Below, piece after piece: positions 1 through 64,000 of a stretch of 64,000 nt of DNA. Each line of letters begins with the position of its first letter. Positions within the stretch are counted from its first letter, which is position 1. Origin of the DNA: Bacillota bacterium (GTDB taxonomy: Bacteria > Bacillota > Sulfobacillia > JAUYEG01). The notes beneath the pieces were generated by a model. The model was not told the origin of the DNA and ran no database searches. It saw only the letters and a program-made list of their open reading frames with translations. The position numbers were made by a program, and so were the translations under genes. The stretch is taken from positions 62,001 to 126,000 of the forward strand of contig JAUYEG010000100.1 of the NCBI GenBank assembly GCA_030691505.1, given 5' to 3'.

Positions 1-2
1 TG

Positions 3-1748
3 ACTCGGTCGGCAGCCGCGCACAGAGTCCCTGGCGGCGGCATTGTGTCCGGGATTTTCGCCCCCGGCGACCCTTTGCCGCCTGGCCCGCACCAGGCTGC
101 CGCGCTCGCGGAGATAGTGCCGGCGGTGATCGCCGGGATCCACCGGCAGTACCTGCTCTTTGGTGTTACCGGGTCCGGGAAGACCGAGGTGTACCTGCAG
201 GCCATCGCCGCGGCGCTGGCCCGCGGGCGCCAAGCCCTGGTGCTGGTGCCCGAGATCGCGCTAACGCCGCAGGCGGTGACCAGATTCGAGGCCAGATTTC
301 CCGGACGGGTCGCCCTCATCCACAGCCGCCTTGCCGCTGGCGAGCGCGCGCAGGCCTGGCGCGACCTGGCCGCCGGCCGTGCGGCAATAGCGCTCGGGCC
401 GCGCTCGGCGGTATTCGCTCCCTTGCCGGCTCTGGGCCTGATCGTCGTTGATGAGGAACACGACCCCTCATACAAGAACAACGAGGCTCCGCGCTACGAC
501 GCGCGTCAGGTTGCCCGGCACCGGGCGCGGCTGGCCGGGGCGCCGGTCATCTTCGGCACCGCGACACCCTCGGTGGAGGCCTTCCATGCCGCCGATTCCG
601 CACCCGGCGGGGCTGGCGGAGCCGGCGAGGCGGGCGATGCCGGCGGCAACGTGCGGCTGCTGGAAATGCCGGAGCGGGTGGACGGCAGGCTGCTCCCGCA
701 GGTAGAGCTCATCGACATGCGCGCTGAACTCGCTGCGGGCAACCGCTCGATTTTCTCGCGTCGGCTTCAGGCTGCGCTGGCTGACCGGCTGGGGCGGTCC
801 GAGCAGACCATCCTGTTTCTCAACCGGCGCGGACTAGCGACATTTGTCCTTTGCAGGGAGTGCGGCTACGTCGCCCGATGCCCGCAGTGCGACGTCTCAC
901 TTGTTTACCACCGCCAGGATTCCGCGCTGCGCTGCCACTACTGCGGGCACCGCGAGCCGGTGCCCGAGGTCTGTCCGGCATGCCGGAGCAGGCGGATTCG
1001 CCACTTTGGAGCAGGCACCGAGCGTGTTGAGGCTGAGGTCCGCGCCACGTTTCCGGACAGCCGGGTGGCCCGGCTGGATCTTGACGTCGCCATGCGCCGG
1101 GACGCCGTCCGCGACATCCTGAGCGATTTCGCGCGTGGGAGCATCGACGTTCTCGTCGGGACGCAGATGATCGGCAAGGGGCTCGATGTACCGGGAGTGA
1201 CGCTCGTCGGCGTGGTCGCCGCGGATACAGCGCTCGCCTTTCCCGATTTCCGGGCGGGCGAGCGCACTTTCAGCCTTGTGACGCAGGTCTCCGGCCGCGC
1301 GGGGCGCGGCTCCGCCCCGGGCCTGGTAGTCGTGCAGACCTATTGCCCCGACCACTACAGCCTGCTCTCTGCGCGTACCCACGACTACCGCGGTTTCTAC
1401 CGCGCGGAAATCGAGTTTCGGCGGGAGCTCGGCTACCCGCCGTTTTCCGCTCTGGGGATCGTGCGCCTGGACGGCGCAGTCGAGGCGACGGTGTCGCGCG
1501 CGGCCGCCACGGCAGCGGACGAACTGGCCACTCTGGCGAAATCGGAGGCCCCGGGGCTTGAGTTGCTCGGTCCCGCGCCGGCGCCACTGCCTCGCTTGCA
1601 GGGGCGATATCGTTGGAATATAGTCTTGAAGGACAGCGATCCACTGCGGCTTGCCGCCCTGGCAAGCCGGGTGGTTGACCGGCTGGAGGGCCGGTTGCCC
1701 TCTGGTGTCAGGGTCAGTGTGGACATCGAGCCGCAGGAGATGCTGTGA
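3..1748 (+). CDS. priA: Primosomal helicase PriA, 5' end outside the window
   Basis: PriA restarts collapsed replication forks: it binds branched DNA, unwinds 3' to 5' and helps reload the replicative helicase. The frame is open to the left edge, so the N-terminal DNA-binding region (roughly 150-200 residues in full-length PriA) lies outside. Counting from the GTG at 45, Walker A GVTGSGKT is at 40-47 and the DEEHD Walker B box at 136-140. Eight cysteines (270, 273, 279, 282, 297, 300, 310, 313) form the two-zinc module typical of PriA. A Gly/Ala-rich insertion sits at about 187-202. The stop overlaps the first possible start of def, and priA-def-fmt is the usual Firmicutes order. Confidence 0.96.
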   Translation, partial: TRSAAAHRVPGGGIVSGIFAPGDPLPPGPHQAAALAEIVPAVIAGIHRQYLLFGVTGSGKTEVYLQAIAAALARGRQALVLVPEIALTPQAVTRFEARFPGRVALIHSRLAAGERAQAWRDLAAGRAAIALGPRSAVFAPLPALGLIVVDEEHDPSYKNNEAPRYDARQVARHRARLAGAPVIFGTATPSVEAFHAADSAPGGAGGAGEAGDAGGNVRLLEMPERVDGRLLPQVELIDMRAELAAGNRSIFSRRLQAALADRLGRSEQTILFLNRRGLATFVLCRECGYVARCPQCDVSLVYHRQDSALRCHYCGHREPVPEVCPACRSRRIRHFGAGTERVEAEVRATFPDSRVARLDLDVAMRRDAVRDILSDFARGSIDVLVGTQMIGKGLDVPGVTLVGVVAADTALAFPDFRAGERTFSLVTQVSGRAGRGSAPGLVVVQTYCPDHYSLLSARTHDYRGFYRAEIEFRRELGYPPFSALGIVRLDGAVEATVSRAAATAADELATLAKSEAPGLELLGPAPAPLPRLQGRYRWNIVLKDSDPLRLAALASRVVDRLEGRLPSGVRVSVDIEPQEML

Positions 1749-1786
1749 ATCGGGGAACCGCAAAGCCAGTCCGGGGAGGATTGCCG

Positions 1787-2365
1787 TTGGCCGAGGTTGA
1801 GAACGGGCGCGCCAACAGCCGGGACTCCGGTGCGTTGCACCCGAATGGCGCGGCCGGCTGTCCCGAACCGATCAGGCAGTACGGGGACCCGGTGCTGCGG
1901 GCGCGGGCGCGGGCGATACGCAAGATCAACGCCGGGGTGCGCGAACTGTCCGAGCGCATGACTGACGCCATGTATGCGGCAAACGGCGTGGGCCTCGCGG
2001 CCCCCCAGATCGGCGAGGCCCGCCGTATGGTCGTGATCGATGTCGGCAGCGGGGTGACGACTCTGATAAACCCGCGGCTGGTTTCGAGTGAGGGGACCGC
2101 GGTCGACACCGAAGGCTGTCTTTCCGTCCGGGGGCTTGTGGGCGAGGTCCGGCGTGCGGAAAGCGTCCGGGTTCGCGCAGTCGGGCTCGACGGCAAGGAG
2201 TTCACCCTCGAAGGCGAAGGCCTCCTTGCCAGGGCTTTGCAGCACGAACTCGATCACCTGGACGGTGTTCTCTTCGTCGACAGGGCCGAGGCGATCCGCG
2301 ACTCGGACGACGGCGCCGGCGAGCCCGAGGAGCAGGCGCACCATCCGGCTCAGGGCTCCCAATGA
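1787..2365 (+). CDS. def: Peptide deformylase
   Basis: Removes the formyl group from the N-terminal methionine of new proteins using a bound metal, reversing the work of Fmt encoded next to it. All three family motifs are present: GVGLAAPQ (about 67-74), EGCLS (109-113, metal-binding Cys) and HELDH (153-157, two metal-binding His and catalytic Glu). I chose the TTG at 1787 because GGGGAGGA (1773-1780) lies six bases upstream. The alternative is the GTG at 1745, which overlaps the priA stop and adds 14 residues. Even from 1787 there is an unconserved leader of about 25 residues before the usual start of the fold. The 3' end overlaps fmt by four bases (ATGA). Confidence 0.95.
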   Translation: MAEVENGRANSRDSGALHPNGAAGCPEPIRQYGDPVLRARARAIRKINAGVRELSERMTDAMYAANGVGLAAPQIGEARRMVVIDVGSGVTTLINPRLVSSEGTAVDTEGCLSVRGLVGEVRRAESVRVRAVGLDGKEFTLEGEGLLARALQHELDHLDGVLFVDRAEAIRDSDDGAGEPEEQAHHPAQGSQ

Positions 2366-3372
2366 GCGCCGCGCCGCCCGCCGCCGGGCTGTCAATCGTG
2401 TTCGCCGGCACACCTAATTTCGCCGTTCCCTGCCTTGAGTCCCTGGCTCGCTCCCGACACCGCGTCACCCATGTGGTTACGACGCCTGACCGGCCGGCCG
2501 GCCGCGGCCTTCGTGCCGCGCCCAGCCCGGTGCGGCGCGCAGCGGACGCACTGAGCATCCCCGTCGTGCTCCTGCCCGCCCGTGACCCGGGCGCGCTGGC
2601 CGATTTCGTAGAGGGCGCATGCCCTGATATGGTCACCGTCGTCGCATGGGGAGGGCTCTTGAGCGGCCGTTGCATCCGGGCGCCCCGTTTGGCTGCAGTG
2701 AACGTGCACGCCTCGCTGTTGCCCCGATACCGCGGTGCGGCGCCCATCGAACGGGCGCTCCTGGCCGGCGAAAGCACGACCGGGGTTACCGTGATGTACC
2801 TGGCTGAGGAGCTTGACGCGGGGGACATCCTGATCCAGCGCGAGGTGGCGATCCCGCCCGGCGCGGACTCGGGCCGAATGCGCGCCATGCTCGCGGCGGC
2901 GGGCGCGGAGCTCCTTGTCCGGGCGGCCGACCTGCTGTCTTGCGGCCTGGCAACGCGCACAGCCCAGGACGAGCGTTTTGTCTCCTGGGCGCCGAAACTC
3001 CGTCCGGCCGACGAGCGTATGAGTTGGCACGCGGGAGCCTCCGAGATCGTCAACCGGGTCCGGGCTCTGTCTCCCCGGCCCGGAGCCTTTTTCACCATCG
3101 CAGGCGAGCGCGTCCATGTCCTTCAGGCCGGCGTCGCCCAGGAGGCGGCCGGCGCCCCCGGACGGGATGCCCGCTCTGCCGGGCCGCAGGCCGTCCCTGG
3201 TTCGGTGCTCGGCAGGCGTGGCGATTCGCTGCTGGTAGCGGCAGGCGATGACACGGCCGTGGTGCTGGACGTGGTCCGCCCGGCCGGAGGACGCACGATG
3301 TCCGGCGCCGCTTGGGCTAACGGCCGGCGGCTTGCTCGCGGTTCCGCGATCCAGGAAGGGGGAGCTGACTAG
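2362..3372 (+). CDS. fmt: Methionyl-tRNA formyltransferase
   Basis: Transfers a formyl group from 10-formyltetrahydrofolate to initiator Met-tRNA. The N-terminal Rossmann part opens with IVFAGTPNFAVP (12-23). The formyltransferase site is visible as N114, H116 (VNVHASLLPRYRGAAP) and D152 (ELDAGD). At 336 residues it is slightly longer than most homologues (about 310-315); the extra length is a loose Ala/Gly/Arg-rich stretch in the C-terminal tRNA-binding domain (about 258-275). It starts inside the def stop (ATGA) and its stop shares a base with the next GTG, so translation is likely coupled across def-fmt-peptidase. Confidence 0.96.
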   Translation: MSAAPPAAGLSIVFAGTPNFAVPCLESLARSRHRVTHVVTTPDRPAGRGLRAAPSPVRRAADALSIPVVLLPARDPGALADFVEGACPDMVTVVAWGGLLSGRCIRAPRLAAVNVHASLLPRYRGAAPIERALLAGESTTGVTVMYLAEELDAGDILIQREVAIPPGADSGRMRAMLAAAGAELLVRAADLLSCGLATRTAQDERFVSWAPKLRPADERMSWHAGASEIVNRVRALSPRPGAFFTIAGERVHVLQAGVAQEAAGAPGRDARSAGPQAVPGSVLGRRGDSLLVAAGDDTAVVLDVVRPAGGRTMSGAAWANGRRLARGSAIQEGGAD

Positions 3373-4058
3373 TGTTCTTCGGGTATGACAGCGGTAGCTT
3401 CCTGCTGCTTATTCCCGCCATGATACTGGCGATGTATGCCCAGAACAAGGTGCGCGCCACCTACAGCCGGTACTCCCAGCGGCCGGCATCCGCCGGCATA
3501 ACCGGGGCTGATGTAGCCCGGGCCCTGCTTTCGCGCGCGGGCCTGGGAAACGTGCGCGTCGAGCTGGCCCAGGGGACGCTGACCGACCATTACGATCCGC
3601 GCCAAAGCGTTCTCCGCCTCTCTCACGACAATTACGCGCGGTCGTCGATCGCGTCGGTCGCCATCGCCGCGCACGAGGTCGGGCATGCGGTGCAGCATGC
3701 CACGGGATACGCGGCGCTCGCGTTCCGCAACGGAATGGTTCCGGTGGTCAACCTGACCTCGACCCTTGCATGGCCGCTGTTCTTCCTTGGGCTGATCATG
3801 GCCCAGCCGGCGCTGCTTGACCTCGGCATCCTCCTCTTCGTCGGCGCCGTGCTGTTCCAGGTCGTGACGTTGCCGGTGGAGCTCAATGCGAGCAACAGGG
3901 CTATCGCCTTGCTGCAGGACGGCGGCTACATCCGGGGCGGCGAAGTCACAGGGGCCAGGGAAATGCTCAGCGCGGCGGCTCTGACCTACATCGCGGCAAT
4001 GGCCGTGGCCGTGGCCCAGTTGCTCAGGATGCTGATGATCAGAGGCCGGCGGCGCTAG
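3372..4058 (+). CDS. Membrane zinc metallopeptidase, YugP type
   Basis: Membrane-bound neutral zinc metallopeptidase of the YugP family (Pfam Zn_peptidase_2). A first hydrophobic segment (about 9-22) is followed by the metal site HEVGH at 101-105, and then by further membrane segments (about 128-165 and 195-218). The length of 228 residues matches the family. Substrate is unknown. It starts on a GTG sharing one base with the fmt stop (TAGTG) and is followed without a gap by the DUF6391-like gene, so all are likely in one transcript. The name yugP is left out because orthology to the Bacillus protein rests on family resemblance only. Confidence 0.9.
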   Translation: MFFGYDSGSFLLLIPAMILAMYAQNKVRATYSRYSQRPASAGITGADVARALLSRAGLGNVRVELAQGTLTDHYDPRQSVLRLSHDNYARSSIASVAIAAHEVGHAVQHATGYAALAFRNGMVPVVNLTSTLAWPLFFLGLIMAQPALLDLGILLFVGAVLFQVVTLPVELNASNRAIALLQDGGYIRGGEVTGAREMLSAAALTYIAAMAVAVAQLLRMLMIRGRRR

Positions 4059-4766
4059 GTGCCCCGCGAGTGGATGCTGCCAGCCCTGACCCTTGCCGGG
4101 TTCGGGCTGGTTCTCCTCGCCAGACCGATCTTCGCCCAAGCGGGGCGGCTGACCGGCATCCCCTGGCAATTTTACCGCATTGCCGTCAACCCGCGCCTGC
4201 GCCGAAACCACGCCCTTGAGCATGCAACGCTCAATGTCCTCACCGAGCGTCACGGCCTGCCACATCTCAACGGGGCCGCGGTCGAGAGCGGGTTTGTGCT
4301 GCGCGGCTGGGTCAATCCGACGGAGATCGCCAGCGCCGCCCGCGAGGGCCTGGCGCGCCTGCAGGCAGGCGAAAGGGCTCTCGCGTACCACCCCCGCTGC
4401 GGCACCAGTCTCGCGACCGGCGAGCTCCTCACGTGGGGGGCGCTGGTGCTTGGAGTGATCTACGCGGGCAGGTTCACGGTCGGCGCGGTCCTGGTCATTA
4501 TCGGCTTGAGCTGGCTTCTGTCACCTCTTGCCGGCTGGATTGTCCAGCGCTACCTGACCACCTCGCCCGACGTCAGCGGCCTCTCGATTAGAGGCCTGAC
4601 TTTCACCCCCCTCGTGCTGCGAGTACGCCCACAGGCGGCGTCCGGGCCGACCGGCACCGTGCCGGGCCAAGTTGTTGTGATGGTAGAGAGCGGCGGCGGA
4701 GGCGAACGATCCGGCTTCCGTGCCGGGCCAGCAGATCAGGGCCGCTTCCCGGGGTGGCCGCGATGA
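4059..4766 (+). CDS. DUF6391-like membrane protein of unknown function
   Basis: 235-residue protein resembling the DUF6391 family as I recall it. The conserved-looking core is RRNHALEHATLNVL (about 48-61), with a His-x3-His pair (H51, H55), and later HPRCGTS with H111 and C114, all before two membrane segments (about 126-160). His, Glu and Cys in this arrangement could bind a metal, but this is inference. The C-terminal 40 residues are Gly/Ser-rich and probably disordered. The GTG start follows the upstream TAG directly, and the 3' end overlaps rsmB. No function is known to me; adjacency to a membrane zinc peptidase hints at a shared role. Confidence 0.8.
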   Translation: MPREWMLPALTLAGFGLVLLARPIFAQAGRLTGIPWQFYRIAVNPRLRRNHALEHATLNVLTERHGLPHLNGAAVESGFVLRGWVNPTEIASAAREGLARLQAGERALAYHPRCGTSLATGELLTWGALVLGVIYAGRFTVGAVLVIIGLSWLLSPLAGWIVQRYLTTSPDVSGLSIRGLTFTPLVLRVRPQAASGPTGTVPGQVVVMVESGGGGERSGFRAGPADQGRFPGWPR

Positions 4767-6133
4767 CCCCAGGCGGCCCGGCGGCCCCTCCGGCGGACCG
4801 GACCGGTGCGGCTGGAGAGGGTCTGGCCGTCCGCGATCTTGCGTTGCGGTCACTCCATCGGGTCAACCACCAGGGAGCCTTCTCAAACCTGTTGATCGAG
4901 GCGGAGCTCGCGCGCGGCAGGCTGGCCGGTCCCGACCGGGGGCTCTATGTGCGGCTTGTGCGCGGGACCCTCGAACGTCAGGGAGCTATCGACTGGGCTC
5001 TCAGGCTATTCCTACAGCGCAAGCTGGAGAGCCTTGACGTCTGGCCGCTGGAGGCGCTTCGCCTCGGCGCCTATCAATTGCTTTACCTTGATCTGCCGCC
5101 CTGGGCGGTGGTCGATACCTCTGTCCAGCTGGCACGCCGTTTGTCCGGACGAGGGGCGTCAGGCCTGGTCAACGCGGTACTCAGGCGCCTCGGCCGATCC
5201 CTGGACAAGCTGCCCTGGCCCGATCGGTTCAGCGACCCGCTCGGCTATCTGTCGGTCCGGGAGAGCCACCCGCGCTGGCTGGTCGCCCGCTGGTTGGAGC
5301 GCTTCGGGCCTGAGGAGGCAACGGCGCTTTGCCAGGCCAACAACACCGTGCCTGGGGTGACCATACGGGTCAATCTGCTGCGCACCACCCGCGAGGCCCT
5401 CGCGTCCGCTCTGTCACGCGAGGGAATCCAGGCCACGCCCGGCCATCTGGCCCCCGAGTCTCTGCACGTGACCGGCGGCGCCGACCTTCATCGCCTGGAG
5501 GTCTACCGCCAGGGGGCATTCACCGTACAGGACGAGGCCTCCATGCTGGTGGCCAGGGCCCTCGATCCGGCGCCGGGTGAAAAGGTTGTCGACGCGTGCG
5601 CAGCGCCCGGCGGCAAGACCACCCATCTTGCCGCCCTGGCCCGCGATCGCGCTCAGGTCCTCGCGGTGGACGTCAACCGAGCCAAGCTCTCGCAGGTCAG
5701 AGCCCGTGCCCGCCTGCTCGGCCTTGAGTCCGTCACTACCATGGAGGGCGACGCGCGCACCCTTGGCGCGCTGATGCCTGCCGGGGCCGACGCGCTACTC
5801 CTGGATGCGCCCTGCTCGGGAATGGGAGTGCTGCGGCGGAGGCCCGAGGTGAGGTGGCGCCGGCAGCCCGGCGATCTCCACAGTGCGGCGCGAAGGCAGC
5901 TCGAGTTGCTGGACGGCGTCGCGCCCGCTGTCAAGCACGGTGGGCGTCTGGTATACGCGGTCTGCAGCTTCGAGCCAGAGGAAACCGTCGACGTGCTGTT
6001 TGAGTTCCTGGCCTCGCCGGTCGGCCGGTGCTTTAGCTTGGCGGCCCCATCCGTGACCCTGTTGCCGCACGTGCATGGCACGGACGGCTTCTTTTACGCC
6101 GCGCTTTGCCGGGAAGCGGCGGCAGCGCGCTGA
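4763..6133 (+). CDS. rsmB: 16S rRNA m5C967 methyltransferase RsmB
   Basis: Methylates a cytosine of 16S rRNA (C967 in E. coli numbering) using S-adenosylmethionine. The N-terminal part (about 20-145) is a NusB-like RNA-binding domain. The SAM site reads DACAAPGGKT (about 277-286). The two cysteines of the m5C mechanism are in DAPCSGMG (C351) and YAVCS (C401); the usual TC before the second is VC here, with the Cys kept. The ATG at 4763 overlaps the upstream stop (ATGA) and is preferred to the GTG at 4754. rlmN, which often lies between rsmB and stp, is absent here. Confidence 0.96.
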   Translation: MTPGGPAAPPADRTGAAGEGLAVRDLALRSLHRVNHQGAFSNLLIEAELARGRLAGPDRGLYVRLVRGTLERQGAIDWALRLFLQRKLESLDVWPLEALRLGAYQLLYLDLPPWAVVDTSVQLARRLSGRGASGLVNAVLRRLGRSLDKLPWPDRFSDPLGYLSVRESHPRWLVARWLERFGPEEATALCQANNTVPGVTIRVNLLRTTREALASALSREGIQATPGHLAPESLHVTGGADLHRLEVYRQGAFTVQDEASMLVARALDPAPGEKVVDACAAPGGKTTHLAALARDRAQVLAVDVNRAKLSQVRARARLLGLESVTTMEGDARTLGALMPAGADALLLDAPCSGMGVLRRRPEVRWRRQPGDLHSAARRQLELLDGVAPAVKHGGRLVYAVCSFEPEETVDVLFEFLASPVGRCFSLAAPSVTLLPHVHGTDGFFYAALCREAAAAR

Positions 6134-6218
6134 AGCAGGAAACGGCCCAGCTGTACTGAACTTCCCACTACACGTTTATAAGACCTGGCAACGGGCTGCA
6201 AAGGGGTGGCGGCGACTG

Positions 6219-7073
6219 TTGAGCATCACGGCAGCGGGGCGGACCGATGCGGGTATGGTCCGGTCGACCAACGAGGATGCCTATTGCTGCCTTCAGCCGC
6301 TGGCGCCGTTCAGAGATGCCGGGCTGTACGTGGTGGCCGATGGAATGGGCGGCGCGAACGCGGGCGAGATCGCCAGCAGGCTGGCTGTCCGCGTGGTGGT
6401 GCGCGAGGTGCGAAGCTGGCTGGCAGCCCGCGCCGGAATGGACGACGGCGATCCGGCGCTCGTCGACGATGCGCCCGAGGCTCTGGCGGGTGCCGTACTG
6501 GTTGCCAACCGCGAGGTTTTTGAGGCCAGCCGTCTCGACCCGTGCCGGGCGGGGATGGGAACGACGATCACGGCCGCTCTTTTTCTGGCGGGGCGCCTTA
6601 ACGTGGCCCACGTCGGGGACAGCCGTGGGTTCCTGGTACGGCGGGGTCAGATCCATCAGATCACCATCGATCACTCTTTGGTAGCCGAGCTTGTGCGCAA
6701 CGGCGGTATCACTGAGGCCGAGGCAATGGTTCACCCCCAGCGCAATGTGCTGACGCGCGCCCTCGGGACCGAACCGCTGGTGGCGGTGGACATCTGGCAG
6801 GAGCCGCTGCAGAGCGGTGATATCATGGTTCTATGCAGCGACGGCGTGACAAGGCATATGAGCAACGACGACCTTAAGCGCTCGGTGTTGGCCCATGACA
6901 CTCCCGGTGACGCGGCTGCGGCCCTGGTTAGTCTGGGCAACCGCCGCGGCGGCGCCGACAATCTTACTGTGGTGGTCGTGTTTTGGCGGGCCGGCCGATG
7001 GCCGGCGCGCCCGGGCGAACCGGCGGGGCTGGGCTGCGGCCGGACGACGGGGAGCGATGAGGTGCTGTCTTAG
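6219..7073 (+). CDS. stp: PP2C-type serine/threonine protein phosphatase
   Basis: Metal-dependent PP2C phosphatase, expected to reverse phosphorylation by the PrkC kinase encoded directly downstream. Visible motifs: TDAGMVRSTNEDA near the N-terminus, VADGMGG (metal-binding Asp), HVGDSRG, LCSDGV and GGADN. The frame is open upstream, but the conserved domain begins a few codons after the TTG at 6219, which has GGGGTGG about ten bases before it, so I start there. The predicted length is 284 residues, about 40 more than usual because of a Pro/Gly-rich tail after GGADN. The stop is followed at once by the prkC GTG. Confidence 0.92.
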   Translation: MSITAAGRTDAGMVRSTNEDAYCCLQPLAPFRDAGLYVVADGMGGANAGEIASRLAVRVVVREVRSWLAARAGMDDGDPALVDDAPEALAGAVLVANREVFEASRLDPCRAGMGTTITAALFLAGRLNVAHVGDSRGFLVRRGQIHQITIDHSLVAELVRNGGITEAEAMVHPQRNVLTRALGTEPLVAVDIWQEPLQSGDIMVLCSDGVTRHMSNDDLKRSVLAHDTPGDAAAALVSLGNRRGGADNLTVVVVFWRAGRWPARPGEPAGLGCGRTTGSDEVLS

Positions 7074-8960
7074 GTGATCGGCAAGGTTCTGGGCGGACGA
7101 TATGAGGTTCTCAAGAACCACGGCGCCGGCGGCATGGCCGTCGTCTACCGGGCACGCGACCGGCTGCTCGGGCGCACCGTCGCCGTCAAGGTTCTCCGCG
7201 AGCAATTCGCACTCGACGAGCAGTTTCTCCAGAGTTTCGAGCGCGAGGCCAAAGCCGCCGCTGCTCTGACGCACCCCAACATCGTTGGTGTGTACGACGT
7301 CGGGGTGGATGACGGCATCCACTACATTGTCATGGAAATGATCGAGGGTACCACGCTCAAGGAGCTGATCCGTGAGCGCGGGTGCCTCTCCGCCCGCACA
7401 ACGCTGATCATCGCCCGCCAGATCGCCACCGCGCTTGCCGAGGCCCACTCGAACAACATAGTCCACCGCGACATCAAGCCCCAGAACATCCTGATGACGC
7501 CGGACGGGCTGGTCAAGGTGACAGATTTCGGTATTGCCCGTGCCCAGGCTTTCTCGCAAGGCACGCTGTCCAACTCGGACTCGGTGATCGGTTCGGTCCA
7601 CTATGTGTCCCCTGAACAGGCGCGCGGAGATGATGCGACGCCCCGCTCGGACGTGTACGCTCTGGGCGTCGTGATGTACGAAATGCTGACCGGAAAGGTG
7701 CCTTTCAACGGAGGAAGCCCCGTGGCGGTGGTCCTGAAGCATGTCGAGGAGACTCCGCGGCCGCCAAGCCAGCTCCGTCCGATGCCGCCCGAGGTTGAGG
7801 CGCTGGTCCTGCGAGCCATGTCAAAGGATCCTCACGACCGGTTCGTAAACGCCCGCGCGATGGCCAGGGCGATAATCGAGGCCGAGCGCGAGCTTCCGCT
7901 TACCGAGGAAAACGATGATGAGGGCGGCGAGCTCGCCACCAGGATGGTGCCCACGCTGCTGCCCGAGGGGCGCAGAAGGCGGACGGCTGCCCACTCCTGG
8001 CAGCGGGAGGCATGGTTCCGGCCCGCGCTGATCGGCGGCATCGTTCTGGTGCTGATACTCGGTGGGGTCCTGGCGACCAGGAGCATTCTGGCCTGGATCA
8101 ACCCGCCTGAGGTGCAGGTGCCGGATGTGACCACGATGGCGCGCCTGGACGCAATAGCGGCCCTTGCGGCCCAGGGTCTCAGGTACAAGGAGGAAGCGCC
8201 GCAGTATTCGGCGAGCCCGGTCGGTACCGTAGTCAAGACGGATCCGGCGGCGGAGACGACCGTTCGGACCAACCGGGAAATCCGCATCTGGGTGAGCCTG
8301 GGGCCGCGGACCGGCTATGTCCCGCTGCTGATCTCGCTCAGCGAGCGAGAGGCGCTGCTGACCATAGTGAACTACGGGCTGACGGTTGGGCAGATTACTC
8401 GTCAGTATGACCGGGTCGTGCCGGAGGGGTATGTCATCGACCAGAACCCCAGGGCCGACATCCCGGTGCCTGAAAAGACACCGGTCGACGTGACCATCAG
8501 CAAGGGGCCGACACCGGCCACTTTGACGATGCCGCCGCTCAAGGGCGAGCACATCACGCAGGCCCTGGATATGATCAGGTCGCTCAAGCTGGCCGAGGGA
8601 ACGGTGATTGAGCGGGGCAGCGAAAGCTACCCCATCGGCTCGGTGATGGAGCAGACCCCGGCCGCTGGAACGACGACGGTTCAGGAAGGGGCCAGGGTCG
8701 ATTTGGTGATCAGCCGCGGCACTGTTACACCCAAGCAGTACACCGATCGCTTTGACATCCCGGTCACTTTCCAAGGACCTCAACAGGTAAAGGTAGTTGT
8801 GTTTGTGGATGCCAAGGCGGCGCGCTGTATCTACTGGAAAAACCACGTGCCGGGCGAAACCGTCAGCTACAGCGTCGAGTGGGTGGGAGCATCGGGCCGC
8901 ATCGAGATCTATATTACCGGCGCCGCCGGATCGGAGAAGTATGAGCGCTTCCTCAAGTGA
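7074..8960 (+). CDS. prkC: PASTA-domain serine/threonine kinase PrkC
   Basis: Transmembrane eukaryotic-type kinase that senses peptidoglycan fragments and controls growth, translation and, in Bacillus, spore germination. The kinase domain (about 8-270) has the glycine loop GAGGMAVVY, K39, HRDIKPQN with D133, and DFG at 151-153. A single membrane segment lies at about 317-341. It is followed outside by three PASTA repeats (about 347-413, 415-482, 483-548) and a C-terminal domain of about 75 residues. The activation loop is Ser/Thr-rich (160-175), as expected for autophosphorylation. The GTG start abuts the stp stop. The stp-prkC-rsgA-rpe order matches Bacillus. Confidence 0.96.
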   Translation: MIGKVLGGRYEVLKNHGAGGMAVVYRARDRLLGRTVAVKVLREQFALDEQFLQSFEREAKAAAALTHPNIVGVYDVGVDDGIHYIVMEMIEGTTLKELIRERGCLSARTTLIIARQIATALAEAHSNNIVHRDIKPQNILMTPDGLVKVTDFGIARAQAFSQGTLSNSDSVIGSVHYVSPEQARGDDATPRSDVYALGVVMYEMLTGKVPFNGGSPVAVVLKHVEETPRPPSQLRPMPPEVEALVLRAMSKDPHDRFVNARAMARAIIEAERELPLTEENDDEGGELATRMVPTLLPEGRRRRTAAHSWQREAWFRPALIGGIVLVLILGGVLATRSILAWINPPEVQVPDVTTMARLDAIAALAAQGLRYKEEAPQYSASPVGTVVKTDPAAETTVRTNREIRIWVSLGPRTGYVPLLISLSEREALLTIVNYGLTVGQITRQYDRVVPEGYVIDQNPRADIPVPEKTPVDVTISKGPTPATLTMPPLKGEHITQALDMIRSLKLAEGTVIERGSESYPIGSVMEQTPAAGTTTVQEGARVDLVISRGTVTPKQYTDRFDIPVTFQGPQQVKVVVFVDAKAARCIYWKNHVPGETVSYSVEWVGASGRIEIYITGAAGSEKYERFLK

Positions 8961-9840
8961 CGCGGGTATGCAACCTGTCGGTTTGGTGATGCGCACCTAC
9001 AGCAACTACTGCGATGTCCGCTCCGGCCGCTGCACCTACCGTTGCCAGGTGCGGGGACGGCTCAAGCTCGACAGGCAGGCCGTCCTGACGGGTGACCAGG
9101 TAGTCCTCGAGTTCATCGGCGGTGACCGGGCGATGGTTACAGGCATACTGCCCAGGCGCACTGCACTGACCCGGCCGCCTATCGCCAACGCGGACCTGGC
9201 TGTCATAGTCTTCACCGCCAAATCCCCGCCCCTCAACCTCGGGCTGGTGGACCGGCTGTTGATCCTGGCCCGGTCAGAAGGGCTGGCCACGCTGCTCTGC
9301 CTCAACAAGACCGACCTCGCCGAACCGCACGAGCTCGCCCTGGTCGAGCGGCACTACGGCCAGACCGGCTACGAGCTTGTCCAGACCAGCGCCAAGCACG
9401 GCCATAACCTCGGGACGCTTGTCGAGCGGCTTCAGGGACGCACCGCCGTGCTGGCCGGCCAGAGCGGAGTGGGCAAGTCGACCCTGCTCAACGCGATCAG
9501 CCCGGGTACCTGCCTGGAAGTCGGCGAGCTCTCTCCTAAGGTCCAGCGGGGCCGGCACACCACACGTGGGGTGCGGCTGATCCCGGTGGGCGACGGGCTG
9601 GTTGCGGACACGCCGGGGTTCGTGGCGCTCGAGTTGCCCCAACTGGAGCCCCGCGACCTTGCCGGCCTTTATCCCGAGATGGCGCAGCACAGGTCGGACT
9701 GCCGTTTTCCCGACTGTATCCACGATCCCGAGCCCGGTTGCGCCGTGAAAGACGCAGTGGAGCGCGGGGAGATCGATTCCGGGAGGTACCGACGCTACCT
9801 TGAATTCCTGCACGAGCTACAGGCGCGGCGCAAGTATTGA
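8941..9840 (+). CDS. rsgA: Ribosome small-subunit GTPase RsgA
   Basis: Circularly permuted GTPase that acts late in 30S maturation. After an OB-fold (about 12-75), the G motifs come in permuted order: NKTD (122-125), then GQSGVGKST (173-181), then DTPG (about 223-226). The C-terminal zinc knuckle is C254, C259, H261, C267. I start at the ATG at 8941, which overlaps the prkC end by 20 bases and has GGAG four bases before it. The ATG at 8968, giving an N-terminus MQPVGLV closer to typical homologues, is equally possible. Confidence 0.95.
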   Translation: MSASSSDAGMQPVGLVMRTYSNYCDVRSGRCTYRCQVRGRLKLDRQAVLTGDQVVLEFIGGDRAMVTGILPRRTALTRPPIANADLAVIVFTAKSPPLNLGLVDRLLILARSEGLATLLCLNKTDLAEPHELALVERHYGQTGYELVQTSAKHGHNLGTLVERLQGRTAVLAGQSGVGKSTLLNAISPGTCLEVGELSPKVQRGRHTTRGVRLIPVGDGLVADTPGFVALELPQLEPRDLAGLYPEMAQHRSDCRFPDCIHDPEPGCAVKDAVERGEIDSGRYRRYLEFLHELQARRKY

Positions 9841-10534
9841 GGAGACCGGTCGGATTTACATATCCGCGTCCCTGCTCGGGGCGGATCACAGCAGGCTTCG
9901 CGAGGCCGCTCTCGAAGCCGCCCGGGCCGGAGTTGAGTATCTGCACATCGATGTAATGGACGGCCATTTCGTGCCCAACCTGGCCTTTGGCCCCGGTGTC
10001 GTGGCTGGCCTGCGCGATGTCGGCATACCCCTGATGGTCCATCTCATGGTGACGGGGCCCGAGCGCCATGTTGAAGCGTTTATTCGCGCGGGCGCCGCGT
10101 CGGTCACCGTGCATTCCGAAGCCTGCTCGGACGCCCGCGGCACGCTGGCGACGATCCGAAGCCTGGGGGCCTACGCCGGCCTGGCCCTGAGCCCCGGGAC
10201 CCCGCTCGACGCGGCGGCTGCTCTGCTCGCCGAGCTTGATCTGCTGCTCTTGATGACCGTCAACCCAGGCTACAGCGGGCAGTCGTTCATGCCGGAGGTG
10301 CTTCCCAAGATCCGCGCGGCGGCAGCGGCGCTTCGCGGGGTTAACCCGGCCGCGATGATTGAGGTCGACGGTGGGATCGGCCCCGAGACCGGATACCTTG
10401 CGGCGCAGGCCGGCGCAACGATACTCGCGGCGGGTTCCAGCCTTTTTGCGCGCGGCGATATGGCAAGCGCCGTCGCCGCGCTGCGGGCGGCTGCGGCTCG
10501 AGGCTCTGGTCAGCGAGCGCGAGCCGGGCTATAA
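9800..10534 (+). CDS. rpe: Ribulose-phosphate 3-epimerase; start uncertain
   Basis: Interconverts ribulose 5-phosphate and xylulose 5-phosphate in the pentose phosphate pathway. TIM-barrel signatures are clear: HIDVMDGHFVPN with H49 and D51, H81 in MVHLMV, MTVNPGYSGQ, and EVDGGIG with D190 (numbered from 9800). No ATG or GTG lies near the conserved N-terminus. The listed start is the only canonical one, a TTG inside rsgA, and it adds about 18 residues the family lacks. An ATT at 9854, nine bases after a GGAG (9841-9844), would give the expected N-terminus. It follows rsgA as in Bacillus. Confidence 0.93.
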   Translation: MNSCTSYRRGASIEETGRIYISASLLGADHSRLREAALEAARAGVEYLHIDVMDGHFVPNLAFGPGVVAGLRDVGIPLMVHLMVTGPERHVEAFIRAGAASVTVHSEACSDARGTLATIRSLGAYAGLALSPGTPLDAAAALLAELDLLLLMTVNPGYSGQSFMPEVLPKIRAAAAALRGVNPAAMIEVDGGIGPETGYLAAQAGATILAAGSSLFARGDMASAVAALRAAAARGSGQRARAGL

Positions 10535-10535
10535 T
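10507..10535 (+). promoter_or_regulatory. SigA-type promoter for the riboswitch-ribU transcript
   Basis: TGGTCA (10507-10512), a 17-base spacer, then a perfect TATAAT (10530-10535). It overlaps the end of rpe. Predicted transcription starts near 10542, about 35 bases before the FMN aptamer. Confidence 0.7.
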
Positions 10536-10576
10536 CAACAATAGCAGTACAAACTGAAAATCGCCTGCACAGGACA

Positions 10577-10723
10577 CATCCTTCAGGGCAAGGTGAGAGA
10601 CGGAGGCATCAGTTCCGCTCAATTCCTGACCGGCGGTGTGGCCCCGCGAGGGCCAAGCCCGCAAGCCGAGAGGCAGATTTGGTGCAAAGCCAAAGCCGAC
10701 AGTAGAGTCTGGATGGGAGAAGG
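10577..10723 (+). promoter_or_regulatory. FMN riboswitch aptamer (RFN element)
   Basis: Conserved RFN blocks appear in order: CTTCAGGGCAAGGTGA, then AATTCCTGACCGGCGGT, AGCCCGCAAGCC, GCAGATTTGGTGC, AAGCCGACAGT and AGTCTGGATGGGAGAAGG. FMN binding is expected to switch off the downstream riboflavin transporter. The loop of the second helix carries an extra stem-loop of about 24 bases (10599-10622), with CGGA pairing to TCCG and GAG to CTC around a bulged A. In most members this loop is only a few bases. Confidence 0.95.
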
Positions 10724-10757
10724 GCGTGCGTAACGGGTACTCTTTGCATACACTCGG

Positions 10758-10792
10758 TCCCCGGACGCTCCTCCCCGGGGATGTTCTGTTTT
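10758..10792 (+). terminator. Rho-independent terminator in the FMN riboswitch leader
   Basis: Seven-base stem TCCCCGG (10758-10764) with CCGGGGA (10775-10781), a ten-base loop, then the T-rich run TGTTCTGTTTT (10782-10792). It lies between the aptamer and ribU and is the probable expression platform. Confidence 0.75.
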
Positions 10793-10814
10793 GCGGGCCA
10801 AATCGGGGAGGAGA
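10768..10814 (+). promoter_or_regulatory. ribU: Anti-Shine-Dalgarno pairing upstream of ribU
   Basis: CTCCTCCCCG (10768-10777) is perfectly complementary to CGGGGAGGAG (10804-10813), which contains the ribU ribosome binding site. The same bases form the loop and right arm of the terminator hairpin, so the two structures exclude each other. Reading past the terminator could therefore still leave the binding site masked, a second layer of control. The pairing is seen in the sequence; its use is inferred. Confidence 0.6.
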
Positions 10815-10820
10815 CATCAT

Positions 10821-11378
10821 ATGAGCGGTTTATTCACTATGGCCGGGCCGCGCAGCAGGGTCCAAATCCTGGTCCGCATCGGGGTGCTGGTCGCCGTATC
10901 CTTCTTGCTGATGATGGTCGAGTTCAGCGTTCCGCCTTTTCCCGCCTACTTGCAGTACGATCCCAGCGAGGTGCCGGCCCTGCTCGGCGGGTTCGCGATG
11001 GGACCGGCGGCGGGGCTAGCGGTGGTAGCAGGTAAGTGCCTGCTGTTCCTGTTTTCCGGCAAGGACGAGGCCGGGATCATCGGGACCGCGGCCAATTTCG
11101 TGGCCGGTTTTCCCCTGGTTGTGGTTGCCGCGTGGATCTACCAGCGCATGCACACCAGGTCGGGTGCCATGGCCGGGATGGCGGCGGGCATCGTGGCAGC
11201 GGTTGCCGCCACCTCGATCGGCAACTACTACGTGTTCCTGCCGGCGTGGGGGATCCCCGTGCAGGGCAGGGCGGCGCTCATCGTCAGCACCCTGATTCCG
11301 TTCAATGTTCTTAAGGGCGTGCTTACAGCGGTCATCACGCTGCTGCTCTATAAACGCATACGCGGCTGGCTCCACTAG
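10821..11378 (+). CDS. ribU: Riboflavin ECF transporter S component RibU
   Basis: Substrate-binding membrane subunit of an energy-coupling-factor transporter for riboflavin. The family call rests on the hydrophobic profile of about six membrane segments in 185 residues and on motifs such as VEFSVPPFPAYLQYDPSEVP and GKCLLFLFSGKDEAG, which match RibU proteins as I recall them. The upstream FMN riboswitch independently supports riboflavin as substrate. The ATG at 10821 follows GGGGAGGAG by seven bases. The shared ATPase and T subunits (EcfA/EcfT) are not in this window. In Bacillus the corresponding place between rpe and spoVM holds thiN. Confidence 0.93.
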   Translation: MSGLFTMAGPRSRVQILVRIGVLVAVSFLLMMVEFSVPPFPAYLQYDPSEVPALLGGFAMGPAAGLAVVAGKCLLFLFSGKDEAGIIGTAANFVAGFPLVVVAAWIYQRMHTRSGAMAGMAAGIVAAVAATSIGNYYVFLPAWGIPVQGRAALIVSTLIPFNVLKGVLTAVITLLLYKRIRGWLH

Positions 11379-11424
11379 GCCATAGCCCGAGTCTCGGCAC
11401 GGCACCGCTTTCGTCCCCCGTCAC

Positions 11425-11430
11425 TATAAT
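11425..11430 (+). promoter_or_regulatory. Possible -10 element before the small membrane gene and spoVM
   Basis: A perfect TATAAT, about 19 bases before the GTG of the next gene. No convincing -35 for the housekeeping sigma factor is seen. In Bacillus, spoVM is driven by the mother-cell sigma-E factor, but I could not fit the sigma-E consensus here. Confidence 0.35.
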
Positions 11431-11448
11431 GGGACGGACGGAAGCGGG

Positions 11449-11634
11449 GTGGTGAGCCTGAACCGGCGACGGACCGGCGGCGTTGGGCGCGAGGCCGCGC
11501 GCGTGTTTGGCCTGCTGCTGGCCGCGGGAGGTTCGGCAATCATCCTGACCTCGCTCCCGCGCTGGTTCTGGTTGCTGACTCTGGGTGCGCTGCTCTTATG
11601 GGCCGGCATGCTCCTGGTCAGCCCGCGAGAGTAG
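11449..11634 (+). CDS. Small two-helix membrane protein of unknown function
   Basis: 61 residues with a basic N-terminus (RRR at 6-8) and two hydrophobic segments (about 19-37 and 40-57), so a small hairpin membrane protein is predicted. It is flanked by a TATAAT upstream and spoVM 11 bases downstream, and a purine-rich GAAGCGGGG precedes the GTG start. I do not recognise a family. Its position makes co-expression with spoVM, and therefore a sporulation role, possible but unproven. It might also be a chance open frame; the clean membrane pattern and spacing argue for a real gene. Confidence 0.6.
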   Translation: MVSLNRRRTGGVGREAARVFGLLLAAGGSAIILTSLPRWFWLLTLGALLLWAGMLLVSPRE

Positions 11635-11645
11635 GAGGGGTATTG

Positions 11646-11729
11646 ATGAGGTTTGCCGTGATCCGACTGCCAAAGCCAATTGCGGCCGTGGTGCGCCTCT
11701 TCGTACGCACCGGGCGCAGGCCGCGCTAA
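11646..11729 (+). CDS. spoVM: Stage V sporulation protein SpoVM, 27 residues
   Basis: Tiny amphipathic helix that recognises the convex curvature of the forespore membrane and anchors the SpoIVA coat basement layer. The product begins MRFAVIRLPKPI and ends in a basic tail (RTGRRPR). It aligns without gaps to Bacillus SpoVM (26 residues, beginning MKFYTIKLPK): the Met-basic-Phe start, the I-basic-L-P-K core and the later V-R are all kept. Pro9, the residue needed for curvature recognition in Bacillus, is conserved. GGAGGGG lies six bases before the ATG. The position beside rpmB and before the Asp23-like gene and fakA is the same as in Bacillus. Gene finders with a length cutoff would miss it. 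Confidence 0.9.
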   Translation: MRFAVIRLPKPIAAVVRLFVRTGRRPR

Positions 11730-11744
11730 CGCTGTGCAAGCGTA

Positions 11745-11775
11745 GAGGACCCGCGGCTTGAGGCCGCGGGTCCTC
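11745..11775. terminator. Hairpin between convergent spoVM and rpmB
   Basis: Perfect 13-base inverted repeat starting GAGGACCCGCGGC, with a five-base loop TTGAG. It lies between two genes that run towards each other, so it can form in both transcripts. Neither side has a clear U-tract; it may act as a bidirectional terminator or as an RNA-stabilising 3' end. Confidence 0.6.
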
Positions 11776-11819
11776 GCAATACCTGGCCCCCGTGCTGCGC
11801 GACGGGTGCTGGTCAGCCG

Positions 11820-12011
11820 CTAGACAGCCCGAACCACCTTGCCGGAACGAAGGCAGCGGGTGCAGACATAGATCCGGACCGGCGAACCGTCGACGATGGC
11901 ACGCACGCGCTGGATGTTGGGCGCGAATACCCGCTTGGACCGGATGTGTGAGTGGCTGATCAGATGCCCGGTGCGCGGGGTCTTCCCGCAGACGTCGCAT
12001 TTCCTTGCCAA
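11820..12011 (-). CDS. rpmB: 50S ribosomal protein L28
   Basis: 63-residue L28 (bL28) of the large ribosomal subunit, zinc-binding type with CDVC at 5-8 and CTRC at 50-53. It starts MARKCDVCGKTP and continues with the typical SHSHIRSKR. It lies on the - strand opposite its neighbours, exactly as rpmB does in Bacillus between spoVM and the Asp23-like gene. A promoter is seen upstream at 12099-12128. Confidence 0.97.
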   Translation of the reverse strand: MARKCDVCGKTPRTGHLISHSHIRSKRVFAPNIQRVRAIVDGSPVRIYVCTRCLRSGKVVRAV

Positions 12012-12315
12012 TACGATTACCCCCGACCGGCCGCGTGTCAGGCCCGGCTAGCCGTACCGGAACCTGTGACAACATAGGCAGGCAAATTGCACTCGTAGAT
12101 TGTACCACCAGCCGCCTGCGGCAGGCAACCTATGTATTGACAACCGTGTGCGCGGACGGGCTTGCCCGGCCGGCGCCGCGCCTTGGGCGCCGGTGGCCGG
12201 CCAGGCAAGCGAGACGCCAATACGGAAAGGGTTTGCCAGGCGAAGGGGCGAACCAAACGTGACACCGAACCCACTGGCCAGGCCGCCAGCTGTGGTGTGA
12301 GCTTGGAGGGCGTCA
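12012..12315. other. Intergenic region between rpmB and the Asp23-like gene
   Basis: About 300 bases between divergent genes. It contains the rpmB promoter (12099-12128, - strand). On the + strand there is a TTGACA at 12137-12142 but no matching -10. GC-rich repeats of CCGG/GGCC type occur around 12160-12210 with no clear structure. I see no further gene. Confidence 0.7.
12099..12128 (-). promoter_or_regulatory. SigA-type promoter for rpmB
   Basis: Read on the - strand: TTGCCT (complement of 12123-12128), an 18-base spacer, then TACAAT (complement of 12099-12104). The predicted leader to the rpmB start at 12011 is about 80 bases. Confidence 0.6.
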
Positions 12316-12678
12316 ATGCCAAAGGAGCTTAGCACCGATTCCGGCAAGATCACCATTTCCGAGGACGTGGTCGCGACCATCGCCGGCGTGGCCGCCACGG
12401 AGTGCTATGGAATCGTCGGCATGGCCTCGCGCAAGATCAAGGACGGCATCGCGGAACTGCTGGGCCGGGAGAGCCTGAGCAGGGGCGTGGAGGTGGCGAT
12501 GGAGGGCGACTCCGTCTCGGTGAGTATCTACGTGGTCGTCGGCTACGGGACAAGAATCTCAGAGGTCGCCAAGAACGTCATCGAGCAGGTCAGATACAAG
12601 GTCCAAAGCAGCACCGGCCTGTCCGTCCGGCACATTGACATCCGCGTTCAGGGCGTCAAGGGCGGAAGCCTGAAATAG
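12316..12678 (+). CDS. Asp23/Gls24 family envelope-stress protein
   Basis: 120-residue member of the Asp23 family (YloU in Bacillus). Typical core: GKITISEDVVATIAG near the N-terminus and VSIYVVVGYGTRI in the middle. The family forms membrane-associated assemblies linked to cell-envelope homeostasis; the molecular role is not settled. GGAGGG precedes the ATG. It lies 12 bases before fakA, a pairing conserved across Firmicutes (yloU-yloV), so a link with fatty acid kinase is likely. Orthology is clear from both sequence and order. Confidence 0.93.
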   Translation: MPKELSTDSGKITISEDVVATIAGVAATECYGIVGMASRKIKDGIAELLGRESLSRGVEVAMEGDSVSVSIYVVVGYGTRISEVAKNVIEQVRYKVQSSTGLSVRHIDIRVQGVKGGSLK

Positions 12679-12690
12679 GAGAACTGGCCT

Positions 12691-14370
12691 TTGGGATATG
12701 ACAAACTTACCGGCGACCTCCTGCGGCGCCTGGTCAAGGCGGCTGCCGCCGCGCTTGAGGAGCAAAAAGAAGCGGTAAACGCTCTCAACGTGTTCCCCGT
12801 GCCCGACGGCGACACCGGCACCAACATGAGCCTCACGATGCAGGCGGCCGTCCGGGAGATCGACAAGTGCGTGGGGCTCGGCGTCGGCGACGTGGGACGA
12901 GCCCTCTCGATGGGGTCGCTCATGGGAGCGCGGGGTAACTCAGGCGTCATCCTATCCCAGCTTTTCCGCGGGATCGGGCGGGGGCTTGAGGGACATGCGG
13001 AACTGGACGGCACGGGTGTCGCGCGGGCGCTTCAGCTGGGCGTGGAGACGGCGTACAAGGCCGTGATGCGGCCCGTGGAGGGGACCATCCTCACGGTCGC
13101 GCGGGAGATGGGCCGCAGCGCCGCCAAGGCCGCGCGCGAACAGGGTTCGATAAGTGAGGTCTTCCACGCGGCGACAGCTGGCGGTGAGGTCGCGCTGGCC
13201 CGCACCCCCGAGTTGTTGCCGGTCCTCAAGCAGGCCGGAGTTGTGGACGCCGGGGGTAAGGGTCTGGTTATCCTGTTCACCGGGATGGCCGCTCTCCTGG
13301 AAGGCCAGAGAGCCGTGGTCCGCGCGCTTCCCTCGCAGGCCGGTTCGCAGCCCGCGGTGGCGGAGGCCTTCCGCATCACCGAGGACCTGGAGGATATCGT
13401 TTACACATACGACACCCAGCTCCTCATACGCGGCAAGGGTCTTGAGCTCAATGAAGTTCGTGAGCGGATCGGCCCGCTTGGCGACTCGATGCTTGTCGTC
13501 GGCACCGCCGAAATAGCCAAGGTCCACATTCACACCAACAACCCCGGCCGGGTTCTGGAGTTGTGCCTTGCCCACGGGGACCTGACCGACATCTCTATAG
13601 ACAACATGCGCGAGCAGTACGAAGCGGTGAAACGGGCCCGGAGCGGCGGCGACGGCGGGGTGGGGGGCCAGGCCGCGGGGAGCGCCGGTGTTATGCCAGG
13701 GGCGGAGCAGGCCAAGGAGGTCGGCGTGGTCTGCGTGTCGGTCGGCGAGGGCATGGAGAAGATCCACCGCAGCCTCGGCGTCGACATCGTGATCGACGGC
13801 GGACAGACCATGAACCCGAGCACCGAGGAGCTTGTGCTGGGCATCGAATCCGCGTCGACGGAGCAGGTCATCCTCTTGCCCAACAACAGCAACATCCTCA
13901 TGGCTGCCCAGCAGGCCCTGCAGCTTACGTCCAAGAAAGTCGCCGTCGTCCCCTCACGAAACATGCCTCAGGGTATCTCCGCCCTGCTTGCATACAACCC
14001 GCAGGCCAACCTGGAGACCAACCAATCGCGCATGGCCGCGGCGATGCGGGAAACCCGCACGGGCGAGATCACATACGCGGTTCGCAGTACACGCCACGAC
14101 CAGCTCGAGATCAACGAAGGCGACATCCTGGCGGTGGCGGACGACCGGATTCTCGCCGTCGGCAAGGAGCCAAACACGGTGCTGGAGCAGCTCATCGACG
14201 CGCTGCTGGACGACAGCCGCGAGTTTATCACCGTCTTCTACGGGCTGGACGTGACCGCGGCGGACGCCGAGGCCGCGATGGGGCTGATCCAGGACCGTCA
14301 CCCTGAGGTCGAGGTCGAACTGCACTACGGCGGCCAACCGCTGTTCTATTACCTCATCTCGGTCGAGTAG
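12691..14370 (+). CDS. fakA: Fatty acid kinase ATP-binding subunit FakA
   Basis: FakA phosphorylates a fatty acid held by a DegV-type FakB protein, giving acyl-phosphate for phospholipid synthesis. The N-terminal DhaL-like kinase domain carries NVFPVPDGDTGTNM, with metal-binding D39 and D41 (about 33-46), and MGARGNSGVILSQ further on. A middle domain and a C-terminal DegV-like domain (about 350-559, with NNSNILMAA) follow, as in Bacillus YloV. The TTG start follows GAGAA by six bases. The likely partner, a DegV protein, is encoded at 23773. recG, which usually follows, is replaced here by gpr on the opposite strand. Confidence 0.94.
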   Translation: MGYDKLTGDLLRRLVKAAAAALEEQKEAVNALNVFPVPDGDTGTNMSLTMQAAVREIDKCVGLGVGDVGRALSMGSLMGARGNSGVILSQLFRGIGRGLEGHAELDGTGVARALQLGVETAYKAVMRPVEGTILTVAREMGRSAAKAAREQGSISEVFHAATAGGEVALARTPELLPVLKQAGVVDAGGKGLVILFTGMAALLEGQRAVVRALPSQAGSQPAVAEAFRITEDLEDIVYTYDTQLLIRGKGLELNEVRERIGPLGDSMLVVGTAEIAKVHIHTNNPGRVLELCLAHGDLTDISIDNMREQYEAVKRARSGGDGGVGGQAAGSAGVMPGAEQAKEVGVVCVSVGEGMEKIHRSLGVDIVIDGGQTMNPSTEELVLGIESASTEQVILLPNNSNILMAAQQALQLTSKKVAVVPSRNMPQGISALLAYNPQANLETNQSRMAAAMRETRTGEITYAVRSTRHDQLEINEGDILAVADDRILAVGKEPNTVLEQLIDALLDDSREFITVFYGLDVTAADAEAAMGLIQDRHPEVEVELHYGGQPLFYYLISVE

Positions 14371-14400
14371 CCCGGACAGGCGCGGCCCCGCCCGAGCGGT

Positions 14401-15396
14401 CTACTGGATGTACCGCGCGAGCTCCTCGGGGTTGATATCCGGGTGCAGCGCGACGTTGAGTCCGCCGGCCACCACGCGCGAGACCTCGTTGATCAGCACA
14501 TCAATCTCCTTCGGAGTGACCATCAGGTTGCCGACCGCCGGCCCGAGGACCTCGTCGATGAGCCGCCGCTTATCCTCTCTCTGCATCTCGTCAACGATCG
14601 AGAACAGCTTGTAGTTTGACTTGAGCTGGTCAATGAGGGTCTCGATGGTATCCCACGCGATCGTCCGCGCATGTACCACGGTTGGCACTCCGATCGCCAG
14701 AACCGGCAGCCCGAGCGTGTCCGCCGTGATGCCGATGCGCTTATTGCCCACCCCCGAGCCCGGGTGAATGCCGGTGTTGGTGAGCTGGATTGTTGTCCCG
14801 ATGCGCCTGATGCTGCGGGCCGCCAGGGCGTCGATGGCGATGACGAAGGCCGGCGATATCCGGTCGATGACGCCCCTGATGATCTCACCGGTTTCGATGC
14901 CGGTGAGGCCAAGCACGCCGGGCGCCAGGGCCGCAACCGGGCGCAGCCCCCCGCGCTTTTCCGGCGGCACCTTCTCGTACAGGTGACGCGTGATGAGCAC
15001 GTCGTTGACCACCCGTGGGCCCAGGGCATCCGGCGTTGCGTTCCAGTTCCCCAGGCCGACGATCAGCGCACCGCTGTCCGGACTGCAGGGAAGCAGCCGG
15101 CACAGCTCCCGGGCGAAGACCTCGCCGATCTGGTCCTGCACGTTGCGGTTGGTTCTGCGGAGGCCCTCGGCTTCGATGGTCACGTAGACCCCCGGCGGCT
15201 TGCCCATTCGCCACGCGCCCAGTTCGTTATCCACAAAAACCCGGGTAACCAGTGCGACGTCTGTCTCGTCTTCCTCGACCCGCACCCCAGGACAGAGCTC
15301 CCGGCCGGAGGGAAGAGACTCAAGGGCGAGGTCGGTCTGGATGTCGGCCATGTCCCGCTCAGTTTCTGCGCGTGCGATCCGGTCGTCCTCGCGCAT
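14401..15396 (-). CDS. gpr: Germination protease GPR
   Basis: Protease that degrades the small acid-soluble spore proteins during germination. It is made as a zymogen that trims its own propeptide. The propeptide boundary is visible as DIQTDLALES near residues 18-27, matching the self-cleavage motif. Later family signatures include VGLGNWNATPDALGP and LTNTGIHPGSGVGN. Product 331 residues, a little shorter than Bacillus GPR (about 370). I use the ATG at 15396, with GGGGGTGG about eight bases before it; a GTG at 15408 is the alternative. It converges on fakA and diverges from rsmD. Its presence marks the organism as a spore-former. Confidence 0.95.
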   Translation of the reverse strand: MREDDRIARAETERDMADIQTDLALESLPSGRELCPGVRVEEDETDVALVTRVFVDNELGAWRMGKPPGVYVTIEAEGLRRTNRNVQDQIGEVFARELCRLLPCSPDSGALIVGLGNWNATPDALGPRVVNDVLITRHLYEKVPPEKRGGLRPVAALAPGVLGLTGIETGEIIRGVIDRISPAFVIAIDALAARSIRRIGTTIQLTNTGIHPGSGVGNKRIGITADTLGLPVLAIGVPTVVHARTIAWDTIETLIDQLKSNYKLFSIVDEMQREDKRRLIDEVLGPAVGNLMVTPKEIDVLINEVSRVVAGGLNVALHPDINPEELARYIQ

Positions 15397-15421
15397 CCGG
15401 CGCACCACCCCCTATTCTTGC

Positions 15422-15451
15422 TTATACTTCCCAGCCCCATCAACACAATGC
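15422..15451 (-). promoter_or_regulatory. Candidate sigma-G-like promoter for gpr
   Basis: On the - strand GCATTGT (complement of 15445-15451), 16 bases, then AGTATAA (complement of 15422-15428). The first block fits the forespore sigma-G -35 (GCATNTA) in five of six specified positions if one base is ignored; the second fits the -10 (CATACTA) only loosely. gpr is a sigma-G/F gene in Bacillus. Confidence 0.3.
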
Positions 15452-15715
15452 CTGGCCGAGGGCATATGGGCTGGCCTCAGCCAATAGGCTGTAACCGTGA
15501 GGCAAGAACGGGCCAAGGGGCGGAGGCCATACCACGGGGCCGGGGGGGCGAGGCCAGAGCGATTTGCGCCGGGAGCGTCAACTAGCCGCCGATTCAGCCG
15601 CGGGAGAGCCGCGCCGCCGGCGCGGCCCCCGAAGCCGGGACGGCACAAGCCCGGGCGGCAACGGCCGAGGGTCAGCCAGCGTGGCCCTCGGTTCTGTTTT
15701 GCCCCCGGCGGGTGG

Positions 15716-15721
15716 TATAAT
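15716..15721 (+). promoter_or_regulatory. -10 element before rsmD
   Basis: Perfect TATAAT 40 bases before the rsmD TTG, giving a predicted leader of about 30 bases. No good -35 hexamer is seen at 16-18 bases. Confidence 0.45.
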
Positions 15722-15760
15722 CAAACCGGTTTGCTAGGCAGGCCCGGGAGGGCGAACGCA

Positions 15761-16357
15761 TTGCGCGTTGTGGCTGGACAAGCCAAGGGCAAGCGGTTGC
15801 GGGCCCCCCGGGGCACCGAGGCCCGCTACACCTCGGATTTCGTCCGTGAGGCGCTGTTCAACATTCTCGCTCCGCAGATGCCTGACGCCAGGTTTCTGGA
15901 CCTGTTCGCCGGGGTCGGCTCGGTCGGCCTGGAGGCTGCCAGCCGCGGCGCACCCGAGGTTGTGCTGATCGAGAAGGACCCGGTCCGGGTCAGCTATCTG
16001 GCCCGCAACGCGCGCGAGGCCGGCCTGAGCCAGTCGTGCCGGGTGTACAGGCAGGATGTCTTTGTAGCCGTGGACATCCTGCGGCGAAGGGGAGCGCAGT
16101 TCGAGATTATCTTCCTTGATCCGCCGTACAGCAACGAGCTGGCGCCTGTCGCGCTGTCGCGCGTCGCCGCCGCCGGGCTCGTTGCCCCCGGCGGGTTGCT
16201 GGTGGTGGAGCATAGCAGGCGCGAGGCGATGCCGGACGCGGCTCCCCCGCTTGTCCTTGCGCGCCGCGAGCAGTACGGTGACACAGCGCTGTCTTTTTAC
16301 TCCCTACCGCAAGGAGCCGATGATCATGCCCAAAGCGATCTGCCCCGGCACCTTTGA
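15761..16357 (+). CDS. rsmD: 16S rRNA m2G966 methyltransferase RsmD
   Basis: Methylates guanine 966 (E. coli numbering) of 16S rRNA. The SAM-binding motif DLFAGVGSVGLEAASRG and the catalytic IIFLDPPY are clear. The TTG at 15761 has GGGAGG about six bases upstream and gives the usual N-terminus (MRVVAGQAKGKRL). The frame is open further upstream but crosses a TATAAT, so that part is not used. Product 198 residues. Its 3' end overlaps coaD by about 30 bases, an unusually long overlap for this pair; the final ten or so residues are therefore unconserved. Confidence 0.95.
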   Translation: MRVVAGQAKGKRLRAPRGTEARYTSDFVREALFNILAPQMPDARFLDLFAGVGSVGLEAASRGAPEVVLIEKDPVRVSYLARNAREAGLSQSCRVYRQDVFVAVDILRRRGAQFEIIFLDPPYSNELAPVALSRVAAAGLVAPGGLLVVEHSRREAMPDAAPPLVLARREQYGDTALSFYSLPQGADDHAQSDLPRHL

Positions 16358-16814
16358 CCCGGTCACCAACGGACATCTGGATATTATCGAAAGGGCGGCA
16401 AGGGTCTTCGAACAGGTATTCGTAGTCGTTTTCCGCAACCCGTCCAAGGCTCCGCTTTTCGAGGTCGAGGAACGCACGGCGATGCTCGAGGAGGCGACCG
16501 CTCACCTGGCCAACGTCGTCGTTGACTCTTCGGACGGGCTTCTCGTCCACTACGCGCACGAGGTGGGCGCGCAGGTTATCGTCAAAGGACTGCGCGCTGT
16601 TTCAGATTTCGAGTACGAGTTCCAGATGGCCCTGATGAACAAGAAACTGGATAGCGGGGTCGAAACCGTCTTTCTTGCGACGAGCAGCGAGCACGCTTAT
16701 CTGAGTTCCAACATGGTCAAGATGCTGGCCGGGTTCGGGGCTTGCCTTGAGGGACTGGTTCCGCCCGGCGTTGAGGACCGGCTGCGCCGCCGGCTGGCGG
16801 GCGCCACACCGTAA
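16326..16814 (+). CDS. coaD: Phosphopantetheine adenylyltransferase
   Basis: Penultimate step of coenzyme A synthesis: 4'-phosphopantetheine plus ATP gives dephospho-CoA. The nucleotidyltransferase motif GTFDPVTNGH (8-17), IVKGLR and YLSSNMVK near the C-terminus match the family, as does the length of 162 residues. The ATG at 16326 has GGAG nine bases upstream; an in-frame ATG at 16320 is too close to it. The rsmD-coaD order is standard. Confidence 0.96.
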   Translation: MPKAICPGTFDPVTNGHLDIIERAARVFEQVFVVVFRNPSKAPLFEVEERTAMLEEATAHLANVVVDSSDGLLVHYAHEVGAQVIVKGLRAVSDFEYEFQMALMNKKLDSGVETVFLATSSEHAYLSSNMVKMLAGFGACLEGLVPPGVEDRLRRRLAGATP

Positions 16815-16851
16815 GCGCGTGACTCGGGTGTCGAGACGGGGGGAAGGGCAC

Positions 16852-17421
16852 ATGAATGAGCACGATGGCGGCCAATCGGCCTTGGCCATAGTCGAGGAGC
16901 TGTATGCGGCGATCGAGGCGGCAAAACGGCTCCCTCTGATCGGCCGGGCGATGATCGATCAGGATGAGATACTGGATCTGCTCGAGCGGCTCCGCGACGC
17001 CCTGCCGGATGAGATAGCCCAGGCGCGCTGGGTTATCCGCGACCGTGACCGGGTGGTTGCCCAGGCCAAGGCCGAGGCGGAGCGGGTCCTGCGCGAAGCG
17101 AGCCTCAAGGTCGACGAGATGGCGCGTGAGAGCGCGATTGTCGAAGCCGCCCGCCGCCACGCCGACCAACTGGTCGCTCAGGCCCGACAGGTTGCGCTCG
17201 AAATCAGGGGCGGCGCCAATGAATACACCGACGGCTTGCTGCTCAAGGTTCAGGATGCCCTCAAGCAGGGGTTGCGGCTGATCGAGGGGGCGCGCACCGA
17301 GCTTCGCGGCCAGACATCGGCCGCCAAGGCCAGCGAGCGTGCGTCGACGGCCTCGGGGGGCGTCCGCGGGTCGCGCGAGGCGGCACCAGCCCGCGACGAC
17401 GAACGAAGCGTGCCCGAGTAA
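16852..17421 (+). CDS. Uncharacterised coiled-coil protein beside coaD
   Basis: 189-residue, charged Ala/Glu/Arg-rich protein predicted to be mostly helical coiled coil (about 45-150: repeated AQAKAEAERVLREAS-like heptads). A short hydrophobic patch, IEAAKRLPLIGRAMID, is near the N-terminus, and the last 40 residues are low-complexity. No membrane segment or catalytic motif is seen. Similar proteins between coaD and ylbJ in Clostridia are often labelled ATPase because the coiled coil resembles ATP synthase subunit b or E; I see no support for that activity. GGGGGGAAGGG lies before the ATG. It converges on ylbJ. Confidence 0.8.
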   Translation: MNEHDGGQSALAIVEELYAAIEAAKRLPLIGRAMIDQDEILDLLERLRDALPDEIAQARWVIRDRDRVVAQAKAEAERVLREASLKVDEMARESAIVEAARRHADQLVAQARQVALEIRGGANEYTDGLLLKVQDALKQGLRLIEGARTELRGQTSAAKASERASTASGGVRGSREAAPARDDERSVPE

Positions 17422-17463
17422 TAGGGCACCCGCCAAGGGCCAAGGCACCCCCGCGGGCGGCGA

Positions 17464-18732
17464 CTAGCGACGTCTCCGACGCGGCGGCCGGTCGATGAAA
17501 ACGAACGTCACGCCCTGAAGCGTGGTCCGGAACGCAAATAGCATGCCCACGGCCAGCAGCATCGTGCCGGTGGCGATCCCAAACGACCGCAGCCTGAGGG
17601 CCCACAGCTGTCCGCCGGCGGCGCCGGGGGCCGCCAGCCACGACGCCGGGAGCGACACGTTGCGGGTCATCGCCTGGGCCGGACGCCACAGGAGCACGGT
17701 GTACAGGCCGGCCAGCCATGCGTGGACGAATCTCGCCGCGACGTACGGGCCCATCTGCATCCCCGTGCCCTGGGTCATGCTTGCCACCTGCGCGTGCACC
17801 GAAAGACCCGACCAGGCGATGATGGCGCTTGCGGCGACAAGGCGGGGAAGCAGGCCGGCGGCCGCCCGGCTCGCGGCCTGTGCTCCGATCGTGATTTCGA
17901 AAACCCCGCTGACGAGCGACCCGGCCACGGCGGTGTCCACTCCCACCAAGGCCAGGACCCTGCCTATGAGCCCTCCCAGCGCCGCGACCGCGCCCACTGC
18001 GTCAAGTACCTGAACAAGCACCGCAAACAGAATGATGAAACCGCCGATGAGCAGCAGGGTGTTGACCGAGTTGCGCACGGCGTCGCCGAGCAGTTTGCCG
18101 AAAGGGCGCCCGTCCCGTTCGCGCGCATCGTTGAGGGCGTACCAGGCCCTCGCGGCCATGCTGCGGCCGTGCCGGGCAGCAATCGGCGGCGTCCGGTCCG
18201 CCCCGGGCCTGTAGAAGCGCAGCAGGACTCCCACGCTCAGGCTGGAGAGATAGTGGGCCGCGAGAATGACCATGGCTGCGTCCGCGCGCCCGAACATGCC
18301 CACCGCGACGGCCCCGGTCATGAACAGGGGGTCCGCCGTGTTCGTGAACGACATCAGGCGTTCGCCTTCGGTCACGGAGCAAAGGCCTTCGTTGCGCAGG
18401 CGCGCCGTGAGCATAGCGCCGATCGGGTATCCCGACGCCAGGCCCATGGCCATGACGAACGAACCAGCCCCGGGCACGTTGAACACCGGGCGCATAAAGG
18501 GCTCCAGCAGCACTCCCATGAGGTGGACGACGCCCAGGCCCATCAAGATCTCCGACCCGATAAAAAAGGGCAGCAGCGCCGGAAACACGATATCCCACCA
18601 CACTCCCAGGCCATTCACGGCGGCCCTGAACGCCGGGTCCGGGTTGAGGACGATGAAGACAGTGAAGGTGACCGCCGCCGCGGCCATCAGCGTGTTGCGA
18701 AGTCGGCTGCCGGTGCCCGGGGTGCTGTGCAT
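17464..18732 (-). CDS. ylbJ: Sporulation integral membrane protein YlbJ
   Basis: Polytopic membrane protein (about 8-9 hydrophobic segments) required for heat-resistant spores in Bacillus; it may take part in solute uptake by the spore. Family features include WWDIVFPALLPFFIGSEILMG and LASGYPIGAMLTARLRNEG followed by MSFTNTADPLFMTGAVAVG. I start at the ATG at 18732, with AGGTG five bases upstream, giving 422 residues, close to the family length. The frame is open to 18834, which would add 34 unconserved residues. It lies after coaD as in Bacillus, but on the opposite strand to coaD. Confidence 0.92.
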   Translation of the reverse strand: MHSTPGTGSRLRNTLMAAAAVTFTVFIVLNPDPAFRAAVNGLGVWWDIVFPALLPFFIGSEILMGLGVVHLMGVLLEPFMRPVFNVPGAGSFVMAMGLASGYPIGAMLTARLRNEGLCSVTEGERLMSFTNTADPLFMTGAVAVGMFGRADAAMVILAAHYLSSLSVGVLLRFYRPGADRTPPIAARHGRSMAARAWYALNDARERDGRPFGKLLGDAVRNSVNTLLLIGGFIILFAVLVQVLDAVGAVAALGGLIGRVLALVGVDTAVAGSLVSGVFEITIGAQAASRAAAGLLPRLVAASAIIAWSGLSVHAQVASMTQGTGMQMGPYVAARFVHAWLAGLYTVLLWRPAQAMTRNVSLPASWLAAPGAAGGQLWALRLRSFGIATGTMLLAVGMLFAFRTTLQGVTFVFIDRPPRRRRR

Positions 18733-18883
18733 CGCCACACCTGCCCGTCTAGAGCTCACGACCATCTCTATTGGCCTTGTGCTGGGATTATGCTCTGCGA
18801 CTGCCGCTCCGGACCGTTCCCTCGCGGCCCCCAACTGCCTAATGTGCTAATGGCGTATTCGCGCCGGCAAAGGGGGATGGGCT

Positions 18884-19846
18884 GTGTTTGGGTTGTTTGG
18901 CAGACGGCATGGGCATCAGGCGCTCGGAGTCATCCCGAGCCCGCCAGACGAGCGGGATTACCCGTACCTCGCTTACGGAGAGCTGCTTCGGGCGGAGCAA
19001 CTGCCCGAACGGTACACGGTCACGGGGATAGAACAGATCGACAACCAGGGCAAGGTCGAGGCCTGCGTCGCCTGTTCCCTGGGGCTGGTGAAGGACTGGC
19101 AGGAGGGGCTCGAATTCGGACGACCGGTCAGATTCAGCCGGCAGTTCATCTACTCCCACCGGCCTGAACCTGCCGCCCACCGCGGACCCGGGATGATTCC
19201 GAGGCAGGCCCTGGCAGGTTTGCGCCGGTACGGCGCACCGCCGGAGTCCATGTGGCCCGGCCTGGCAGAGGTTGGGCGCGAGCAGTGGCCGCCGGACAAA
19301 GAAAAGCTGTTGCACGAGGCCTGGCCCTATCGCGTCGCGACTTACGTGCGTGTGGACCCCAGCTTTATCAGGGAGATCAAGTCGGCGGTTTTTTCCCTCG
19401 GACCGGTGCTGTACTGCGTGCCGCTGCACGTTAACTTCCGGCCCGGGCCCGACGGGCGCATTCTGATGCCCAAAGGAGCTATCGAGGGCTATCACGCGAT
19501 GGCCATCGTCGGCTGGCGCAGCGGCTACTGGCTTGTACAGAACAGTTGGGGCCCGGACTGGGGCCAGAGCGGCCGGTGCTGGATTCCCTGGGAGTTCCCA
19601 GCGCTTGAGTTGTGGACGATCACGGACGCTGAAACCCGCCGCACCAGAACCGCGGTCCTGACCGTCGGGTCAAGGACCGCGACCGTCGACGGACAGACCG
19701 TGACCATGGAGGGAGCTCCCTTAATGCGCGAAGGCGAGACCTATGCCCCGGTCAGATCGTTGGCGGCTGCCCTGGGGGCCGAGTTGCGCGTGGATGTCAG
19801 GCAGCGGACATTCTCTTTGACATTGGATGTGGGCCCCCGGCCCTGA
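18884..19846 (+). CDS. Papain-like (C1) cysteine peptidase with a stalk-like C-terminal domain
   Basis: Predicted papain-fold protein of 320 residues. The active-site pattern is complete: Gln55 in IDNQGKVEACVA (oxyanion hole), Cys61, His204 in GYHAMAIVGW and Asn220 in VQNSWGPDWGQSG. The usual Cys-Gly-Ser-Cys-Trp is changed to V-E-A-C-V, so the disulfide Cys and the Trp beside the nucleophile are lost. After about residue 245 comes a segment (VDGQTVTMEGAPLM ... YAPVRSLAAALGAEL) like the copper amine oxidase N-terminal-like domain common in clostridial secreted proteins. No signal peptide is visible. It sits where Bacillus has ylbK, between ylbJ and ylbL. Substrate unknown. Confidence 0.83.
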   Translation: MFGLFGRRHGHQALGVIPSPPDERDYPYLAYGELLRAEQLPERYTVTGIEQIDNQGKVEACVACSLGLVKDWQEGLEFGRPVRFSRQFIYSHRPEPAAHRGPGMIPRQALAGLRRYGAPPESMWPGLAEVGREQWPPDKEKLLHEAWPYRVATYVRVDPSFIREIKSAVFSLGPVLYCVPLHVNFRPGPDGRILMPKGAIEGYHAMAIVGWRSGYWLVQNSWGPDWGQSGRCWIPWEFPALELWTITDAETRRTRTAVLTVGSRTATVDGQTVTMEGAPLMREGETYAPVRSLAAALGAELRVDVRQRTFSLTLDVGPRP

Positions 19847-19899
19847 GGTCCGGCGGGCCTGAACAGGACACGGCCGGTCGCGGGGCGAAGAGCAGGCCC

Positions 19900-20982
19900 A
19901 TGACCGGGTCCGACTATCCGCGCGACGTGCGGGCTGGGAATCGCGCGCGCCGCGGCCGTGGGCGGCTTTTGGCCCTAGCCTTCTTGGTGGTGCTGGCGGC
20001 GGGGGGTTTCGCGCCGACCGGAACGATGCTGCTCGCGCCGGGACAGGCCGTGCCCCTGCTGGACAACATCACCGTGGACGGCTTGCCCTCTTCAGGGCTC
20101 TCGCCCGGGAGCGCGCATCAAGTCAGCCGCGGCGAGGTGCTGTTGCTGACCGTTGAGGCCCGGCAAGCCAGCGTCTACCGCTGGCTGGCGGCGGTGCTTG
20201 GCTTCTGTCCTGGGCAGGCGGTGTTGCCCCGGCGGGCCATTATCCCGCCAGGCGTGTCCGTCGAGGAGCATATCGCGTACGGAGAAGAGCAAATGCGGGA
20301 AAACACCGGCATCGCCTCGGTCCTTGCGTCGCGGGCGGCCGGCGAGCTTCCCGTCGGCATGAGCGCCGCCGGTGTGCGGGTCGCGGCCGTGGTCGACCCC
20401 GAGGCGCAAGGCGTCCTCGCGCCGGGAGACCTTCTGACGGCACTCGACGGGGTGCCGGTTTCGTTTGCCGGTGATATCGGCCGGCTGCTGCGCGGAAAAC
20501 GTCCCGGGGCCACCGTGCTCCTCACGATAGTCCGAGATGGGCAGCCCCTCAGCGTTCGCAGCGGCCTGCGGCCTGCCGCCGCGGGCGGCGAAGAGGCCAT
20601 GCTGGGCGCGCTCATTGTAACGTCGGAACCGGTGTTCGTGACCCCGAGGACCGTCGTTGTGGATACGACCGGCATCGGCGGCCCGTCCGGCGGGCTGGCC
20701 ATCGCGCTGGCGGTTTTCGAGGCGTTGACCGGGGAAGGACTGATGGCGGGCAAAACCGTCGCCGCCTCCGGCTATCTCCGGCCAGACGGTTCCGTTGGTC
20801 CGATCGGAGGCGTGCGCCAAAAGGCTATTGCGGCATCGCGCGCCGGAGCAGCCATCATGTTCGTTGCCCCAGCCAACGGCGATGAGGCCAGAGCCGGTTC
20901 GACAGGTATGGCTGTCGTCGAGGTTTCCACCTTTGACGAGGCGCTGGCGTACATGCGGAGCGCGCGCTTGACCCCTCGTTGA
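19900..20982 (+). CDS. ylbL: PDZ and Lon-type serine protease YlbL (DdcP/SepM family)
   Basis: Membrane-anchored protease: one N-terminal membrane segment (about 22-50), a PDZ domain (about 155-235, with APGDLLTALDGVPV) and a C-terminal S16 Lon-type proteolytic domain with the Ser in GIGGPSGGLAIALA and the Lys in GGVRQKAIAA. The Bacillus orthologue (DdcP/YlbL) degrades the DNA-damage division inhibitor YneA; the streptococcal relative SepM matures a signalling peptide. Product 360 residues, normal length. It precedes the DUF177 gene and rpmF as in Bacillus; ylbM is absent between them. Confidence 0.93.
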   Translation: MTGSDYPRDVRAGNRARRGRGRLLALAFLVVLAAGGFAPTGTMLLAPGQAVPLLDNITVDGLPSSGLSPGSAHQVSRGEVLLLTVEARQASVYRWLAAVLGFCPGQAVLPRRAIIPPGVSVEEHIAYGEEQMRENTGIASVLASRAAGELPVGMSAAGVRVAAVVDPEAQGVLAPGDLLTALDGVPVSFAGDIGRLLRGKRPGATVLLTIVRDGQPLSVRSGLRPAAAGGEEAMLGALIVTSEPVFVTPRTVVVDTTGIGGPSGGLAIALAVFEALTGEGLMAGKTVAASGYLRPDGSVGPIGGVRQKAIAASRAGAAIMFVAPANGDEARAGSTGMAVVEVSTFDEALAYMRSARLTPR

Positions 20983-20997
20983 CGGCCCTTCTATAAT
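20968..20997 (+). promoter_or_regulatory. SigA-type promoter for the DUF177-rpmF transcript
   Basis: TTGACC (20968-20973), 18 bases, then perfect TATAAT (20992-20997). The -35 lies inside the 3' end of ylbL. Predicted start near 21004, about 23 bases before the GTG of the next gene. Strongest promoter match in the window. Confidence 0.8.
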
Positions 20998-21026
20998 AAA
21001 ACCTGTGCCTGTGCGGGGGTGTAGTT

Positions 21027-21677
21027 GTGAGCATCGATGTGCGTGGCCTGCTTGGCTCGCCCGGCGACCAGCGCGAGTTGGAGCTTGTTGTGCCGGTGGC
21101 GCCTTTTGAGGCCCCGGATGGGCCCGTCGGCTTCGAGCCTGCACGGGTGCGGTTGGTGTTCACGGCCACGCCGGGTGGCATCTTGGCCAGGGCCACCGTG
21201 GATTCGCAGGCCGACGTGGCATGCAGTCGCTGCCTGACCAGGTTCGCGGAGACACTACACGGCGAGCTTGAGCATATGTTTGCGGTTCGGTCGGCGCCAG
21301 CGCCGGAGGGTCCGCCGCGCGGCTCGCACACGCGCGGCAAGGTGCCTCTTGAGCCGGAGGAGAACGATATCGATGCCGGTGAGGATTCGCCGGAAACGTC
21401 GCCCATCATAGACGGGCACATCGATATCAGACCGCTGGTGGCCGACGTGCTCTCGCTCAGCCTATCAATGAAGCCGTTGTGCCGTCCGGACTGCAAGGGG
21501 CTGTGCCCGGTCTGCGGACGCAATCTGAATGAGGGCAAGTGCACGTGTGCTGTTGAGGTGATCGACCCTAGGCTGGCCGGGCTCGGCAGCATGCTCGGTC
21601 CCGTCCCCGATTCCCAAGCCGGAGAGCCGGCGGACAAGCTAAAGGAGAAGGATCAACGTGGCCGTTCCAAAACGTAA
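21027..21677 (+). CDS. DUF177 (YceD-like) protein
   Basis: 216-residue member of the YceD/DUF177 family, nearly always encoded just before rpmF and thought to act in 23S rRNA or large-subunit maturation. Cys pairs CSRC (about 71-74) and CRPDCKGLCPVCG (about 152-164) suggest zinc binding. A loose acidic stretch (about 95-130) separates them. The 3' end overlaps rpmF by 20 bases. The GTG at 21027 fits the promoter just upstream. Equivalent to ylbN in Bacillus. Confidence 0.92.
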   Translation: MSIDVRGLLGSPGDQRELELVVPVAPFEAPDGPVGFEPARVRLVFTATPGGILARATVDSQADVACSRCLTRFAETLHGELEHMFAVRSAPAPEGPPRGSHTRGKVPLEPEENDIDAGEDSPETSPIIDGHIDIRPLVADVLSLSLSMKPLCRPDCKGLCPVCGRNLNEGKCTCAVEVIDPRLAGLGSMLGPVPDSQAGEPADKLKEKDQRGRSKT

Positions 21678-21837
21678 GACTTCCAAAGCACGCCAGCGCT
21701 CGCGCAGCGCCAACTGGAAGGTCGTGGCTCCCGTTCTCACTCCATGCCCGCAGTGCCACAAGCCCAGGATGTCGCACCGTCTCTGCCCGGCCTGCGGGTA
21801 CTACGATGGGCGCGAGGTTGTGGAGAAAAAGACCTAA
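21658..21837 (+). CDS. rpmF: 50S ribosomal protein L32
   Basis: 59-residue L32 (bL32). It begins MAVPKRKTSKARQRSR, the typical start, and has the zinc motif CPQC...CPAC (about 30-33 and 43-46) ending CGYYDGREVV. AAAGGAGAAGG lies about seven bases before the GTG. It overlaps the end of the DUF177 gene and shares its promoter. Easily missed because of its size. Confidence 0.96.
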   Translation: MAVPKRKTSKARQRSRSANWKVVAPVLTPCPQCHKPRMSHRLCPACGYYDGREVVEKKT

Positions 21838-21987
21838 CTCCCTGCGCATCATGGCGTCAGGGGTCAGGAAAAGCAGGCCACGTCGGCGCCGCGGGGGAGT
21901 GGGCTCCCCGGCGGCACTTCGTTTTTCCATCCGGGTTGTGGGCGCCGCAGCCAGGCCGCACGTCGCGTGCCCCTCACCCGCCCGTGC

Positions 21988-22016
21988 TTGCGGGGAAGAT
22001 ACACCCACGCTATAAT
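21988..22016 (+). promoter_or_regulatory. SigA-type promoter for fapR-plsX
   Basis: TTGCGG (21988-21993), 17 bases, then perfect TATAAT (22011-22016). Predicted start near 22023, directly before the candidate FapR operator. Confidence 0.65.
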
Positions 22017-22026
22017 CAACAGTAGC

Positions 22027-22046
22027 TTATAACACTTGGTGCTAAT
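22027..22046 (+). promoter_or_regulatory. Candidate FapR operator
   Basis: Imperfect palindrome TAACAC-TTG-GTGCTA (22030-22044). Read on the - strand the 20-base site begins ATTAGCACCAAGTGTTA, close to the Bacillus FapR consensus as I remember it (ATTAGTACC then AGT and TTA). It begins about five bases after the predicted transcription start, where FapR binding blocks the Bacillus fapR operon. Malonyl-CoA should release it. Confidence 0.65.
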
Positions 22047-22107
22047 CCTCCGACCAACCGTCCCCCAATGATTCCCGGTCGGCTTAACGCAGCCTGGAGG
22101 TGTGGGC

Positions 22108-22710
22108 GTGGCCCAGAGCAGCGCGAGGCGCAGACGTCAGGCCGAGCTGGCGGCCACTCTGGTGGCGGACCCTTTTCTGACCGACGAGGACCTGGCTCGC
22201 CGCTTTGACGTAAGCGTGCAGACCGTGCGCCTGGACCGGCTTGCTTTGGGTATCCCCGAGCTGCGTGAACGCCTCAGGCTGGCCGCCGGGCGCGTTTACA
22301 CGCGCGTTCGGTCCCTGGGCAGTAGGGAGATAGTCGGCGAGCTGGTCGACATAGAGCCCAACCTCAGCGCCATCTCCATACTCGCCACAACAGAGGATAT
22401 GGTCTTCGAGAAGACCCGCATCGTGAGAGGGCACCACTTATTCGGCCAGGCGGAGTCGCTGGCGCTTGCGATAGTCAACGCTGAGATCGTCGTCACCGGA
22501 CTTGTCAACGTCAAATACACGCGTCCGGTCCAGGTGGGCGAGCGGTTGATCGCCAAGGCGGAGGTAATCCGCCGCCGCGGCAACAAGCACATCGTGCTGG
22601 TGGTGACCCGCGCCGCCGAGGAACAGGTTCTGCGGGCCAAGTTCGTCGTCGTGGCTCTGGAGAGCCTGGGCGGCCAGCAGGCCCCCCGTCAGGGGAGTGC
22701 GGGCCGTTGA
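22108..22710 (+). CDS. fapR: Transcriptional repressor of lipid synthesis FapR
   Basis: Repressor of fatty acid and phospholipid genes that releases DNA when it binds malonyl-CoA. The N-terminal helix-turn-helix (about 20-50, LTDEDLARRFDVSVQTVRLD) is followed by a hot-dog fold ligand domain (about 75-190). I start at the GTG at 22108, seven bases after GGAGG; the GTG at 22102 is too close to it. Product 200 residues, normal size. It overlaps plsX by one base. The operator at 22027 suggests autoregulation. Confidence 0.94.
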   Translation: MAQSSARRRRQAELAATLVADPFLTDEDLARRFDVSVQTVRLDRLALGIPELRERLRLAAGRVYTRVRSLGSREIVGELVDIEPNLSAISILATTEDMVFEKTRIVRGHHLFGQAESLALAIVNAEIVVTGLVNVKYTRPVQVGERLIAKAEVIRRRGNKHIVLVVTRAAEEQVLRAKFVVVALESLGGQQAPRQGSAGR

Positions 22711-23717
22711 TGATACTCGTCGACCTGATGGGTGGCGACCACGCCCCGCAGTCGGTAATCGACGGCGTGCGGCTGTTCCTTCACGACGATCCCACCGCGC
22801 GGGTGGGACTGATCGGTCACCCTGACGTGCTTGCCGGTCCGCGCCACGACATGCCCGCCGGCCGTGTCGAGCTTATCCCGGCCACTGAGATCATTGAGAA
22901 CGAGGACCAGCCGGCTCTGGCCGTCAGGCGCAAGCGCGATTCGTCGATTGTCGTCGGCATGCGGCGGGTTGCCGAGGGGGCGGCGGATGTCTTCGTTTCC
23001 TGCGGCAGCACGGGCGCCCTCATGACCGCGGGGCTGTTTGCTTTCGGCCGCCTGCCGGGTGTCCGGCGGCCCGCGCTCGGCGGCGTTTTCCCCAACCTGG
23101 CCCGTCCCGATGGCAATCCCTGGTTCATGCTCGACATCGGCGCCAACGTTGATGCCACGCCGGACGATCTGCGCAGCTACGCAGTCATCGGGTCCGTCTA
23201 CGCCGCGCTGGTCATGGAAATCCCCAACCCCAGGGTCGGGCTCCTCAACGTCGGAGTCGAGGAGCACAAGGGAAGCGAAACCTACCGTAAGGCCTACGGG
23301 TTGCTCGGCGCCACCACCCTGAACTTCGCCGGCAACATCGAGGCGCGCGAGCTGTTCTCGTCTCCGGCCGATGTGGTCGTCTGCGACGGGTTCGTCGGCA
23401 ACATCCTGCTCAAGGGGCTCGAAGGCCTGGTCGGTGGACTCGCCGCCGGAATGCGCCACGAGCTCCAGGGTTCTTTCCGCGGAAAGATCGGGGGCGCTCT
23501 GGCGAAGCCCTGCTTGCGCCGGGCTCTCGGGCGGCTTGACTACACCGCTCATGGAGGGGCGCCCCTTTTCGGACTTGCGGGTCCCTGCATCAAGTGTCAC
23601 GGTTCATCCAATGCAGGCGCGGTCCGCAGCGGTCTCCGGGTCGCCCGCGACTTCGTTGCCAGTGGAGCGCTCGCGGCCATGTCCACGGCCCTCGGAGAAC
23701 AGGCCGGTGCCCCTTGA
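22710..23717 (+). CDS. plsX: Phosphate acyltransferase PlsX
   Basis: Makes acyl-phosphate from acyl-ACP, the substrate of the glycerol-phosphate acyltransferase PlsY. It begins MILVDLMGGDHAPQSVIDGV, the family signature, and has FVSCGSTGALM and VCDGFVGNILLKGLEG. Product 335 residues, normal length. The ATG overlaps the fapR stop (TGATG), so the two are coupled. fabD, which often follows, is absent; a DegV protein comes next. Confidence 0.96.
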   Translation: MILVDLMGGDHAPQSVIDGVRLFLHDDPTARVGLIGHPDVLAGPRHDMPAGRVELIPATEIIENEDQPALAVRRKRDSSIVVGMRRVAEGAADVFVSCGSTGALMTAGLFAFGRLPGVRRPALGGVFPNLARPDGNPWFMLDIGANVDATPDDLRSYAVIGSVYAALVMEIPNPRVGLLNVGVEEHKGSETYRKAYGLLGATTLNFAGNIEARELFSSPADVVVCDGFVGNILLKGLEGLVGGLAAGMRHELQGSFRGKIGGALAKPCLRRALGRLDYTAHGGAPLFGLAGPCIKCHGSSNAGAVRSGLRVARDFVASGALAAMSTALGEQAGAP

Positions 23718-23772
23718 GGCAGGTTTAGCCTGGTTATTCAGCGAGCTCTTGATTAAGGGAAGGGGGAGAGTA

Positions 23773-24630
23773 ATGGTGGCCGTAAGGATCGTTACCGACA
23801 GCACCGCCGACCTGTCCGAAGAGCACGTCAAGGATTGCGGGCTGACGGTGATACCGCTCAATGTCCATTTTGGCGACGAAACCTACAAAGATGGGGTTGA
23901 CCTGACACCGGAGCAGTTCATGGTCAAGCTCAAGTCGACGCCCGCAATACCCCGGACGTCGCAGCCGTCCGCCGGCGAGTTTCTGGAGATCTACAGGCGC
24001 CTCGCCGCAGACGGCGATGAGGTCGTCAGTATCCACATCTCCGGCCGTCTCAGCGGCACAATCGCATCCGCCGACGCCGCCAGGGGCATGGCCGAGGGCA
24101 GCGTCACGGTTGTGGACAGCCTCAGCGCAAGCCAGGGCCTCGCGATGTGCGCCATGGTGGCGGGACGGGCCGCCCAGGCCGGACGGAGCAAGGACGACAT
24201 CCTGGCGTTGGTGCAACGGCTGATTCCGGAAACGTACATCATCTTCTCGGTGGACACACTCGAGTATCTTCAGAAAAACGGGCGGATCGGGAGGGCGCAG
24301 GCTCTGCTCGGTTCACTGCTCAACGTCAAGCCGATCCTGATTCTGGACAAAGATGGCGTCGTCGCGCCGTATGACAAGGTCCGAGGCAAGTCCCGGGTGA
24401 TTCCCCGGCTGGTGAGCGCTGTAAAGGAGCGGATCCCCGCCGGAACCAAGGTCAGGATCGCGGCAATTCACGCCCAGGCAGAGGATGCCGCCCAGGCGCT
24501 CCTCGAGGAAACCGGCAAGCACTACCAGGTGCAGGAGAAATGGGTGGCGCCGATCGGTCCGGTCATCGGATGTCACACGGGGCCGGGTGCCATAGGGGTA
24601 ATCATCCAGCGCGTCGCGGACGGAGAATAG
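23773..24630 (+). CDS. DegV-family fatty acid-binding protein (likely FakB)
   Basis: 285-residue DegV protein. It starts VRIVTDSTADL and contains the fatty acid-binding motifs TSQPSAGEF, HISGRLSGT and a C-terminal GCHTGPGAIGV. Such proteins hold a fatty acid for phosphorylation by FakA, encoded here at 12691. Its place directly after plsX supports a role as FakB, since both feed acyl-phosphate to phospholipid synthesis. The ATG at 23773 follows GGGGGAGAG. The open frame extends far upstream through plsX but without conservation. A terminator-like hairpin follows it. Confidence 0.92.
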   Translation: MVAVRIVTDSTADLSEEHVKDCGLTVIPLNVHFGDETYKDGVDLTPEQFMVKLKSTPAIPRTSQPSAGEFLEIYRRLAADGDEVVSIHISGRLSGTIASADAARGMAEGSVTVVDSLSASQGLAMCAMVAGRAAQAGRSKDDILALVQRLIPETYIIFSVDTLEYLQKNGRIGRAQALLGSLLNVKPILILDKDGVVAPYDKVRGKSRVIPRLVSAVKERIPAGTKVRIAAIHAQAEDAAQALLEETGKHYQVQEKWVAPIGPVIGCHTGPGAIGVIIQRVADGE

Positions 24631-24717
24631 GGCAGGGGACCGTGCCTGTCGCGGCTTTGGCCGCCCCGGGCGCGGGCCACCCCTCTTCCCGCGCTCCGAC
24701 CGTCGAGGGGTTCTTGG

Positions 24718-24748
24718 GAAGCCCGGTCCGTCCGGGCTTCATCTTCTT
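24718..24748 (+). terminator. Terminator-like hairpin between the DegV gene and fabG
   Basis: Nine-base stem GAAGCCCGG / CCGGGCTTC with loop TCCGT, followed by ATCTTCTT. It looks like a Rho-independent terminator, yet fabG starts only 25 bases later and no new promoter is seen, so it may only dampen read-through. Confidence 0.6.
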
Positions 24749-24772
24749 GGTGGTGTGGGAGGTCTTGCGAAC

Positions 24773-25516
24773 ATGGCTTCTGACGAGCGCACCGTCCTGG
24801 TGACCGGCGCGTCGCGCGGCATCGGCAAGGCCTGCGCGCTGGCCCTGGCGGAGCCCGGGACCTTCGTTGCCGTCAATTATCGTTCGCGGCAGGGCGAGGC
24901 GGAGGAGGTGCTGCGGGCAGTCGAGAAGAATGGCGCCCGCGGGATGCTCCTGCCTTGTGATGTTGCCGATCCGCAGGCGATTGCCGAGGCACTCGCCGCC
25001 CTGGTGCGGCAAACCGGCAGGCTCGATGTCCTGGTCAATAACGCGGGCGTGACGGCCGACCAGCTCTCGATGCGGATGAGCGACCAGGACTGGATCCGGG
25101 TCCTGCAGACCAACCTGACAGGGGCTTTCTACTGCACCCGGGCGGCCCTCCGGCCAATGCTGCGGCAGCGGTCGGGCAGGATCATCATGATGAGCTCGAT
25201 CGTCGGGGTCCACGGCAACGCGGGACAAGCCAACTACGCGGCCGCCAAAGCGGGGCTGATCGGGCTGGCCAAGTCAGTGGCTCTCGAAGTTGCATCGCGC
25301 GGCATTACCGCGAATGTCGTCGCGCCCGGGTTCATAGAGACAGAGATGACCGGGGCCATGTCCCCGGAGGCCCGTCAGGCCATGCTGAGCCGGGTTCCAA
25401 TGGGCCGCCCCGGTACTGCCGGGGAGGTTGCCGCCCTGGTGAGCTTCCTTGCCGGGCGGGACAGTGGATACATTACGGGTCAAGTGTTTATCATTGATGG
25501 CGGGCTGACTACTTAG
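24773..25516 (+). CDS. fabG: 3-oxoacyl-ACP reductase FabG
   Basis: NADPH-dependent reduction of 3-oxoacyl-ACP in fatty acid elongation. Short-chain dehydrogenase motifs: TGASRGIG (11-18), NNAG (about 89-92), and the catalytic S142, Y155, K159. The C-terminus GQVFIIDGGLTT is typical for FabG. Product 247 residues. GGGAGG lies ten bases before the ATG. acpP follows after 27 bases. fabD, fabH and fabF are not in this cluster. Confidence 0.94.
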   Translation: MASDERTVLVTGASRGIGKACALALAEPGTFVAVNYRSRQGEAEEVLRAVEKNGARGMLLPCDVADPQAIAEALAALVRQTGRLDVLVNNAGVTADQLSMRMSDQDWIRVLQTNLTGAFYCTRAALRPMLRQRSGRIIMMSSIVGVHGNAGQANYAAAKAGLIGLAKSVALEVASRGITANVVAPGFIETEMTGAMSPEARQAMLSRVPMGRPGTAGEVAALVSFLAGRDSGYITGQVFIIDGGLTT

Positions 25517-25543
25517 GCAACAGCATGGGGGGAGGGTGGCCGG

Positions 25544-25786
25544 GTGGCGGACAAGGATGCGGTGTTCGAGCGCGTCAAACAGCTTATCCTGGATCAACTG
25601 GACGTTGCGGGTGAGGAGATCACCCCTGACGCCCGCTTCATCGATGACCTGGGCGCGGACTCTTTGGACATCGTGGAGCTGATCATGGCAATCGAAGAGG
25701 AGTTTGACCTGGAGATACCGGACGAGCATGCCGAACGCATAGCCACGGTGGGCGACGCGGTTGCGTACATCAAGGAGAATGGCTAG
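25544..25786 (+). CDS. acpP: Acyl carrier protein
   Basis: 80-residue acidic carrier for growing fatty acids. The phosphopantetheine-accepting Ser is S40 in [14 protein letters not shown] start with a long purine-rich GGGGGGAGGGT upstream. It lies between fabG and rnc as in many Firmicutes, but the usual fabF between acpP and rnc is missing. Confidence 0.96.
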
Positions 25787-25976
25787 TAAGGATAGCGGCC
25801 AGAACTAAGTCGGCGGGCTTGGCAGCCCGGCTCCTCCCCAGACTGTAAGACTAAAGCAGCGGCGAGTAGGTGGCCGGCGTTCGCCCGGCCTCCCCTTTTT
25901 CGGCCCGGCCGTGCCGCCGGTCCCGCTGCCGGCGTGTCTTGGCGTCCTACTTGCCTTCGTGGGGGTGTCCAGACCG

Positions 25977-26726
25977 ATGTCCACATTCCGCGATCGCCTG
26001 TCTTCCGCCCTGACCGGGGCGGGCCTGGACATCGATCAGCTTTCTGGCCTGGATGTGGCCCTGACCCACACCTCGTACGTCCATGAAACGGGGGCACAGT
26101 GCGAGCACAACGAGCGACTTGAGTTCCTCGGCGATGCCGTGTTCGGGCTGGCTGTTGCCGAGGAGCTGTTTCACGGCTATCCCGACGCGGACCCGGGCGA
26201 ACTCACACGGCTGCGCGCGGGCGTGGTTTCGGGTGACGCCCTTGCCGCGGTCGCCCGGCGCCTGGGCATCGGTGAGGATCTGCGCCTCGGCCGGGGAGAG
26301 GACCAGAGCGGGGGGCGGCAACGCCTTTCCAATCTGGGCCGGGCGATGGAGGCGGTGATTGGCGCGGTTTATCTGAGCGTCGGCTATGACGCCACCAAGC
26401 GGCTTGTGCGCGAGCTGCTCGGCACGGACATCAGTGCGGCGTCCTCTGACGTGACGCACGGTGACCCGAAATCAGCCCTCCAGGAATTGGTCCAAGCCTG
26501 CGGCCAGAGCCCGTCCTACCGGGTGGTCAGCCACAGCGGTCCAGATCACGCTCCGGAGTGGGTGGTGGAGGCCGAGGCCGGGGGCCTCGTGGCCTGCGGT
26601 CGGGGCGGCAGCCGCCGGCAGGCGGAGCAGGACGCCGCAGACCGGTTGCTTGGCCGGCTGAGAAGCCAGGAGCCGCCGGAGCGCCCAAATCCGGGCCAGG
26701 TGCAGGTCGCGGACCGCGGGCGTTGA
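25977..26726 (+). CDS. rnc: Ribonuclease III
   Basis: Cuts double-stranded RNA, including rRNA precursors. The catalytic signature NERLEFLGDAV is at 45-55, and the second acidic motif is in GRAMEAVIGAVYL. A double-stranded RNA-binding domain follows (about 160-235: DPKSALQELVQ ... GGSRRQAEQDAA). The ATG at 25977 follows GGGGGTG by about nine bases; the open frame extends upstream to 25911 without conservation. Product 249 residues. Confidence 0.95.
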   Translation: MSTFRDRLSSALTGAGLDIDQLSGLDVALTHTSYVHETGAQCEHNERLEFLGDAVFGLAVAEELFHGYPDADPGELTRLRAGVVSGDALAAVARRLGIGEDLRLGRGEDQSGGRQRLSNLGRAMEAVIGAVYLSVGYDATKRLVRELLGTDISAASSDVTHGDPKSALQELVQACGQSPSYRVVSHSGPDHAPEWVVEAEAGGLVACGRGGSRRQAEQDAADRLLGRLRSQEPPERPNPGQVQVADRGR

Positions 26727-26771
26727 ATCTCCTCCCCAGGGTCACCCAGCCCCGGACGGAGGGTTGTACCA

Positions 26772-27032
26772 TTGGATAAGCTAAGGGTATCGGCTCAGTC
26801 AAGCCCCAAATCCCTCGCAGGTGCTCTAGCAGCTGTACTCCGTGAAAAGGGTGTCGCCGAAATGCAGGCCGTCGGTGCCGGCGCGGTAAACCAGGCGGTC
26901 AAGGCAATCGCAATCGCGCGTGGGTTCGTCGCCCCCAACGGTATCGACCTGGTCTCTGTACCCGCGTTTGCAGAGATTGAGATTGAGGGAGAGGCGCGAA
27001 CGGCGATCAGGTTTATCGTCGAGCCGCGCTAA
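26772..27032 (+). CDS. spoVS: Stage V sporulation protein S
   Basis: 86-residue SpoVS, an Alba-like protein that affects sporulation and coat formation in Bacillus. Nearly the whole length matches the highly conserved family: LRVSAQSSPKSLAGAL, VGAGAVNQAVKAIAIARG and IEIEGEARTAIRFIVEPR. The TTG start at 26772 is set by GGAGGG (26757-26762), nine bases upstream. Its place between rnc and smc is unusual as far as I know; in Bacillus it lies elsewhere (near ymdB). Confidence 0.95.
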   Translation: MDKLRVSAQSSPKSLAGALAAVLREKGVAEMQAVGAGAVNQAVKAIAIARGFVAPNGIDLVSVPAFAEIEIEGEARTAIRFIVEPR

Positions 27033-27069
27033 GAGCGCCTGAGGACCAAGCCACAACCGCTTTCGTCGG

Positions 27070-27092
27070 GCCGGCGGTGCCCCCGGCTTGTT
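27070..27092 (+). terminator. Weak terminator candidate after spoVS
   Basis: Five-base stem GCCGG/CCGGC with an eight-base loop, followed by TTGTTC. Short stem, so low confidence. Confidence 0.3.
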
Positions 27093-27218
27093 CGGGCGGC
27101 CTGCACTTTGCTGTACGTGCCTCGTTCCGAATCCCCATGATAGAATGTCACAGGCATGTTCGCCCCGGCCAGCGCACATCGTGCCGGCCCAGTCGTCTAG
27201 GAGCGGGGGAGATCCGTC

Positions 27219-30200
27219 ACGCGGCTCAAACGTCTTGAGCTATTTGGGTTCAAGTCCTTCGCCGACCGCGTCAGCTTCGAACTCTGCAGCGGGGTCAACG
27301 TGCTGGTCGGACCCAACGGCAGCGGCAAGAGCAATGTGGTCGACGCTCTGCGCTGGGTCTTCGGTGAGCAAAACCCGCGCTTGCTCCGCAGCCAGAGATG
27401 GCAGGAGGTCATATTCGGGGGCAGCGCGGCCCGGAGACCCCTGGCCCTGGCCGAGGCAACCGTATTGCTCGACAACTCCGATGGCGCCCTGGGCTTGCCC
27501 CATGCTGAGGTAGAGGTGTCGCGCCGTCTTCTCCGTTCCGGCGAAACCGAGTACTCGATAAACCGCCAGCCCTGCCGTCTCAAAGACGTGCAGGACCTGC
27601 TCGCCGGCACCGGCGCGGCCGCCGTCTACACGTACGTGGGCCAGTCCGCGGTTGACGAGGCTCTCAATGCGCGGCCCGAGGACCGCCGCGCCGCGTTCGA
27701 GGAGGCGGCCGGCCTGGCCCGGTACCGGCAGCGCAGCCAGGATGCGGGCCGCCGCCTGGGCGAGATCGAGCAGGCGAGCCAGCGCCTCGGGGACCTTGTC
27801 GCCGAGCTGGGCCGCCAGCTGGAGCCGCTGGGCCGCGAGGCCGAGTTGGCGGACAGCTTCCTCGCCTTGCGTCGCGAGCGCGAGGATGTCGAGGCCTTGA
27901 TCTGGGCCGATGCGGCATTTCGACGGGAAAGAAGGCAGCGGGACGCTATTCAGCGCCGGCACGAGCTCGTCGCCAGGGCAGGTGACGCGGCGCGGGTCCA
28001 GGCCGGCCTCGAGGAGGAGGCCGCGGCCGCGGAGCGCAACCTGGCCATTTTGCGCGGAGAGCAAGCACAAGCGGAGGCCGCTGCCCGCGCCCTGCTCGTC
28101 GAAGAGAACAGGCGCCGCGCGGCCGCAGCCGTGTTGGAGGAGCGCCGGACGAGCCTCCGCGGCGAGGACGCGGACCTGGCCGAGCGCCTGGGCGTGCTTC
28201 GGGAACGGAGCGGCGAGATCGAGCGCGCTTTGGCCGAGACGGCTTCTGCGCCGCCCTCCGAAACAGCGCCCGGCCGTGCCCCTGACGCGGCCGCCCTTGC
28301 CGGCGCCGAAGCCCGGCTTGTCGCGGCGGCCATCAGGCTTGAGCAAGAGGTCGACCGTAGGCGGCGCTGCTCCGCCGCGGCCGACGGCGCGGGCCGCGAA
28401 CTGGCTGCGCTGCATGAAGCTTCGCGTTCCGGGCAGGACCGGCTTTCAGCCCTGACCCGGCGTCTGACAGCCCTTGATCAGCAGCTTGCCGCGATGGCCG
28501 GCGAGCTCGACAGGGCGAGCGGGGAGCGCGCACGGGTCCATGCGGCACAGGCCGCTTTCGAGGAGTCGCTGCGCCTGCTGCGCGAACGGCGCAGGGCGGG
28601 CCAGGCCGACCTGGCCGGGGTGCGCGCCGCGGAGGCTTCCGAGCGCGAGCGGCACAGCGCCCTCAACGGGCAGTCGCTGGTGGCGAGGGAACGGCTCGCC
28701 TCGCTCGACCGCGAACCTGTGCCCCTCGCGGCTGCCGCCGCCGAGGCCGCTCGGCTGGCGCGCGCAGCCCACGGGCTGGACCCTGCGCAGCTTGGTGACC
28801 TCCTGGCGGTTGATCCCGGATACGAGCGGGCGACCGAAGCCGCGCTGGGCATCGCGATATACGCCCTGCTGGTGCCCGACTGGGATGCCGCCGCGGCGAT
28901 CGTCGACAGCCGCGCAAAGGCGGCTTCCGGCAACCGCGGCACGGCCGTCTTCCTCCCGGCAACGGCGGCCCGCGCAGTGCGCGACGGGGTTCGTGCGCCG
29001 CTTGACCCCCTGCGGGACCACGTTCGGGCCGCCGGGGACGATGGGCCGGTCGGCCGGCTGGTTGCGGCACTGCTCGGGGGGATCGCGGTGACCACCGACC
29101 TGCCGGCCGCGATCCGCGCCGTCCGGGGCAACCCGGAACTCAGTGCCGCGGTGACCGGCGATGGACGGGCCGTCCTGCAGGGTGGGCTGGTGCTTGACGG
29201 CCCCTCAATGCCGCAGGCCGGCCCCGTGACCGTCCGGCGCGAAAGGCAAGAGCTGGCGGCCGAGGTTGGCCGGCTTGGCGCCCAGTGTTCGGCATCGGAG
29301 TCCAAGCTGCGCGATCTCGCGGCGCGCGCGGACGCGCTGGTCCGAGAGGGCGCACAGGCCGGCGCGGCCATTTCCGCCGCGGAGGCGGAGCTCCGGCGGG
29401 GCACGGACGGGGCGAGGAAGATCGCTGAAACTCTGGCAGCTCTCGGGGCACGGAGGGAGGCTCTGGCCGAGGAGCGGGCAAGGACGGTGCGCGAGCACGA
29501 GGAACTGACTACCAAGCTTGAGCGGTTGGCCGGCCGCCTCCAGGTCGCCACGCAGCATTGCGGCCAGCTTGCTGACGATCTCGCCGCCGCCGCGCTGGCT
29601 GATGCCGAAGCCGAGCACCGCGCCGCCCAGGCCGAGCACGCCCAACTGCGAGTGGAGCTTGCAAGAGCCGAAGAGATAGCCAAGGCCGGGCGCGAGCGCC
29701 GGCAGCGTCTGGCCGCCGAGGCAGAGCGTATCGCCCGGGAGCTTGACGCGACCCTGTCCCGCCGAAAGTCGCTGGTATCGTTGCTCCGTGAGGCCGAGCA
29801 AACCCTCTCGGCCGAGCAGGAGGCGCTTTCGGCATGCGCTCACGCACGTGCCGTACAGGAGCAAAAGACATCGCGGGCGGCCCGCGAACTGGCTGCGGCT
29901 CAGGACGTGGTAGCCGGACTGACCAGGCAGGCGCGCGAGATGGCGTCGGCGAGGGCCGGGCTCGAAGGGCGGCGGCATAGGCTCGACCTGCTGGTGGAGA
30001 GGTTTGCCGGCGAGGGCCGGAGCCTGGCCGTGGAGAGGAAATCGCTCCCGCCGCGGTTTGAACCGCTTGAGCCGGCCGTCCACCAGGACCCGGAGGGCCT
30101 GCGGTCGCGCGCCGCCCAGTTGACGGCGCAGCTCGCGGAGTTGGGTTCGGCTGACCTGGGGGCTTCGGAGCAACACCGCCGCTTGCGCGAGCGGCAGGAC

Positions 30201-30764
30201 TTCCTGCTGCGCCAGCAGACCGAGCTCAGAGACTCGGCTGCCGCTCTGCGTAACTCGGCGGGCGAGCTTGAGCGGGAGATGGCCCGCCGGTTCCGGGACT
30301 GCTTTGAACAAATCAGGCTGGATTTCCAGCGGATCTTCGTCCAGCTTTTCGGCGGCGGGGAGGCTGACCTCAGGCTGAGCGACCCCGACGACTTGCTGTC
30401 ATCGGGGGTGGAAATAGCGGCCCAGCCTCCGGGGAAGCGCATGACGAGCCTCGCGCTGCTATCGGGCGGCGAACGGGCTCTGACCGCGGTGGCGCTGTTA
30501 TTTGCCGTTATGGGCACCCCGGTCGCGGGGTTTAGCGTCCTCGACGAGGTCGATGCCTATCTCGACGAGCCAAATTGCGCGCGCTTCGGCCGCTACCTGA
30601 GGTTGCTTGCCGGCAGCCGGCAGTTCCTCGTGATAACTCACAATAGGGGAACGATGGAGGCCGCCGACGTGCTCTACGGGCTGACCATGGAGGAACAGGG
30701 AGTATCGCGGGTGGTATCGGTCCGCCTTGACCAGCCCGCAGCCTCTGGAGGGAGTGCCGGTTGA
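27219..30764 (+). CDS. smc: Chromosome segregation ATPase SMC; ACG in place of a start codon
   Basis: Large ATPase that compacts and segregates the chromosome with ScpA and ScpB. Head motifs: Walker A GPNGSGKS (31-38), signature LLSGGERAL and Walker B FSVLDEVDAYLDEPN near the C-terminus. Long coiled coils (about 170-480 and 650-1000) flank a hinge (about 500-640). Length 1181 is typical. The conserved N-terminus LKRLELFGFKSFADR is encoded, but the codon at the Met position is ACG (27219), with GGGAG seven bases upstream. The first canonical start is a GTG at 27300, which would remove 27 conserved residues. A stop at 27198 excludes an earlier start. It overlaps ftsY (TTGA). Confidence 0.95.
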   Translation, partial: TRLKRLELFGFKSFADRVSFELCSGVNVLVGPNGSGKSNVVDALRWVFGEQNPRLLRSQRWQEVIFGGSAARRPLALAEATVLLDNSDGALGLPHAEVEVSRRLLRSGETEYSINRQPCRLKDVQDLLAGTGAAAVYTYVGQSAVDEALNARPEDRRAAFEEAAGLARYRQRSQDAGRRLGEIEQASQRLGDLVAELGRQLEPLGREAELADSFLALRREREDVEALIWADAAFRRERRQRDAIQRRHELVARAGDAARVQAGLEEEAAAAERNLAILRGEQAQAEAAARALLVEENRRRAAAAVLEERRTSLRGEDADLAERLGVLRERSGEIERALAETASAPPSETAPGRAPDAAALAGAEARLVAAAIRLEQEVDRRRRCSAAADGAGRELAALHEASRSGQDRLSALTRRLTALDQQLAAMAGELDRASGERARVHAAQAAFEESLRLLRERRRAGQADLAGVRAAEASERERHSALNGQSLVARERLASLDREPVPLAAAAAEAARLARAAHGLDPAQLGDLLAVDPGYERATEAALGIAIYALLVPDWDAAAAIVDSRAKAASGNRGTAVFLPATAARAVRDGVRAPLDPLRDHVRAAGDDGPVGRLVAALLGGIAVTTDLPAAIRAVRGNPELSAAVTGDGRAVLQGGLVLDGPSMPQAGPVTVRRERQELAAEVGRLGAQCSASESKLRDLAARADALVREGAQAGAAISAAEAELRRGTDGARKIAETLAALGARREALAEERARTVREHEELTTKLERLAGRLQVATQHCGQLADDLAAAALADAEAEHRAAQAEHAQLRVELARAEEIAKAGRERRQRLAAEAERIARELDATLSRRKSLVSLLREAEQTLSAEQEALSACAHARAVQEQKTSRAARELAAAQDVVAGLTRQAREMASARAGLEGRRHRLDLLVERFAGEGRSLAVERKSLPPRFEPLEPAVHQDPEGLRSRAAQLTAQLAELGSADLGASEQHRRLRERQDFLLRQQTELRDSAAALRNSAGELEREMARRFRDCFEQIRLDFQRIFVQLFGGGEADLRLSDPDDLLSSGVEIAAQPPGKRMTSLALLSGGERALTAVALLFAVMGTPVAGFSVLDEVDAYLDEPNCARFGRYLRLLAGSRQFLVITHNRGTMEAADVLYGLTMEEQGVSRVVSVRLDQPAASGGSAG

Positions 30765-31690
30765 CTGCCAAGTCGCTTTTCGCTGGACTCGAACGAGCCC
30801 GACGGGGGTTCTGGGGCCGGCTCGGGGACCTGGCCGCCGGGCGGCGGCCGGTTGACGATGATCTCTGGGATCAACTCGAGGAGTCGCTCGTCGCGTCGGA
30901 CATGGGCACGGGACTGGCCCTTGAGGTGCTGGCGGAGGTCCGGCGGGATCTGCCCCGGCGCGCCGACGCCGATCAGCTGTGGTCCCTTTTGGCTGTCAAG
31001 CTCAAAGGGCTGCTTGGTCCGCCGGTGCCGCTGGTTTCCGCGGGCAAGCCGGGTGAGCCCGCGGTCATCGCCGTCGTGGGCGTAAACGGGACCGGCAAGA
31101 CCACGACGATCGGCAAGCTGGCCCACCGTTTTGTCAGGGAAGGGGCTGGCGTGGTGCTCGGCGCCGGCGACACATTCCGGGCCGCGGCGGCGGAACAGCT
31201 GGCCATTTGGGGCCAGCGGGCAGGAGCTCAAGTGGTGGCCCACAAGGCGGGCGCGGATCCGGCCGCCGTCGCCTTCGACGCCATCCAGGCCGCGATCGCC
31301 CGCCGCTCGGGCGTGGTCATCCTTGACACGGCCGGCCGCCTGCACACGCGCCAGAACCTGATGGAGGAGCTGCGCAAGGTGCTGCGGGTCAGCGGCAAGG
31401 CTATGCCCGGCGCGCCCCACGAGGTGCTGCTGGTCATCGACGCGCCGACTGGTGGAAACGCAGTTGAGCAGGCGCGGACATTCAGGGAGGCTTGCGCCGT
31501 GACGGGCGTGGTTTTGACCAAGCTCGACGGCACGGCGCGCGGCGGCACCGTGTTCAGAATCCGTCGCGAGCTGGATATCCCTATTAAGCTCGTGGGCACC
31601 GGCGAAAAGCTGGAGGACCTGATGGATTTTGAGCCCGGCGAGTTCGTCAAGGCCTTGCTCCAGCCGGTTACGGGGGGGAACGGCAAGTGA
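30761..31690 (+). CDS. ftsY: Signal recognition particle receptor FtsY
   Basis: GTPase receptor that brings SRP-ribosome complexes to the membrane. NG domains only: an N domain (about 1-90) and a G domain with GVNGTGKTT (107-115), DTFRAAAAEQL, DTAGRL and TKLDGTARGG. The acidic A domain of the E. coli protein is absent, as usual in Firmicutes. 309 residues. The TTG start overlaps the smc stop and the stop overlaps ffh, so smc-ftsY-ffh are translationally coupled. ylxM, often between ftsY and ffh, is absent. Confidence 0.96.
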   Translation: MTAKSLFAGLERARRGFWGRLGDLAAGRRPVDDDLWDQLEESLVASDMGTGLALEVLAEVRRDLPRRADADQLWSLLAVKLKGLLGPPVPLVSAGKPGEPAVIAVVGVNGTGKTTTIGKLAHRFVREGAGVVLGAGDTFRAAAAEQLAIWGQRAGAQVVAHKAGADPAAVAFDAIQAAIARRSGVVILDTAGRLHTRQNLMEELRKVLRVSGKAMPGAPHEVLLVIDAPTGGNAVEQARTFREACAVTGVVLTKLDGTARGGTVFRIRRELDIPIKLVGTGEKLEDLMDFEPGEFVKALLQPVTGGNGK

Positions 31691-33021
31691 CCACCATGTT
31701 CGGTTCGCTCGGCGACCGTCTGCAGCAGGTCATGCGCCGTCTGCGGGGCAAGGGCAAGCTGGCCCCGGGAGATGTTGAGGCCGCGATGCGCGAATTGCGC
31801 ATGGCCCTGCTCGAAGCGGATGTGAGCTATAAGGTCGCGCGGGACTTCGTCGCCCGTGTCGGCGAGCGCGCAGTTGGTCAGGAAGTGCTGGAAAGCTTGA
31901 CTCCGGCTCAGCAAGTGGTGAAAATCGTGCACGAGGAACTGACCCAACTGCTGGGCGGCCATCGTGCCAGGCTGACGAGTGCGGGCAAGCCGCCGACGGT
32001 GGTCATGCTCGTCGGCCTTCAGGGCTCGGGCAAGACGACAACCTGCGGCAAGCTGGCTTCGCTGCTCAAGCGCGAGGGCCACGGACCGGTTTTGGCCGCG
32101 CTGGACACGCAGCGGCCCGCGGCGGGCATCCAGCTGCGGACGCTCGCCACGTCGATCGGGGTAGCATGCTTCGTCCCCGCCGTGGGCAGCGACCCCGTTG
32201 CAGCGGTTCCCGCGGCCGTGGCCGAGTGCATGCGCGCGGGCGGCGACTATCTGTTGCTGGACACGGCGGGGCGGCTGCACGTGGACGCCGAGCTGATGCA
32301 GCAGCTCGCCGCGATCAAGACGGCGGCGCGGCCCCATGAGATCCTGCTGGTCGTGGACGCGATGACGGGCCAGGACGCCGTCAAGGTTGCCGAGGAGTTT
32401 TCGGCGCAGGTCGGCATAGACGGCGTCATCCTGACCAAGATGGAAGGCGATGCCCGGGGCGGCGCGGCTCTTTCCGTCAAGGCCGTGACCGGCAAGCCGA
32501 TCAAGTTCGCGGGTGTCGGCGAGAAGCTGGACGCCCTCGAGCCGTTTCACCCCGAACGCATGGCCTCGCGCATTCTGGGCATGGGCGATGTCCTGACCCT
32601 GATCGAACGGGCCCAAGAAAACATAGATACGGCGCAGGCCGCCGATCTCGAGAAGCGCCTCAGACAAGCGGAGTTCACGTTGGACGATTTCATCGACCAG
32701 CTCAAGCAGGTACGCAAGATGGGCGGCCTCGATCAACTCCTGGGCATGATTCCGGGTCTTGGCAACCGCAAGCTGGTCGAGCAGGTGAGTGACCGGGATC
32801 TCGCCCACACCGAGGCGATCATTAGCTCAATGACCCCCGAGGAACGCCGTAACCCGGGCATCATCGACGGAAGCCGGCGGCGGCGGATCGCCAGGGGGAG
32901 CGGCACCGACGTACAGGCGGTCAACCGGCTCCTGCGGAGTTTTCAGGAATCCCGCCGGCTGCTCCGCGCCATCGGCGGCAAGGACAAGGGCCTGCGCGGC
33001 GGGCGGGGACGCTGGTTTTAG
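31687..33021 (+). CDS. ffh: Signal recognition particle protein Ffh
   Basis: SRP GTPase that binds signal sequences emerging from the ribosome. G domain: GLQGSGKTTT (110-119), DTQRPAAGIQL, DTAGRLHVD and TKMEGDARGG. The C-terminal M domain is Met-rich in part (LGMIPGLG) and holds the SRP RNA-binding helix with SRRRRIARGSGT. 444 residues, normal length. The GTG start overlaps the ftsY stop (GTGA). The SRP RNA gene itself was not seen in the window. Confidence 0.97.
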   Translation: MTTMFGSLGDRLQQVMRRLRGKGKLAPGDVEAAMRELRMALLEADVSYKVARDFVARVGERAVGQEVLESLTPAQQVVKIVHEELTQLLGGHRARLTSAGKPPTVVMLVGLQGSGKTTTCGKLASLLKREGHGPVLAALDTQRPAAGIQLRTLATSIGVACFVPAVGSDPVAAVPAAVAECMRAGGDYLLLDTAGRLHVDAELMQQLAAIKTAARPHEILLVVDAMTGQDAVKVAEEFSAQVGIDGVILTKMEGDARGGAALSVKAVTGKPIKFAGVGEKLDALEPFHPERMASRILGMGDVLTLIERAQENIDTAQAADLEKRLRQAEFTLDDFIDQLKQVRKMGGLDQLLGMIPGLGNRKLVEQVSDRDLAHTEAIISSMTPEERRNPGIIDGSRRRRIARGSGTDVQAVNRLLRSFQESRRLLRAIGGKDKGLRGGRGRWF

Positions 33022-33083
33022 GCCATTCAAAGTGAGTTCCGAGCGCCAACGGGGTTGGCGTCATAGAGAGGAAGGGTGCATAG

Positions 33084-33329
33084 GTGGCAACCAAGATACG
33101 CCTCAAGCGCATGGGAGGCAAGAAAAAGCCGTTCTACCGTGTCGTGATCGCCGACGCACGCGAGCCCCGTGGGGGCCGCGTGATCGAGGAAATCGGAACC
33201 TACGACCCGGGGGTCGATCCGGCTGCGGTCCATGTCGACGCCGACAGGGCCCGGGACTGGCTTTCCAAAGGTGCCCAGCCCACAGACCGGGTCCGCACGT
33301 TGCTCGGGAAGCTCGGGGTCCTATCTTAG
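33084..33329 (+). CDS. rpsP: 30S ribosomal protein S16
   Basis: 81-residue S16 (bS16), starting [19 protein letters not shown] with the typical signature. GAGAGGAAGGG lies about ten bases before the GTG. ffh-rpsP-khpA-ylqD-rimM-trmD-rplS is the standard Firmicutes order and is complete here. Confidence 0.97.
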
Positions 33330-33380
33330 CCCGCCGGGGGCAGAGGGCCGCGGGCGACCGCGGCGAGGGGGGGCCAGGCC

Positions 33381-33611
33381 ATGCGGGAGCTGCTGCTGAC
33401 GCTGGTTTGCTACCTGGTAGAGCAGCCCGACGCCGTCGTGGTGCGTGAGGAGCCGGCGGAGGGCTCGATTGTGTTCAAGATCGAGGTCGCGCCTGACGAT
33501 GTTGGGCGCGTCATCGGCCGTCAGGGCCGGGTTATCCGCGCCCTGCGGGCGGTGATGCGCGCGGCGGCGGCACGCGCCGGACAGCGCATCGCCGTGGAGA
33601 TAGGCCAGTGA
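33381..33611 (+). CDS. khpA: KH-domain RNA-binding protein KhpA
   Basis: 76-residue single KH-domain protein (YlqC). The GxxG loop reads GRVIGRQGRVIRAL, followed by a helix rich in Arg/Ala. KhpA works with KhpB/EloR in RNA binding and in control of cell elongation in Gram-positive bacteria. ATG start behind a long G run (GAGGGGGGG). Same position as in Bacillus. Confidence 0.95.
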   Translation: MRELLLTLVCYLVEQPDAVVVREEPAEGSIVFKIEVAPDDVGRVIGRQGRVIRALRAVMRAAAARAGQRIAVEIGQ

Positions 33612-33642
33612 GCGGGCGGCGCCGGTCTCTGGAGCAGCCAGC

Positions 33643-34035
33643 ATGCCCATAGCGGTCAATCGTTCGGTGACCGTCAAGGCCGTCGTCACCGAGGAGTTGA
33701 AACGCCAGCTGGCGAGCGACCTCCAGTCGGCGCTCGCCCGCCTCGAAACCGAGTTGGGCCATCTCGACGCGCAGGAACGACGCGAATCCGAGAGGGACGA
33801 CCGGTCCGCCGCCCCGGCGGCCGATGCGCCTGCCGGGGAGAGGCGAAAACGGCAGCAACAGCGTGACCAACTACTCGCCCGCATGCGCGATCTGGCGCGG
33901 CTTGAGGAAGGTCAGGAAATCGTCCAGGGCACGGTCGAGGGCGAGGTCCAGGTCAGGCCCGGGGATGATTGGACCCGGCTTTTTGCGGCGGAGATCGTTG
34001 TCAAGGACGGCAAGGTTGTGGCCATTCGTGAGTGA
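33643..34035 (+). CDS. ylqD: YlqD-family protein
   Basis: 130 residues, matching the YlqD family by size, position and layout: a short N-terminal beta segment (VNRSVTVKAVVTEELK), a charged central coiled coil (about 20-90, Arg/Glu/Gln-rich) and a C-terminal beta part (VEGEVQVRPGDDW ... VVKDGKVVAIRE). Function unknown. It overlaps rimM by eight bases. Confidence 0.88.
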   Translation: MPIAVNRSVTVKAVVTEELKRQLASDLQSALARLETELGHLDAQERRESERDDRSAAPAADAPAGERRKRQQQRDQLLARMRDLARLEEGQEIVQGTVEGEVQVRPGDDWTRLFAAEIVVKDGKVVAIRE

Positions 34036-34624
34036 TCCAGGCCGCTGCTCCGGTGATTCGGACCGGCCGCGGCGGCCGGAGTGGATCACAATCGGCACCG
34101 TCACGGCGCCGCACGGGGTAGAAGGAGAGGTCCGGGTCTATCCGCACACGGACCGGCCCGAACGCTTCGCGTCACTGAGGCGCGTCTATCTCGGAGCCTC
34201 CGGCCGGGGCACGGATCCCCGGCAGGTCGAGAGCGCGTCGGTGGCTCCCCAGCGGATCGTGCTCAAGCTCAGCGGCGTGGACGGCCGCGATTCCGCCGAG
34301 GCGCTCCGGGGGCGTGACCTGCTCGTTCCGGGTGACGAGGCCTGGCCGCTGCCGGCAGGACACTACTACCACTTCCAGTTGGTCGGGCTGACCGTGCGTG
34401 ACTTGGCGGGCCGCCTGCGCGGGCAAGTGAGCCGCGTCTATCCAGGGCCCGCCAATGACTTCTACGCCGTCGAGACGGCCCTCGGGCGGCCGGAGACGCT
34501 GATTCCCGCGGTCCGGCACGTGATCAAGCAGGTGGACCTTGAGCACGGCCTGATGGTCGTCGACTGGCCGCAGGAGTATGAGCCGCCGGAGCAGGCGGGA
34601 AAGGGCGATCCGCGTGCGCGTTGA
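34028..34624 (+). CDS. rimM: 16S rRNA processing protein RimM
   Basis: Ribosome assembly factor that acts on the 30S head and binds S19. N-terminal RimM domain with IGTVTAPHGVEGEVRVYP; C-terminal PRC-barrel with LPAGHYYHFQLVGLTV and ETLIPAVRHVI. The GTG at 34028 overlaps the ylqD end; it gives a leader of about 22 loose residues before the domain, but no closer start exists in frame. 198 residues. The 3' end overlaps trmD by 11 bases. Confidence 0.95.
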   Translation: MSDPGRCSGDSDRPRRPEWITIGTVTAPHGVEGEVRVYPHTDRPERFASLRRVYLGASGRGTDPRQVESASVAPQRIVLKLSGVDGRDSAEALRGRDLLVPGDEAWPLPAGHYYHFQLVGLTVRDLAGRLRGQVSRVYPGPANDFYAVETALGRPETLIPAVRHVIKQVDLEHGLMVVDWPQEYEPPEQAGKGDPRAR

Positions 34625-35396
34625 CGTGGCCACCATCTTCCCGGGCATGTTCGCTGGCCCGCTCGGCAGCAGCATCGCGGCCCGCGCCCAGGAAGCAGGG
34701 CTGGTGGATGTACGGATTCACGACCTCCGGGACTACACGTGTGACCGGCATCGAACCGTTGACGACTACCCGTACGGCGGCGGGGCCGGTATGGTGATGA
34801 AGCCGGAGCCGTTCTTTGACCTTGTCGAAACCGTCACCGGCACGCCTATCGGCCAGCTGCGGCAGAAGCCGCGGGCGGCGGGCTGTAGGGCGTACGTCGT
34901 GCTGTTCAGCCCCGCGGGCAGGCGGATCGACCAGTCGGACGTGCGGCGGCTGGCCCGCATGCCCTGGCTGATCCTGCTCTGCGGGCACTATGAGGGCATA
35001 GACGAGCGGGTTTCGGAGCATCTGGTCGACGAGGAGCTGTCTTTGGGCGACTTTGTGTTGACCGGTGGGGAACTGCCGGCCATGGTCCTGCTTGACGCGC
35101 TAATCCGGCAGTTGCCGGGGGCCCTCGGCGACGCCTCGCTGGCGGAGGAGTCATTCACGAGCGGACTGCTGGAGTATCCCCAGTACACCAGGCCGGCATC
35201 GTACAGGGGGTATGCAGTGCCGGAGGTTCTGCTTTCCGGGGATCACGGCGCCGTGGCCGCCTGGCGCCGGCAACAGGCCCTGCGGCGCACGGCGGAGCGG
35301 AGGCCGGATCTGCTGGCGGCGGTCCAGCCGGCCGCCGGCGGGCGAGCCGCAGGCCACTTGCGCGGTCCAGAGACCAGCGAGCCGGAGCGCTCATAG
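34614..35396 (+). CDS. trmD: tRNA (guanine-N1)-methyltransferase TrmD
   Basis: Makes m1G37 next to the tRNA anticodon, which prevents frameshifting. The SPOUT knot motifs [12 protein letters not shown] and [12 protein letters not shown] are clear, as is [17 protein letters not shown]. The GTG at 34614 gives [13 protein letters not shown], the expected N-terminus; the open frame upstream adds 12 basic residues. 260 residues; the last 25 are loose. Confidence 0.97.
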
Positions 35397-35436
35397 GCCG
35401 CTCGCGGCAGGGCGGGCGCCGGACCGGGCGGTTCAA

Positions 35437-35466
35437 TTGTCTTGGTTCTCAGGGCCGTGTTATAAT
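35437..35466 (+). promoter_or_regulatory. SigA-type promoter for rplS
   Basis: TTGTCT (35437-35442), 18 bases, perfect TATAAT (35461-35466). Predicted start near 35473, giving a short leader that contains AGAGGAGG. It would let rplS and lepB be expressed apart from the upstream rpsP-trmD genes. Confidence 0.7.
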
Positions 35467-35493
35467 CGCCGTTGGTTGAGAGGAGGTCCCCAG

Positions 35494-35838
35494 ATGGACC
35501 TGGTTCGGATGGTTCAACAACAGCAGCTACGCTTGGACGTTCCCGAGTTTCGTCCGGGCGATACTGTACGCGTGCACGTAAAGGTCATCGAGGGCGGGCG
35601 CGAGCGGGTGCAGGCTTTCGAGGGTGTGGTCATCGACCGCAAGGGAGGCGGCCTTGACGAAACCTTCACCGTCCGTCGCGTCTCGTTTGGCATCGGCGTC
35701 GAGCGTTCCTTTCTCGTCCATTCCCCGCGGCTGGCCAAGCTCGAGGTCGTCCGGCGCGGCCGGGTGCGCCGGGCCAAGCTCTACTACCTTCGCGGGTTGA
35801 GGGGCAGGGCAGCGCGCATTCGCGAGCGCAGGAGCTAG
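35494..35838 (+). CDS. rplS: 50S ribosomal protein L19
   Basis: 114-residue L19 (bL19). Signature [27 protein letters not shown] and the C-terminal [20 protein letters not shown] at 35494 behind AGAGGAGG. The open frame continues upstream to 35212 but crosses the promoter, so it is not used. Confidence 0.97.
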
Positions 35839-35842
35839 CGCC

Positions 35843-36403
35843 TTGTCAATGCCAGGCGGCGGCCGCGGATCGGGACACGCAGTCACGACAGGGGCGCGTC
35901 GAGCGGCCCGCGAGATCGCCGAAACCATCATTATCGCCGTTATCCTCGCGTTCATTGTGCGATGGTTTGTGGTCGAGACGTTTGTGGTCATCGGCCCGTC
36001 GATGGAACCGACGCTTAACGACATGGAGCGTCTCTTTGTTAACAAGCTCGTCTACCGCCTGCACGACCCCGAGCGCGGCGATATCATCGTGTTCGCCTAC
36101 CCGCGGGATCCGAGCCGCGATTTCATCAAGCGCGTGATCGGCGTGCCCGGCGAGACGGTAGAGCTTCGCGACGGTCGTATTTTCGTCGATGACAAGTTCA
36201 TTCCCGAACGGGTCGTGGTATTCCCGGATCACCAGAGCACCTACGGTCCGGTCGAGGTGCCCGCGGGCCATGTCTTCGTGCTGGGTGACAACCGGCGTAA
36301 TAGCGAGGATAGCCGGTATTTCGGGTTTGTGCCGTTCGGCAATATCCGCGGTAAGGCACTGCTGATGTACTGGCCCCTACGCCGCTTCGGCCTGCCGCAG
36401 TAA
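35843..36403 (+). CDS. lepB: Signal peptidase I
   Basis: Membrane protease that removes signal peptides from exported proteins. One N-terminal membrane segment (about 26-45) is followed by the catalytic Ser in IGPSMEPTL and the Lys in RDFIKRVIGVPGE; the conserved GDNRRNSEDSRYFG is present. 186 residues, Gram-positive type. The TTG at 35843 has GGAG eight bases upstream; an ATG two codons later is possible. Confidence 0.95.
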   Translation: MSMPGGGRGSGHAVTTGARRAAREIAETIIIAVILAFIVRWFVVETFVVIGPSMEPTLNDMERLFVNKLVYRLHDPERGDIIVFAYPRDPSRDFIKRVIGVPGETVELRDGRIFVDDKFIPERVVVFPDHQSTYGPVEVPAGHVFVLGDNRRNSEDSRYFGFVPFGNIRGKALLMYWPLRRFGLPQ

Positions 36404-36409
36404 GCCGCC

Positions 36410-37285
36410 GTGGTTACCCCGCGCCGTGACTGGTATCCCGGGCTCATGGAGCGAACCAAACGGCTCCTGTCAACCTACCTGCCTCACATCGACCTGGTCT
36501 TGGAAGTGGCTGATGCCCGGGCGCCGAGGGCGACCCGCTGGCCGTCCCTGGACGCCATGCTCGGGCAAGTTCCCCGCCTTCTGCTGCTCAACAAGGCTGA
36601 CCTGGCCGACCCGGCGAGCACCCGCCGGTGGTTGGCCAGTTTTGCGAGCGACCCGGACGGTCCTCCCGCGCTCGCCCTTTGCGCGGGCGGGTCCGGTGTC
36701 TCGGTCCGGGAGGCCGGCCGCCTGAGGGCCGCGATCAAGGCAGCGGGCCGCCCCTCCCCGCGTGGGGCGCAGAAGGTCGCCGTGGTCGGTGTTCCAAACG
36801 CAGGGAAATCCACGGTCATCAATCTCATCGCCGGTGCGCGCCGGGCTCCCAGCGGGGCCAAGCCCGGGATGACACGGGGAAAGCAGTGGGTCGTGGTCTC
36901 GCCTGACCTCTGGATTCTGGACCTGCCCGGCGTGCTGCCGCCGAGCCCCCGCGGAGTGCGTGAATTCGCCTGCCTCGCCCTGACGGGAACGCTCCCTCAA
37001 GGGGCCTTCGATGCGGCGGATGTGGCCGCGGAGTTGGTGCTCATGGCCCTGGACAGGCTCGACCCGCCGGGGCTGGCGGCCGTCCTCGATATCGATCCCG
37101 AGACATCCGTGCCCGCCTCAGCCGACCCGCCCGCGTGGCTTTCGGCATTCGCCCTGCGCCGGGGCCTGCTCGGTCCAAACGGCGAACCGCACCGGGCCCA
37201 GGCCGCGCAGGTTATCGTCGCCGAGTTCCGCCGGGGGCGGCTTGGACGCCTGACGCTTGAGGAGCCTTCTGATGACCAGACTTGA
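36410..37285 (+). CDS. rbgA: Ribosome biogenesis GTPase RbgA (YlqF)
   Basis: Circularly permuted GTPase for late 50S assembly, recruiting L16 and others in Bacillus. Order of motifs: [10 protein letters not shown] (G4) first, then [13 protein letters not shown] (G1), then DLPGVL (G3). The C-terminal RNA-binding domain follows. 291 residues. The GTG start follows lepB after six bases, and its end overlaps rnhB. The position lepB-rbgA-rnhB matches Bacillus. Confidence 0.95.
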
Positions 37286-37949
37286 CGCCGCTGCGGACAC
37301 GGCCAGGGTCGCCGGGATGTGGCGGCACGAACAACGCCTGATCCGCGCCGCTGGATGGCACGGTCCGCTCGCGGGCGTCGACGAGGCGGGACGGGGGCCC
37401 CTGGCCGGTCCTGTTGCGGCGGCGGCGGTGGTTTTGCCGCGAAGGCTGTACCTGCCGGGGCTGGATGATTCCAAACGGCTGACCGCGGGCGCGCGCGACG
37501 AGCTGGAGCCGTTGATCCGGGAGCGGTCGCGGGCCTCGGCGGTGGCGGTCATCCCGGTCGAGTGTATCGACCGCATCAACATCCTGCAGGCCACCAGGCT
37601 GGCCATGCGGCGCGCCCTGGCCGGGTTGGGGACGCAGCCGGCGGGAGTCCTGCTCGACGGCACGGCTGTTCCGGACCTGGGCTATCCCCAGCTGGCGGTG
37701 ATTGACGGCGACGCGCTCTGCGCCTCCATCGCCGCCGCGTCCATTCTGGCCAAGGTGGCCAGGGACCGTTTCATGCAGGCACTTGACCGGATTTACCCTC
37801 AATACGGGTTTGCCCGGCACAAAGGGTACTGCACCCCCGAGCACATCGCCGCGCTTCGCCGCTTCGGCCCGTGTCCGGCGCACAGGCGGTCCTTTAGCTG
37901 GAGGGGCGCCGGCCTCTTCGAGCTTGAGCAGGTCGAGCCCGGTTTCTAA
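37272..37949 (+). CDS. rnhB: Ribonuclease HII
   Basis: Removes ribonucleotides and RNA primers from DNA. Catalytic signature [14 protein letters not shown] (Asp-Glu pair), [18 protein letters not shown] and [10 protein letters not shown]. The ATG at 37272 has GAGGAG seven bases upstream; an earlier in-frame codon at 37257 is less likely. 225 residues. It overlaps rbgA by 14 bases. Confidence 0.96.
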
Positions 37950-38048
37950 GCCGGCATACCGGCCGCCGGCCCTGCCGGTACCCCAACCTCCAATTCCTTG
38001 CAGGAAACATTTCCCATCCCGGCGAATCCCGCCAGGGGGTGGTAATTC

Positions 38049-38453
38049 ATGGAACACGCGACGGTGAAGGCTGACGTCCGGAGGCAGGCGGCCGCGGCCC
38101 GTCAATGCGGCCGCGCCGCCGAGGATGCCGCGCACCGGCTGCTGCTGGAGCAGGGCTACGTGCCGGTGGCCCGCAACGTCCGCTGCCGGTTCGGCGAGAT
38201 CGACCTCGTTGCCCGGGAGAGCGGAGCTGTCGTCTTTGTGGAGATCAAGTCGCGGCGGGGCGACCGCGATGGACTCAAGGCCGGCAGCGCGGTAGACGCC
38301 TGCAAGCGAGGCCGGCTGCGCGGACTTGCCGCCTGGTATCTTGCTCACGAGGGACTCGATCCGGAGACCATCTGCCGTTTCGATGTTGTCGTGGTGTCGC
38401 TTTCAGGGTCCGGCCGGCCGGTCGCTGCCAGCGTGATCCAGGACGCGTTCTAG
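38049..38453 (+). CDS. yraN: UPF0102 endonuclease-like protein YraN
   Basis: 134-residue member of UPF0102, a restriction-endonuclease-like fold. It keeps G-x2-AE at the start of the fold, the core RFGEIDLVARESGAVVFVEIKSR, with the Asp and the Glu-x-Lys of that fold. Function is unproven; it travels with rnhB and comM. ATG start after GGGGGTGG. Confidence 0.92.
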   Translation: MEHATVKADVRRQAAAARQCGRAAEDAAHRLLLEQGYVPVARNVRCRFGEIDLVARESGAVVFVEIKSRRGDRDGLKAGSAVDACKRGRLRGLAAWYLAHEGLDPETICRFDVVVVSLSGSGRPVAASVIQDAF

Positions 38454-38459
38454 CGCGCT

Positions 38460-40028
38460 GTGACGACCGCAAGGTGCCTTGGCTGCACGCTGCTCGGCGT
38501 CGAGGGGCTTGCAGTTGAGGTTCAGGTGGACATAAGGGGCGGCTTGCCCGGCCTCGATATCGTCGGTCTCCCGGACCGGGCTGTCTCGGAAGCCGCCCGC
38601 CGTGTACGCGCGGCGGTCGGAAATAGCGGCTTCCGGTTGCCCGCACGGCGTATCACGGTCAACCTTGCACCCGCTGATCTTCCCAAGCAAGGCGCGGCCC
38701 TCGACCTGCCGATCGCCGCCGCGCTCCTGGTGGCGGCCGGGTGCGTGCCACGCCAGCGGGTCGACGGCGTCGGTTTCTGGGGTCAGCTCTCGCTCGATGG
38801 TGCCGTGCGCCCCGTGCCGGGGGCGCTGCCGGCGGCTCTGGCGCTGCGGAGCTCGGGTCTCGCGGCGATGGTGACGGCCCTGGCCGATGTTCCGGCCGCG
38901 GCGCTGTCCGGCCTGGATGTCCATGGCCTGGCGACCCTCCGGGACCTGGCATCCGGGCAGTCCTCTCAGCCGGGCGGGGGCCCCGAGATCATCGCGGCAT
39001 CGCCTCCCGACCCTGGGTTTGTTGAGAGCGAGCGCTCTTTTCTGGCAGTGCGCGGACAGCCGGGAGCATCCCGCGCACTGCTCATCGCGGCGGCCGGAGA
39101 GCACAGCACCGTGTTCTTCGGCCCTCCGGGCATCGGAAAGACGTTGCTTGCGAGAGCGGTGCACGCGCTGCTGCCTCCGCTTGACCGGCACGAGGCTCTC
39201 GAGGCGGCTGCCATCAACAGCGCAGGAGGCCTGCTTTTTGGGACTTTCGTAGGCGGCCCGCACGCCCCCGGGCCGGTCCGGCCGGTGCGAACGCCAAGCA
39301 CATCCAGCGGGTGGCGGGCAATTTTCGGCGGTGGGCAGCCGCCTCGCGCGGGCGAGATCACTCTGGCCCACCGCGGGGTCCTCGTGCTTGACGAGCTGCA
39401 CCTGTACCGGCCGGAGGTGCTCTCCGGTCTGGCGGCGGTGATGGAAAATGGGTCGATAACGGTACGCTACCGGGGGCGCGATCTCCGTTTGCCGGCCAGG
39501 GCGCAGGTAGTCGGGACTTCGAACCTCTGTGCCTGTGGGCGCACGGGGGCCGTTGCGGGAGGCTGCGTGTGTTCCCGCGCCGCCCGCCGCGCCTTCTGGC
39601 GCCGGCTGTCGGGGCCGCTTTTGGACCGGATCGACCTGCAGGTCGAGATGTCGGACGTGCCGGCCTGCGAGTTGGGTCTGCATGCGGCGCGCGCGGGCCC
39701 GGCTCAAGGAGAGGGGCGCGATGGGCTCTCCGGCGCCAGAGCGGCTGTGGCGGACGCCCGCGCAAGGCAGGCCGCCCGGTACGGTCCCGGCGTCACCAAC
39801 GCGCGGGCCGATGAGGACGTTTTCCGATCTTCGCTCAAAATTGACCAGGCCGGTTTGGACCTGCTCGCCCATGCTCAGGCGGCGCTTGGGCTCAGCGCAC
39901 GGGCCTATTACCGGACACTGCGCGTCGCCGCCACCGCCGCCGACCTGGGCAGCGCCGGCGGCGCCGTCAACGCTGATCACGTTGCCGAGGCCCTGGCCTA
40001 CCGTTCGCGGCTGCGCCCTGATCTCTGA
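38460..40028 (+). CDS. Divergent YifB/ComM-family magnesium-chelatase-like ATPase
   Basis: ComM-type AAA+ protein; in naturally competent bacteria ComM is a helicase that extends branch migration during transformation. N-terminal Lon-like domain (about 5-170), then Walker A FFGPPGIGKT (about 221-230) and a Walker B in GVLVLDEL. SGPLLDRIDLQVE is conserved. Three regions differ from the family: the usual PFRAPHH segment is RTPSTSSGW, NPCPCG is NLCACG, and DELPEF is DELHLY. 522 residues, normal length. GTG start six bases after yraN. dprA, with which it could act, is 12 kb away. Confidence 0.9.
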   Translation: MTTARCLGCTLLGVEGLAVEVQVDIRGGLPGLDIVGLPDRAVSEAARRVRAAVGNSGFRLPARRITVNLAPADLPKQGAALDLPIAAALLVAAGCVPRQRVDGVGFWGQLSLDGAVRPVPGALPAALALRSSGLAAMVTALADVPAAALSGLDVHGLATLRDLASGQSSQPGGGPEIIAASPPDPGFVESERSFLAVRGQPGASRALLIAAAGEHSTVFFGPPGIGKTLLARAVHALLPPLDRHEALEAAAINSAGGLLFGTFVGGPHAPGPVRPVRTPSTSSGWRAIFGGGQPPRAGEITLAHRGVLVLDELHLYRPEVLSGLAAVMENGSITVRYRGRDLRLPARAQVVGTSNLCACGRTGAVAGGCVCSRAARRAFWRRLSGPLLDRIDLQVEMSDVPACELGLHAARAGPAQGEGRDGLSGARAAVADARARQAARYGPGVTNARADEDVFRSSLKIDQAGLDLLAHAQAALGLSARAYYRTLRVAATAADLGSAGGAVNADHVAEALAYRSRLRPDL

Positions 40029-40207
40029 TCCATGTGCCGCAGCCGCAGGCCCGCACACGTCAGCCGCCGTTTTGCGGGTGTTTCGGGCTGGTGGTCGCAA
40101 GGTGCAGCATAAAGCGGCGCAGAAAGGAAACTCTTCGGGGCAAAACGTGACTTTGGGCCGAGCCGGAATTGCCGGTTTGCCATCGTCGGGGCGGAGCGTG
40201 CGACGCG

Positions 40208-41857
40208 TTGATCACTGGGGAGGCGTTCTTCCCGCACCCAAAGCAGGTAACCCGGGGCCTTGCACTCCTTGTTTGCCTCTCTTTGGTCTTGGGCGGATGC
40301 GCGCCCGCCCGGCCCGCCGAGCGGGAGGGCGGCACGCTCACAATCGGCGTACCAGGGCTGCCGGCTCTCGACCCGCACCGGTCCGCCGCCCCGCATCCGC
40401 TCTTCAGGCTGGTCTACGACACGCTGGTGTCGAGACAGCCGGACCTCACCTACGGCGCGGGGCTTGCCAGCGAATGGCGGGTCTCGCCCGACGGACGCGA
40501 GGTGACCCTGCGGCTCCGGCCAGGCGTGCTGTTTCATGACGGGACACGCCTCGACGGACCGGCCGTTGCCGCCAGCATCGAGCGCGTGATGGGCGGCAGC
40601 CCTCAGGAGTTTCCCGTCCGGGCGCTACTCGGGCCGCTGCGCGAGGTGCGCGCGTCGGACGACGACGTAACTCTGGCATACGATCATCCCTTCCCGCCCG
40701 TCTGGGAGGCCCTGGCTGACATCAGGCTCGCTATCGTATCGCCGGCGTCGCTGGCTGCTCAGGATCCGGCGGCGGCGGGCTCCGATCAGGCTGGCCCCCA
40801 GTTGGCTGAGGCCGGGGTAGCGGGCCTTTCCGGCAGCGGCCCGTTCGTGCCGGTCGAGCGCGACGGGGCACAACTGCGTCTGCGGCGCTTTGCCGCGTAC
40901 CGTTGGCCGCCGGCACAGACGAGCAATCCTGGACCGGCGTATCCGGATGAGGTCAGGCTGCTTGGTTTGGGCGACCCCGCCAATGGCGGCGAGCCGGCGC
41001 AGATGTCCGGAGTTGACATGCTATGGTGGCCGGCCGGCGACGCGCCGCCAGGAGACATCCTACGGGAAACGGCCGGATGGCGGTCGTATCCTTTCGCAGG
41101 AACGCGGCTCATCTATCTATCCTGTGTGCTCCTTGACCCGGTGTTCGCCGACCCCGTGGTCCGGCAAGCCCTCCGGCTGCTCATCGATCGGGACGCGCTT
41201 CTACCGTTGCCGGCCTTCCCAGCCCGCGGCACGGTCGGCCTCTTGCCGGAATCGACCGGCGGCCGCGTGGCCGAGACCACAGGACCAAACCCGGGCGCAG
41301 CCGCGGAGATGCTCTCCGCCGCCGGTTGGACGGAGGGGCCGGACGGCGTGCGGCACAAAGGCGACGTCCGTCTCGAAGCCCGGCTGGCAACCTACACGGG
41401 TGAGCCTGGGTATGAGGCCGTGGCCGCGGCGCTTCTGACCGCGATGTCGGCGGCCGGGTTCGATTGCCGGCTGACCCCGCCCCGGCGCGACGCGAAGCCG
41501 GGCCTCGTGGCGGCGGCGCCCAACCTGTGGCTGCTCTACCACGACTGGCCTGATCCGGATGTGCTATACTACGTGTTCCACACGTCCCAGACCGGAAGCG
41601 CCAACCGCACCGGGTACAGCAACCCGACGGTGGACTGGTATCTCGACGTGGCGCGCACGGAGATGGACCCGGACGAGCGTCTCGGCTTTTACCGCCAGGC
41701 GCAGACGGCCATCATCGGCGACGGGGCCGCTTTCGGGCTGCTCGAGGCCCGTGGTGAGCTGCGGGTTTCCGGACGCGTGATAGGGCTGCGCCCGCATCCT
41801 GCAGGCGATGTATTGCTGCATGACATCTATCTTCGCGACCAGGCCGCCGCGCGCTGA
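40208..41857 (+). CDS. Peptide/oligopeptide-binding lipoprotein (SBP family 5)
   Basis: Extracellular solute-binding protein of the OppA/DppA type, lipid-anchored. From the TTG at 40208 the signal peptide is short, with a hydrophobic core (about 16-28) and lipobox LGGC at 28-31 (Cys31). The family-5 pattern is clear: GTLTIGV, LVYDTLVSR and LRPGVLFHDGTRLDG. No permease or ATPase subunits are encoded nearby, so it may serve a distant transporter. The start is uncertain; a TTG at 40169 is the alternative. A run of low similarity in the middle (about 175-260) suggests loose evolution. Ligand unknown. Confidence 0.88.
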   Translation: MITGEAFFPHPKQVTRGLALLVCLSLVLGGCAPARPAEREGGTLTIGVPGLPALDPHRSAAPHPLFRLVYDTLVSRQPDLTYGAGLASEWRVSPDGREVTLRLRPGVLFHDGTRLDGPAVAASIERVMGGSPQEFPVRALLGPLREVRASDDDVTLAYDHPFPPVWEALADIRLAIVSPASLAAQDPAAAGSDQAGPQLAEAGVAGLSGSGPFVPVERDGAQLRLRRFAAYRWPPAQTSNPGPAYPDEVRLLGLGDPANGGEPAQMSGVDMLWWPAGDAPPGDILRETAGWRSYPFAGTRLIYLSCVLLDPVFADPVVRQALRLLIDRDALLPLPAFPARGTVGLLPESTGGRVAETTGPNPGAAAEMLSAAGWTEGPDGVRHKGDVRLEARLATYTGEPGYEAVAAALLTAMSAAGFDCRLTPPRRDAKPGLVAAAPNLWLLYHDWPDPDVLYYVFHTSQTGSANRTGYSNPTVDWYLDVARTEMDPDERLGFYRQAQTAIIGDGAAFGLLEARGELRVSGRVIGLRPHPAGDVLLHDIYLRDQAAAR

Positions 41858-41878
41858 CCCCCGGCCGGGAGGCCGGCA

Positions 41879-43069
41879 GTGAGAGCGTGGAAGCGGAGAA
41901 GGGAGAGGGAAAAGCTGGACCATCGCTTGAGCGAAGATGAGATCACCCTGCGCGAGCTCGCGGCGAGGGTGGCGCGGGAGAAAATCGCCCCCGTTGCGGC
42001 CGAGCTGGACGAACGCGAGGAGTTTCCCCGGCGGATACTGGAGGAAATCGGGCGGGCGGGCCTTATGGGCCTTACTGTGCCGGAGCGGTACGGCGGAATG
42101 GGACTCGGCCACCTGGCGACGTGTCTGGTAATCGAGGAGCTCAGCCGCGCCTGCGCCGGAGTAGGGGTTACCTACGCGGCCAGCATTCTGGGCTACGGGC
42201 CCATTCTGCTATTTGGCACGGAGGAGCATAAGGGGACCTACCTACCCTCGATGTGCACCGGAGAGGGACTCGGAGCCTTCGCCCTGACCGAACCGCAGGC
42301 CGGCAGCGACGCCGCCGCGATCCGCTGCACCGCCGTTCCTAGGGACGGCGGCTACGTGATATCGGGCACCAAGCAGTGGATCACCAATGGCGGCGAAGCC
42401 TCGCTGTACACGATCATCGCGCTTACGGCCCCGCAGCGCGGCCCGAGGGGCGCCAGCGCGCTCATCGTACCGGCCGGCACTCCCGGCCTGTCGTACGGCC
42501 GCAAGGAAAAGAAGCTGGGCATCAGGTGCTCCGCCACGCGGGAGCTCGTGTTTGACGAGTGTTTCGTGCCCGCCGCCAACCTGTTGGGGCGCGAAGGGCA
42601 GGGGTTTATCATCGCCATGCGTAACCTCAACCTCGGCCGTCCGGGCGTTGCGGCGCAGGCTCTGGGCATCGCGCAGGCCGCTCTGGACCACAGCGTGCGC
42701 TACAGCCTTGAGCGGGAGCAGTTCGGCCAACCCATAGGCCGGTTCCAGGCCGTCGGGCACATGTTGGCGGATATGGCCACCCACATCGAGGCCGCGCGCT
42801 CGCTTGTCTACGCGGTGGCACGGGCCATCGATTCAGGGGACCAGGACTTTGAACGCGAGGCCGCGATGGCAAAAACCTTTGCCTCAGACACGGCAATGGC
42901 GGCGGCGACGGATGCGGTGCAGATCTTTGGCGGGTACGGGTACATGCGGGACTACCCGGTCGAGAAACTCTTCCGTGACGCCAAAATCACCCAGATCTAC
43001 GAGGGGACCAACCAGGTTCAGCGCAACATCATAGCGGCTTCGCTGCTCAAAGAAGCAGCGCGGCGCTAG
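41879..43069 (+). CDS. Acyl-CoA dehydrogenase
   Basis: Flavoprotein oxidising a short or medium acyl-CoA to the 2-enoyl-CoA and passing electrons to the ETF encoded next. Signatures: FALTEPQAGSDAAAI, KQWITNGGEA, IFGGYGYMRDYPVEKLFRDA and the catalytic Glu in YEGTNQVQRN. 396 residues; the GTG at 41879 has GGGAGG six bases upstream and adds a basic leader (RAWKRRRERE) before the fold. The bcd-etfB-etfA order resembles butyryl-CoA dehydrogenase clusters, but no crotonase or thiolase is nearby, so the substrate cannot be named. Confidence 0.94.
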   Translation: MRAWKRRREREKLDHRLSEDEITLRELAARVAREKIAPVAAELDEREEFPRRILEEIGRAGLMGLTVPERYGGMGLGHLATCLVIEELSRACAGVGVTYAASILGYGPILLFGTEEHKGTYLPSMCTGEGLGAFALTEPQAGSDAAAIRCTAVPRDGGYVISGTKQWITNGGEASLYTIIALTAPQRGPRGASALIVPAGTPGLSYGRKEKKLGIRCSATRELVFDECFVPAANLLGREGQGFIIAMRNLNLGRPGVAAQALGIAQAALDHSVRYSLEREQFGQPIGRFQAVGHMLADMATHIEAARSLVYAVARAIDSGDQDFEREAAMAKTFASDTAMAAATDAVQIFGGYGYMRDYPVEKLFRDAKITQIYEGTNQVQRNIIAASLLKEAARR

Positions 43070-43092
43070 GTCCCGCGCAAGGAGGACACGGA

Positions 43093-43887
43093 ATGAGGAT
43101 TGTGGTGCTCGTAAAACAGGTTCCGGACGCGCCCGAGCCACGTCTTGCGGGCGGCCGTCCGGCCCTGGACGGCGTTCCCTGGGTCACCAACCCATTTGAC
43201 CTCCACGGCTTGGAGGAGGCGCTCCGAATAAAGGAGCAGCTCGGCGATATCGTGGAAACCATGGCCCTGACCGCCGGCGGCGCCCGTGCGGCGGAGACCC
43301 TGCGCGAAGCGCTCGCGGTCGGCATCGACCGTGTGCTGCGCATCGACGCACCTGAGCTTCAGGGGCTGGAGACGGGCCTGGTCACGGTGGCCCGCGTGTT
43401 GGCCGCGGCCATAAGGCGCCTGGGAGGGGCAGACCTGCTGTTTTGCGGGCAAAAGAGCCTCGACCAGCAGAGCGGCATGTTGCCGCCGGCGCTGGCGGAG
43501 GCAATCGGGGCCTGCTTTATCCCCGACGCCGCGAAAATCACCGTTGACCCATCCCTCGGCCGCGTTGCGGTCGAGCGGCTGCTTCCCACCGGACGGGCCC
43601 AGCTTCGAGCCTGCCTGCCGGCCGTCATCACCCTGGCCAAGACCATAAACGAGCCGCGCCTGGCCTCGTTGCGCGGGCTGATGAAGGCAAAGCGCGCCGA
43701 AATCCCGTGCGTCACGCCCGACGAGCTAGGTGTGCCTCTTCCCGGCGCATCCGGCCCGGGCGACGGGTACGCGCTTTTGGGTTTCCGCTCACCGCCGTCG
43801 CGCCCCGCCGCGATGAAGCTTGAGGGCACCCCTGCCGAGCAGGCCCGGGCGCTCGTCCACCAACTTCGCCAGGGGAGGTTGCTATGA
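43093..43887 (+). CDS. etfB: Electron transfer flavoprotein beta subunit
   Basis: Beta subunit of ETF, binding AMP or a second flavin. N-terminus MRIVVLVKQVPDAPEP and NPFDLHGLEEALRIKE match. The nucleotide loop reads CGQKSLDQQSGMLPPALAE rather than the common GRQAIDGDTAQVGP, a change in the region that distinguishes electron-bifurcating from ordinary ETFs. AAGGAGGA lies before the ATG. It overlaps etfA by four bases. 264 residues. Confidence 0.94.
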   Translation: MRIVVLVKQVPDAPEPRLAGGRPALDGVPWVTNPFDLHGLEEALRIKEQLGDIVETMALTAGGARAAETLREALAVGIDRVLRIDAPELQGLETGLVTVARVLAAAIRRLGGADLLFCGQKSLDQQSGMLPPALAEAIGACFIPDAAKITVDPSLGRVAVERLLPTGRAQLRACLPAVITLAKTINEPRLASLRGLMKAKRAEIPCVTPDELGVPLPGASGPGDGYALLGFRSPPSRPAAMKLEGTPAEQARALVHQLRQGRLL

Positions 43888-44948
43888 TGGTCTGGGCGGC
43901 AATCCAGTTTGGTTCGCCGGCCGCGGACCGCGACGGCGCCGAGGCTCTCCTTGCGGCACAACAACTGGGCTTGACCGGCGGACGCGACGTGGGTTGCCTT
44001 GCGGTCACGCCGGTTCGGGATGGAGCAGTGGGCTCCGCTCAGTCGGAGTTTCGCGGGCTTCTGGCCGCTTGCGGCATCCGCCGCGGGGCGCTCCTGGCGC
44101 TCGACGGACGACGGGGATTGGATGCGGACGTTATCGTCGACTGCCTTGAGCCCCAGATGACCGGGCGCGATGCGGCGGCGTGGGTTTTCCCGGGAAGCGC
44201 CGAATGGCGCACGGCGGCTGCCCGGCTCGCAGTTCGTCTGGGATGGCCGGTCGTCGGCGAGGTCATCGAGTTTGCGGCGCCGGATCAGCTGGCGGCCATG
44301 GGCGAGTCCGGCGCGGGGCCTGCATGCGGCGTGGTCAGGCCGGCGTTTGGTGGCAGCCTGCTCGCCATCGAGGCGCTGGCCATGCCCTGCCTCGTTGTCA
44401 TCCGGCCGCGGGCGTTCGCGGGCGGCCCGCCCGAGGGGACGGCGATCGACCCGGAACAAGTCGATCTCCAGCCTGTTTCCGGCGTATCGGGCCAGGCCAC
44501 GGGTGCAGCCAGCCGTGTGACCGTGGTTTCGGCCGAGGAGCGGCAGTCCGACCTCCCGGCGCTCGGGGATGCGGAGGTCATCGTCTCAGGGGGGCGCGGT
44601 CTCGGCGGGCCTGAGGGCTTCGAACTGCTGACCAGGCTGGCCCGTGCCCTCGGCGGGTGCGTCGGGGCCTCGCGCGCCGCGGTTGACGCCGGGTGGTTTG
44701 CGTACGAGAGCCAGGTCGGCCAGTCCGGCCGCACCGTGTCGCCCCGCCTGTATCTCGCGGTCGGGATCTCGGGCGCGGCTCAGCACCTGGCGGGGATGAG
44801 AGGGTCACGTGTCGTCGTCGCGATCAACCGCAACCCGGAGGCCCCGATTTTCGGCGCATGCAACTACGGGCTTGAGGGAGACTGGCGCGAGATCGTTACG
44901 GCGCTGCTGGACGAGGTTGGCAGCGCGGGCCCCGGCGGGCGAAACTAA
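43884..44948 (+). CDS. etfA: Electron transfer flavoprotein alpha subunit
   Basis: Alpha subunit of ETF with the C-terminal FAD domain: ISGAAQHLAGMRGSRV and NRNPEAPIFGACNYGLEG. In most homologues the last motif reads ADYG, so a usually conserved Asp is Asn here. The N-terminal domain (about 1-200) is divergent. 354 residues, about 30 longer than typical. It starts within the etfB stop (ATGA). Confidence 0.92.
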   Translation: MMVWAAIQFGSPAADRDGAEALLAAQQLGLTGGRDVGCLAVTPVRDGAVGSAQSEFRGLLAACGIRRGALLALDGRRGLDADVIVDCLEPQMTGRDAAAWVFPGSAEWRTAAARLAVRLGWPVVGEVIEFAAPDQLAAMGESGAGPACGVVRPAFGGSLLAIEALAMPCLVVIRPRAFAGGPPEGTAIDPEQVDLQPVSGVSGQATGAASRVTVVSAEERQSDLPALGDAEVIVSGGRGLGGPEGFELLTRLARALGGCVGASRAAVDAGWFAYESQVGQSGRTVSPRLYLAVGISGAAQHLAGMRGSRVVVAINRNPEAPIFGACNYGLEGDWREIVTALLDEVGSAGPGGRN

Positions 44949-45060
44949 ACTCGCGGAGCAGCCGTACTAGCAGGGTAAGTTCACGGGCCGCGCGCAAAAC
45001 AGGATCTGCTGCAAACCCCGGCGGACAACCTGTCGCTCGTCTTCCCTGGGAGGAATCGGC

Positions 45061-46899
45061 ATGAGCAGCCTCGGGGCCATCCTGGCCACCGACGTAGGCA
45101 GCACGACCACCAAGGCTATCCTTATCGAGCGGCGAGGCGACGAATACCGCCTGGCAGGCCGCGGCGAGGCGCCCACCACCGTCGAAGCTCCGCATGAAGA
45201 CGTGATGGTGGGCGTTTTTGATTCGCTGCGCCGCCTTGAGGAGGCCACCGGCCGCCGGGTCGTTGATGGCCAGCGCATCCTGGTGCCGGCAAACGGTCAG
45301 GACGGCGTGGACCTTTTCGTCGCCACGAGCAGCGCCGGCGGCGGGCTGCAGATGACCGTCGCGGGCCTGATCAAATCGCTCACCGCGGAGTCGGCCCAGC
45401 GCGCGGCGCTGGGCGCTGGAGCTATCGTGATGGACGTCATCTCGATCGACGACGCCAGGCTGGTCATCGAGCGCATCCGGCGCCTCAAGGAGCTCCGCCC
45501 CGACATGATCCTCCTCTCCGGGGGCACCGATGAGGGTTCAATAAGCCACGTGGCCGCAATAGCGGAGTATATCGCGGCGGCAAACCCGCGGCCCCGCCTC
45601 GGCGGCGGGTACAAGGTCCCGGTGATCTACGCCGGCAACGTCAAGGCTCGCGAGTATGTCGAGGATGTTCTCGGCGAGCTCACGGACGTTCGGGTGATAG
45701 ACAACATCCGCCCAAAGCTTGAGACGGAGAACCTCGAGCCGGCCCGCCGGGCCATCCACGAGCTGTTTCTGGAGCACGTCATGGCGATGGCCCCGGGCTA
45801 TCCCAAGTTGCTTGAGCTGACCGACAGCCGCATAGAGCCCACACCGATGGCCGTCGGCAAGATCCTGCAGTTGCTGGCCGAGCGCCAGCAGCTCAACGTC
45901 GTTGCCGTGGATATCGGCGGTGCGACGACTGACGTCTTCTCGATCATGGAGGGCAAATTCAACCGCACCGTCAATGCCAACCTGGGCATGAGCTACAGCC
46001 TCGCCAATGTTTTTGTTGAGGCGGGCGTGGCCAACATCATCCGCTGGCTCCCCTTCGATCTCTCTGAGAGGGAACTGCGCAACTGGACGGCAAACAAGAT
46101 GATCAGGCCCACGACGCTCCCTCAGGAGCTGGACGAGCTGATTCTGGAGCACGCCCTCGCCCGGGAGGCCGTGCGGCTCTCTTTTGAACACCATCGCAGC
46201 CTGGCCGTGACCCTGCGCGGCGTGCAGCAAAAGCGGACCTTTGACGAGGTCTTCACCCAGCGAGGGACCGGCCAGCCGCTCGTTGACCTCTCCAAAATGG
46301 ACGTGATCGTGGGCAGCGGCGGGGTGCTGTCAAACGCGCCGCGCCGTGCCCAGGCCATGTTGATGATGATCGATGCGATTCAGCCCGAATCGGTCTCCCG
46401 GCTCTTCGTGGACAGCATCTTCATGATGCCGCACCTCGGCGTGCTCTCCGACTCCGAGCCGGATATCGCGCTTCAGGTTTTCCTCAAAGACTGCCTCGTG
46501 CCGCTCGGCACCTGCATCGCGCTCAAGGCGCCCGCCAAGCTGGATGAGCTGCTGGGCGTGGTCACCCTGTCGTTGCCCGACGGACGGACCCAGCAGGTGG
46601 AAGTGCGCGGGGGCAAGCTGCTCCGGCTGCCGCTGGGGACGGCGGAACGGGCCGGAGTGGTCATCGAGCCTAAGCGTCACGTCGACGCCGGCGCCGGGCC
46701 CGGCCGCCGGGTGAGCGGCGAGGTCTCCGGCGGCGAGATAGGCCTGGTGATCGACGGCCGGGGGCGGCCTATCTGGATTCCGGAACAGCCCGCGGCGCGG
46801 ATCAGGATGCTGCGGCAGTGGTACGAGCAGCTAGGGCTCTACGACGCCGACATGCTCGGCAGGTACGAGGTGGCTCATCAAGGGGGTGCCGGCAGATGA
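45061..46899 (+). CDS. MutL-like (glutamate mutase L family) ASKHA ATPase
   Basis: 612-residue member of the MutL family encoded beside glutamate mutase in some Clostridia (unrelated to the mismatch-repair MutL). ASKHA phosphate loops: ATDVGSTTTKAI (9-20) and VVAVDIGGATTDVF (about 281-294); LLSGGTDEGS lies near 153-162 and VGSGGVLSNAPRRA near 418-431. The family is thought to reactivate B12 mutases or to handle a related cofactor step, but this is not established. No mutase subunit or B12-binding domain lies nearby. It overlaps the next gene by four bases. GGGAGGA precedes the ATG. Orthology beyond the family is uncertain. Confidence 0.88.
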   Translation: MSSLGAILATDVGSTTTKAILIERRGDEYRLAGRGEAPTTVEAPHEDVMVGVFDSLRRLEEATGRRVVDGQRILVPANGQDGVDLFVATSSAGGGLQMTVAGLIKSLTAESAQRAALGAGAIVMDVISIDDARLVIERIRRLKELRPDMILLSGGTDEGSISHVAAIAEYIAAANPRPRLGGGYKVPVIYAGNVKAREYVEDVLGELTDVRVIDNIRPKLETENLEPARRAIHELFLEHVMAMAPGYPKLLELTDSRIEPTPMAVGKILQLLAERQQLNVVAVDIGGATTDVFSIMEGKFNRTVNANLGMSYSLANVFVEAGVANIIRWLPFDLSERELRNWTANKMIRPTTLPQELDELILEHALAREAVRLSFEHHRSLAVTLRGVQQKRTFDEVFTQRGTGQPLVDLSKMDVIVGSGGVLSNAPRRAQAMLMMIDAIQPESVSRLFVDSIFMMPHLGVLSDSEPDIALQVFLKDCLVPLGTCIALKAPAKLDELLGVVTLSLPDGRTQQVEVRGGKLLRLPLGTAERAGVVIEPKRHVDAGAGPGRRVSGEVSGGEIGLVIDGRGRPIWIPEQPAARIRMLRQWYEQLGLYDADMLGRYEVAHQGGAGR

Positions 46900-48248
46900 T
46901 CCAACCAGTCGAGCTCAAGATCGCCCGGCGCACACTGCTCAGGAGGGAACGGATGCTTCCGATCCCCGGCGAATTGCTGGTTTCTAAGGGGCAGACGGTC
47001 ACACCGGATACGGTGGTCGCCAAGACGGAGGTCCTCCCCGGTGACCCGTATGTCATTGACCTGAAGAGCGAGTTTCACCAGACGTTGACTGCCAAGCAGG
47101 TATCCGAGGCGATGCTCAAGAGGGTGGGGGACCGGGTGGCGGCCGGAGAGCCGATCGCCGAGATCGCCCGCGGCATGCTGAGGGAGAGACACCAGGTAAG
47201 GTCGCCGGTGGACGGGATTGTCGAGTTTATCTCCCGCGCCTACGGCCGGGTCCTGATCCGCGAAGACCCCAAGTCAGCCATGCCCGTCGCGAATGTGGCT
47301 GTCGCCAAACAGCTCGACATCTGGCCGTCCAGCCTGCGCATGTACATGCGTTACCGCGAGGGGGACGAGGTAAAGCAGGGAGCGGTGCTCGCGGATAGCC
47401 CATCTGTCAGCGGCATGGACTACTCGTACTCGCCCATCAGCGGCATTATCGAGAAGATCGACACCCGTACCGGCTATGTCACGATCGTCCGTCCGGCCCG
47501 CCCGACGCTCGTCGACGCCTACCTGAGCGGCCGCATTGAGTCCACCACGGCGGAGTTGGGGGCCGTCGTGACCTGCACCGCCGCCCACATACAGGGCGTG
47601 TTCGGGGTCGGGTTTGAGAACTACGGGTACCTGAAGATGGTTGCGTCCGATCCCGGCAAAATCGTGGACGCGGACGACCTCACGGGCGAGCTCAGGGACA
47701 AGGTGTTTGTCGCCGGCCAGAAAGTGACCCTCGAGGCGGTCCGCAAGGCAGCCGCCGGGGGAGCACGGGGGTTCATCACCGGCGGCATGGACCACCTGGA
47801 TCTGGTCGGTTTCGTGGGCTCGGAGATCGGCGTGGGCATCACCGGCCAGGAGGATGTACCGCTCACCATCGTGCTCACCGAGGGATTCGGCGGCATGCGC
47901 ATGGCCGACTGGACTTTCGACCTCCTGCGCGAACATGAGGGCAAGCTTGTTTCCTTCAACGGTTCGACTCAGGTCCGCGCAGGGGTGATCCGGCCGGAGG
48001 TCGTGATCCCGCTGGCCGGTGACGACGGCCCCACTTCCCCCGAGGAGATAGCCCCGGGCGGCCAGCTCGCCTCCGGGTCGCGAGTCCGCCTGCTGCGCAA
48101 GCCCTATTTCGGTGCGTGGGGAACGGTCATCGAGCTGCCGCTTGAGGCGCAGCGCATAGAAACCGAAGCTACCTTGCGCGTTGCCCGTGTGAAGCTTGAG
48201 GACGGCGGAGAGGTTACGGTCCCCGAGGCCAACATCGAGGTATTCTGA
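46896..48248 (+). CDS. Barrel-sandwich/KOW-like protein paired with the MutL-like ATPase
   Basis: 450-residue protein of unknown function. Two stretches look like halves of a barrel-sandwich (biotinyl/lipoyl-like) fold: HQVRSPVDGIVEFISRAYGR (about 99-118) and YSPISGIIEKIDTRTGYVTI (178-197). No Lys sits at the usual modified position, so a carrier role is not supported. A Gly-rich central part holds FITGGMDHLDLVGFVG (293-308). The C-terminus (about 395-450: SRVRLLRKPYFGAWGTV ... EVTVPEANIEVF) resembles a KOW/SH3-like strand set. No signal peptide or membrane segment. It starts within the MutL-like stop (ATGA) and is followed by a strong terminator, so the two form the end of one operon. Confidence 0.8.
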   Translation: MIQPVELKIARRTLLRRERMLPIPGELLVSKGQTVTPDTVVAKTEVLPGDPYVIDLKSEFHQTLTAKQVSEAMLKRVGDRVAAGEPIAEIARGMLRERHQVRSPVDGIVEFISRAYGRVLIREDPKSAMPVANVAVAKQLDIWPSSLRMYMRYREGDEVKQGAVLADSPSVSGMDYSYSPISGIIEKIDTRTGYVTIVRPARPTLVDAYLSGRIESTTAELGAVVTCTAAHIQGVFGVGFENYGYLKMVASDPGKIVDADDLTGELRDKVFVAGQKVTLEAVRKAAAGGARGFITGGMDHLDLVGFVGSEIGVGITGQEDVPLTIVLTEGFGGMRMADWTFDLLREHEGKLVSFNGSTQVRAGVIRPEVVIPLAGDDGPTSPEEIAPGGQLASGSRVRLLRKPYFGAWGTVIELPLEAQRIETEATLRVARVKLEDGGEVTVPEANIEVF

Positions 48249-48275
48249 CGGCGGCTTGGCTTCGATGACCATCGG

Positions 48276-48317
48276 GCGGTCCGGGCGGTGAGCACCGCCC
48301 GGACCGCTTTCCTTTGG
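48276..48317 (+). terminator. Strong Rho-independent terminator
   Basis: Fourteen-base perfect stem beginning GCGGTCCGGGCGGT with a GAGC loop, followed by TTTCCTTT. It closes the operon that ends with the KOW-like gene. Confidence 0.88.
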
Positions 48318-48452
48318 TCTCCGGCGAGCGAAGCTGCGCGAGCCGCACGCCGGGAAAAGGATACCGGGGTCCTTTGTTGTATTCTTCTTTAGTTTTGCGA
48401 AGCTTTCCCGGCCTTGCCGGCATGCGTAGAGGGTATGGGGGGTTGACCGTTC

Positions 48453-50282
48453 TTGTCTGTGCTGCTCCGGTTGATGCGATACACCCTGCGCCACTGGCGG
48501 TGGACCCTTCTGGGCCTTCTCGCCATGCTTGGCGCGCTCTACACGCGGCTTATCGTACCCCGTCTGATCCAGCGAGCCATTGACCAGGGCATTCTTGGCC
48601 GCGACCCCGGCGTACTGCTGAATGTCGCGGGGCTGATCCTGGCCATGGCCCTCCTGGGCGGCGTGATCCGCTTCGCCGAAAGGTACTCGATGGAGTACAT
48701 GTGCCAGCGCGTGATCTACGACTTGCGCAACGACCTGTACAACCACCTTCAGACCCTTTCTTTCAGCTACTACGATGAGGCGCACACGGGGCAGCTGATG
48801 TCCCGCGTAACTGGCGACGTCGAGACTCTGCGCCGCTTCCTTTCGCGCGGGCTGCTCGGCCTCACGGAGAACTTCTTCATGCTCGTGGCTGTGGTCGTGA
48901 TCCTGGTGCGGTATCACGTCGGTCTCGCCCTGACCTCGCTCGCGATGCTGCCGTTCCTGACCTACGCCGTCGTCCAATTCGGCCGGCGCGTCAGGCCGGC
49001 CTACTGGGCCATCCAGGCGCAGGCGGCGTCCATGACCGCGGTGCTTCAGGAGAACATAACCGGCGTGCGCGTGGTCCGCGCGTTCGCCCGCGAGGACAGC
49101 GAGGAGGCCAAGTTCGAGGTCGAGAACCGCGAATATCACCGCCGCCAGATCACAGCCGTCAAGCTGCACGCCTACTACATGCAATTCATGACCTTCCTGA
49201 GCAACCTCGGCGTGGCCGTGGTCCTGTTCTACGGCGGACGCCTGGTCATCGAGGGCGTGCTGACTATCGGGATCATCGTTGCGTTCACGAGCTACCTCGG
49301 CCAGTTGATGATGCCCCTCCGCATGCTGGGGATGATCGTCGGCCTGGCTCAGCGCGCGGTAGCCTCGGGCCAGCGTGTCTTCGAGATCCTCGACACCATG
49401 CCCGAGATCCAGGACGAGCCGGGGGCCACCGAACTGCCGCCCGTCCAGGGGCACATCGAGTTTCGCAACGTGAGCTTTGGCTACGGCAACGGCCTGACGC
49501 CCGAGGCGCTTGTGCTCAAGGACATCAATCTCGAGGTGCCTGCGGGGAAAACCGTCGCCCTGCTCGGTGCGACGGGCTCGGGGAAGTCCTCGATCATCAA
49601 CCTTGTGCCGCGGTTCTACGACCCCACGCAGGGGCAGGTGCTCGTTGACGGGCACGACATCCGTCACGTGACCCTGCGCAGCCTGCGCGGGCAGGTCGGA
49701 ATGGTGCTCCAGGAGACGTTCCTGTTCTCGGCCTCGTTGCGCGAGAACATCGCCTATGGGCGTCAGGCGGCGACCCAGGCCGAGATCGAGGCCGCGGCCA
49801 AGGCCGCGCACATCCACGATTTCATCGTCTCATTGCCTGAAGGATACGCGAGCCTCATCGGGGAGCGCGGCGTCGGGCTGTCGGGCGGCCAGAAACAGCG
49901 CCTGGCGATCGCCCGGGCCCTTCTGATGGACCCGCGGATCCTTATCCTGGACGATTCGACCTCGAGCGTCGACATCGAGACGGAGTACCTGATCCAGCAG
50001 GCCCTGGCCAACGTGATGCGGGACCGGACCACGATAGTCATCGCCCAGCGACTTTCCACGATCAAGAACGCGGACGAGATCATCGTGCTTGACGCGGGGC
50101 GGATCGTCCAGCGTGGCCGGCACGATGAACTGCTTGCCGGGGGCGGCATCTACTGCGAGATCTACGACCTCCAGCTGCGGCGGCAGGAGCCCGCGCACGG
50201 CGGCGCGGCCGGAGCGCCGGGCGGCGAAGCGTCTGCCGCGGCTTCCCGACGTCCGGGCACCGTACGGGGAGGTGGCTTCTGA
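48453..50282 (+). CDS. ABC exporter subunit with a degenerate ATPase site
   Basis: Half-transporter of the multidrug/lipid exporter type: six membrane segments (about 1-310), then an ATPase domain with Walker A GATGSGKSS (about 371-379) and signature LSGGQ (about 476-480). The catalytic Glu after Walker B is Asp (D501 in LILDDSTS) and the switch His is Gln (Q532 in VIAQRLST), so this subunit hydrolyses ATP poorly, if at all. Its LSGGQ is intact and serves the partner's site. TTG start after a G run. It overlaps the partner by one base (TGATG). Substrate unknown. Confidence 0.95.
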   Translation: MSVLLRLMRYTLRHWRWTLLGLLAMLGALYTRLIVPRLIQRAIDQGILGRDPGVLLNVAGLILAMALLGGVIRFAERYSMEYMCQRVIYDLRNDLYNHLQTLSFSYYDEAHTGQLMSRVTGDVETLRRFLSRGLLGLTENFFMLVAVVVILVRYHVGLALTSLAMLPFLTYAVVQFGRRVRPAYWAIQAQAASMTAVLQENITGVRVVRAFAREDSEEAKFEVENREYHRRQITAVKLHAYYMQFMTFLSNLGVAVVLFYGGRLVIEGVLTIGIIVAFTSYLGQLMMPLRMLGMIVGLAQRAVASGQRVFEILDTMPEIQDEPGATELPPVQGHIEFRNVSFGYGNGLTPEALVLKDINLEVPAGKTVALLGATGSGKSSIINLVPRFYDPTQGQVLVDGHDIRHVTLRSLRGQVGMVLQETFLFSASLRENIAYGRQAATQAEIEAAAKAAHIHDFIVSLPEGYASLIGERGVGLSGGQKQRLAIARALLMDPRILILDDSTSSVDIETEYLIQQALANVMRDRTTIVIAQRLSTIKNADEIIVLDAGRIVQRGRHDELLAGGGIYCEIYDLQLRRQEPAHGGAAGAPGGEASAAASRRPGTVRGGGF

Positions 50283-52081
50283 TGGGGCACTGGCACTTCC
50301 ACGGCGCCGATCTCGCCGATGAGGACATGAAGGCCATCGACCCGCAGGTCATGCGGCGACTGTTGGCCTACGTGCTGCCCTACAAGGTCCAGTTCCTGGC
50401 CGGGGTGGCCCTGATGCTTCTGGCCACCGGGGCCGGCCTGATGGGCCCGTGGCTGATCCGCACCGCGGTTGACGGCTACATCCTCGTCGGCGACATGGGC
50501 GGACTGACGTTGATCGCCGCCGCGTACGCTGCTTTGCACCTCGCAAGCTGGTTTGCCAACTACTGGCGCGAACTGCTCATCGCTCAGGTGGGGCAAAGCG
50601 TCATCTTTGACCTGCGGCGTGACCTCTTCGCACGTCTGCAACAGCTGACTTTCAGCTACTTCGACGGGGTTCCGGCCGGGGTTCTCATCTCGCGCGTGGT
50701 CAACGATGTCGGAGCCGTGCAGGAACTGGTCTCCGGTGGGATTCTGAGCGTCGTGGCCGACGTGTTCACGCTCACCGGGATCATCGCTCTGATGCTTTCG
50801 ATGCATTGGCGACTGGCGCTCATCTCCTTCGCGACCATGCCTCTGCTCTACATCGTGGCCACCGGGTTCCGGAGCCGTGCCGGTCGCGCCTACCGCAAGG
50901 TGCGCACGCAGATCGCGAACATCACCGCCAACCTGCAGGAGAGCATAAGCGGCGTTCGCGTGACCCAGAGCTTCGCCCGCGAGCAAGCCAACCTGGCCAG
51001 ATTTGACCAGACCAACCAGGAAAACATGCAAGCCAACATGGAAGCCGTTTCGCTGTTCTCCCTCTTCGTGCCGGTGGTCGAGGTTATCAGCGCCGTCGGC
51101 ACCTGTCTCGTCCTGTGGTTCGGTGGCAGGTTTTACGTCCAGGGGGGCGTCCAGACCGGCGTCATCGTGGCGTTTATGCTCTACGTGAACCGGTTTTTCG
51201 GCCCGATCCGCGACCTTACGATGGTGTACAACGAACTCCAGGCGGCAAACGCGGCTTCGGAGAAGATCTTCCAGATCATCGACACGCAGCCCGAGGTGTA
51301 CGACCGGTCGGGCGCGGTCGATATCCCGCGGATCCGCGGCGACGTCGAGTTCCGCAACGTCAACTTCGCCTACCAGCGCGACCAGCCGGTTCTGCGGGAC
51401 ATCCAACTGCACATCCCTGCCGGCAAGCGGGTCGCGGTGGTCGGCCCGACCGGGGCGGGCAAGAGCACCATGGCCAGCCTGCTGGCCCGCTTCTATGAGC
51501 CCACGGGAGGCGAAGTCCTGGTTGACGGCCACGATACCCGCTACGTGACCATGCGGTCGCTGCGGCGCAACCTGGGCATCGTCCTGCAGGACACCTTCCT
51601 GTTCTCGGGCACGGTCAAGGACAACATCCGCTACGGCCGGCCGGAGGCCACCGATGAGGAGGTGGTCGCGGCGGCGCGGGCGGTGATGGCTCACGATTTC
51701 ATCATGCGGTTGCCGCAGGGGTACGAGACCGAGGTGCGCGAACGGGGCAGCAAGCTGTCGGTGGGCCAGCGCCAGCTGATCGCCTTCGCCCGGGCGCTGC
51801 TCGCGGACCCGCGGATCCTCATCCTCGATGAGGCCACCTCCAGCGTCGACGCATACACGGAGGTTCTCATCCAGAGGGCTCTTGAGAGCCTGCTGCAGGG
51901 GAGGACCGCGGTGGTCATCGCCCACCGCCTGTCGACGATCCGCAGCGCGGACCAGATCATCATCCTCGACGGCGGCCGCATCGTGGACCGCGGCAGGCAC
52001 GAGGAGTTGCTGGCACGCGCGGGCCTGTACCAGCACCTGTACGAGATGCAGTTCAAGTTGCAGGAAGCGCCGGCGCCCTGA
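50282..52081 (+). CDS. ABC exporter subunit with the competent ATPase site
   Basis: Partner of the preceding half-transporter. Six membrane segments (about 28-330), then Walker A GPTGAGKST, Walker B LILDEATS with catalytic E517, and switch H548 in VIAHRLST. Its own signature is LSVGQ instead of LSGGQ, exactly the change expected where it faces the degenerate site of the partner. The pair therefore fits heterodimeric exporters such as TM287/288 and BmrCD. 599 residues. The substrate could be a drug, lipid or peptide; the context does not say which. Confidence 0.95.
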   Translation: MGHWHFHGADLADEDMKAIDPQVMRRLLAYVLPYKVQFLAGVALMLLATGAGLMGPWLIRTAVDGYILVGDMGGLTLIAAAYAALHLASWFANYWRELLIAQVGQSVIFDLRRDLFARLQQLTFSYFDGVPAGVLISRVVNDVGAVQELVSGGILSVVADVFTLTGIIALMLSMHWRLALISFATMPLLYIVATGFRSRAGRAYRKVRTQIANITANLQESISGVRVTQSFAREQANLARFDQTNQENMQANMEAVSLFSLFVPVVEVISAVGTCLVLWFGGRFYVQGGVQTGVIVAFMLYVNRFFGPIRDLTMVYNELQAANAASEKIFQIIDTQPEVYDRSGAVDIPRIRGDVEFRNVNFAYQRDQPVLRDIQLHIPAGKRVAVVGPTGAGKSTMASLLARFYEPTGGEVLVDGHDTRYVTMRSLRRNLGIVLQDTFLFSGTVKDNIRYGRPEATDEEVVAAARAVMAHDFIMRLPQGYETEVRERGSKLSVGQRQLIAFARALLADPRILILDEATSSVDAYTEVLIQRALESLLQGRTAVVIAHRLSTIRSADQIIILDGGRIVDRGRHEELLARAGLYQHLYEMQFKLQEAPAP

Positions 52082-52127
52082 TCGTCCCGGCGCCTCCTGG
52101 ACCGGCAGGAAACCGGGCGGTGGTGTC

Positions 52128-52164
52128 AAACTCCTCTGTGGTAAATCTTTCCATGGAGGGGTTT
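52128..52164 (+). terminator. Weak hairpin after the ABC exporter genes
   Basis: AAACTCCTC (52128-52136) can pair with GAGGGGTTT (52156-52164), with one G-U pair and a 19-base loop. It could end the exporter transcript; the loop is long and there is no U-tract. Confidence 0.25.
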
Positions 52165-52252
52165 CGTCATAGCCTCGGATTGCCGCTCAGTTGAGATCCT
52201 TTCCATAGGTGCAGGGCCGCCGCATCCCGCGGCGCAAGCGGCCGCCGCGCCC

Positions 52253-53452
52253 GTGCCGGCCGAGGACCGCCCCTACGGCATGGCGGTGTCTGCCCTTCCT
52301 GGCGTCGGCGCGGTTCGCGCCCGCCGCCTTCGGGCGTTCTTCGGATCGTACCGTCAGGCCTGGGAGGCGAGGACGGACCGGCTGCGCGCCGCAGCGATAT
52401 TGCCGGGCGCGCTAATCCCGCCGTTATTGGCGGCAAAGCAACGTATATGCCCGGACGAGCTCCCGGGTGTGCTCGCACGGCACAAGGTCACCGCCGTATT
52501 TGACGGTGATGCGTCGTACCCCCGGCTATTGGCTTCACTGCACGACGCGCCGCCAGTGGTGTATATTAGGGGCGGGCTTGCGCCGGGTGGCTGGCATGGG
52601 GTCGCTCTGGTAGGGACGAGGCGCATGTCGGCCTACGGACGGTTCATGGCGGCACGGTTTGCGCGGGAGATCGCCGCTTCCGGTTACGTTATCGTCAGCG
52701 GGCTGGCCCGAGGGATTGACGCGGCCGCTCACCAGGCCGTGCTCGATTGCGGCGGGGTCACGATCGCGGTGCTCGCGGGCGGGCTGGATGTCATCTATCC
52801 GCCGGAGCACCAGGATCTTGCGGCCAGTGTGGCGGCGCGGGGCGCGCTTATCACCGAGTACCTGCCCGGGACTCCCACCGTGGCCGGCAACTTCCCGGCC
52901 CGCAACAGGCTCATCGCCGGCATGACGCTCGCCACGGTGGTGGTCGAGGCCGGGGCAAAGAGCGGAGCTCTCTTGACCGCCAATATGGCGCTGGAGCAGG
53001 GCCGCGAGGTGTTTGCGGTTCCAGGCCGGGTGGGGGACCCCGGCTCCGCTGGCGTTCACGCCCTGTTGCGCGATGGTGCCGGGTTGGCCGAGTCCGCTGC
53101 CGACATCCTGGCCGGGTTGCCCCGCTGGGCCCGTCCGTCCGTCCCATCAGGCGATGGGGGCGGCGTAAAGACAGGTGTCGCGCTCGAAACGCCGCCCCGC
53201 GAAGCCGATGATGGAACCCCGGCGTCTACGGGCGAGGCAGAACGGCGCATAATGGCTATGGTCGCAAGCGGGCCGCGCCGCGAGCAAGAGCTCATTGATG
53301 CCAGCGCGGCGGCTCCCGGCTTGGCCAGGGCCGCCCTGGTGCGTCTGGAGATTCAGGGCCGGATTGAGCGGCTTCCTGGCGCCATCTTCATCAGCGGCAC
53401 GCACGGACGCAAAGCGCAGCCCCCGGAGGTGGCAGAGTGGAAAGGCCCCTGA
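52253..53452 (+). CDS. dprA: DNA processing protein DprA
   Basis: Loads RecA onto incoming single-stranded DNA during transformation. N-terminal helix-hairpin-helix part (SALPGVGAVRARRLRAFFGS), then the Rossmann core with VALVGTRRMSAYG, VSGLARGIDAAAH, VLAGGLDVIYPPEH and FPARNRLIAGM, VVVEAGAKSGAL. The C-terminal winged-helix part follows a loose linker (about 285-325). GTG at 52253 has no good ribosome binding site; the ATG at 52280 is the alternative. 399 residues, about 30 longer than typical. It overlaps topA by 16 bases. Confidence 0.95.
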   Translation: MPAEDRPYGMAVSALPGVGAVRARRLRAFFGSYRQAWEARTDRLRAAAILPGALIPPLLAAKQRICPDELPGVLARHKVTAVFDGDASYPRLLASLHDAPPVVYIRGGLAPGGWHGVALVGTRRMSAYGRFMAARFAREIAASGYVIVSGLARGIDAAAHQAVLDCGGVTIAVLAGGLDVIYPPEHQDLAASVAARGALITEYLPGTPTVAGNFPARNRLIAGMTLATVVVEAGAKSGALLTANMALEQGREVFAVPGRVGDPGSAGVHALLRDGAGLAESAADILAGLPRWARPSVPSGDGGGVKTGVALETPPREADDGTPASTGEAERRIMAMVASGPRREQELIDASAAAPGLARAALVRLEIQGRIERLPGAIFISGTHGRKAQPPEVAEWKGP

Positions 53453-55650
53453 TAATCGTGGAGTCACCGGCCAAAGCGAGGACGATCGAGAAGTTCCTCG
53501 GGCGCCGGTATAAGGTCAAGGCCTCGGTCGGACATCTCATCGACCTGCCCAAAAGCCAGCTTGGAGTGGATCCCGACCAGGATTTCGCTCCCAAGTACAT
53601 TACCATCCGCGGCAAGACCAAGATCCTCAAGGAACTACGTGACGCCGCCAAGGCTGCCCCGCGCGTGCTGCTGGCCACTGACCCCGACAGGGAGGGCGAG
53701 GCCATTGCCTGGCACCTCGCGCGGGCTCTGGAGCTGGGCGAGCAGGGCTGCCGGGTCGAATTCCGGGAGATAACCAAGGAGGCTGTGACGCGCGCCATCC
53801 AGTCACCCCGGGACATCGACATCGACCGGGTCAACGCGCAGCAGGCCCGCCGGATCCTGGACCGGCTCGTTGGCTACAAACTCAGCCCGCTGCTATGGCG
53901 CAAGGTGCAGCGCGGCTTGTCCGCAGGGCGTGTGCAGTCCGTGGCTGTCAGACTGATCGTGGACCGCGAGGCCGAGATCCGGGCCTTTGTCCGCGAAGAG
54001 TACTGGTCGGTTACCGCCTGGGTGCACCGGCCAGAGGACAGGACCGAGGATTCGTTCCCAAGCCGCCTGGCGACACTGCGCGGTGACAAGGTCAAGCTGG
54101 CAACCGAGGCTGACGCCCACCACGTCCTGACGGAGCTTGAGGGCCAGTCCTATCGTGTGGCCAAGGTGGCCAGGCGGGCACGCCGGCGCCAGCCGCCGCC
54201 CGCTTTTACCACCAGTACTCTGCAGCAGGAGGCCGCGCGCCGCTTCGGGTTTGCGCCGCGCCGGTCCATGCAGGTCGCACAGCAGTTGTACGAGGGGCTC
54301 GACCTCGGGCCTGCCGGCCGCACCGGTCTGATCACCTACATCCGCACCGACTCCACGCGTGTCGCGGCAGAAGCCGTCGATCAGGCCAAACAATATGTCG
54401 AGCATCGTTTTGGGTCATCTTTCGTCGGGAAACGACGTGCGTCCGCGGCAGCGCTTCGCCCGTCCGCGCAGGACGCGCATGAAGCCATCCGGCCGACGCT
54501 GGCGGGACGCACGCCGGACGAGGTACAAGGCTACCTCAACACCGACCAACTGCGGATCTACCGGCTGATCTGGGAACGCTTCATCGGCAGCCAGATGGCC
54601 GCCGCCGTATATGACGTCGTCAGCGTGGACATAGGGGCGGGCGAATACGTCTTCCGGGCCAGCGGCCAGACCGTCCGGTTCGCCGGATTCACCATCATCC
54701 ACGAGCAAGCGCGGCCTGAGACGGCGCGCGGGCGCGCGGGCGGCGACGAGGACCAGGAGGACCAGGACGAGCAGGCTCCCGGTGACCGTGACGAGCAGGC
54801 CGTCTCCCTGCCGGAGATCGCAGAAGGCCAGGAACTTACTCTCAGCAGGCTCGAGCCCAAACAGCATTTCACCCAGCCGCCGCCGCGGTACAGCGAGGCC
54901 AGCCTGGTCAAGACGCTGGAGGATCTCGGCATCGGGCGTCCCAGCACTTATCACCAGATCGCCGAGACGATACAGCAGCGCGGCTATACCCGTCTGGAGG
55001 AGCGCCGCTTCCACGCCACCCCGCTTGGCGAAACCGTAACGCACTTGCTCGCGGTGCATTTCCCGGACATCGTCGACGTGGCCTTCACCGCGAAGATGGA
55101 GGCCAGCCTGGACCAAGTCGAGAGAGGCGATGCGGACTGGCTTGGCATCCTGCACCGTTTCTACGGTCCGTTCGTGGCCACGCTAGAAAACGCCGAACGC
55201 AACGTATCCCGAGTACGGGTGCCGGCCGAGGAGACGGACATCGCCTGCGACAAGTGCGGGCGGATGATGGTCATCAAACACGGGCGCTACGGTGCGTTCC
55301 TGGCCTGCCCGGGCTTCCCGGAGTGCCGCCACACCCGCCCGATCGCCAAGAAGGTCCAGGCTGCGGAGTGCCCCCTCTGCGGGCGCGCCATCCTGGAACG
55401 CAAGAGCAAGCGCGGCCGGCGCTTCTATGGGTGCGAGGGCTATCCCGAATGCACCTTTACATCCTGGAACAAGCCGCTCCCCCAAACGTGCCCGGAGTGC
55501 AACGCGTTCCTGGTTCAAAAACGCAACCGCGAGCAGGGAACCTACTATGCCTGCAGCCGTGACGGATGCGAGTTTGAGACCAAAACGCTGCGCGGCCTTA
55601 AGCCGCCAGGCAACGCCGCCGGGGGCGACGCCGCCGGGGGATCTGATTGA
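53437..55650 (+). CDS. topA: DNA topoisomerase I
   Basis: Relaxes negative supercoils. The Toprim domain starts IIVESPAKARTIEKFLG and carries TDPDREGEA (81-89). The catalytic Tyr is Y301 in ITYIRTDSTR. An acidic low-complexity insertion (about 430-450) follows. Three C-terminal four-Cys zinc fingers are complete (from about 605, with CDKCG, CPLCG and CPECN). 737 residues. GTG start with GGAGG seven bases upstream, inside dprA. dprA-topA-trmFO-xerC is the Bacillus order. Confidence 0.97.
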   Translation: MERPLIIVESPAKARTIEKFLGRRYKVKASVGHLIDLPKSQLGVDPDQDFAPKYITIRGKTKILKELRDAAKAAPRVLLATDPDREGEAIAWHLARALELGEQGCRVEFREITKEAVTRAIQSPRDIDIDRVNAQQARRILDRLVGYKLSPLLWRKVQRGLSAGRVQSVAVRLIVDREAEIRAFVREEYWSVTAWVHRPEDRTEDSFPSRLATLRGDKVKLATEADAHHVLTELEGQSYRVAKVARRARRRQPPPAFTTSTLQQEAARRFGFAPRRSMQVAQQLYEGLDLGPAGRTGLITYIRTDSTRVAAEAVDQAKQYVEHRFGSSFVGKRRASAAALRPSAQDAHEAIRPTLAGRTPDEVQGYLNTDQLRIYRLIWERFIGSQMAAAVYDVVSVDIGAGEYVFRASGQTVRFAGFTIIHEQARPETARGRAGGDEDQEDQDEQAPGDRDEQAVSLPEIAEGQELTLSRLEPKQHFTQPPPRYSEASLVKTLEDLGIGRPSTYHQIAETIQQRGYTRLEERRFHATPLGETVTHLLAVHFPDIVDVAFTAKMEASLDQVERGDADWLGILHRFYGPFVATLENAERNVSRVRVPAEETDIACDKCGRMMVIKHGRYGAFLACPGFPECRHTRPIAKKVQAAECPLCGRAILERKSKRGRRFYGCEGYPECTFTSWNKPLPQTCPECNAFLVQKRNREQGTYYACSRDGCEFETKTLRGLKPPGNAAGGDAAGGSD

Positions 55651-56990
55651 CGCACTCGCCTGCGGTGGCCGTGATCGGCGCGGGGCTGGCCGGGTCGGAG
55701 GCCGCCTGGCAACTGGCGCGGCTGGGGATTCGTGTGGAGCTCTGTGAGATGCGCCCGTGTGTGATGACTCCCGCCCACACCACAGGCGGCTTCGCGGAGC
55801 TGGTCTGCAGCAACTCCCTTGGCACGGAGTCCCCGTCCGCCGCCCCCGGTCTGCTGAAGGATGAGATGCGGCAATGCGGCAGCCTGATCATGGCCGCAGC
55901 GGAGGCCAGCAGGGTTCCCGCCGGCAGGGCGCTGGCGGTTGACCGCCACGCCTTTTCTGCGGCCGTGGAAGCCCGGCTTGCCGCGCTGCCCGAGGTGACG
56001 GTGATCAGGCAAGAGTCGGCCACGTTGCCGGAGGGGCGCACCGCCGTCATAGCCACCGGCCCGCTAACCTCGCCGCAACTCTCCGCGGCCATAGCTCAAT
56101 TCGTCGGCTGCGACAACCTCTACTTCTACGACGCGCTGGCACCGATCGTCACCGCCGAATCCGTGGACCCCGAGTTATCGTACTGGGGTTCGCGGTACGG
56201 AGTGGACCAGAAGGGGGTCGCGGCCGCCGGCGGCGGTTCCGGGGACTACCTGAACTGCCCGCTGGACCGCCTACAGTACCTGGCGTTGCGCAGCGCGCTG
56301 GTGGCCGCTCCCCGGCACCTGCCGCACCCGTTCGAGCGCGGACGGCTATTCGAGGGCTGCCTTCCGGTCGAGGTACTGGCGGAGCGTGGTGAGGATACTA
56401 TGCGATTTGGACCACTCAAGCCTGTCGGACTCGACGACCCGCGCTCCGGCCTGCGCCCCTATGCGGTCCTCCAGTTGCGCCGTGAGGACAGCAGCGGGCA
56501 CCTCCTCAACCTCGTGGGGTGTCAGACCAACCTGACCCAGGCCGCGCAGCGCGAGGTGTTCAGGCTCGTGCCGGCCCTTCGCGCGGCGGAGTTCGCCCGC
56601 TACGGCGCGATGCACCGCAACACCTATCTTCACGGGCCGCGGTTGCTCCGGCCGACCTTGGAGACGCGAAGCCGGCAGGGGCTGTTTTTCGCCGGCCAGC
56701 TGACCGGGGTCGAGGGCTACACCGAATCGGCGGCATCGGGCCTGGCCGCGGGGCTCGCCGCGGCGGCGCGCGCTATGGGCCGCGAGCCGCGTCCGTTTCC
56801 AGACGTCACGATGATCGGCGCCCTCTGCCGCTTTGTAAGCTCGGCCGCGACGGAGGACTTCCAGCCGATGAACGCCAACTTCGGCCTGCTGCCTCCGCTG
56901 GAGCGGCGCTGCCCCCGCCGCGAACGTCCCCTCCTGTACCGGCGAAGATCGCTTGACGCGGTTGCTGACTTCCTGGCCGCCGGAGCATAG
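55647..56990 (+). CDS. trmFO: Folate-dependent tRNA m5U54 methyltransferase TrmFO
   Basis: Uses methylene-tetrahydrofolate and FAD to make ribothymidine at tRNA position 54. FAD-binding VAVIGAGLAGSEAAWQLA at the N-terminus; ELVCSNSLG and the C-terminal FAGQLTGVEGYTESAASG are typical of TrmFO (formerly Gid). 447 residues. The TTG start overlaps the topA stop. Confidence 0.96.
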   Translation: MTHSPAVAVIGAGLAGSEAAWQLARLGIRVELCEMRPCVMTPAHTTGGFAELVCSNSLGTESPSAAPGLLKDEMRQCGSLIMAAAEASRVPAGRALAVDRHAFSAAVEARLAALPEVTVIRQESATLPEGRTAVIATGPLTSPQLSAAIAQFVGCDNLYFYDALAPIVTAESVDPELSYWGSRYGVDQKGVAAAGGGSGDYLNCPLDRLQYLALRSALVAAPRHLPHPFERGRLFEGCLPVEVLAERGEDTMRFGPLKPVGLDDPRSGLRPYAVLQLRREDSSGHLLNLVGCQTNLTQAAQREVFRLVPALRAAEFARYGAMHRNTYLHGPRLLRPTLETRSRQGLFFAGQLTGVEGYTESAASGLAAGLAAAARAMGREPRPFPDVTMIGALCRFVSSAATEDFQPMNANFGLLPPLERRCPRRERPLLYRRRSLDAVADFLAAGA

Positions 56991-57025
56991 CGGCGGCCCG
57001 CCGTGCGCTGCCGCCGTTTCGATGG

Positions 57026-57031
57026 TATAGT
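57026..57031 (+). promoter_or_regulatory. Possible -10 element before xerC
   Basis: TATAGT, 80 bases before the xerC GTG, with no clear -35. It is the only promoter-like element found between trmFO and xerC. Confidence 0.3.
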
Positions 57032-57110
57032 CTCTCTCGTATGGAAACGGTTGCGAACTTTCTCCCCCAAGCGTCGTAGGTTAACGTGACCCGCCTTGGA
57101 GTGAGGGACG

Positions 57111-58130
57111 GTGCTTTCGGTGGCCTCTGACCCGTTTGACCTGGGCAAGCTGGAGCTGGCGATAAGCTCGTACCTTGACTACATGCAGGTCAAACACGCA
57201 AGCCCCCATACGCTCGAGGCCTACAGGCGCGATCTCGGGCAGTTCCTCGCATCGCTGGCTTCGGCGTCTGACCCACAACAGGTGCTCGACGCCGAGATCC
57301 GGCCGGCCGCGGTCCGCAGGTTCATGGCAGACAAGACGGCCGATAAACTGGCCCGTTCCTCAATAGCCCGCAAGCTATCCTGCCTTCGAAGCTTCTTCCG
57401 CTACGCGTGTGTCGAGGGTTACTACAAAGCCGACCCGACAAAGTTGGTCCGCAGCCCCAGGCTCCCGCGGCGCCTCCCTCGCCCTCTGACGCAGTCGGAG
57501 GCTGCCCGGATGCTTGACCGCAAGGCTCCGGCACCACTGCGGCCGGAGCTCGCCGAGCGGGACGTGGCGATTATGGAGACGCTCTACGCGGGTGGGGTGC
57601 GGGCCAGTGAACTGGTTGGCCTCGATTTGCGCGACTTGGACCTCTCGCGGGGTATGCTCAAGGTGATGGGCAAGGGCGGCAAGGAGCGCTTGGTGCCGGT
57701 GGGCAGCAAGGCCATCGCGGCGCTGGGGCGCTATCTACAGGGGTCCCGGCCTAGATTGCTCTCCGGCGCCACCGATCCCGATCCTCAGGCGGTCTTCCTC
57801 AATTCCAAGGGTGGCCGCCTTACGCGCCGGAGCCTGCACCGGGTTGTCCGGTATTCGGCGGCCGGGTTCGACGGAGGCTTCGCGGTGAGCCCGCACACCT
57901 GGCGGCACAGCTTCGCTACGCACTTGCTGGAGCGCGGCGCGGACCTGCGGGTAGTCCAGGAGCTCTTGGGCCACGCTTCGCTGCGTTCGACCCAGATCTA
58001 CACCAAGGTCAGCGCGGAACGGTTGCGGCTGGTGTATGAACGAGCCCACCCCCGGTCGGGGCTTGCCTCCGGAGCCGGCGCGGCCGAGGGCGAGGCGCCC
58101 GGCGTAAATGTGAGGAGTGAAAACCGGTGA
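57111..58130 (+). CDS. xerC: Tyrosine recombinase XerC/CodV
   Basis: Resolves chromosome dimers at dif with XerD. N-terminal SAM-like core-binding domain (about 15-105) and a catalytic domain with the full set R164, K188, H262, R265, H288 and Tyr297 (IYTKV). 339 residues; a tail of about 30 loose residues. Because it precedes hslV, hslU and codY, it is the CodV orthologue by position, and not a mobile-element integrase. It overlaps hslV by four bases. Confidence 0.95.
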
Positions 58131-58699
58131 TCAGGAGCACTACAGTGATAGCCGTGCAACGCAACGGCCGGGCCGCCATGGCCAGCGACGGCCAGGTAAC
58201 CCAGCAGGAGCAGCACGTGGTGCTCAAGCACCATGCGCGCAAGGTGCGGCGGCTGGCTGGCGGAAAAGTGCTTGCCGGCTTTGCGGGGTCCGTGGCCGAC
58301 GCGCTGACCCTTTTCGAGAAGTTCGAGTCCAAGCTGGAAGAGCACCGCGGTTCGCTGGCCAAGGCAGCCGTTTCCCTGGCCAGGGACTGGCGGATGGACC
58401 GCGCGTTGCGGCAGCTGCAGGCCCTCCTGATTGTGCAGGACCGCGAGCACATGCTGCTGGTTTCCGGCACGGGCGAGGTAATCGAGCCCGACGAGCCGAT
58501 CGCCGCGGTCGGATCGGGGGGACCGTACGCGGTGGCGGCAGCTAAGGCGCTCATGCGGCACACCAGCCTCGACGCGGCCACAATCGCCCGCCAGGCGCTT
58601 CTCATCGCGTCCGAGATATGCATCTACACAAATGACCACATCACCTTGGAGGAGATTGCCGAGCCGGTTACCGCTCCCGGCGGCGGACAGGGGGCTTAA
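58127..58699 (+). CDS. hslV: ATP-dependent protease peptidase subunit HslV
   Basis: Proteasome-like peptidase (ClpQ) that works with HslU. The mature enzyme starts at a Thr; here [22 protein letters not shown] gives it within the first six residues, after MIRS is removed. [14 protein letters not shown] is typical. 190 residues. GTG start with GGAG nine bases upstream, overlapping xerC. Confidence 0.96.
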
Positions 58700-58705
58700 A
58701 CGCAC

Positions 58706-60106
58706 ATGAGGGACCTGACTCCGCGCGAAATCGTCCGTGAACTGGATCGTCACATAGTCGGCCAGCACAAGGCCAAACGAGCCGTGGCCATCGCACTGCG
58801 CAACAGGTACCGCCGGCAGCAGCTGCCGGAGGAGATGCGCGAGGAAGTCCTGCCCAAGAACATCCTCATGATCGGCCCCACGGGCGTGGGCAAGACCGAG
58901 ATCGCGCGGCGCCTCGCCCGTCTGGTGGGCGCGCCGATGATCAAGGTCGAGGCGACCAAGTTCACCGAGGTCGGGTACGTCGGGCGCGATGTCGAGGGGA
59001 TGGTCCGCGATCTCGTCGAAACCTCCATACGGATGGTCAAGAGCCAGGCGATGGAGAAGGTGATGGAGCAGGCGGCCGCGGCTGCCGAACGCCGACTGCT
59101 GGACGCCGTCGTCCCGATGCCCAAGCGCGAGACGTCCAGAAACCCCCTGGAGGCGATCTTCTCCGGCTTCGTTCCGCGGGAGGATCCCGAGGACGACGCT
59201 GGTTTCCAGGAGCAGGTGCGGCGTGCCCGTCTCGACCGCGCCGACGCCCGCCAGCGGCTGGTCGCCGGGGAGCTCGAGCAGGAGATCGTCGAGATCGAGG
59301 TGGACGACACGAGCACTCCGACCATGGGCATTTTCTCCCCCGGCGGGGTCGAGGAAATCGGCCTCAACATACAGGACATGCTGGGTGGCCTGATGCCCAA
59401 ACGGCGAAAGAAGCGCCGCGTGCCCGTTCACGAGGCCAGGCGAATTCTCACACAGGAAGAAGCGCAGCAACTGATCGACCAGGACGAGGCGGTCCGGGCC
59501 GGAGTGGAGCAAGCCGAGCAGTCGGGGATCATCTTTATCGACGAGCTCGACAAGATCGCCAGCCGCGAGCGGGGGATGGGTCCCGACGTATCGCGCGAGG
59601 GAGTCCAGCGCGACATCCTGCCCATCGTCGAGGGTTCCACCGTGATAACCAAGTACGGTCCGGTGAAGACCGACCACATGCTGTTCATAGCCGCGGGGGC
59701 TTTCCATATCAGCAAGCCTTCAGATCTCATCCCTGAACTGCAAGGCCGTTTTCCGTTGCGCGTCGAGCTCGACCCCCTCACGGAGTCGGATTTCCGGCGC
59801 ATCCTGACCGAGCCCCGCAACTCGCTCACCCAGCAGTACGAGGCGCTCATGGGCGCTGACGGCGTCATACTGGAGTTCACTGAAGACGGCATCGCGGAGC
59901 TGGCTTCCGTCGCCGTCCAGGTCAACGAGAGCACCGAGAACATCGGCGCCCGGCGGCTCTACACGGTGATGGAGCGCCTGCTCGAGGAGGTTTCCTACGA
60001 GTCGCCCGAAGCCGGCGCCAGCCGTCTGATCGTGGACCGTGAATATGTGCGGCGGCGCCTGGCGAACATCATCGAGGACCGGGATCTGACCCGCTACATC
60101 TTGTAG
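58706..60106 (+). CDS. hslU: ATP-dependent protease ATPase subunit HslU
   Basis: AAA+ unfoldase (ClpY) feeding substrates to HslV. Walker A GPTGVGKT (57-64), an inserted I domain (about 110-240), Walker [12 protein letters not shown] and the C-terminal residues that insert into HslV (ending DRDLTRYIL). 466 residues, normal length. It has no clear ribosome binding site just upstream, so coupling to hslV is likely. Confidence 0.97.
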
Positions 60107-60281
60107 ACAATGCTGCGGCTGCCGGACAGTGAGCGCCGGCGCACTTTTCGCGCGCCGCGCGGCAGGTGAAACCCGGTCGCCGCAGTATCTGTTTTTGGAT
60201 AAGTCCGACAAAGGCTTCTATCCGGATAATCGCGGCCCGACCACCATGACCGACTGACGGGCTGGCCAGGGGGAGGACCAC

Positions 60282-61061
60282 GTGAGGGATCTTCTAGAGC
60301 AGACAAGGCAGATAACACGGCTTGTGCAGCAGTTGTCCAGGCGGCCGGAGGAGTTCCGGGAGATGGCCCAGGTCCTGAGCCGTCTGATCGGAGCCAATGT
60401 GTACATCGTGGATACGCGCGGCGTCGTGCTGGGGTATGCCCTGACGCATGGATTTGAGTGTGACATCCTGCGCGAAGAGGTCATCGGCCCGATGCGCTTC
60501 CCAGCGTCGTACATGGCAGGACTGGGGCGTATCACCGAAACCCACCCGAACCTGCGGCAGGAGGGGCGCAACTGCGTGTTCAAGTCCAATGAGGCCTGCC
60601 TTCTCGCGGAAAAGGTCACGACTCTCGTACCGATCAAGGGCGGCGGCGAGCGGCTGGGCACGCTGATTCTGGCCCGGTTCGCCCAGCACTTCGAGGACCG
60701 CGAGCTGATTCTGGCTGAGTACGCCGCCACCGTCGTAGGCATGGAGATCCTCCGCGTCAAAAGCGAGCAGATGGAGGGCGAGGCGCGCAAGAAGGCCACC
60801 GTTCAGCTCGCGCTGGGCACCCTTTCCTACTCCGAACTTGAGGCCATCCGGCACATCCTGACCGAGCTGGAGGGCGACGAGGGCCTGCTGGTTGCCTCGC
60901 GCATCGCCGACCGGGTCGGCATCACGCGTTCCGTCATTGTCAACGCTCTGCGCAAGTTCGAGAGTGCCGGGGTGATCGAGTCGCGTTCCCTGGGGATGAA
61001 GGGCACGCGGATCCGCATCCTCAATCCCTATCTGATGCAGGAGCTTGCCAAGCTGGACTGA
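60282..61061 (+). CDS. codY: Global nutrient regulator CodY
   Basis: Repressor/activator that senses GTP and branched-chain amino acids and controls the move to stationary phase. GAF domain (about 1-155) and a winged helix-turn-helix (about 200-245: ASRIADRVGITRSVIVNALRKF then ESRSLGMKGT), the near-invariant part. 259 residues. GTG start after GGGGGAGGA. The order xerC-hslV-hslU-codY is the same as in Bacillus; the flagellar genes that follow there are absent. Confidence 0.96.
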   Translation: MRDLLEQTRQITRLVQQLSRRPEEFREMAQVLSRLIGANVYIVDTRGVVLGYALTHGFECDILREEVIGPMRFPASYMAGLGRITETHPNLRQEGRNCVFKSNEACLLAEKVTTLVPIKGGGERLGTLILARFAQHFEDRELILAEYAATVVGMEILRVKSEQMEGEARKKATVQLALGTLSYSELEAIRHILTELEGDEGLLVASRIADRVGITRSVIVNALRKFESAGVIESRSLGMKGTRIRILNPYLMQELAKLD

Positions 61062-61092
61062 CGGGCCCGCCCTCAGGCACCGCCGCGCCTGG

Positions 61093-61121
61093 TTGCCGCA
61101 CCCAAGGCCGTGTGCTATACT
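61093..61121 (+). promoter_or_regulatory. SigA-type promoter for rpsB-tsf
   Basis: TTGCCG (61093-61098), 17 bases, TATACT (61116-61121). Predicted start near 61128, leaving a leader of about 100 bases before rpsB. An S2-binding leader is possible but I could not identify one. Confidence 0.65.
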
Positions 61122-61229
61122 ACGCTTCGATATCGCGGCCTTCCAAGGCAGGGGGCTCGGTGCCGCATCGCGCGGTCGCTCCTGCCGATGAGGTAGGTGC
61201 AGCGCAACAACCAAACTGGAGGTATTTGC

Positions 61230-62084
61230 GTGCCCATCATCACCATGAAGCAACTCCTCGAAGCCGGCGTGCATTTCGGCCACCAGACACGCCGCTGGAA
61301 CCCCAAGATGAGGCCCTTTATCTTCACCGAACGCAACGGGATCTACATCATTGACCTGCAGAAGACCGTCCGCAAAGTCGAGGAAGCCTACAACTTCGTG
61401 CGTTCCCTGGCCAGCGAAAAGCGGACCGTGCTGTTTGTCGGGACCAAGAAGCAGGCCCAGGAATCCGTCCGCGAGGAAGCCAGCCGCTGCGGGATGTTCT
61501 TCGTCAATCAGCGCTGGCTCGGCGGCATGCTCACCAACTTCGTGACGATCAAGCGCCGGGTGGAGCGCCTCCGCGAACTGGAGCAGGTGCTCGCAAATGA
61601 GCAGACCCTGGCGGCGCTGACCAAAAAGGAGATAGCCAACCTCCAGCGCGAGCAGGAGCGTCTGGAGAAGTACCTCGGGGGAATCAAGGAGATGGAACGC
61701 ATCCCCGACGCGATCTATATCATCGACCCGCGCAAGGAGAGGATCGCCGTCACCGAGGCGAGGAGACTCAAGATACCGATAGTCGCGATCGTGGACACGA
61801 ACTGCGACCCGGATGAGATCGACTACATCATTCCGGGCAACGATGACGCGATCCGGGCCGTCCGTCTTCTGACATCGCGTATGGCCGATGCCTGCATCGA
61901 GGGCAGGGCGATGTTCAAGGATGAGAGCCCGGAGGCCGAGGAGGCCCCCGGTGCCGGGTTTGACTACCCGGGCTCCGACGCCGGTCAGGACGATGAAGAC
62001 CGGGACGAAAAACCGACGGAGGTTGACCCCGCCGACGAGGTGGCCAGGCACGAGGACAGCCCACGAGGGGGTACCGGTCGGTGA
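61230..62084 (+). CDS. rpsB: 30S ribosomal protein S2
   Basis: 284-residue S2 (uS2): [35 protein letters not shown] and [14 protein letters not shown]. After the usual end (about residue 235) comes an acidic tail of about 50 residues ([15 protein letters not shown]), longer than in most species. GTG at 61230 with GGAGG seven bases upstream. It overlaps tsf by four bases. Confidence 0.97.
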
Positions 62085-62698
62085 CCACCATCACAGCGCA
62101 AATGGCAAAGGAGCTCCGGGATCGGACCGGAGCCGGTTTCCTGGACTGCAAGAAGGCCCTGACCGAGACAGACGGGGACGTTGAGAAGGCGATCGACAAG
62201 CTCCGCGAGTGGGGATTGGCCGCCGCGGGCAAGAAGGCTGGCCGTGCAGCCGACCAGGGACTGATCGAGGCCTACATCCACGGCGCGGGTCGGCTTGGCG
62301 TGCTGGTTGAGGTCAACTGCGAGACTGACTTCGTGGCGCGCACGGATGTTTTCAAAGCTTTCGCGCATGACATCGCCATGCAGGTCGCGGCCAAGAGGCC
62401 GCTGTACGTATCCAAGGAGGATGTGCCGCAGGAGCTCCTCGACCGCGAGCGCGCGGTGCTCATGGCACAGGCTCGCGAGGAGGGCCGGCCGGAAGCGATG
62501 CTCGACAGGATTGTGACCGGTAGGCTGGCCAAGTTTTACGGCGATGTCTGCCTCCTCGAGCAGCAGTTCATCCGCGACCAGGAAAAGGCGGCCAGGACGG
62601 TCGGGGAGCTTGTACGAGAGACAATCGCGAAGTTCGGCGAGAACATCCAGATCAAGCGGTTTGTCCGCATGGAGCTGGGTGAAGAGGCCGAACGGTAG
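62081..62698 (+). CDS. tsf: Elongation factor Ts, short form
   Basis: Nucleotide exchange factor for EF-Tu. N-terminal UBA-like domain with [19 protein letters not shown] and the core motif [12 protein letters not shown]. At 205 residues it is the short form found in Thermus, Thermotoga and many Clostridia; the Bacillus protein is about 290. The C-terminal dimerisation part is reduced. GTG overlaps the rpsB stop. Confidence 0.96.

Positions 62699-64000
<1,302 letters not shown>

Follow-up and report, generated by a model that had tools for sequence, protein, structure and literature searches.

The MutL–BAR locus

The window, a 64,000-nucleotide stretch of a Bacillota genome of 2.88 Mb, carries on its forward strand a gene for a long MutL-type ASKHA protein and, overlapping its 3′ end, a gene for a partner protein, here termed BAR. 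The features of the locus, with positions counted from the first nucleotide of the window, are listed below.

40208–41857, + strand: SBP_bac_5 peptide-type solute-binding protein (PF00496, E 8e-37), retained beside the pair in the syntenic stretch L031
45048–45054, + strand: GGGAGGA, Shine–Dalgarno-like, 5′ of MutL (sequence reading)
45061–46899, + strand: MutL, long MutL-type ASKHA protein, 612 amino acids (PF13941, orthologue alignment, hydropathy)
45091–45114, + strand: ASKHA phosphate-1 motif DVGSTTTK, MutL residues 11–18 (homologue alignment)
45910–45933, + strand: ASKHA phosphate-2 motif DIGGATTD, MutL residues 284–291 (homologue alignment)
46312–46323, + strand: adenosine-motif-like GSGG, MutL residues 418–421 (homologue alignment)
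46498–46899, + strand: MutL C-terminal extension, not in GlmL/Or-4 (alignment; the same-genome GlmL stops about here)
46880–46886, + strand: AAGGGGG, Shine–Dalgarno-like, within the 3′ end of MutL and preceding BAR (sequence reading)
46896–48248, + strand: BAR partner, 450 amino acids, soluble (ATG at 46896; AlphaFold2 model)
46920–47516, + strand: barrel-sandwich-like halves of BAR, approximately residues 9–122 and 123–207 (weak profile matches; model secondary structure)
47517–48011, + strand: central alpha/beta domain of BAR (alignment; model; weak RraA/PA-domain-like Foldseek matches)
48063–48248, + strand: KOW barrel of BAR (Foldseek versus SPT5 KOW)
48276–48307, + strand: 14-bp GC-rich hairpin, then TTTCCTTT, probable terminator (fold z-score −5.0)

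The two frames overlap by the sequence ATGA (46896–46899), and Pfam PF13941 covers MutL residues 7–478 (E 8e-126), confirming the initial annotation of a MutL-type ASKHA protein coupled in this way to a 450-residue partner. The strong terminator proposed to close the unit could be upheld in part; the hairpin is present, but because it is missing from the output of the terminator scan, it is regarded as a likely terminator and not as an established one. Directly upstream of the pair and on the same strand lie an acyl-CoA dehydrogenase gene and both ETF genes (41879–44948), and no mutase or B12 domain is found in the neighborhood, both as originally described. Downstream of the pair, positions 48453–52081 hold two ABC exporter-like genes, which are missing at the same site in L031.

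Window MutL is a soluble protein with no transmembrane segment of note by hydropathy. Alignment of 38 MutL homologues showed the phosphate-1 motif, D(C/V)GSTT(T/S)K, in every sequence, as was the adenosine-like motif (GSGG or GTGG); the phosphate-2 motif reads D(I/V)GGATTD in 32 of the 38 and GLGGATTN in the other 6. Identity to the window protein exceeds 48% in bacteria and archaea alike. The protein resembles the accessory proteins of glutamate mutase (GlmL/MutL) and ornithine aminomutase (Or-4) in being full-length PF13941 with ASKHA motifs, but differs from them in carrying approximately 130 extra C-terminal residues and in scoring far below the NCBIfam equivalog cut-offs for GlmL (244 versus 475 bits) and Or-4 (239 versus 600 bits), as well as below that for glmL_fam (172 versus 204). 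In the tree, the long MutLs split from GlmL/Or-4 as a clade of their own with strong support, but on long branches. A PDB sequence search with the MutL profile gave no useful match.

In the AlphaFold2 model of BAR, built from 68 homologues (mean pLDDT 90), the N-terminal part forms two beta-rich halves, an alpha/beta domain occupies the center, and the chain ends in a barrel. The halves had been described as barrel-sandwich-like; the two beta-rich halves of the model agree with this, but the Pfam matches are weak (RnfC_N 1.5e-5, NqrA_N 1.8e-5, and Biotin_lipoyl 5.4e-5). No lysine could be seen by eye in the lipoyl-like hairpin of window BAR, in line with the earlier remark that the partner lacks the modifiable residue of a biotin or lipoyl carrier. 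Two motifs are conserved across the alignment of the central domain, TEGFG and (S/N)G(A/S)TQ(I/V)RAGVIRPE. The KOW-like character of the C terminus was borne out by Foldseek, which aligned the barrel with SPT5 KOW (probability 1.00, target TM-score 0.80, rmsd 1.4). No Pfam NusG match was obtained and the remainder of BAR was unrelated in the fold alignment, giving no sign of a NusG/NGN domain; a PDB sequence search with the BAR profile returned no useful match.

MutL and BAR form an obligate pair

Homologues of BAR were found in at least 573 stretches of one-per-species genomes. Among the matches listed, the hosts include Bacillota, Armatimonadota, Planctomycetota, Zixibacteria, Poribacteria, Marinimicrobia, WOR-3, and others, together with several archaeal lineages. 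Within a survey of 300 genomes of the phylum, PF13941 occurs in 116, mostly as short GlmL-type proteins, and it is present in 24 of the 24 genomes that encode BAR; outside the phylum, a PF13941 MutL was found in 44 of 45 BAR genomes, mostly in frames of 600–670 amino acids. The source genome itself holds seven MutL–BAR pairs, five of them intact, on contigs C74 (the window), C14 (three pairs), C54, C1, and C44. The C44 pair is a single MutL–BAR ORF of 1143 amino acids, and four further fusions (L177–L180, ORFs of 861–969 amino acids) were found in Fermentibacterota, Zixibacteria, and another bacterium. Fusion in several lineages is good evidence that MutL and BAR act together, and the survey supports an obligate pair. 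We looked for a partner confined to the surroundings of B12 mutases and for rare co-occurrence of the two genes, and neither was found.

No relatives of BAR were seen in viral contigs or plasmids, and a mobile element reading was dropped on this ground. An anti-phage defense role was likewise dropped, with none of eight proteins matching a PADLOC model.

A four-gene membrane module accompanies the pair

Where the system lies in a single operon, the order is a small protein of approximately 118 amino acids, MutL, BAR, DUF6754, TM208, TM278, and TM200 (TM200/247). The full order is seen in L049, L061, L087, and L094, and split versions occur in Bacillota; a PH- or FHA-like membrane protein often belongs to the cluster as well. 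The source genome carries nine DUF6754–TM208–TM278–TM200 modules (L118–L126) in constant order and apart from the MutL–BAR pairs, and comparable expansions occur in other genomes. It thus holds the long MutL–BAR pair together with the four-gene module, the combination that defines the DUF6754-linked system. In the phylum survey (n = 300), BAR occurs in 24 genomes, DUF6754 in 25, and both in 23 (Fisher p 5e-31, a value that overstates the association because the surveyed genomes are related). In other phyla, DUF6754 is present in 44 of 45 BAR genomes. The constant companions of the pair are thus these four membrane proteins, which in this genome are encoded elsewhere.

By hydropathy and charge, DUF6754 consists of a transmembrane segment, a cytosolic domain, and a second transmembrane segment; TM278 has an extracytoplasmic domain between two transmembrane segments; and TM208 and TM200 are multi-spanning. 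DUF6754 (PF20539), the family around which the module is built, is listed by Pfam with no assigned function, and TM208, TM278, and TM200 matched no Pfam or NCBIfam family. The structural model of DUF6754 (pLDDT 94, pTM 0.88) gave no PDB match at E ≤ 0.001 in Foldseek, and PDB sequence searches with the DUF6754 and TM278 profiles gave no useful match. A common origin of DUF6754 and TM278, or of TM208 and TM200, received no support from hhalign, and neither proposal was kept. Among the four membrane proteins TM278 is the least conserved, with 28–39% identity between paralogues versus 34–52% for DUF6754, the pattern to be expected if this subunit has to deal with different substrates; the divergence is compatible with transport and does not prove it. 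DUF6754, PF20539, and PF13941 are unmentioned in the open-access papers searched.

Several variants of the module were noted. TM278 and TM200 are fused in a 571-amino acid ORF of a Zixibacteria genome (L185:1539–3254). Preceding the C14 pairs, an FHA domain is fused to a two-TM PH-like protein (L023:13228–14103), the PH-like part of which stands alone in other genomes. Outside Bacillota, DUF6754 proteins have a signal peptide and, by eye, an FN3-looking domain N-terminal to the first transmembrane segment (L064, L087, L094, and L105); because FN3 was not matched by Pfam at 1e-5, this domain is not claimed. A DUF483-like protein with a Cys-Cys motif (L037:14157–15101) recurs after the Bacillota cluster and is also found beside archaeal DUF6754 modules and that of L194.

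Relation to B12-dependent mutases and to the upstream genes

Membership of PF13941 invites the reading that the pair assists, in trans, a B12-dependent mutase encoded elsewhere. Among the 45 BAR genomes of other phyla, glutamate mutase GlmE was over the cut-off in none and the lysine/ornithine aminomutase family was found in two; the pair is therefore independent of these enzymes, a point on which the co-occurrence check proposed with the initial annotation is clear. In the source genome, the gene for an eighth PF13941 protein (C13) comes straight after that for an ornithine aminomutase OraE; among NCBIfam families this protein scores best with Or-4, at 596.5 bits (cut-off 600). This stretch (L028:178–4394) encodes an OraE-like ornithine aminomutase with fused OAM_alpha, then the Or-4/GlmL-type protein and what is probably a carbamate kinase. 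The ornithine mutase of this genome thus has its own GlmL directly downstream, leaving one normal B12-mutase companion and seven PF13941 proteins of the long, BAR-paired kind. The statement that MutL is known only with glutamate mutase was inexact, Or-4 belonging to the ornithine aminomutase pathway and having a representative here. Because of the mutase counts, the GlmL that the ornithine mutase already has, and the separate clade of the long MutLs, the companion role was rejected and is rated as hardly credible; the obligate BAR partner and the lack of a nearby mutase are further differences from GlmL and Or-4. The long MutLs thus make up a large branch of the family that is detached from B12 enzymes and whose annotation as accessory proteins of glutamate mutase is probably wrong.

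The acyl-CoA dehydrogenase and ETF genes offer another candidate function for the pair, being immediately upstream on the same strand; an acyl-CoA dehydrogenase-like gene was also seen by eye beside one archaeal DUF6754 module (L191). Against this, L031 retains the YraN-to-CodY neighborhood, including the solute-binding protein, MutL, and BAR, but lacks these three genes. The upstream genes of the initial annotation are therefore present but not conserved; the partnership was rejected on this synteny and is considered very improbable.

Metabolic context

Relatives of peptidases and amidohydrolases make up 15 of 120 module neighbors versus 1 of 120 control genes, counted over the source genome and five others; per module, such relatives adjoin 8 of 28, and among the 20 control stretches only 1 (p 0.04), an enrichment that is only suggestive because the query enzymes were partly picked from the neighbors themselves. 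An M55 D-aminopeptidase is encoded near MutL–BAR in an archaeon and near a MutL–BAR fusion in Fermentibacterota. SBP_bac_5 adjoins the pair both in the window and in L031, a glycine cleavage operon adjoins the cluster in L049 and L065 (two phyla) and one module of the source genome, and oligopeptide ABC genes follow the cluster in L094. Several phyla have no peptidase or amino-acid neighbors. Taken as context, these peptidases, peptide-binding proteins, and enzymes of amino-acid metabolism hint that peptides or derivatives of amino acids may be what is taken up.

Proposed function and alternatives

Our best reading, to which we assign a probability of about 0.6, is that a widespread and undescribed membrane system, built on DUF6754, TM208, TM278, and TM200, has MutL as its cytosolic ATPase and BAR as its cytosolic adaptor. 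MutL would bind and hydrolyze ATP, BAR would link MutL to DUF6754 on the cytosolic side of the membrane, and the cycle of ATP binding and hydrolysis would drive or reset the membrane complex. In favor of this model are the obligate pairing with its natural fusions, the conserved order of the genes and their near-obligate co-occurrence, the ASKHA motifs kept by the intact pairs, the topology deduced from hydropathy and charge, and the independence from B12 mutases. The copy numbers count against it, seven pairs and nine modules being unequal and lying apart in the genome, as do the lack of a PDB match for the DUF6754 model, the smaller metabolic enrichment per module, and the phyla in which such neighbors are missing. 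The earlier proposal of an ATP-driven machine of its own remains the best reading of the obligate pair, but MutL and BAR alone do not make up the whole of it. Import of peptides or amino-acid derivatives by the complex, with a separate substrate for every membrane module and TM278 as the variable outside-facing part, is a tentative proposal that we would put at clearly less than even odds. More doubtful still is the wider possibility of a novel class of transport in bacteria and archaea, in which a MutL-family ASKHA ATPase acting through a barrel-sandwich/KOW adaptor would power a four-subunit complex with interchangeable substrate modules.

A role as reactivase or remodeling chaperone is ascribed to GlmL, EutA, and DdrA, and the main rival to an ATPase that drives the membrane complex is that MutL–BAR plays such a role on the DUF6754 complex, exchanging a spent ligand or refolding an inactivated subunit and not powering turnover. 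Relatives of MutL have been described as reactivation chaperones (PMC4682846). An ATPase and its substrate may differ in gene number, and the counts of seven pairs and nine modules agree with this; neither a cofactor prone to inactivation nor a known enzyme fold is seen in the membrane proteins, however, and we consider the reactivase role unlikely, if the most serious of the competing explanations. A further alternative is an envelope or scaffold machine that moves no solute. PilM, GspL, and FtsA are cytosolic ASKHA proteins that work with membrane proteins, and MutL could recruit or assemble membrane proteins in the same manner, as the ASKHA fold, the cytosolic pair, the bitopic membrane partners, and the FHA/PH partner would allow. 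MutL belongs to a different ASKHA family, however; pilin, secretin, and division genes do not recur near the cluster, and nine modules beside catabolic genes would be an unusual expansion, making this explanation improbable.

The Rnf/Nqr complexes also combine several membrane subunits with a cytosolic subunit, and the weak RnfC_N/NqrA_N match in BAR is a further likeness, but no cofactor motif was recognized, TM208 and TM200 are not recognizably related to each other, and none of 33 module proteins matched a Pfam family of Rnf-Nqr membrane subunits. None of the known kinds of system tested fits this one, a judgment made against open-access papers and with function read from context. A gene set so conserved and widespread, in up to nine copies per genome, must serve some basic purpose in many anaerobes that are uncultured, and it raises the testable question of which ASKHA ATPases act on membrane complexes, and on what.

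Degenerate pairs in ABC operons

In two of the seven pairs of the source genome (L022:2878–9399 and L027:3860–10358), the ASKHA motifs have been lost, and the operons of both also encode FtsX-like permeases and an ABC ATPase of LolD-like type. The same degenerate MutL–BAR/ABC arrangement is found immediately before an intact pair in L032:1–6517 and L033:3–7104. Intact pairs, including that of the window, differ in having no ABC component of the FtsX/LolD type. The degenerate operons are possibly a hybrid system, in which energy may now be supplied by the ABC ATPase instead.
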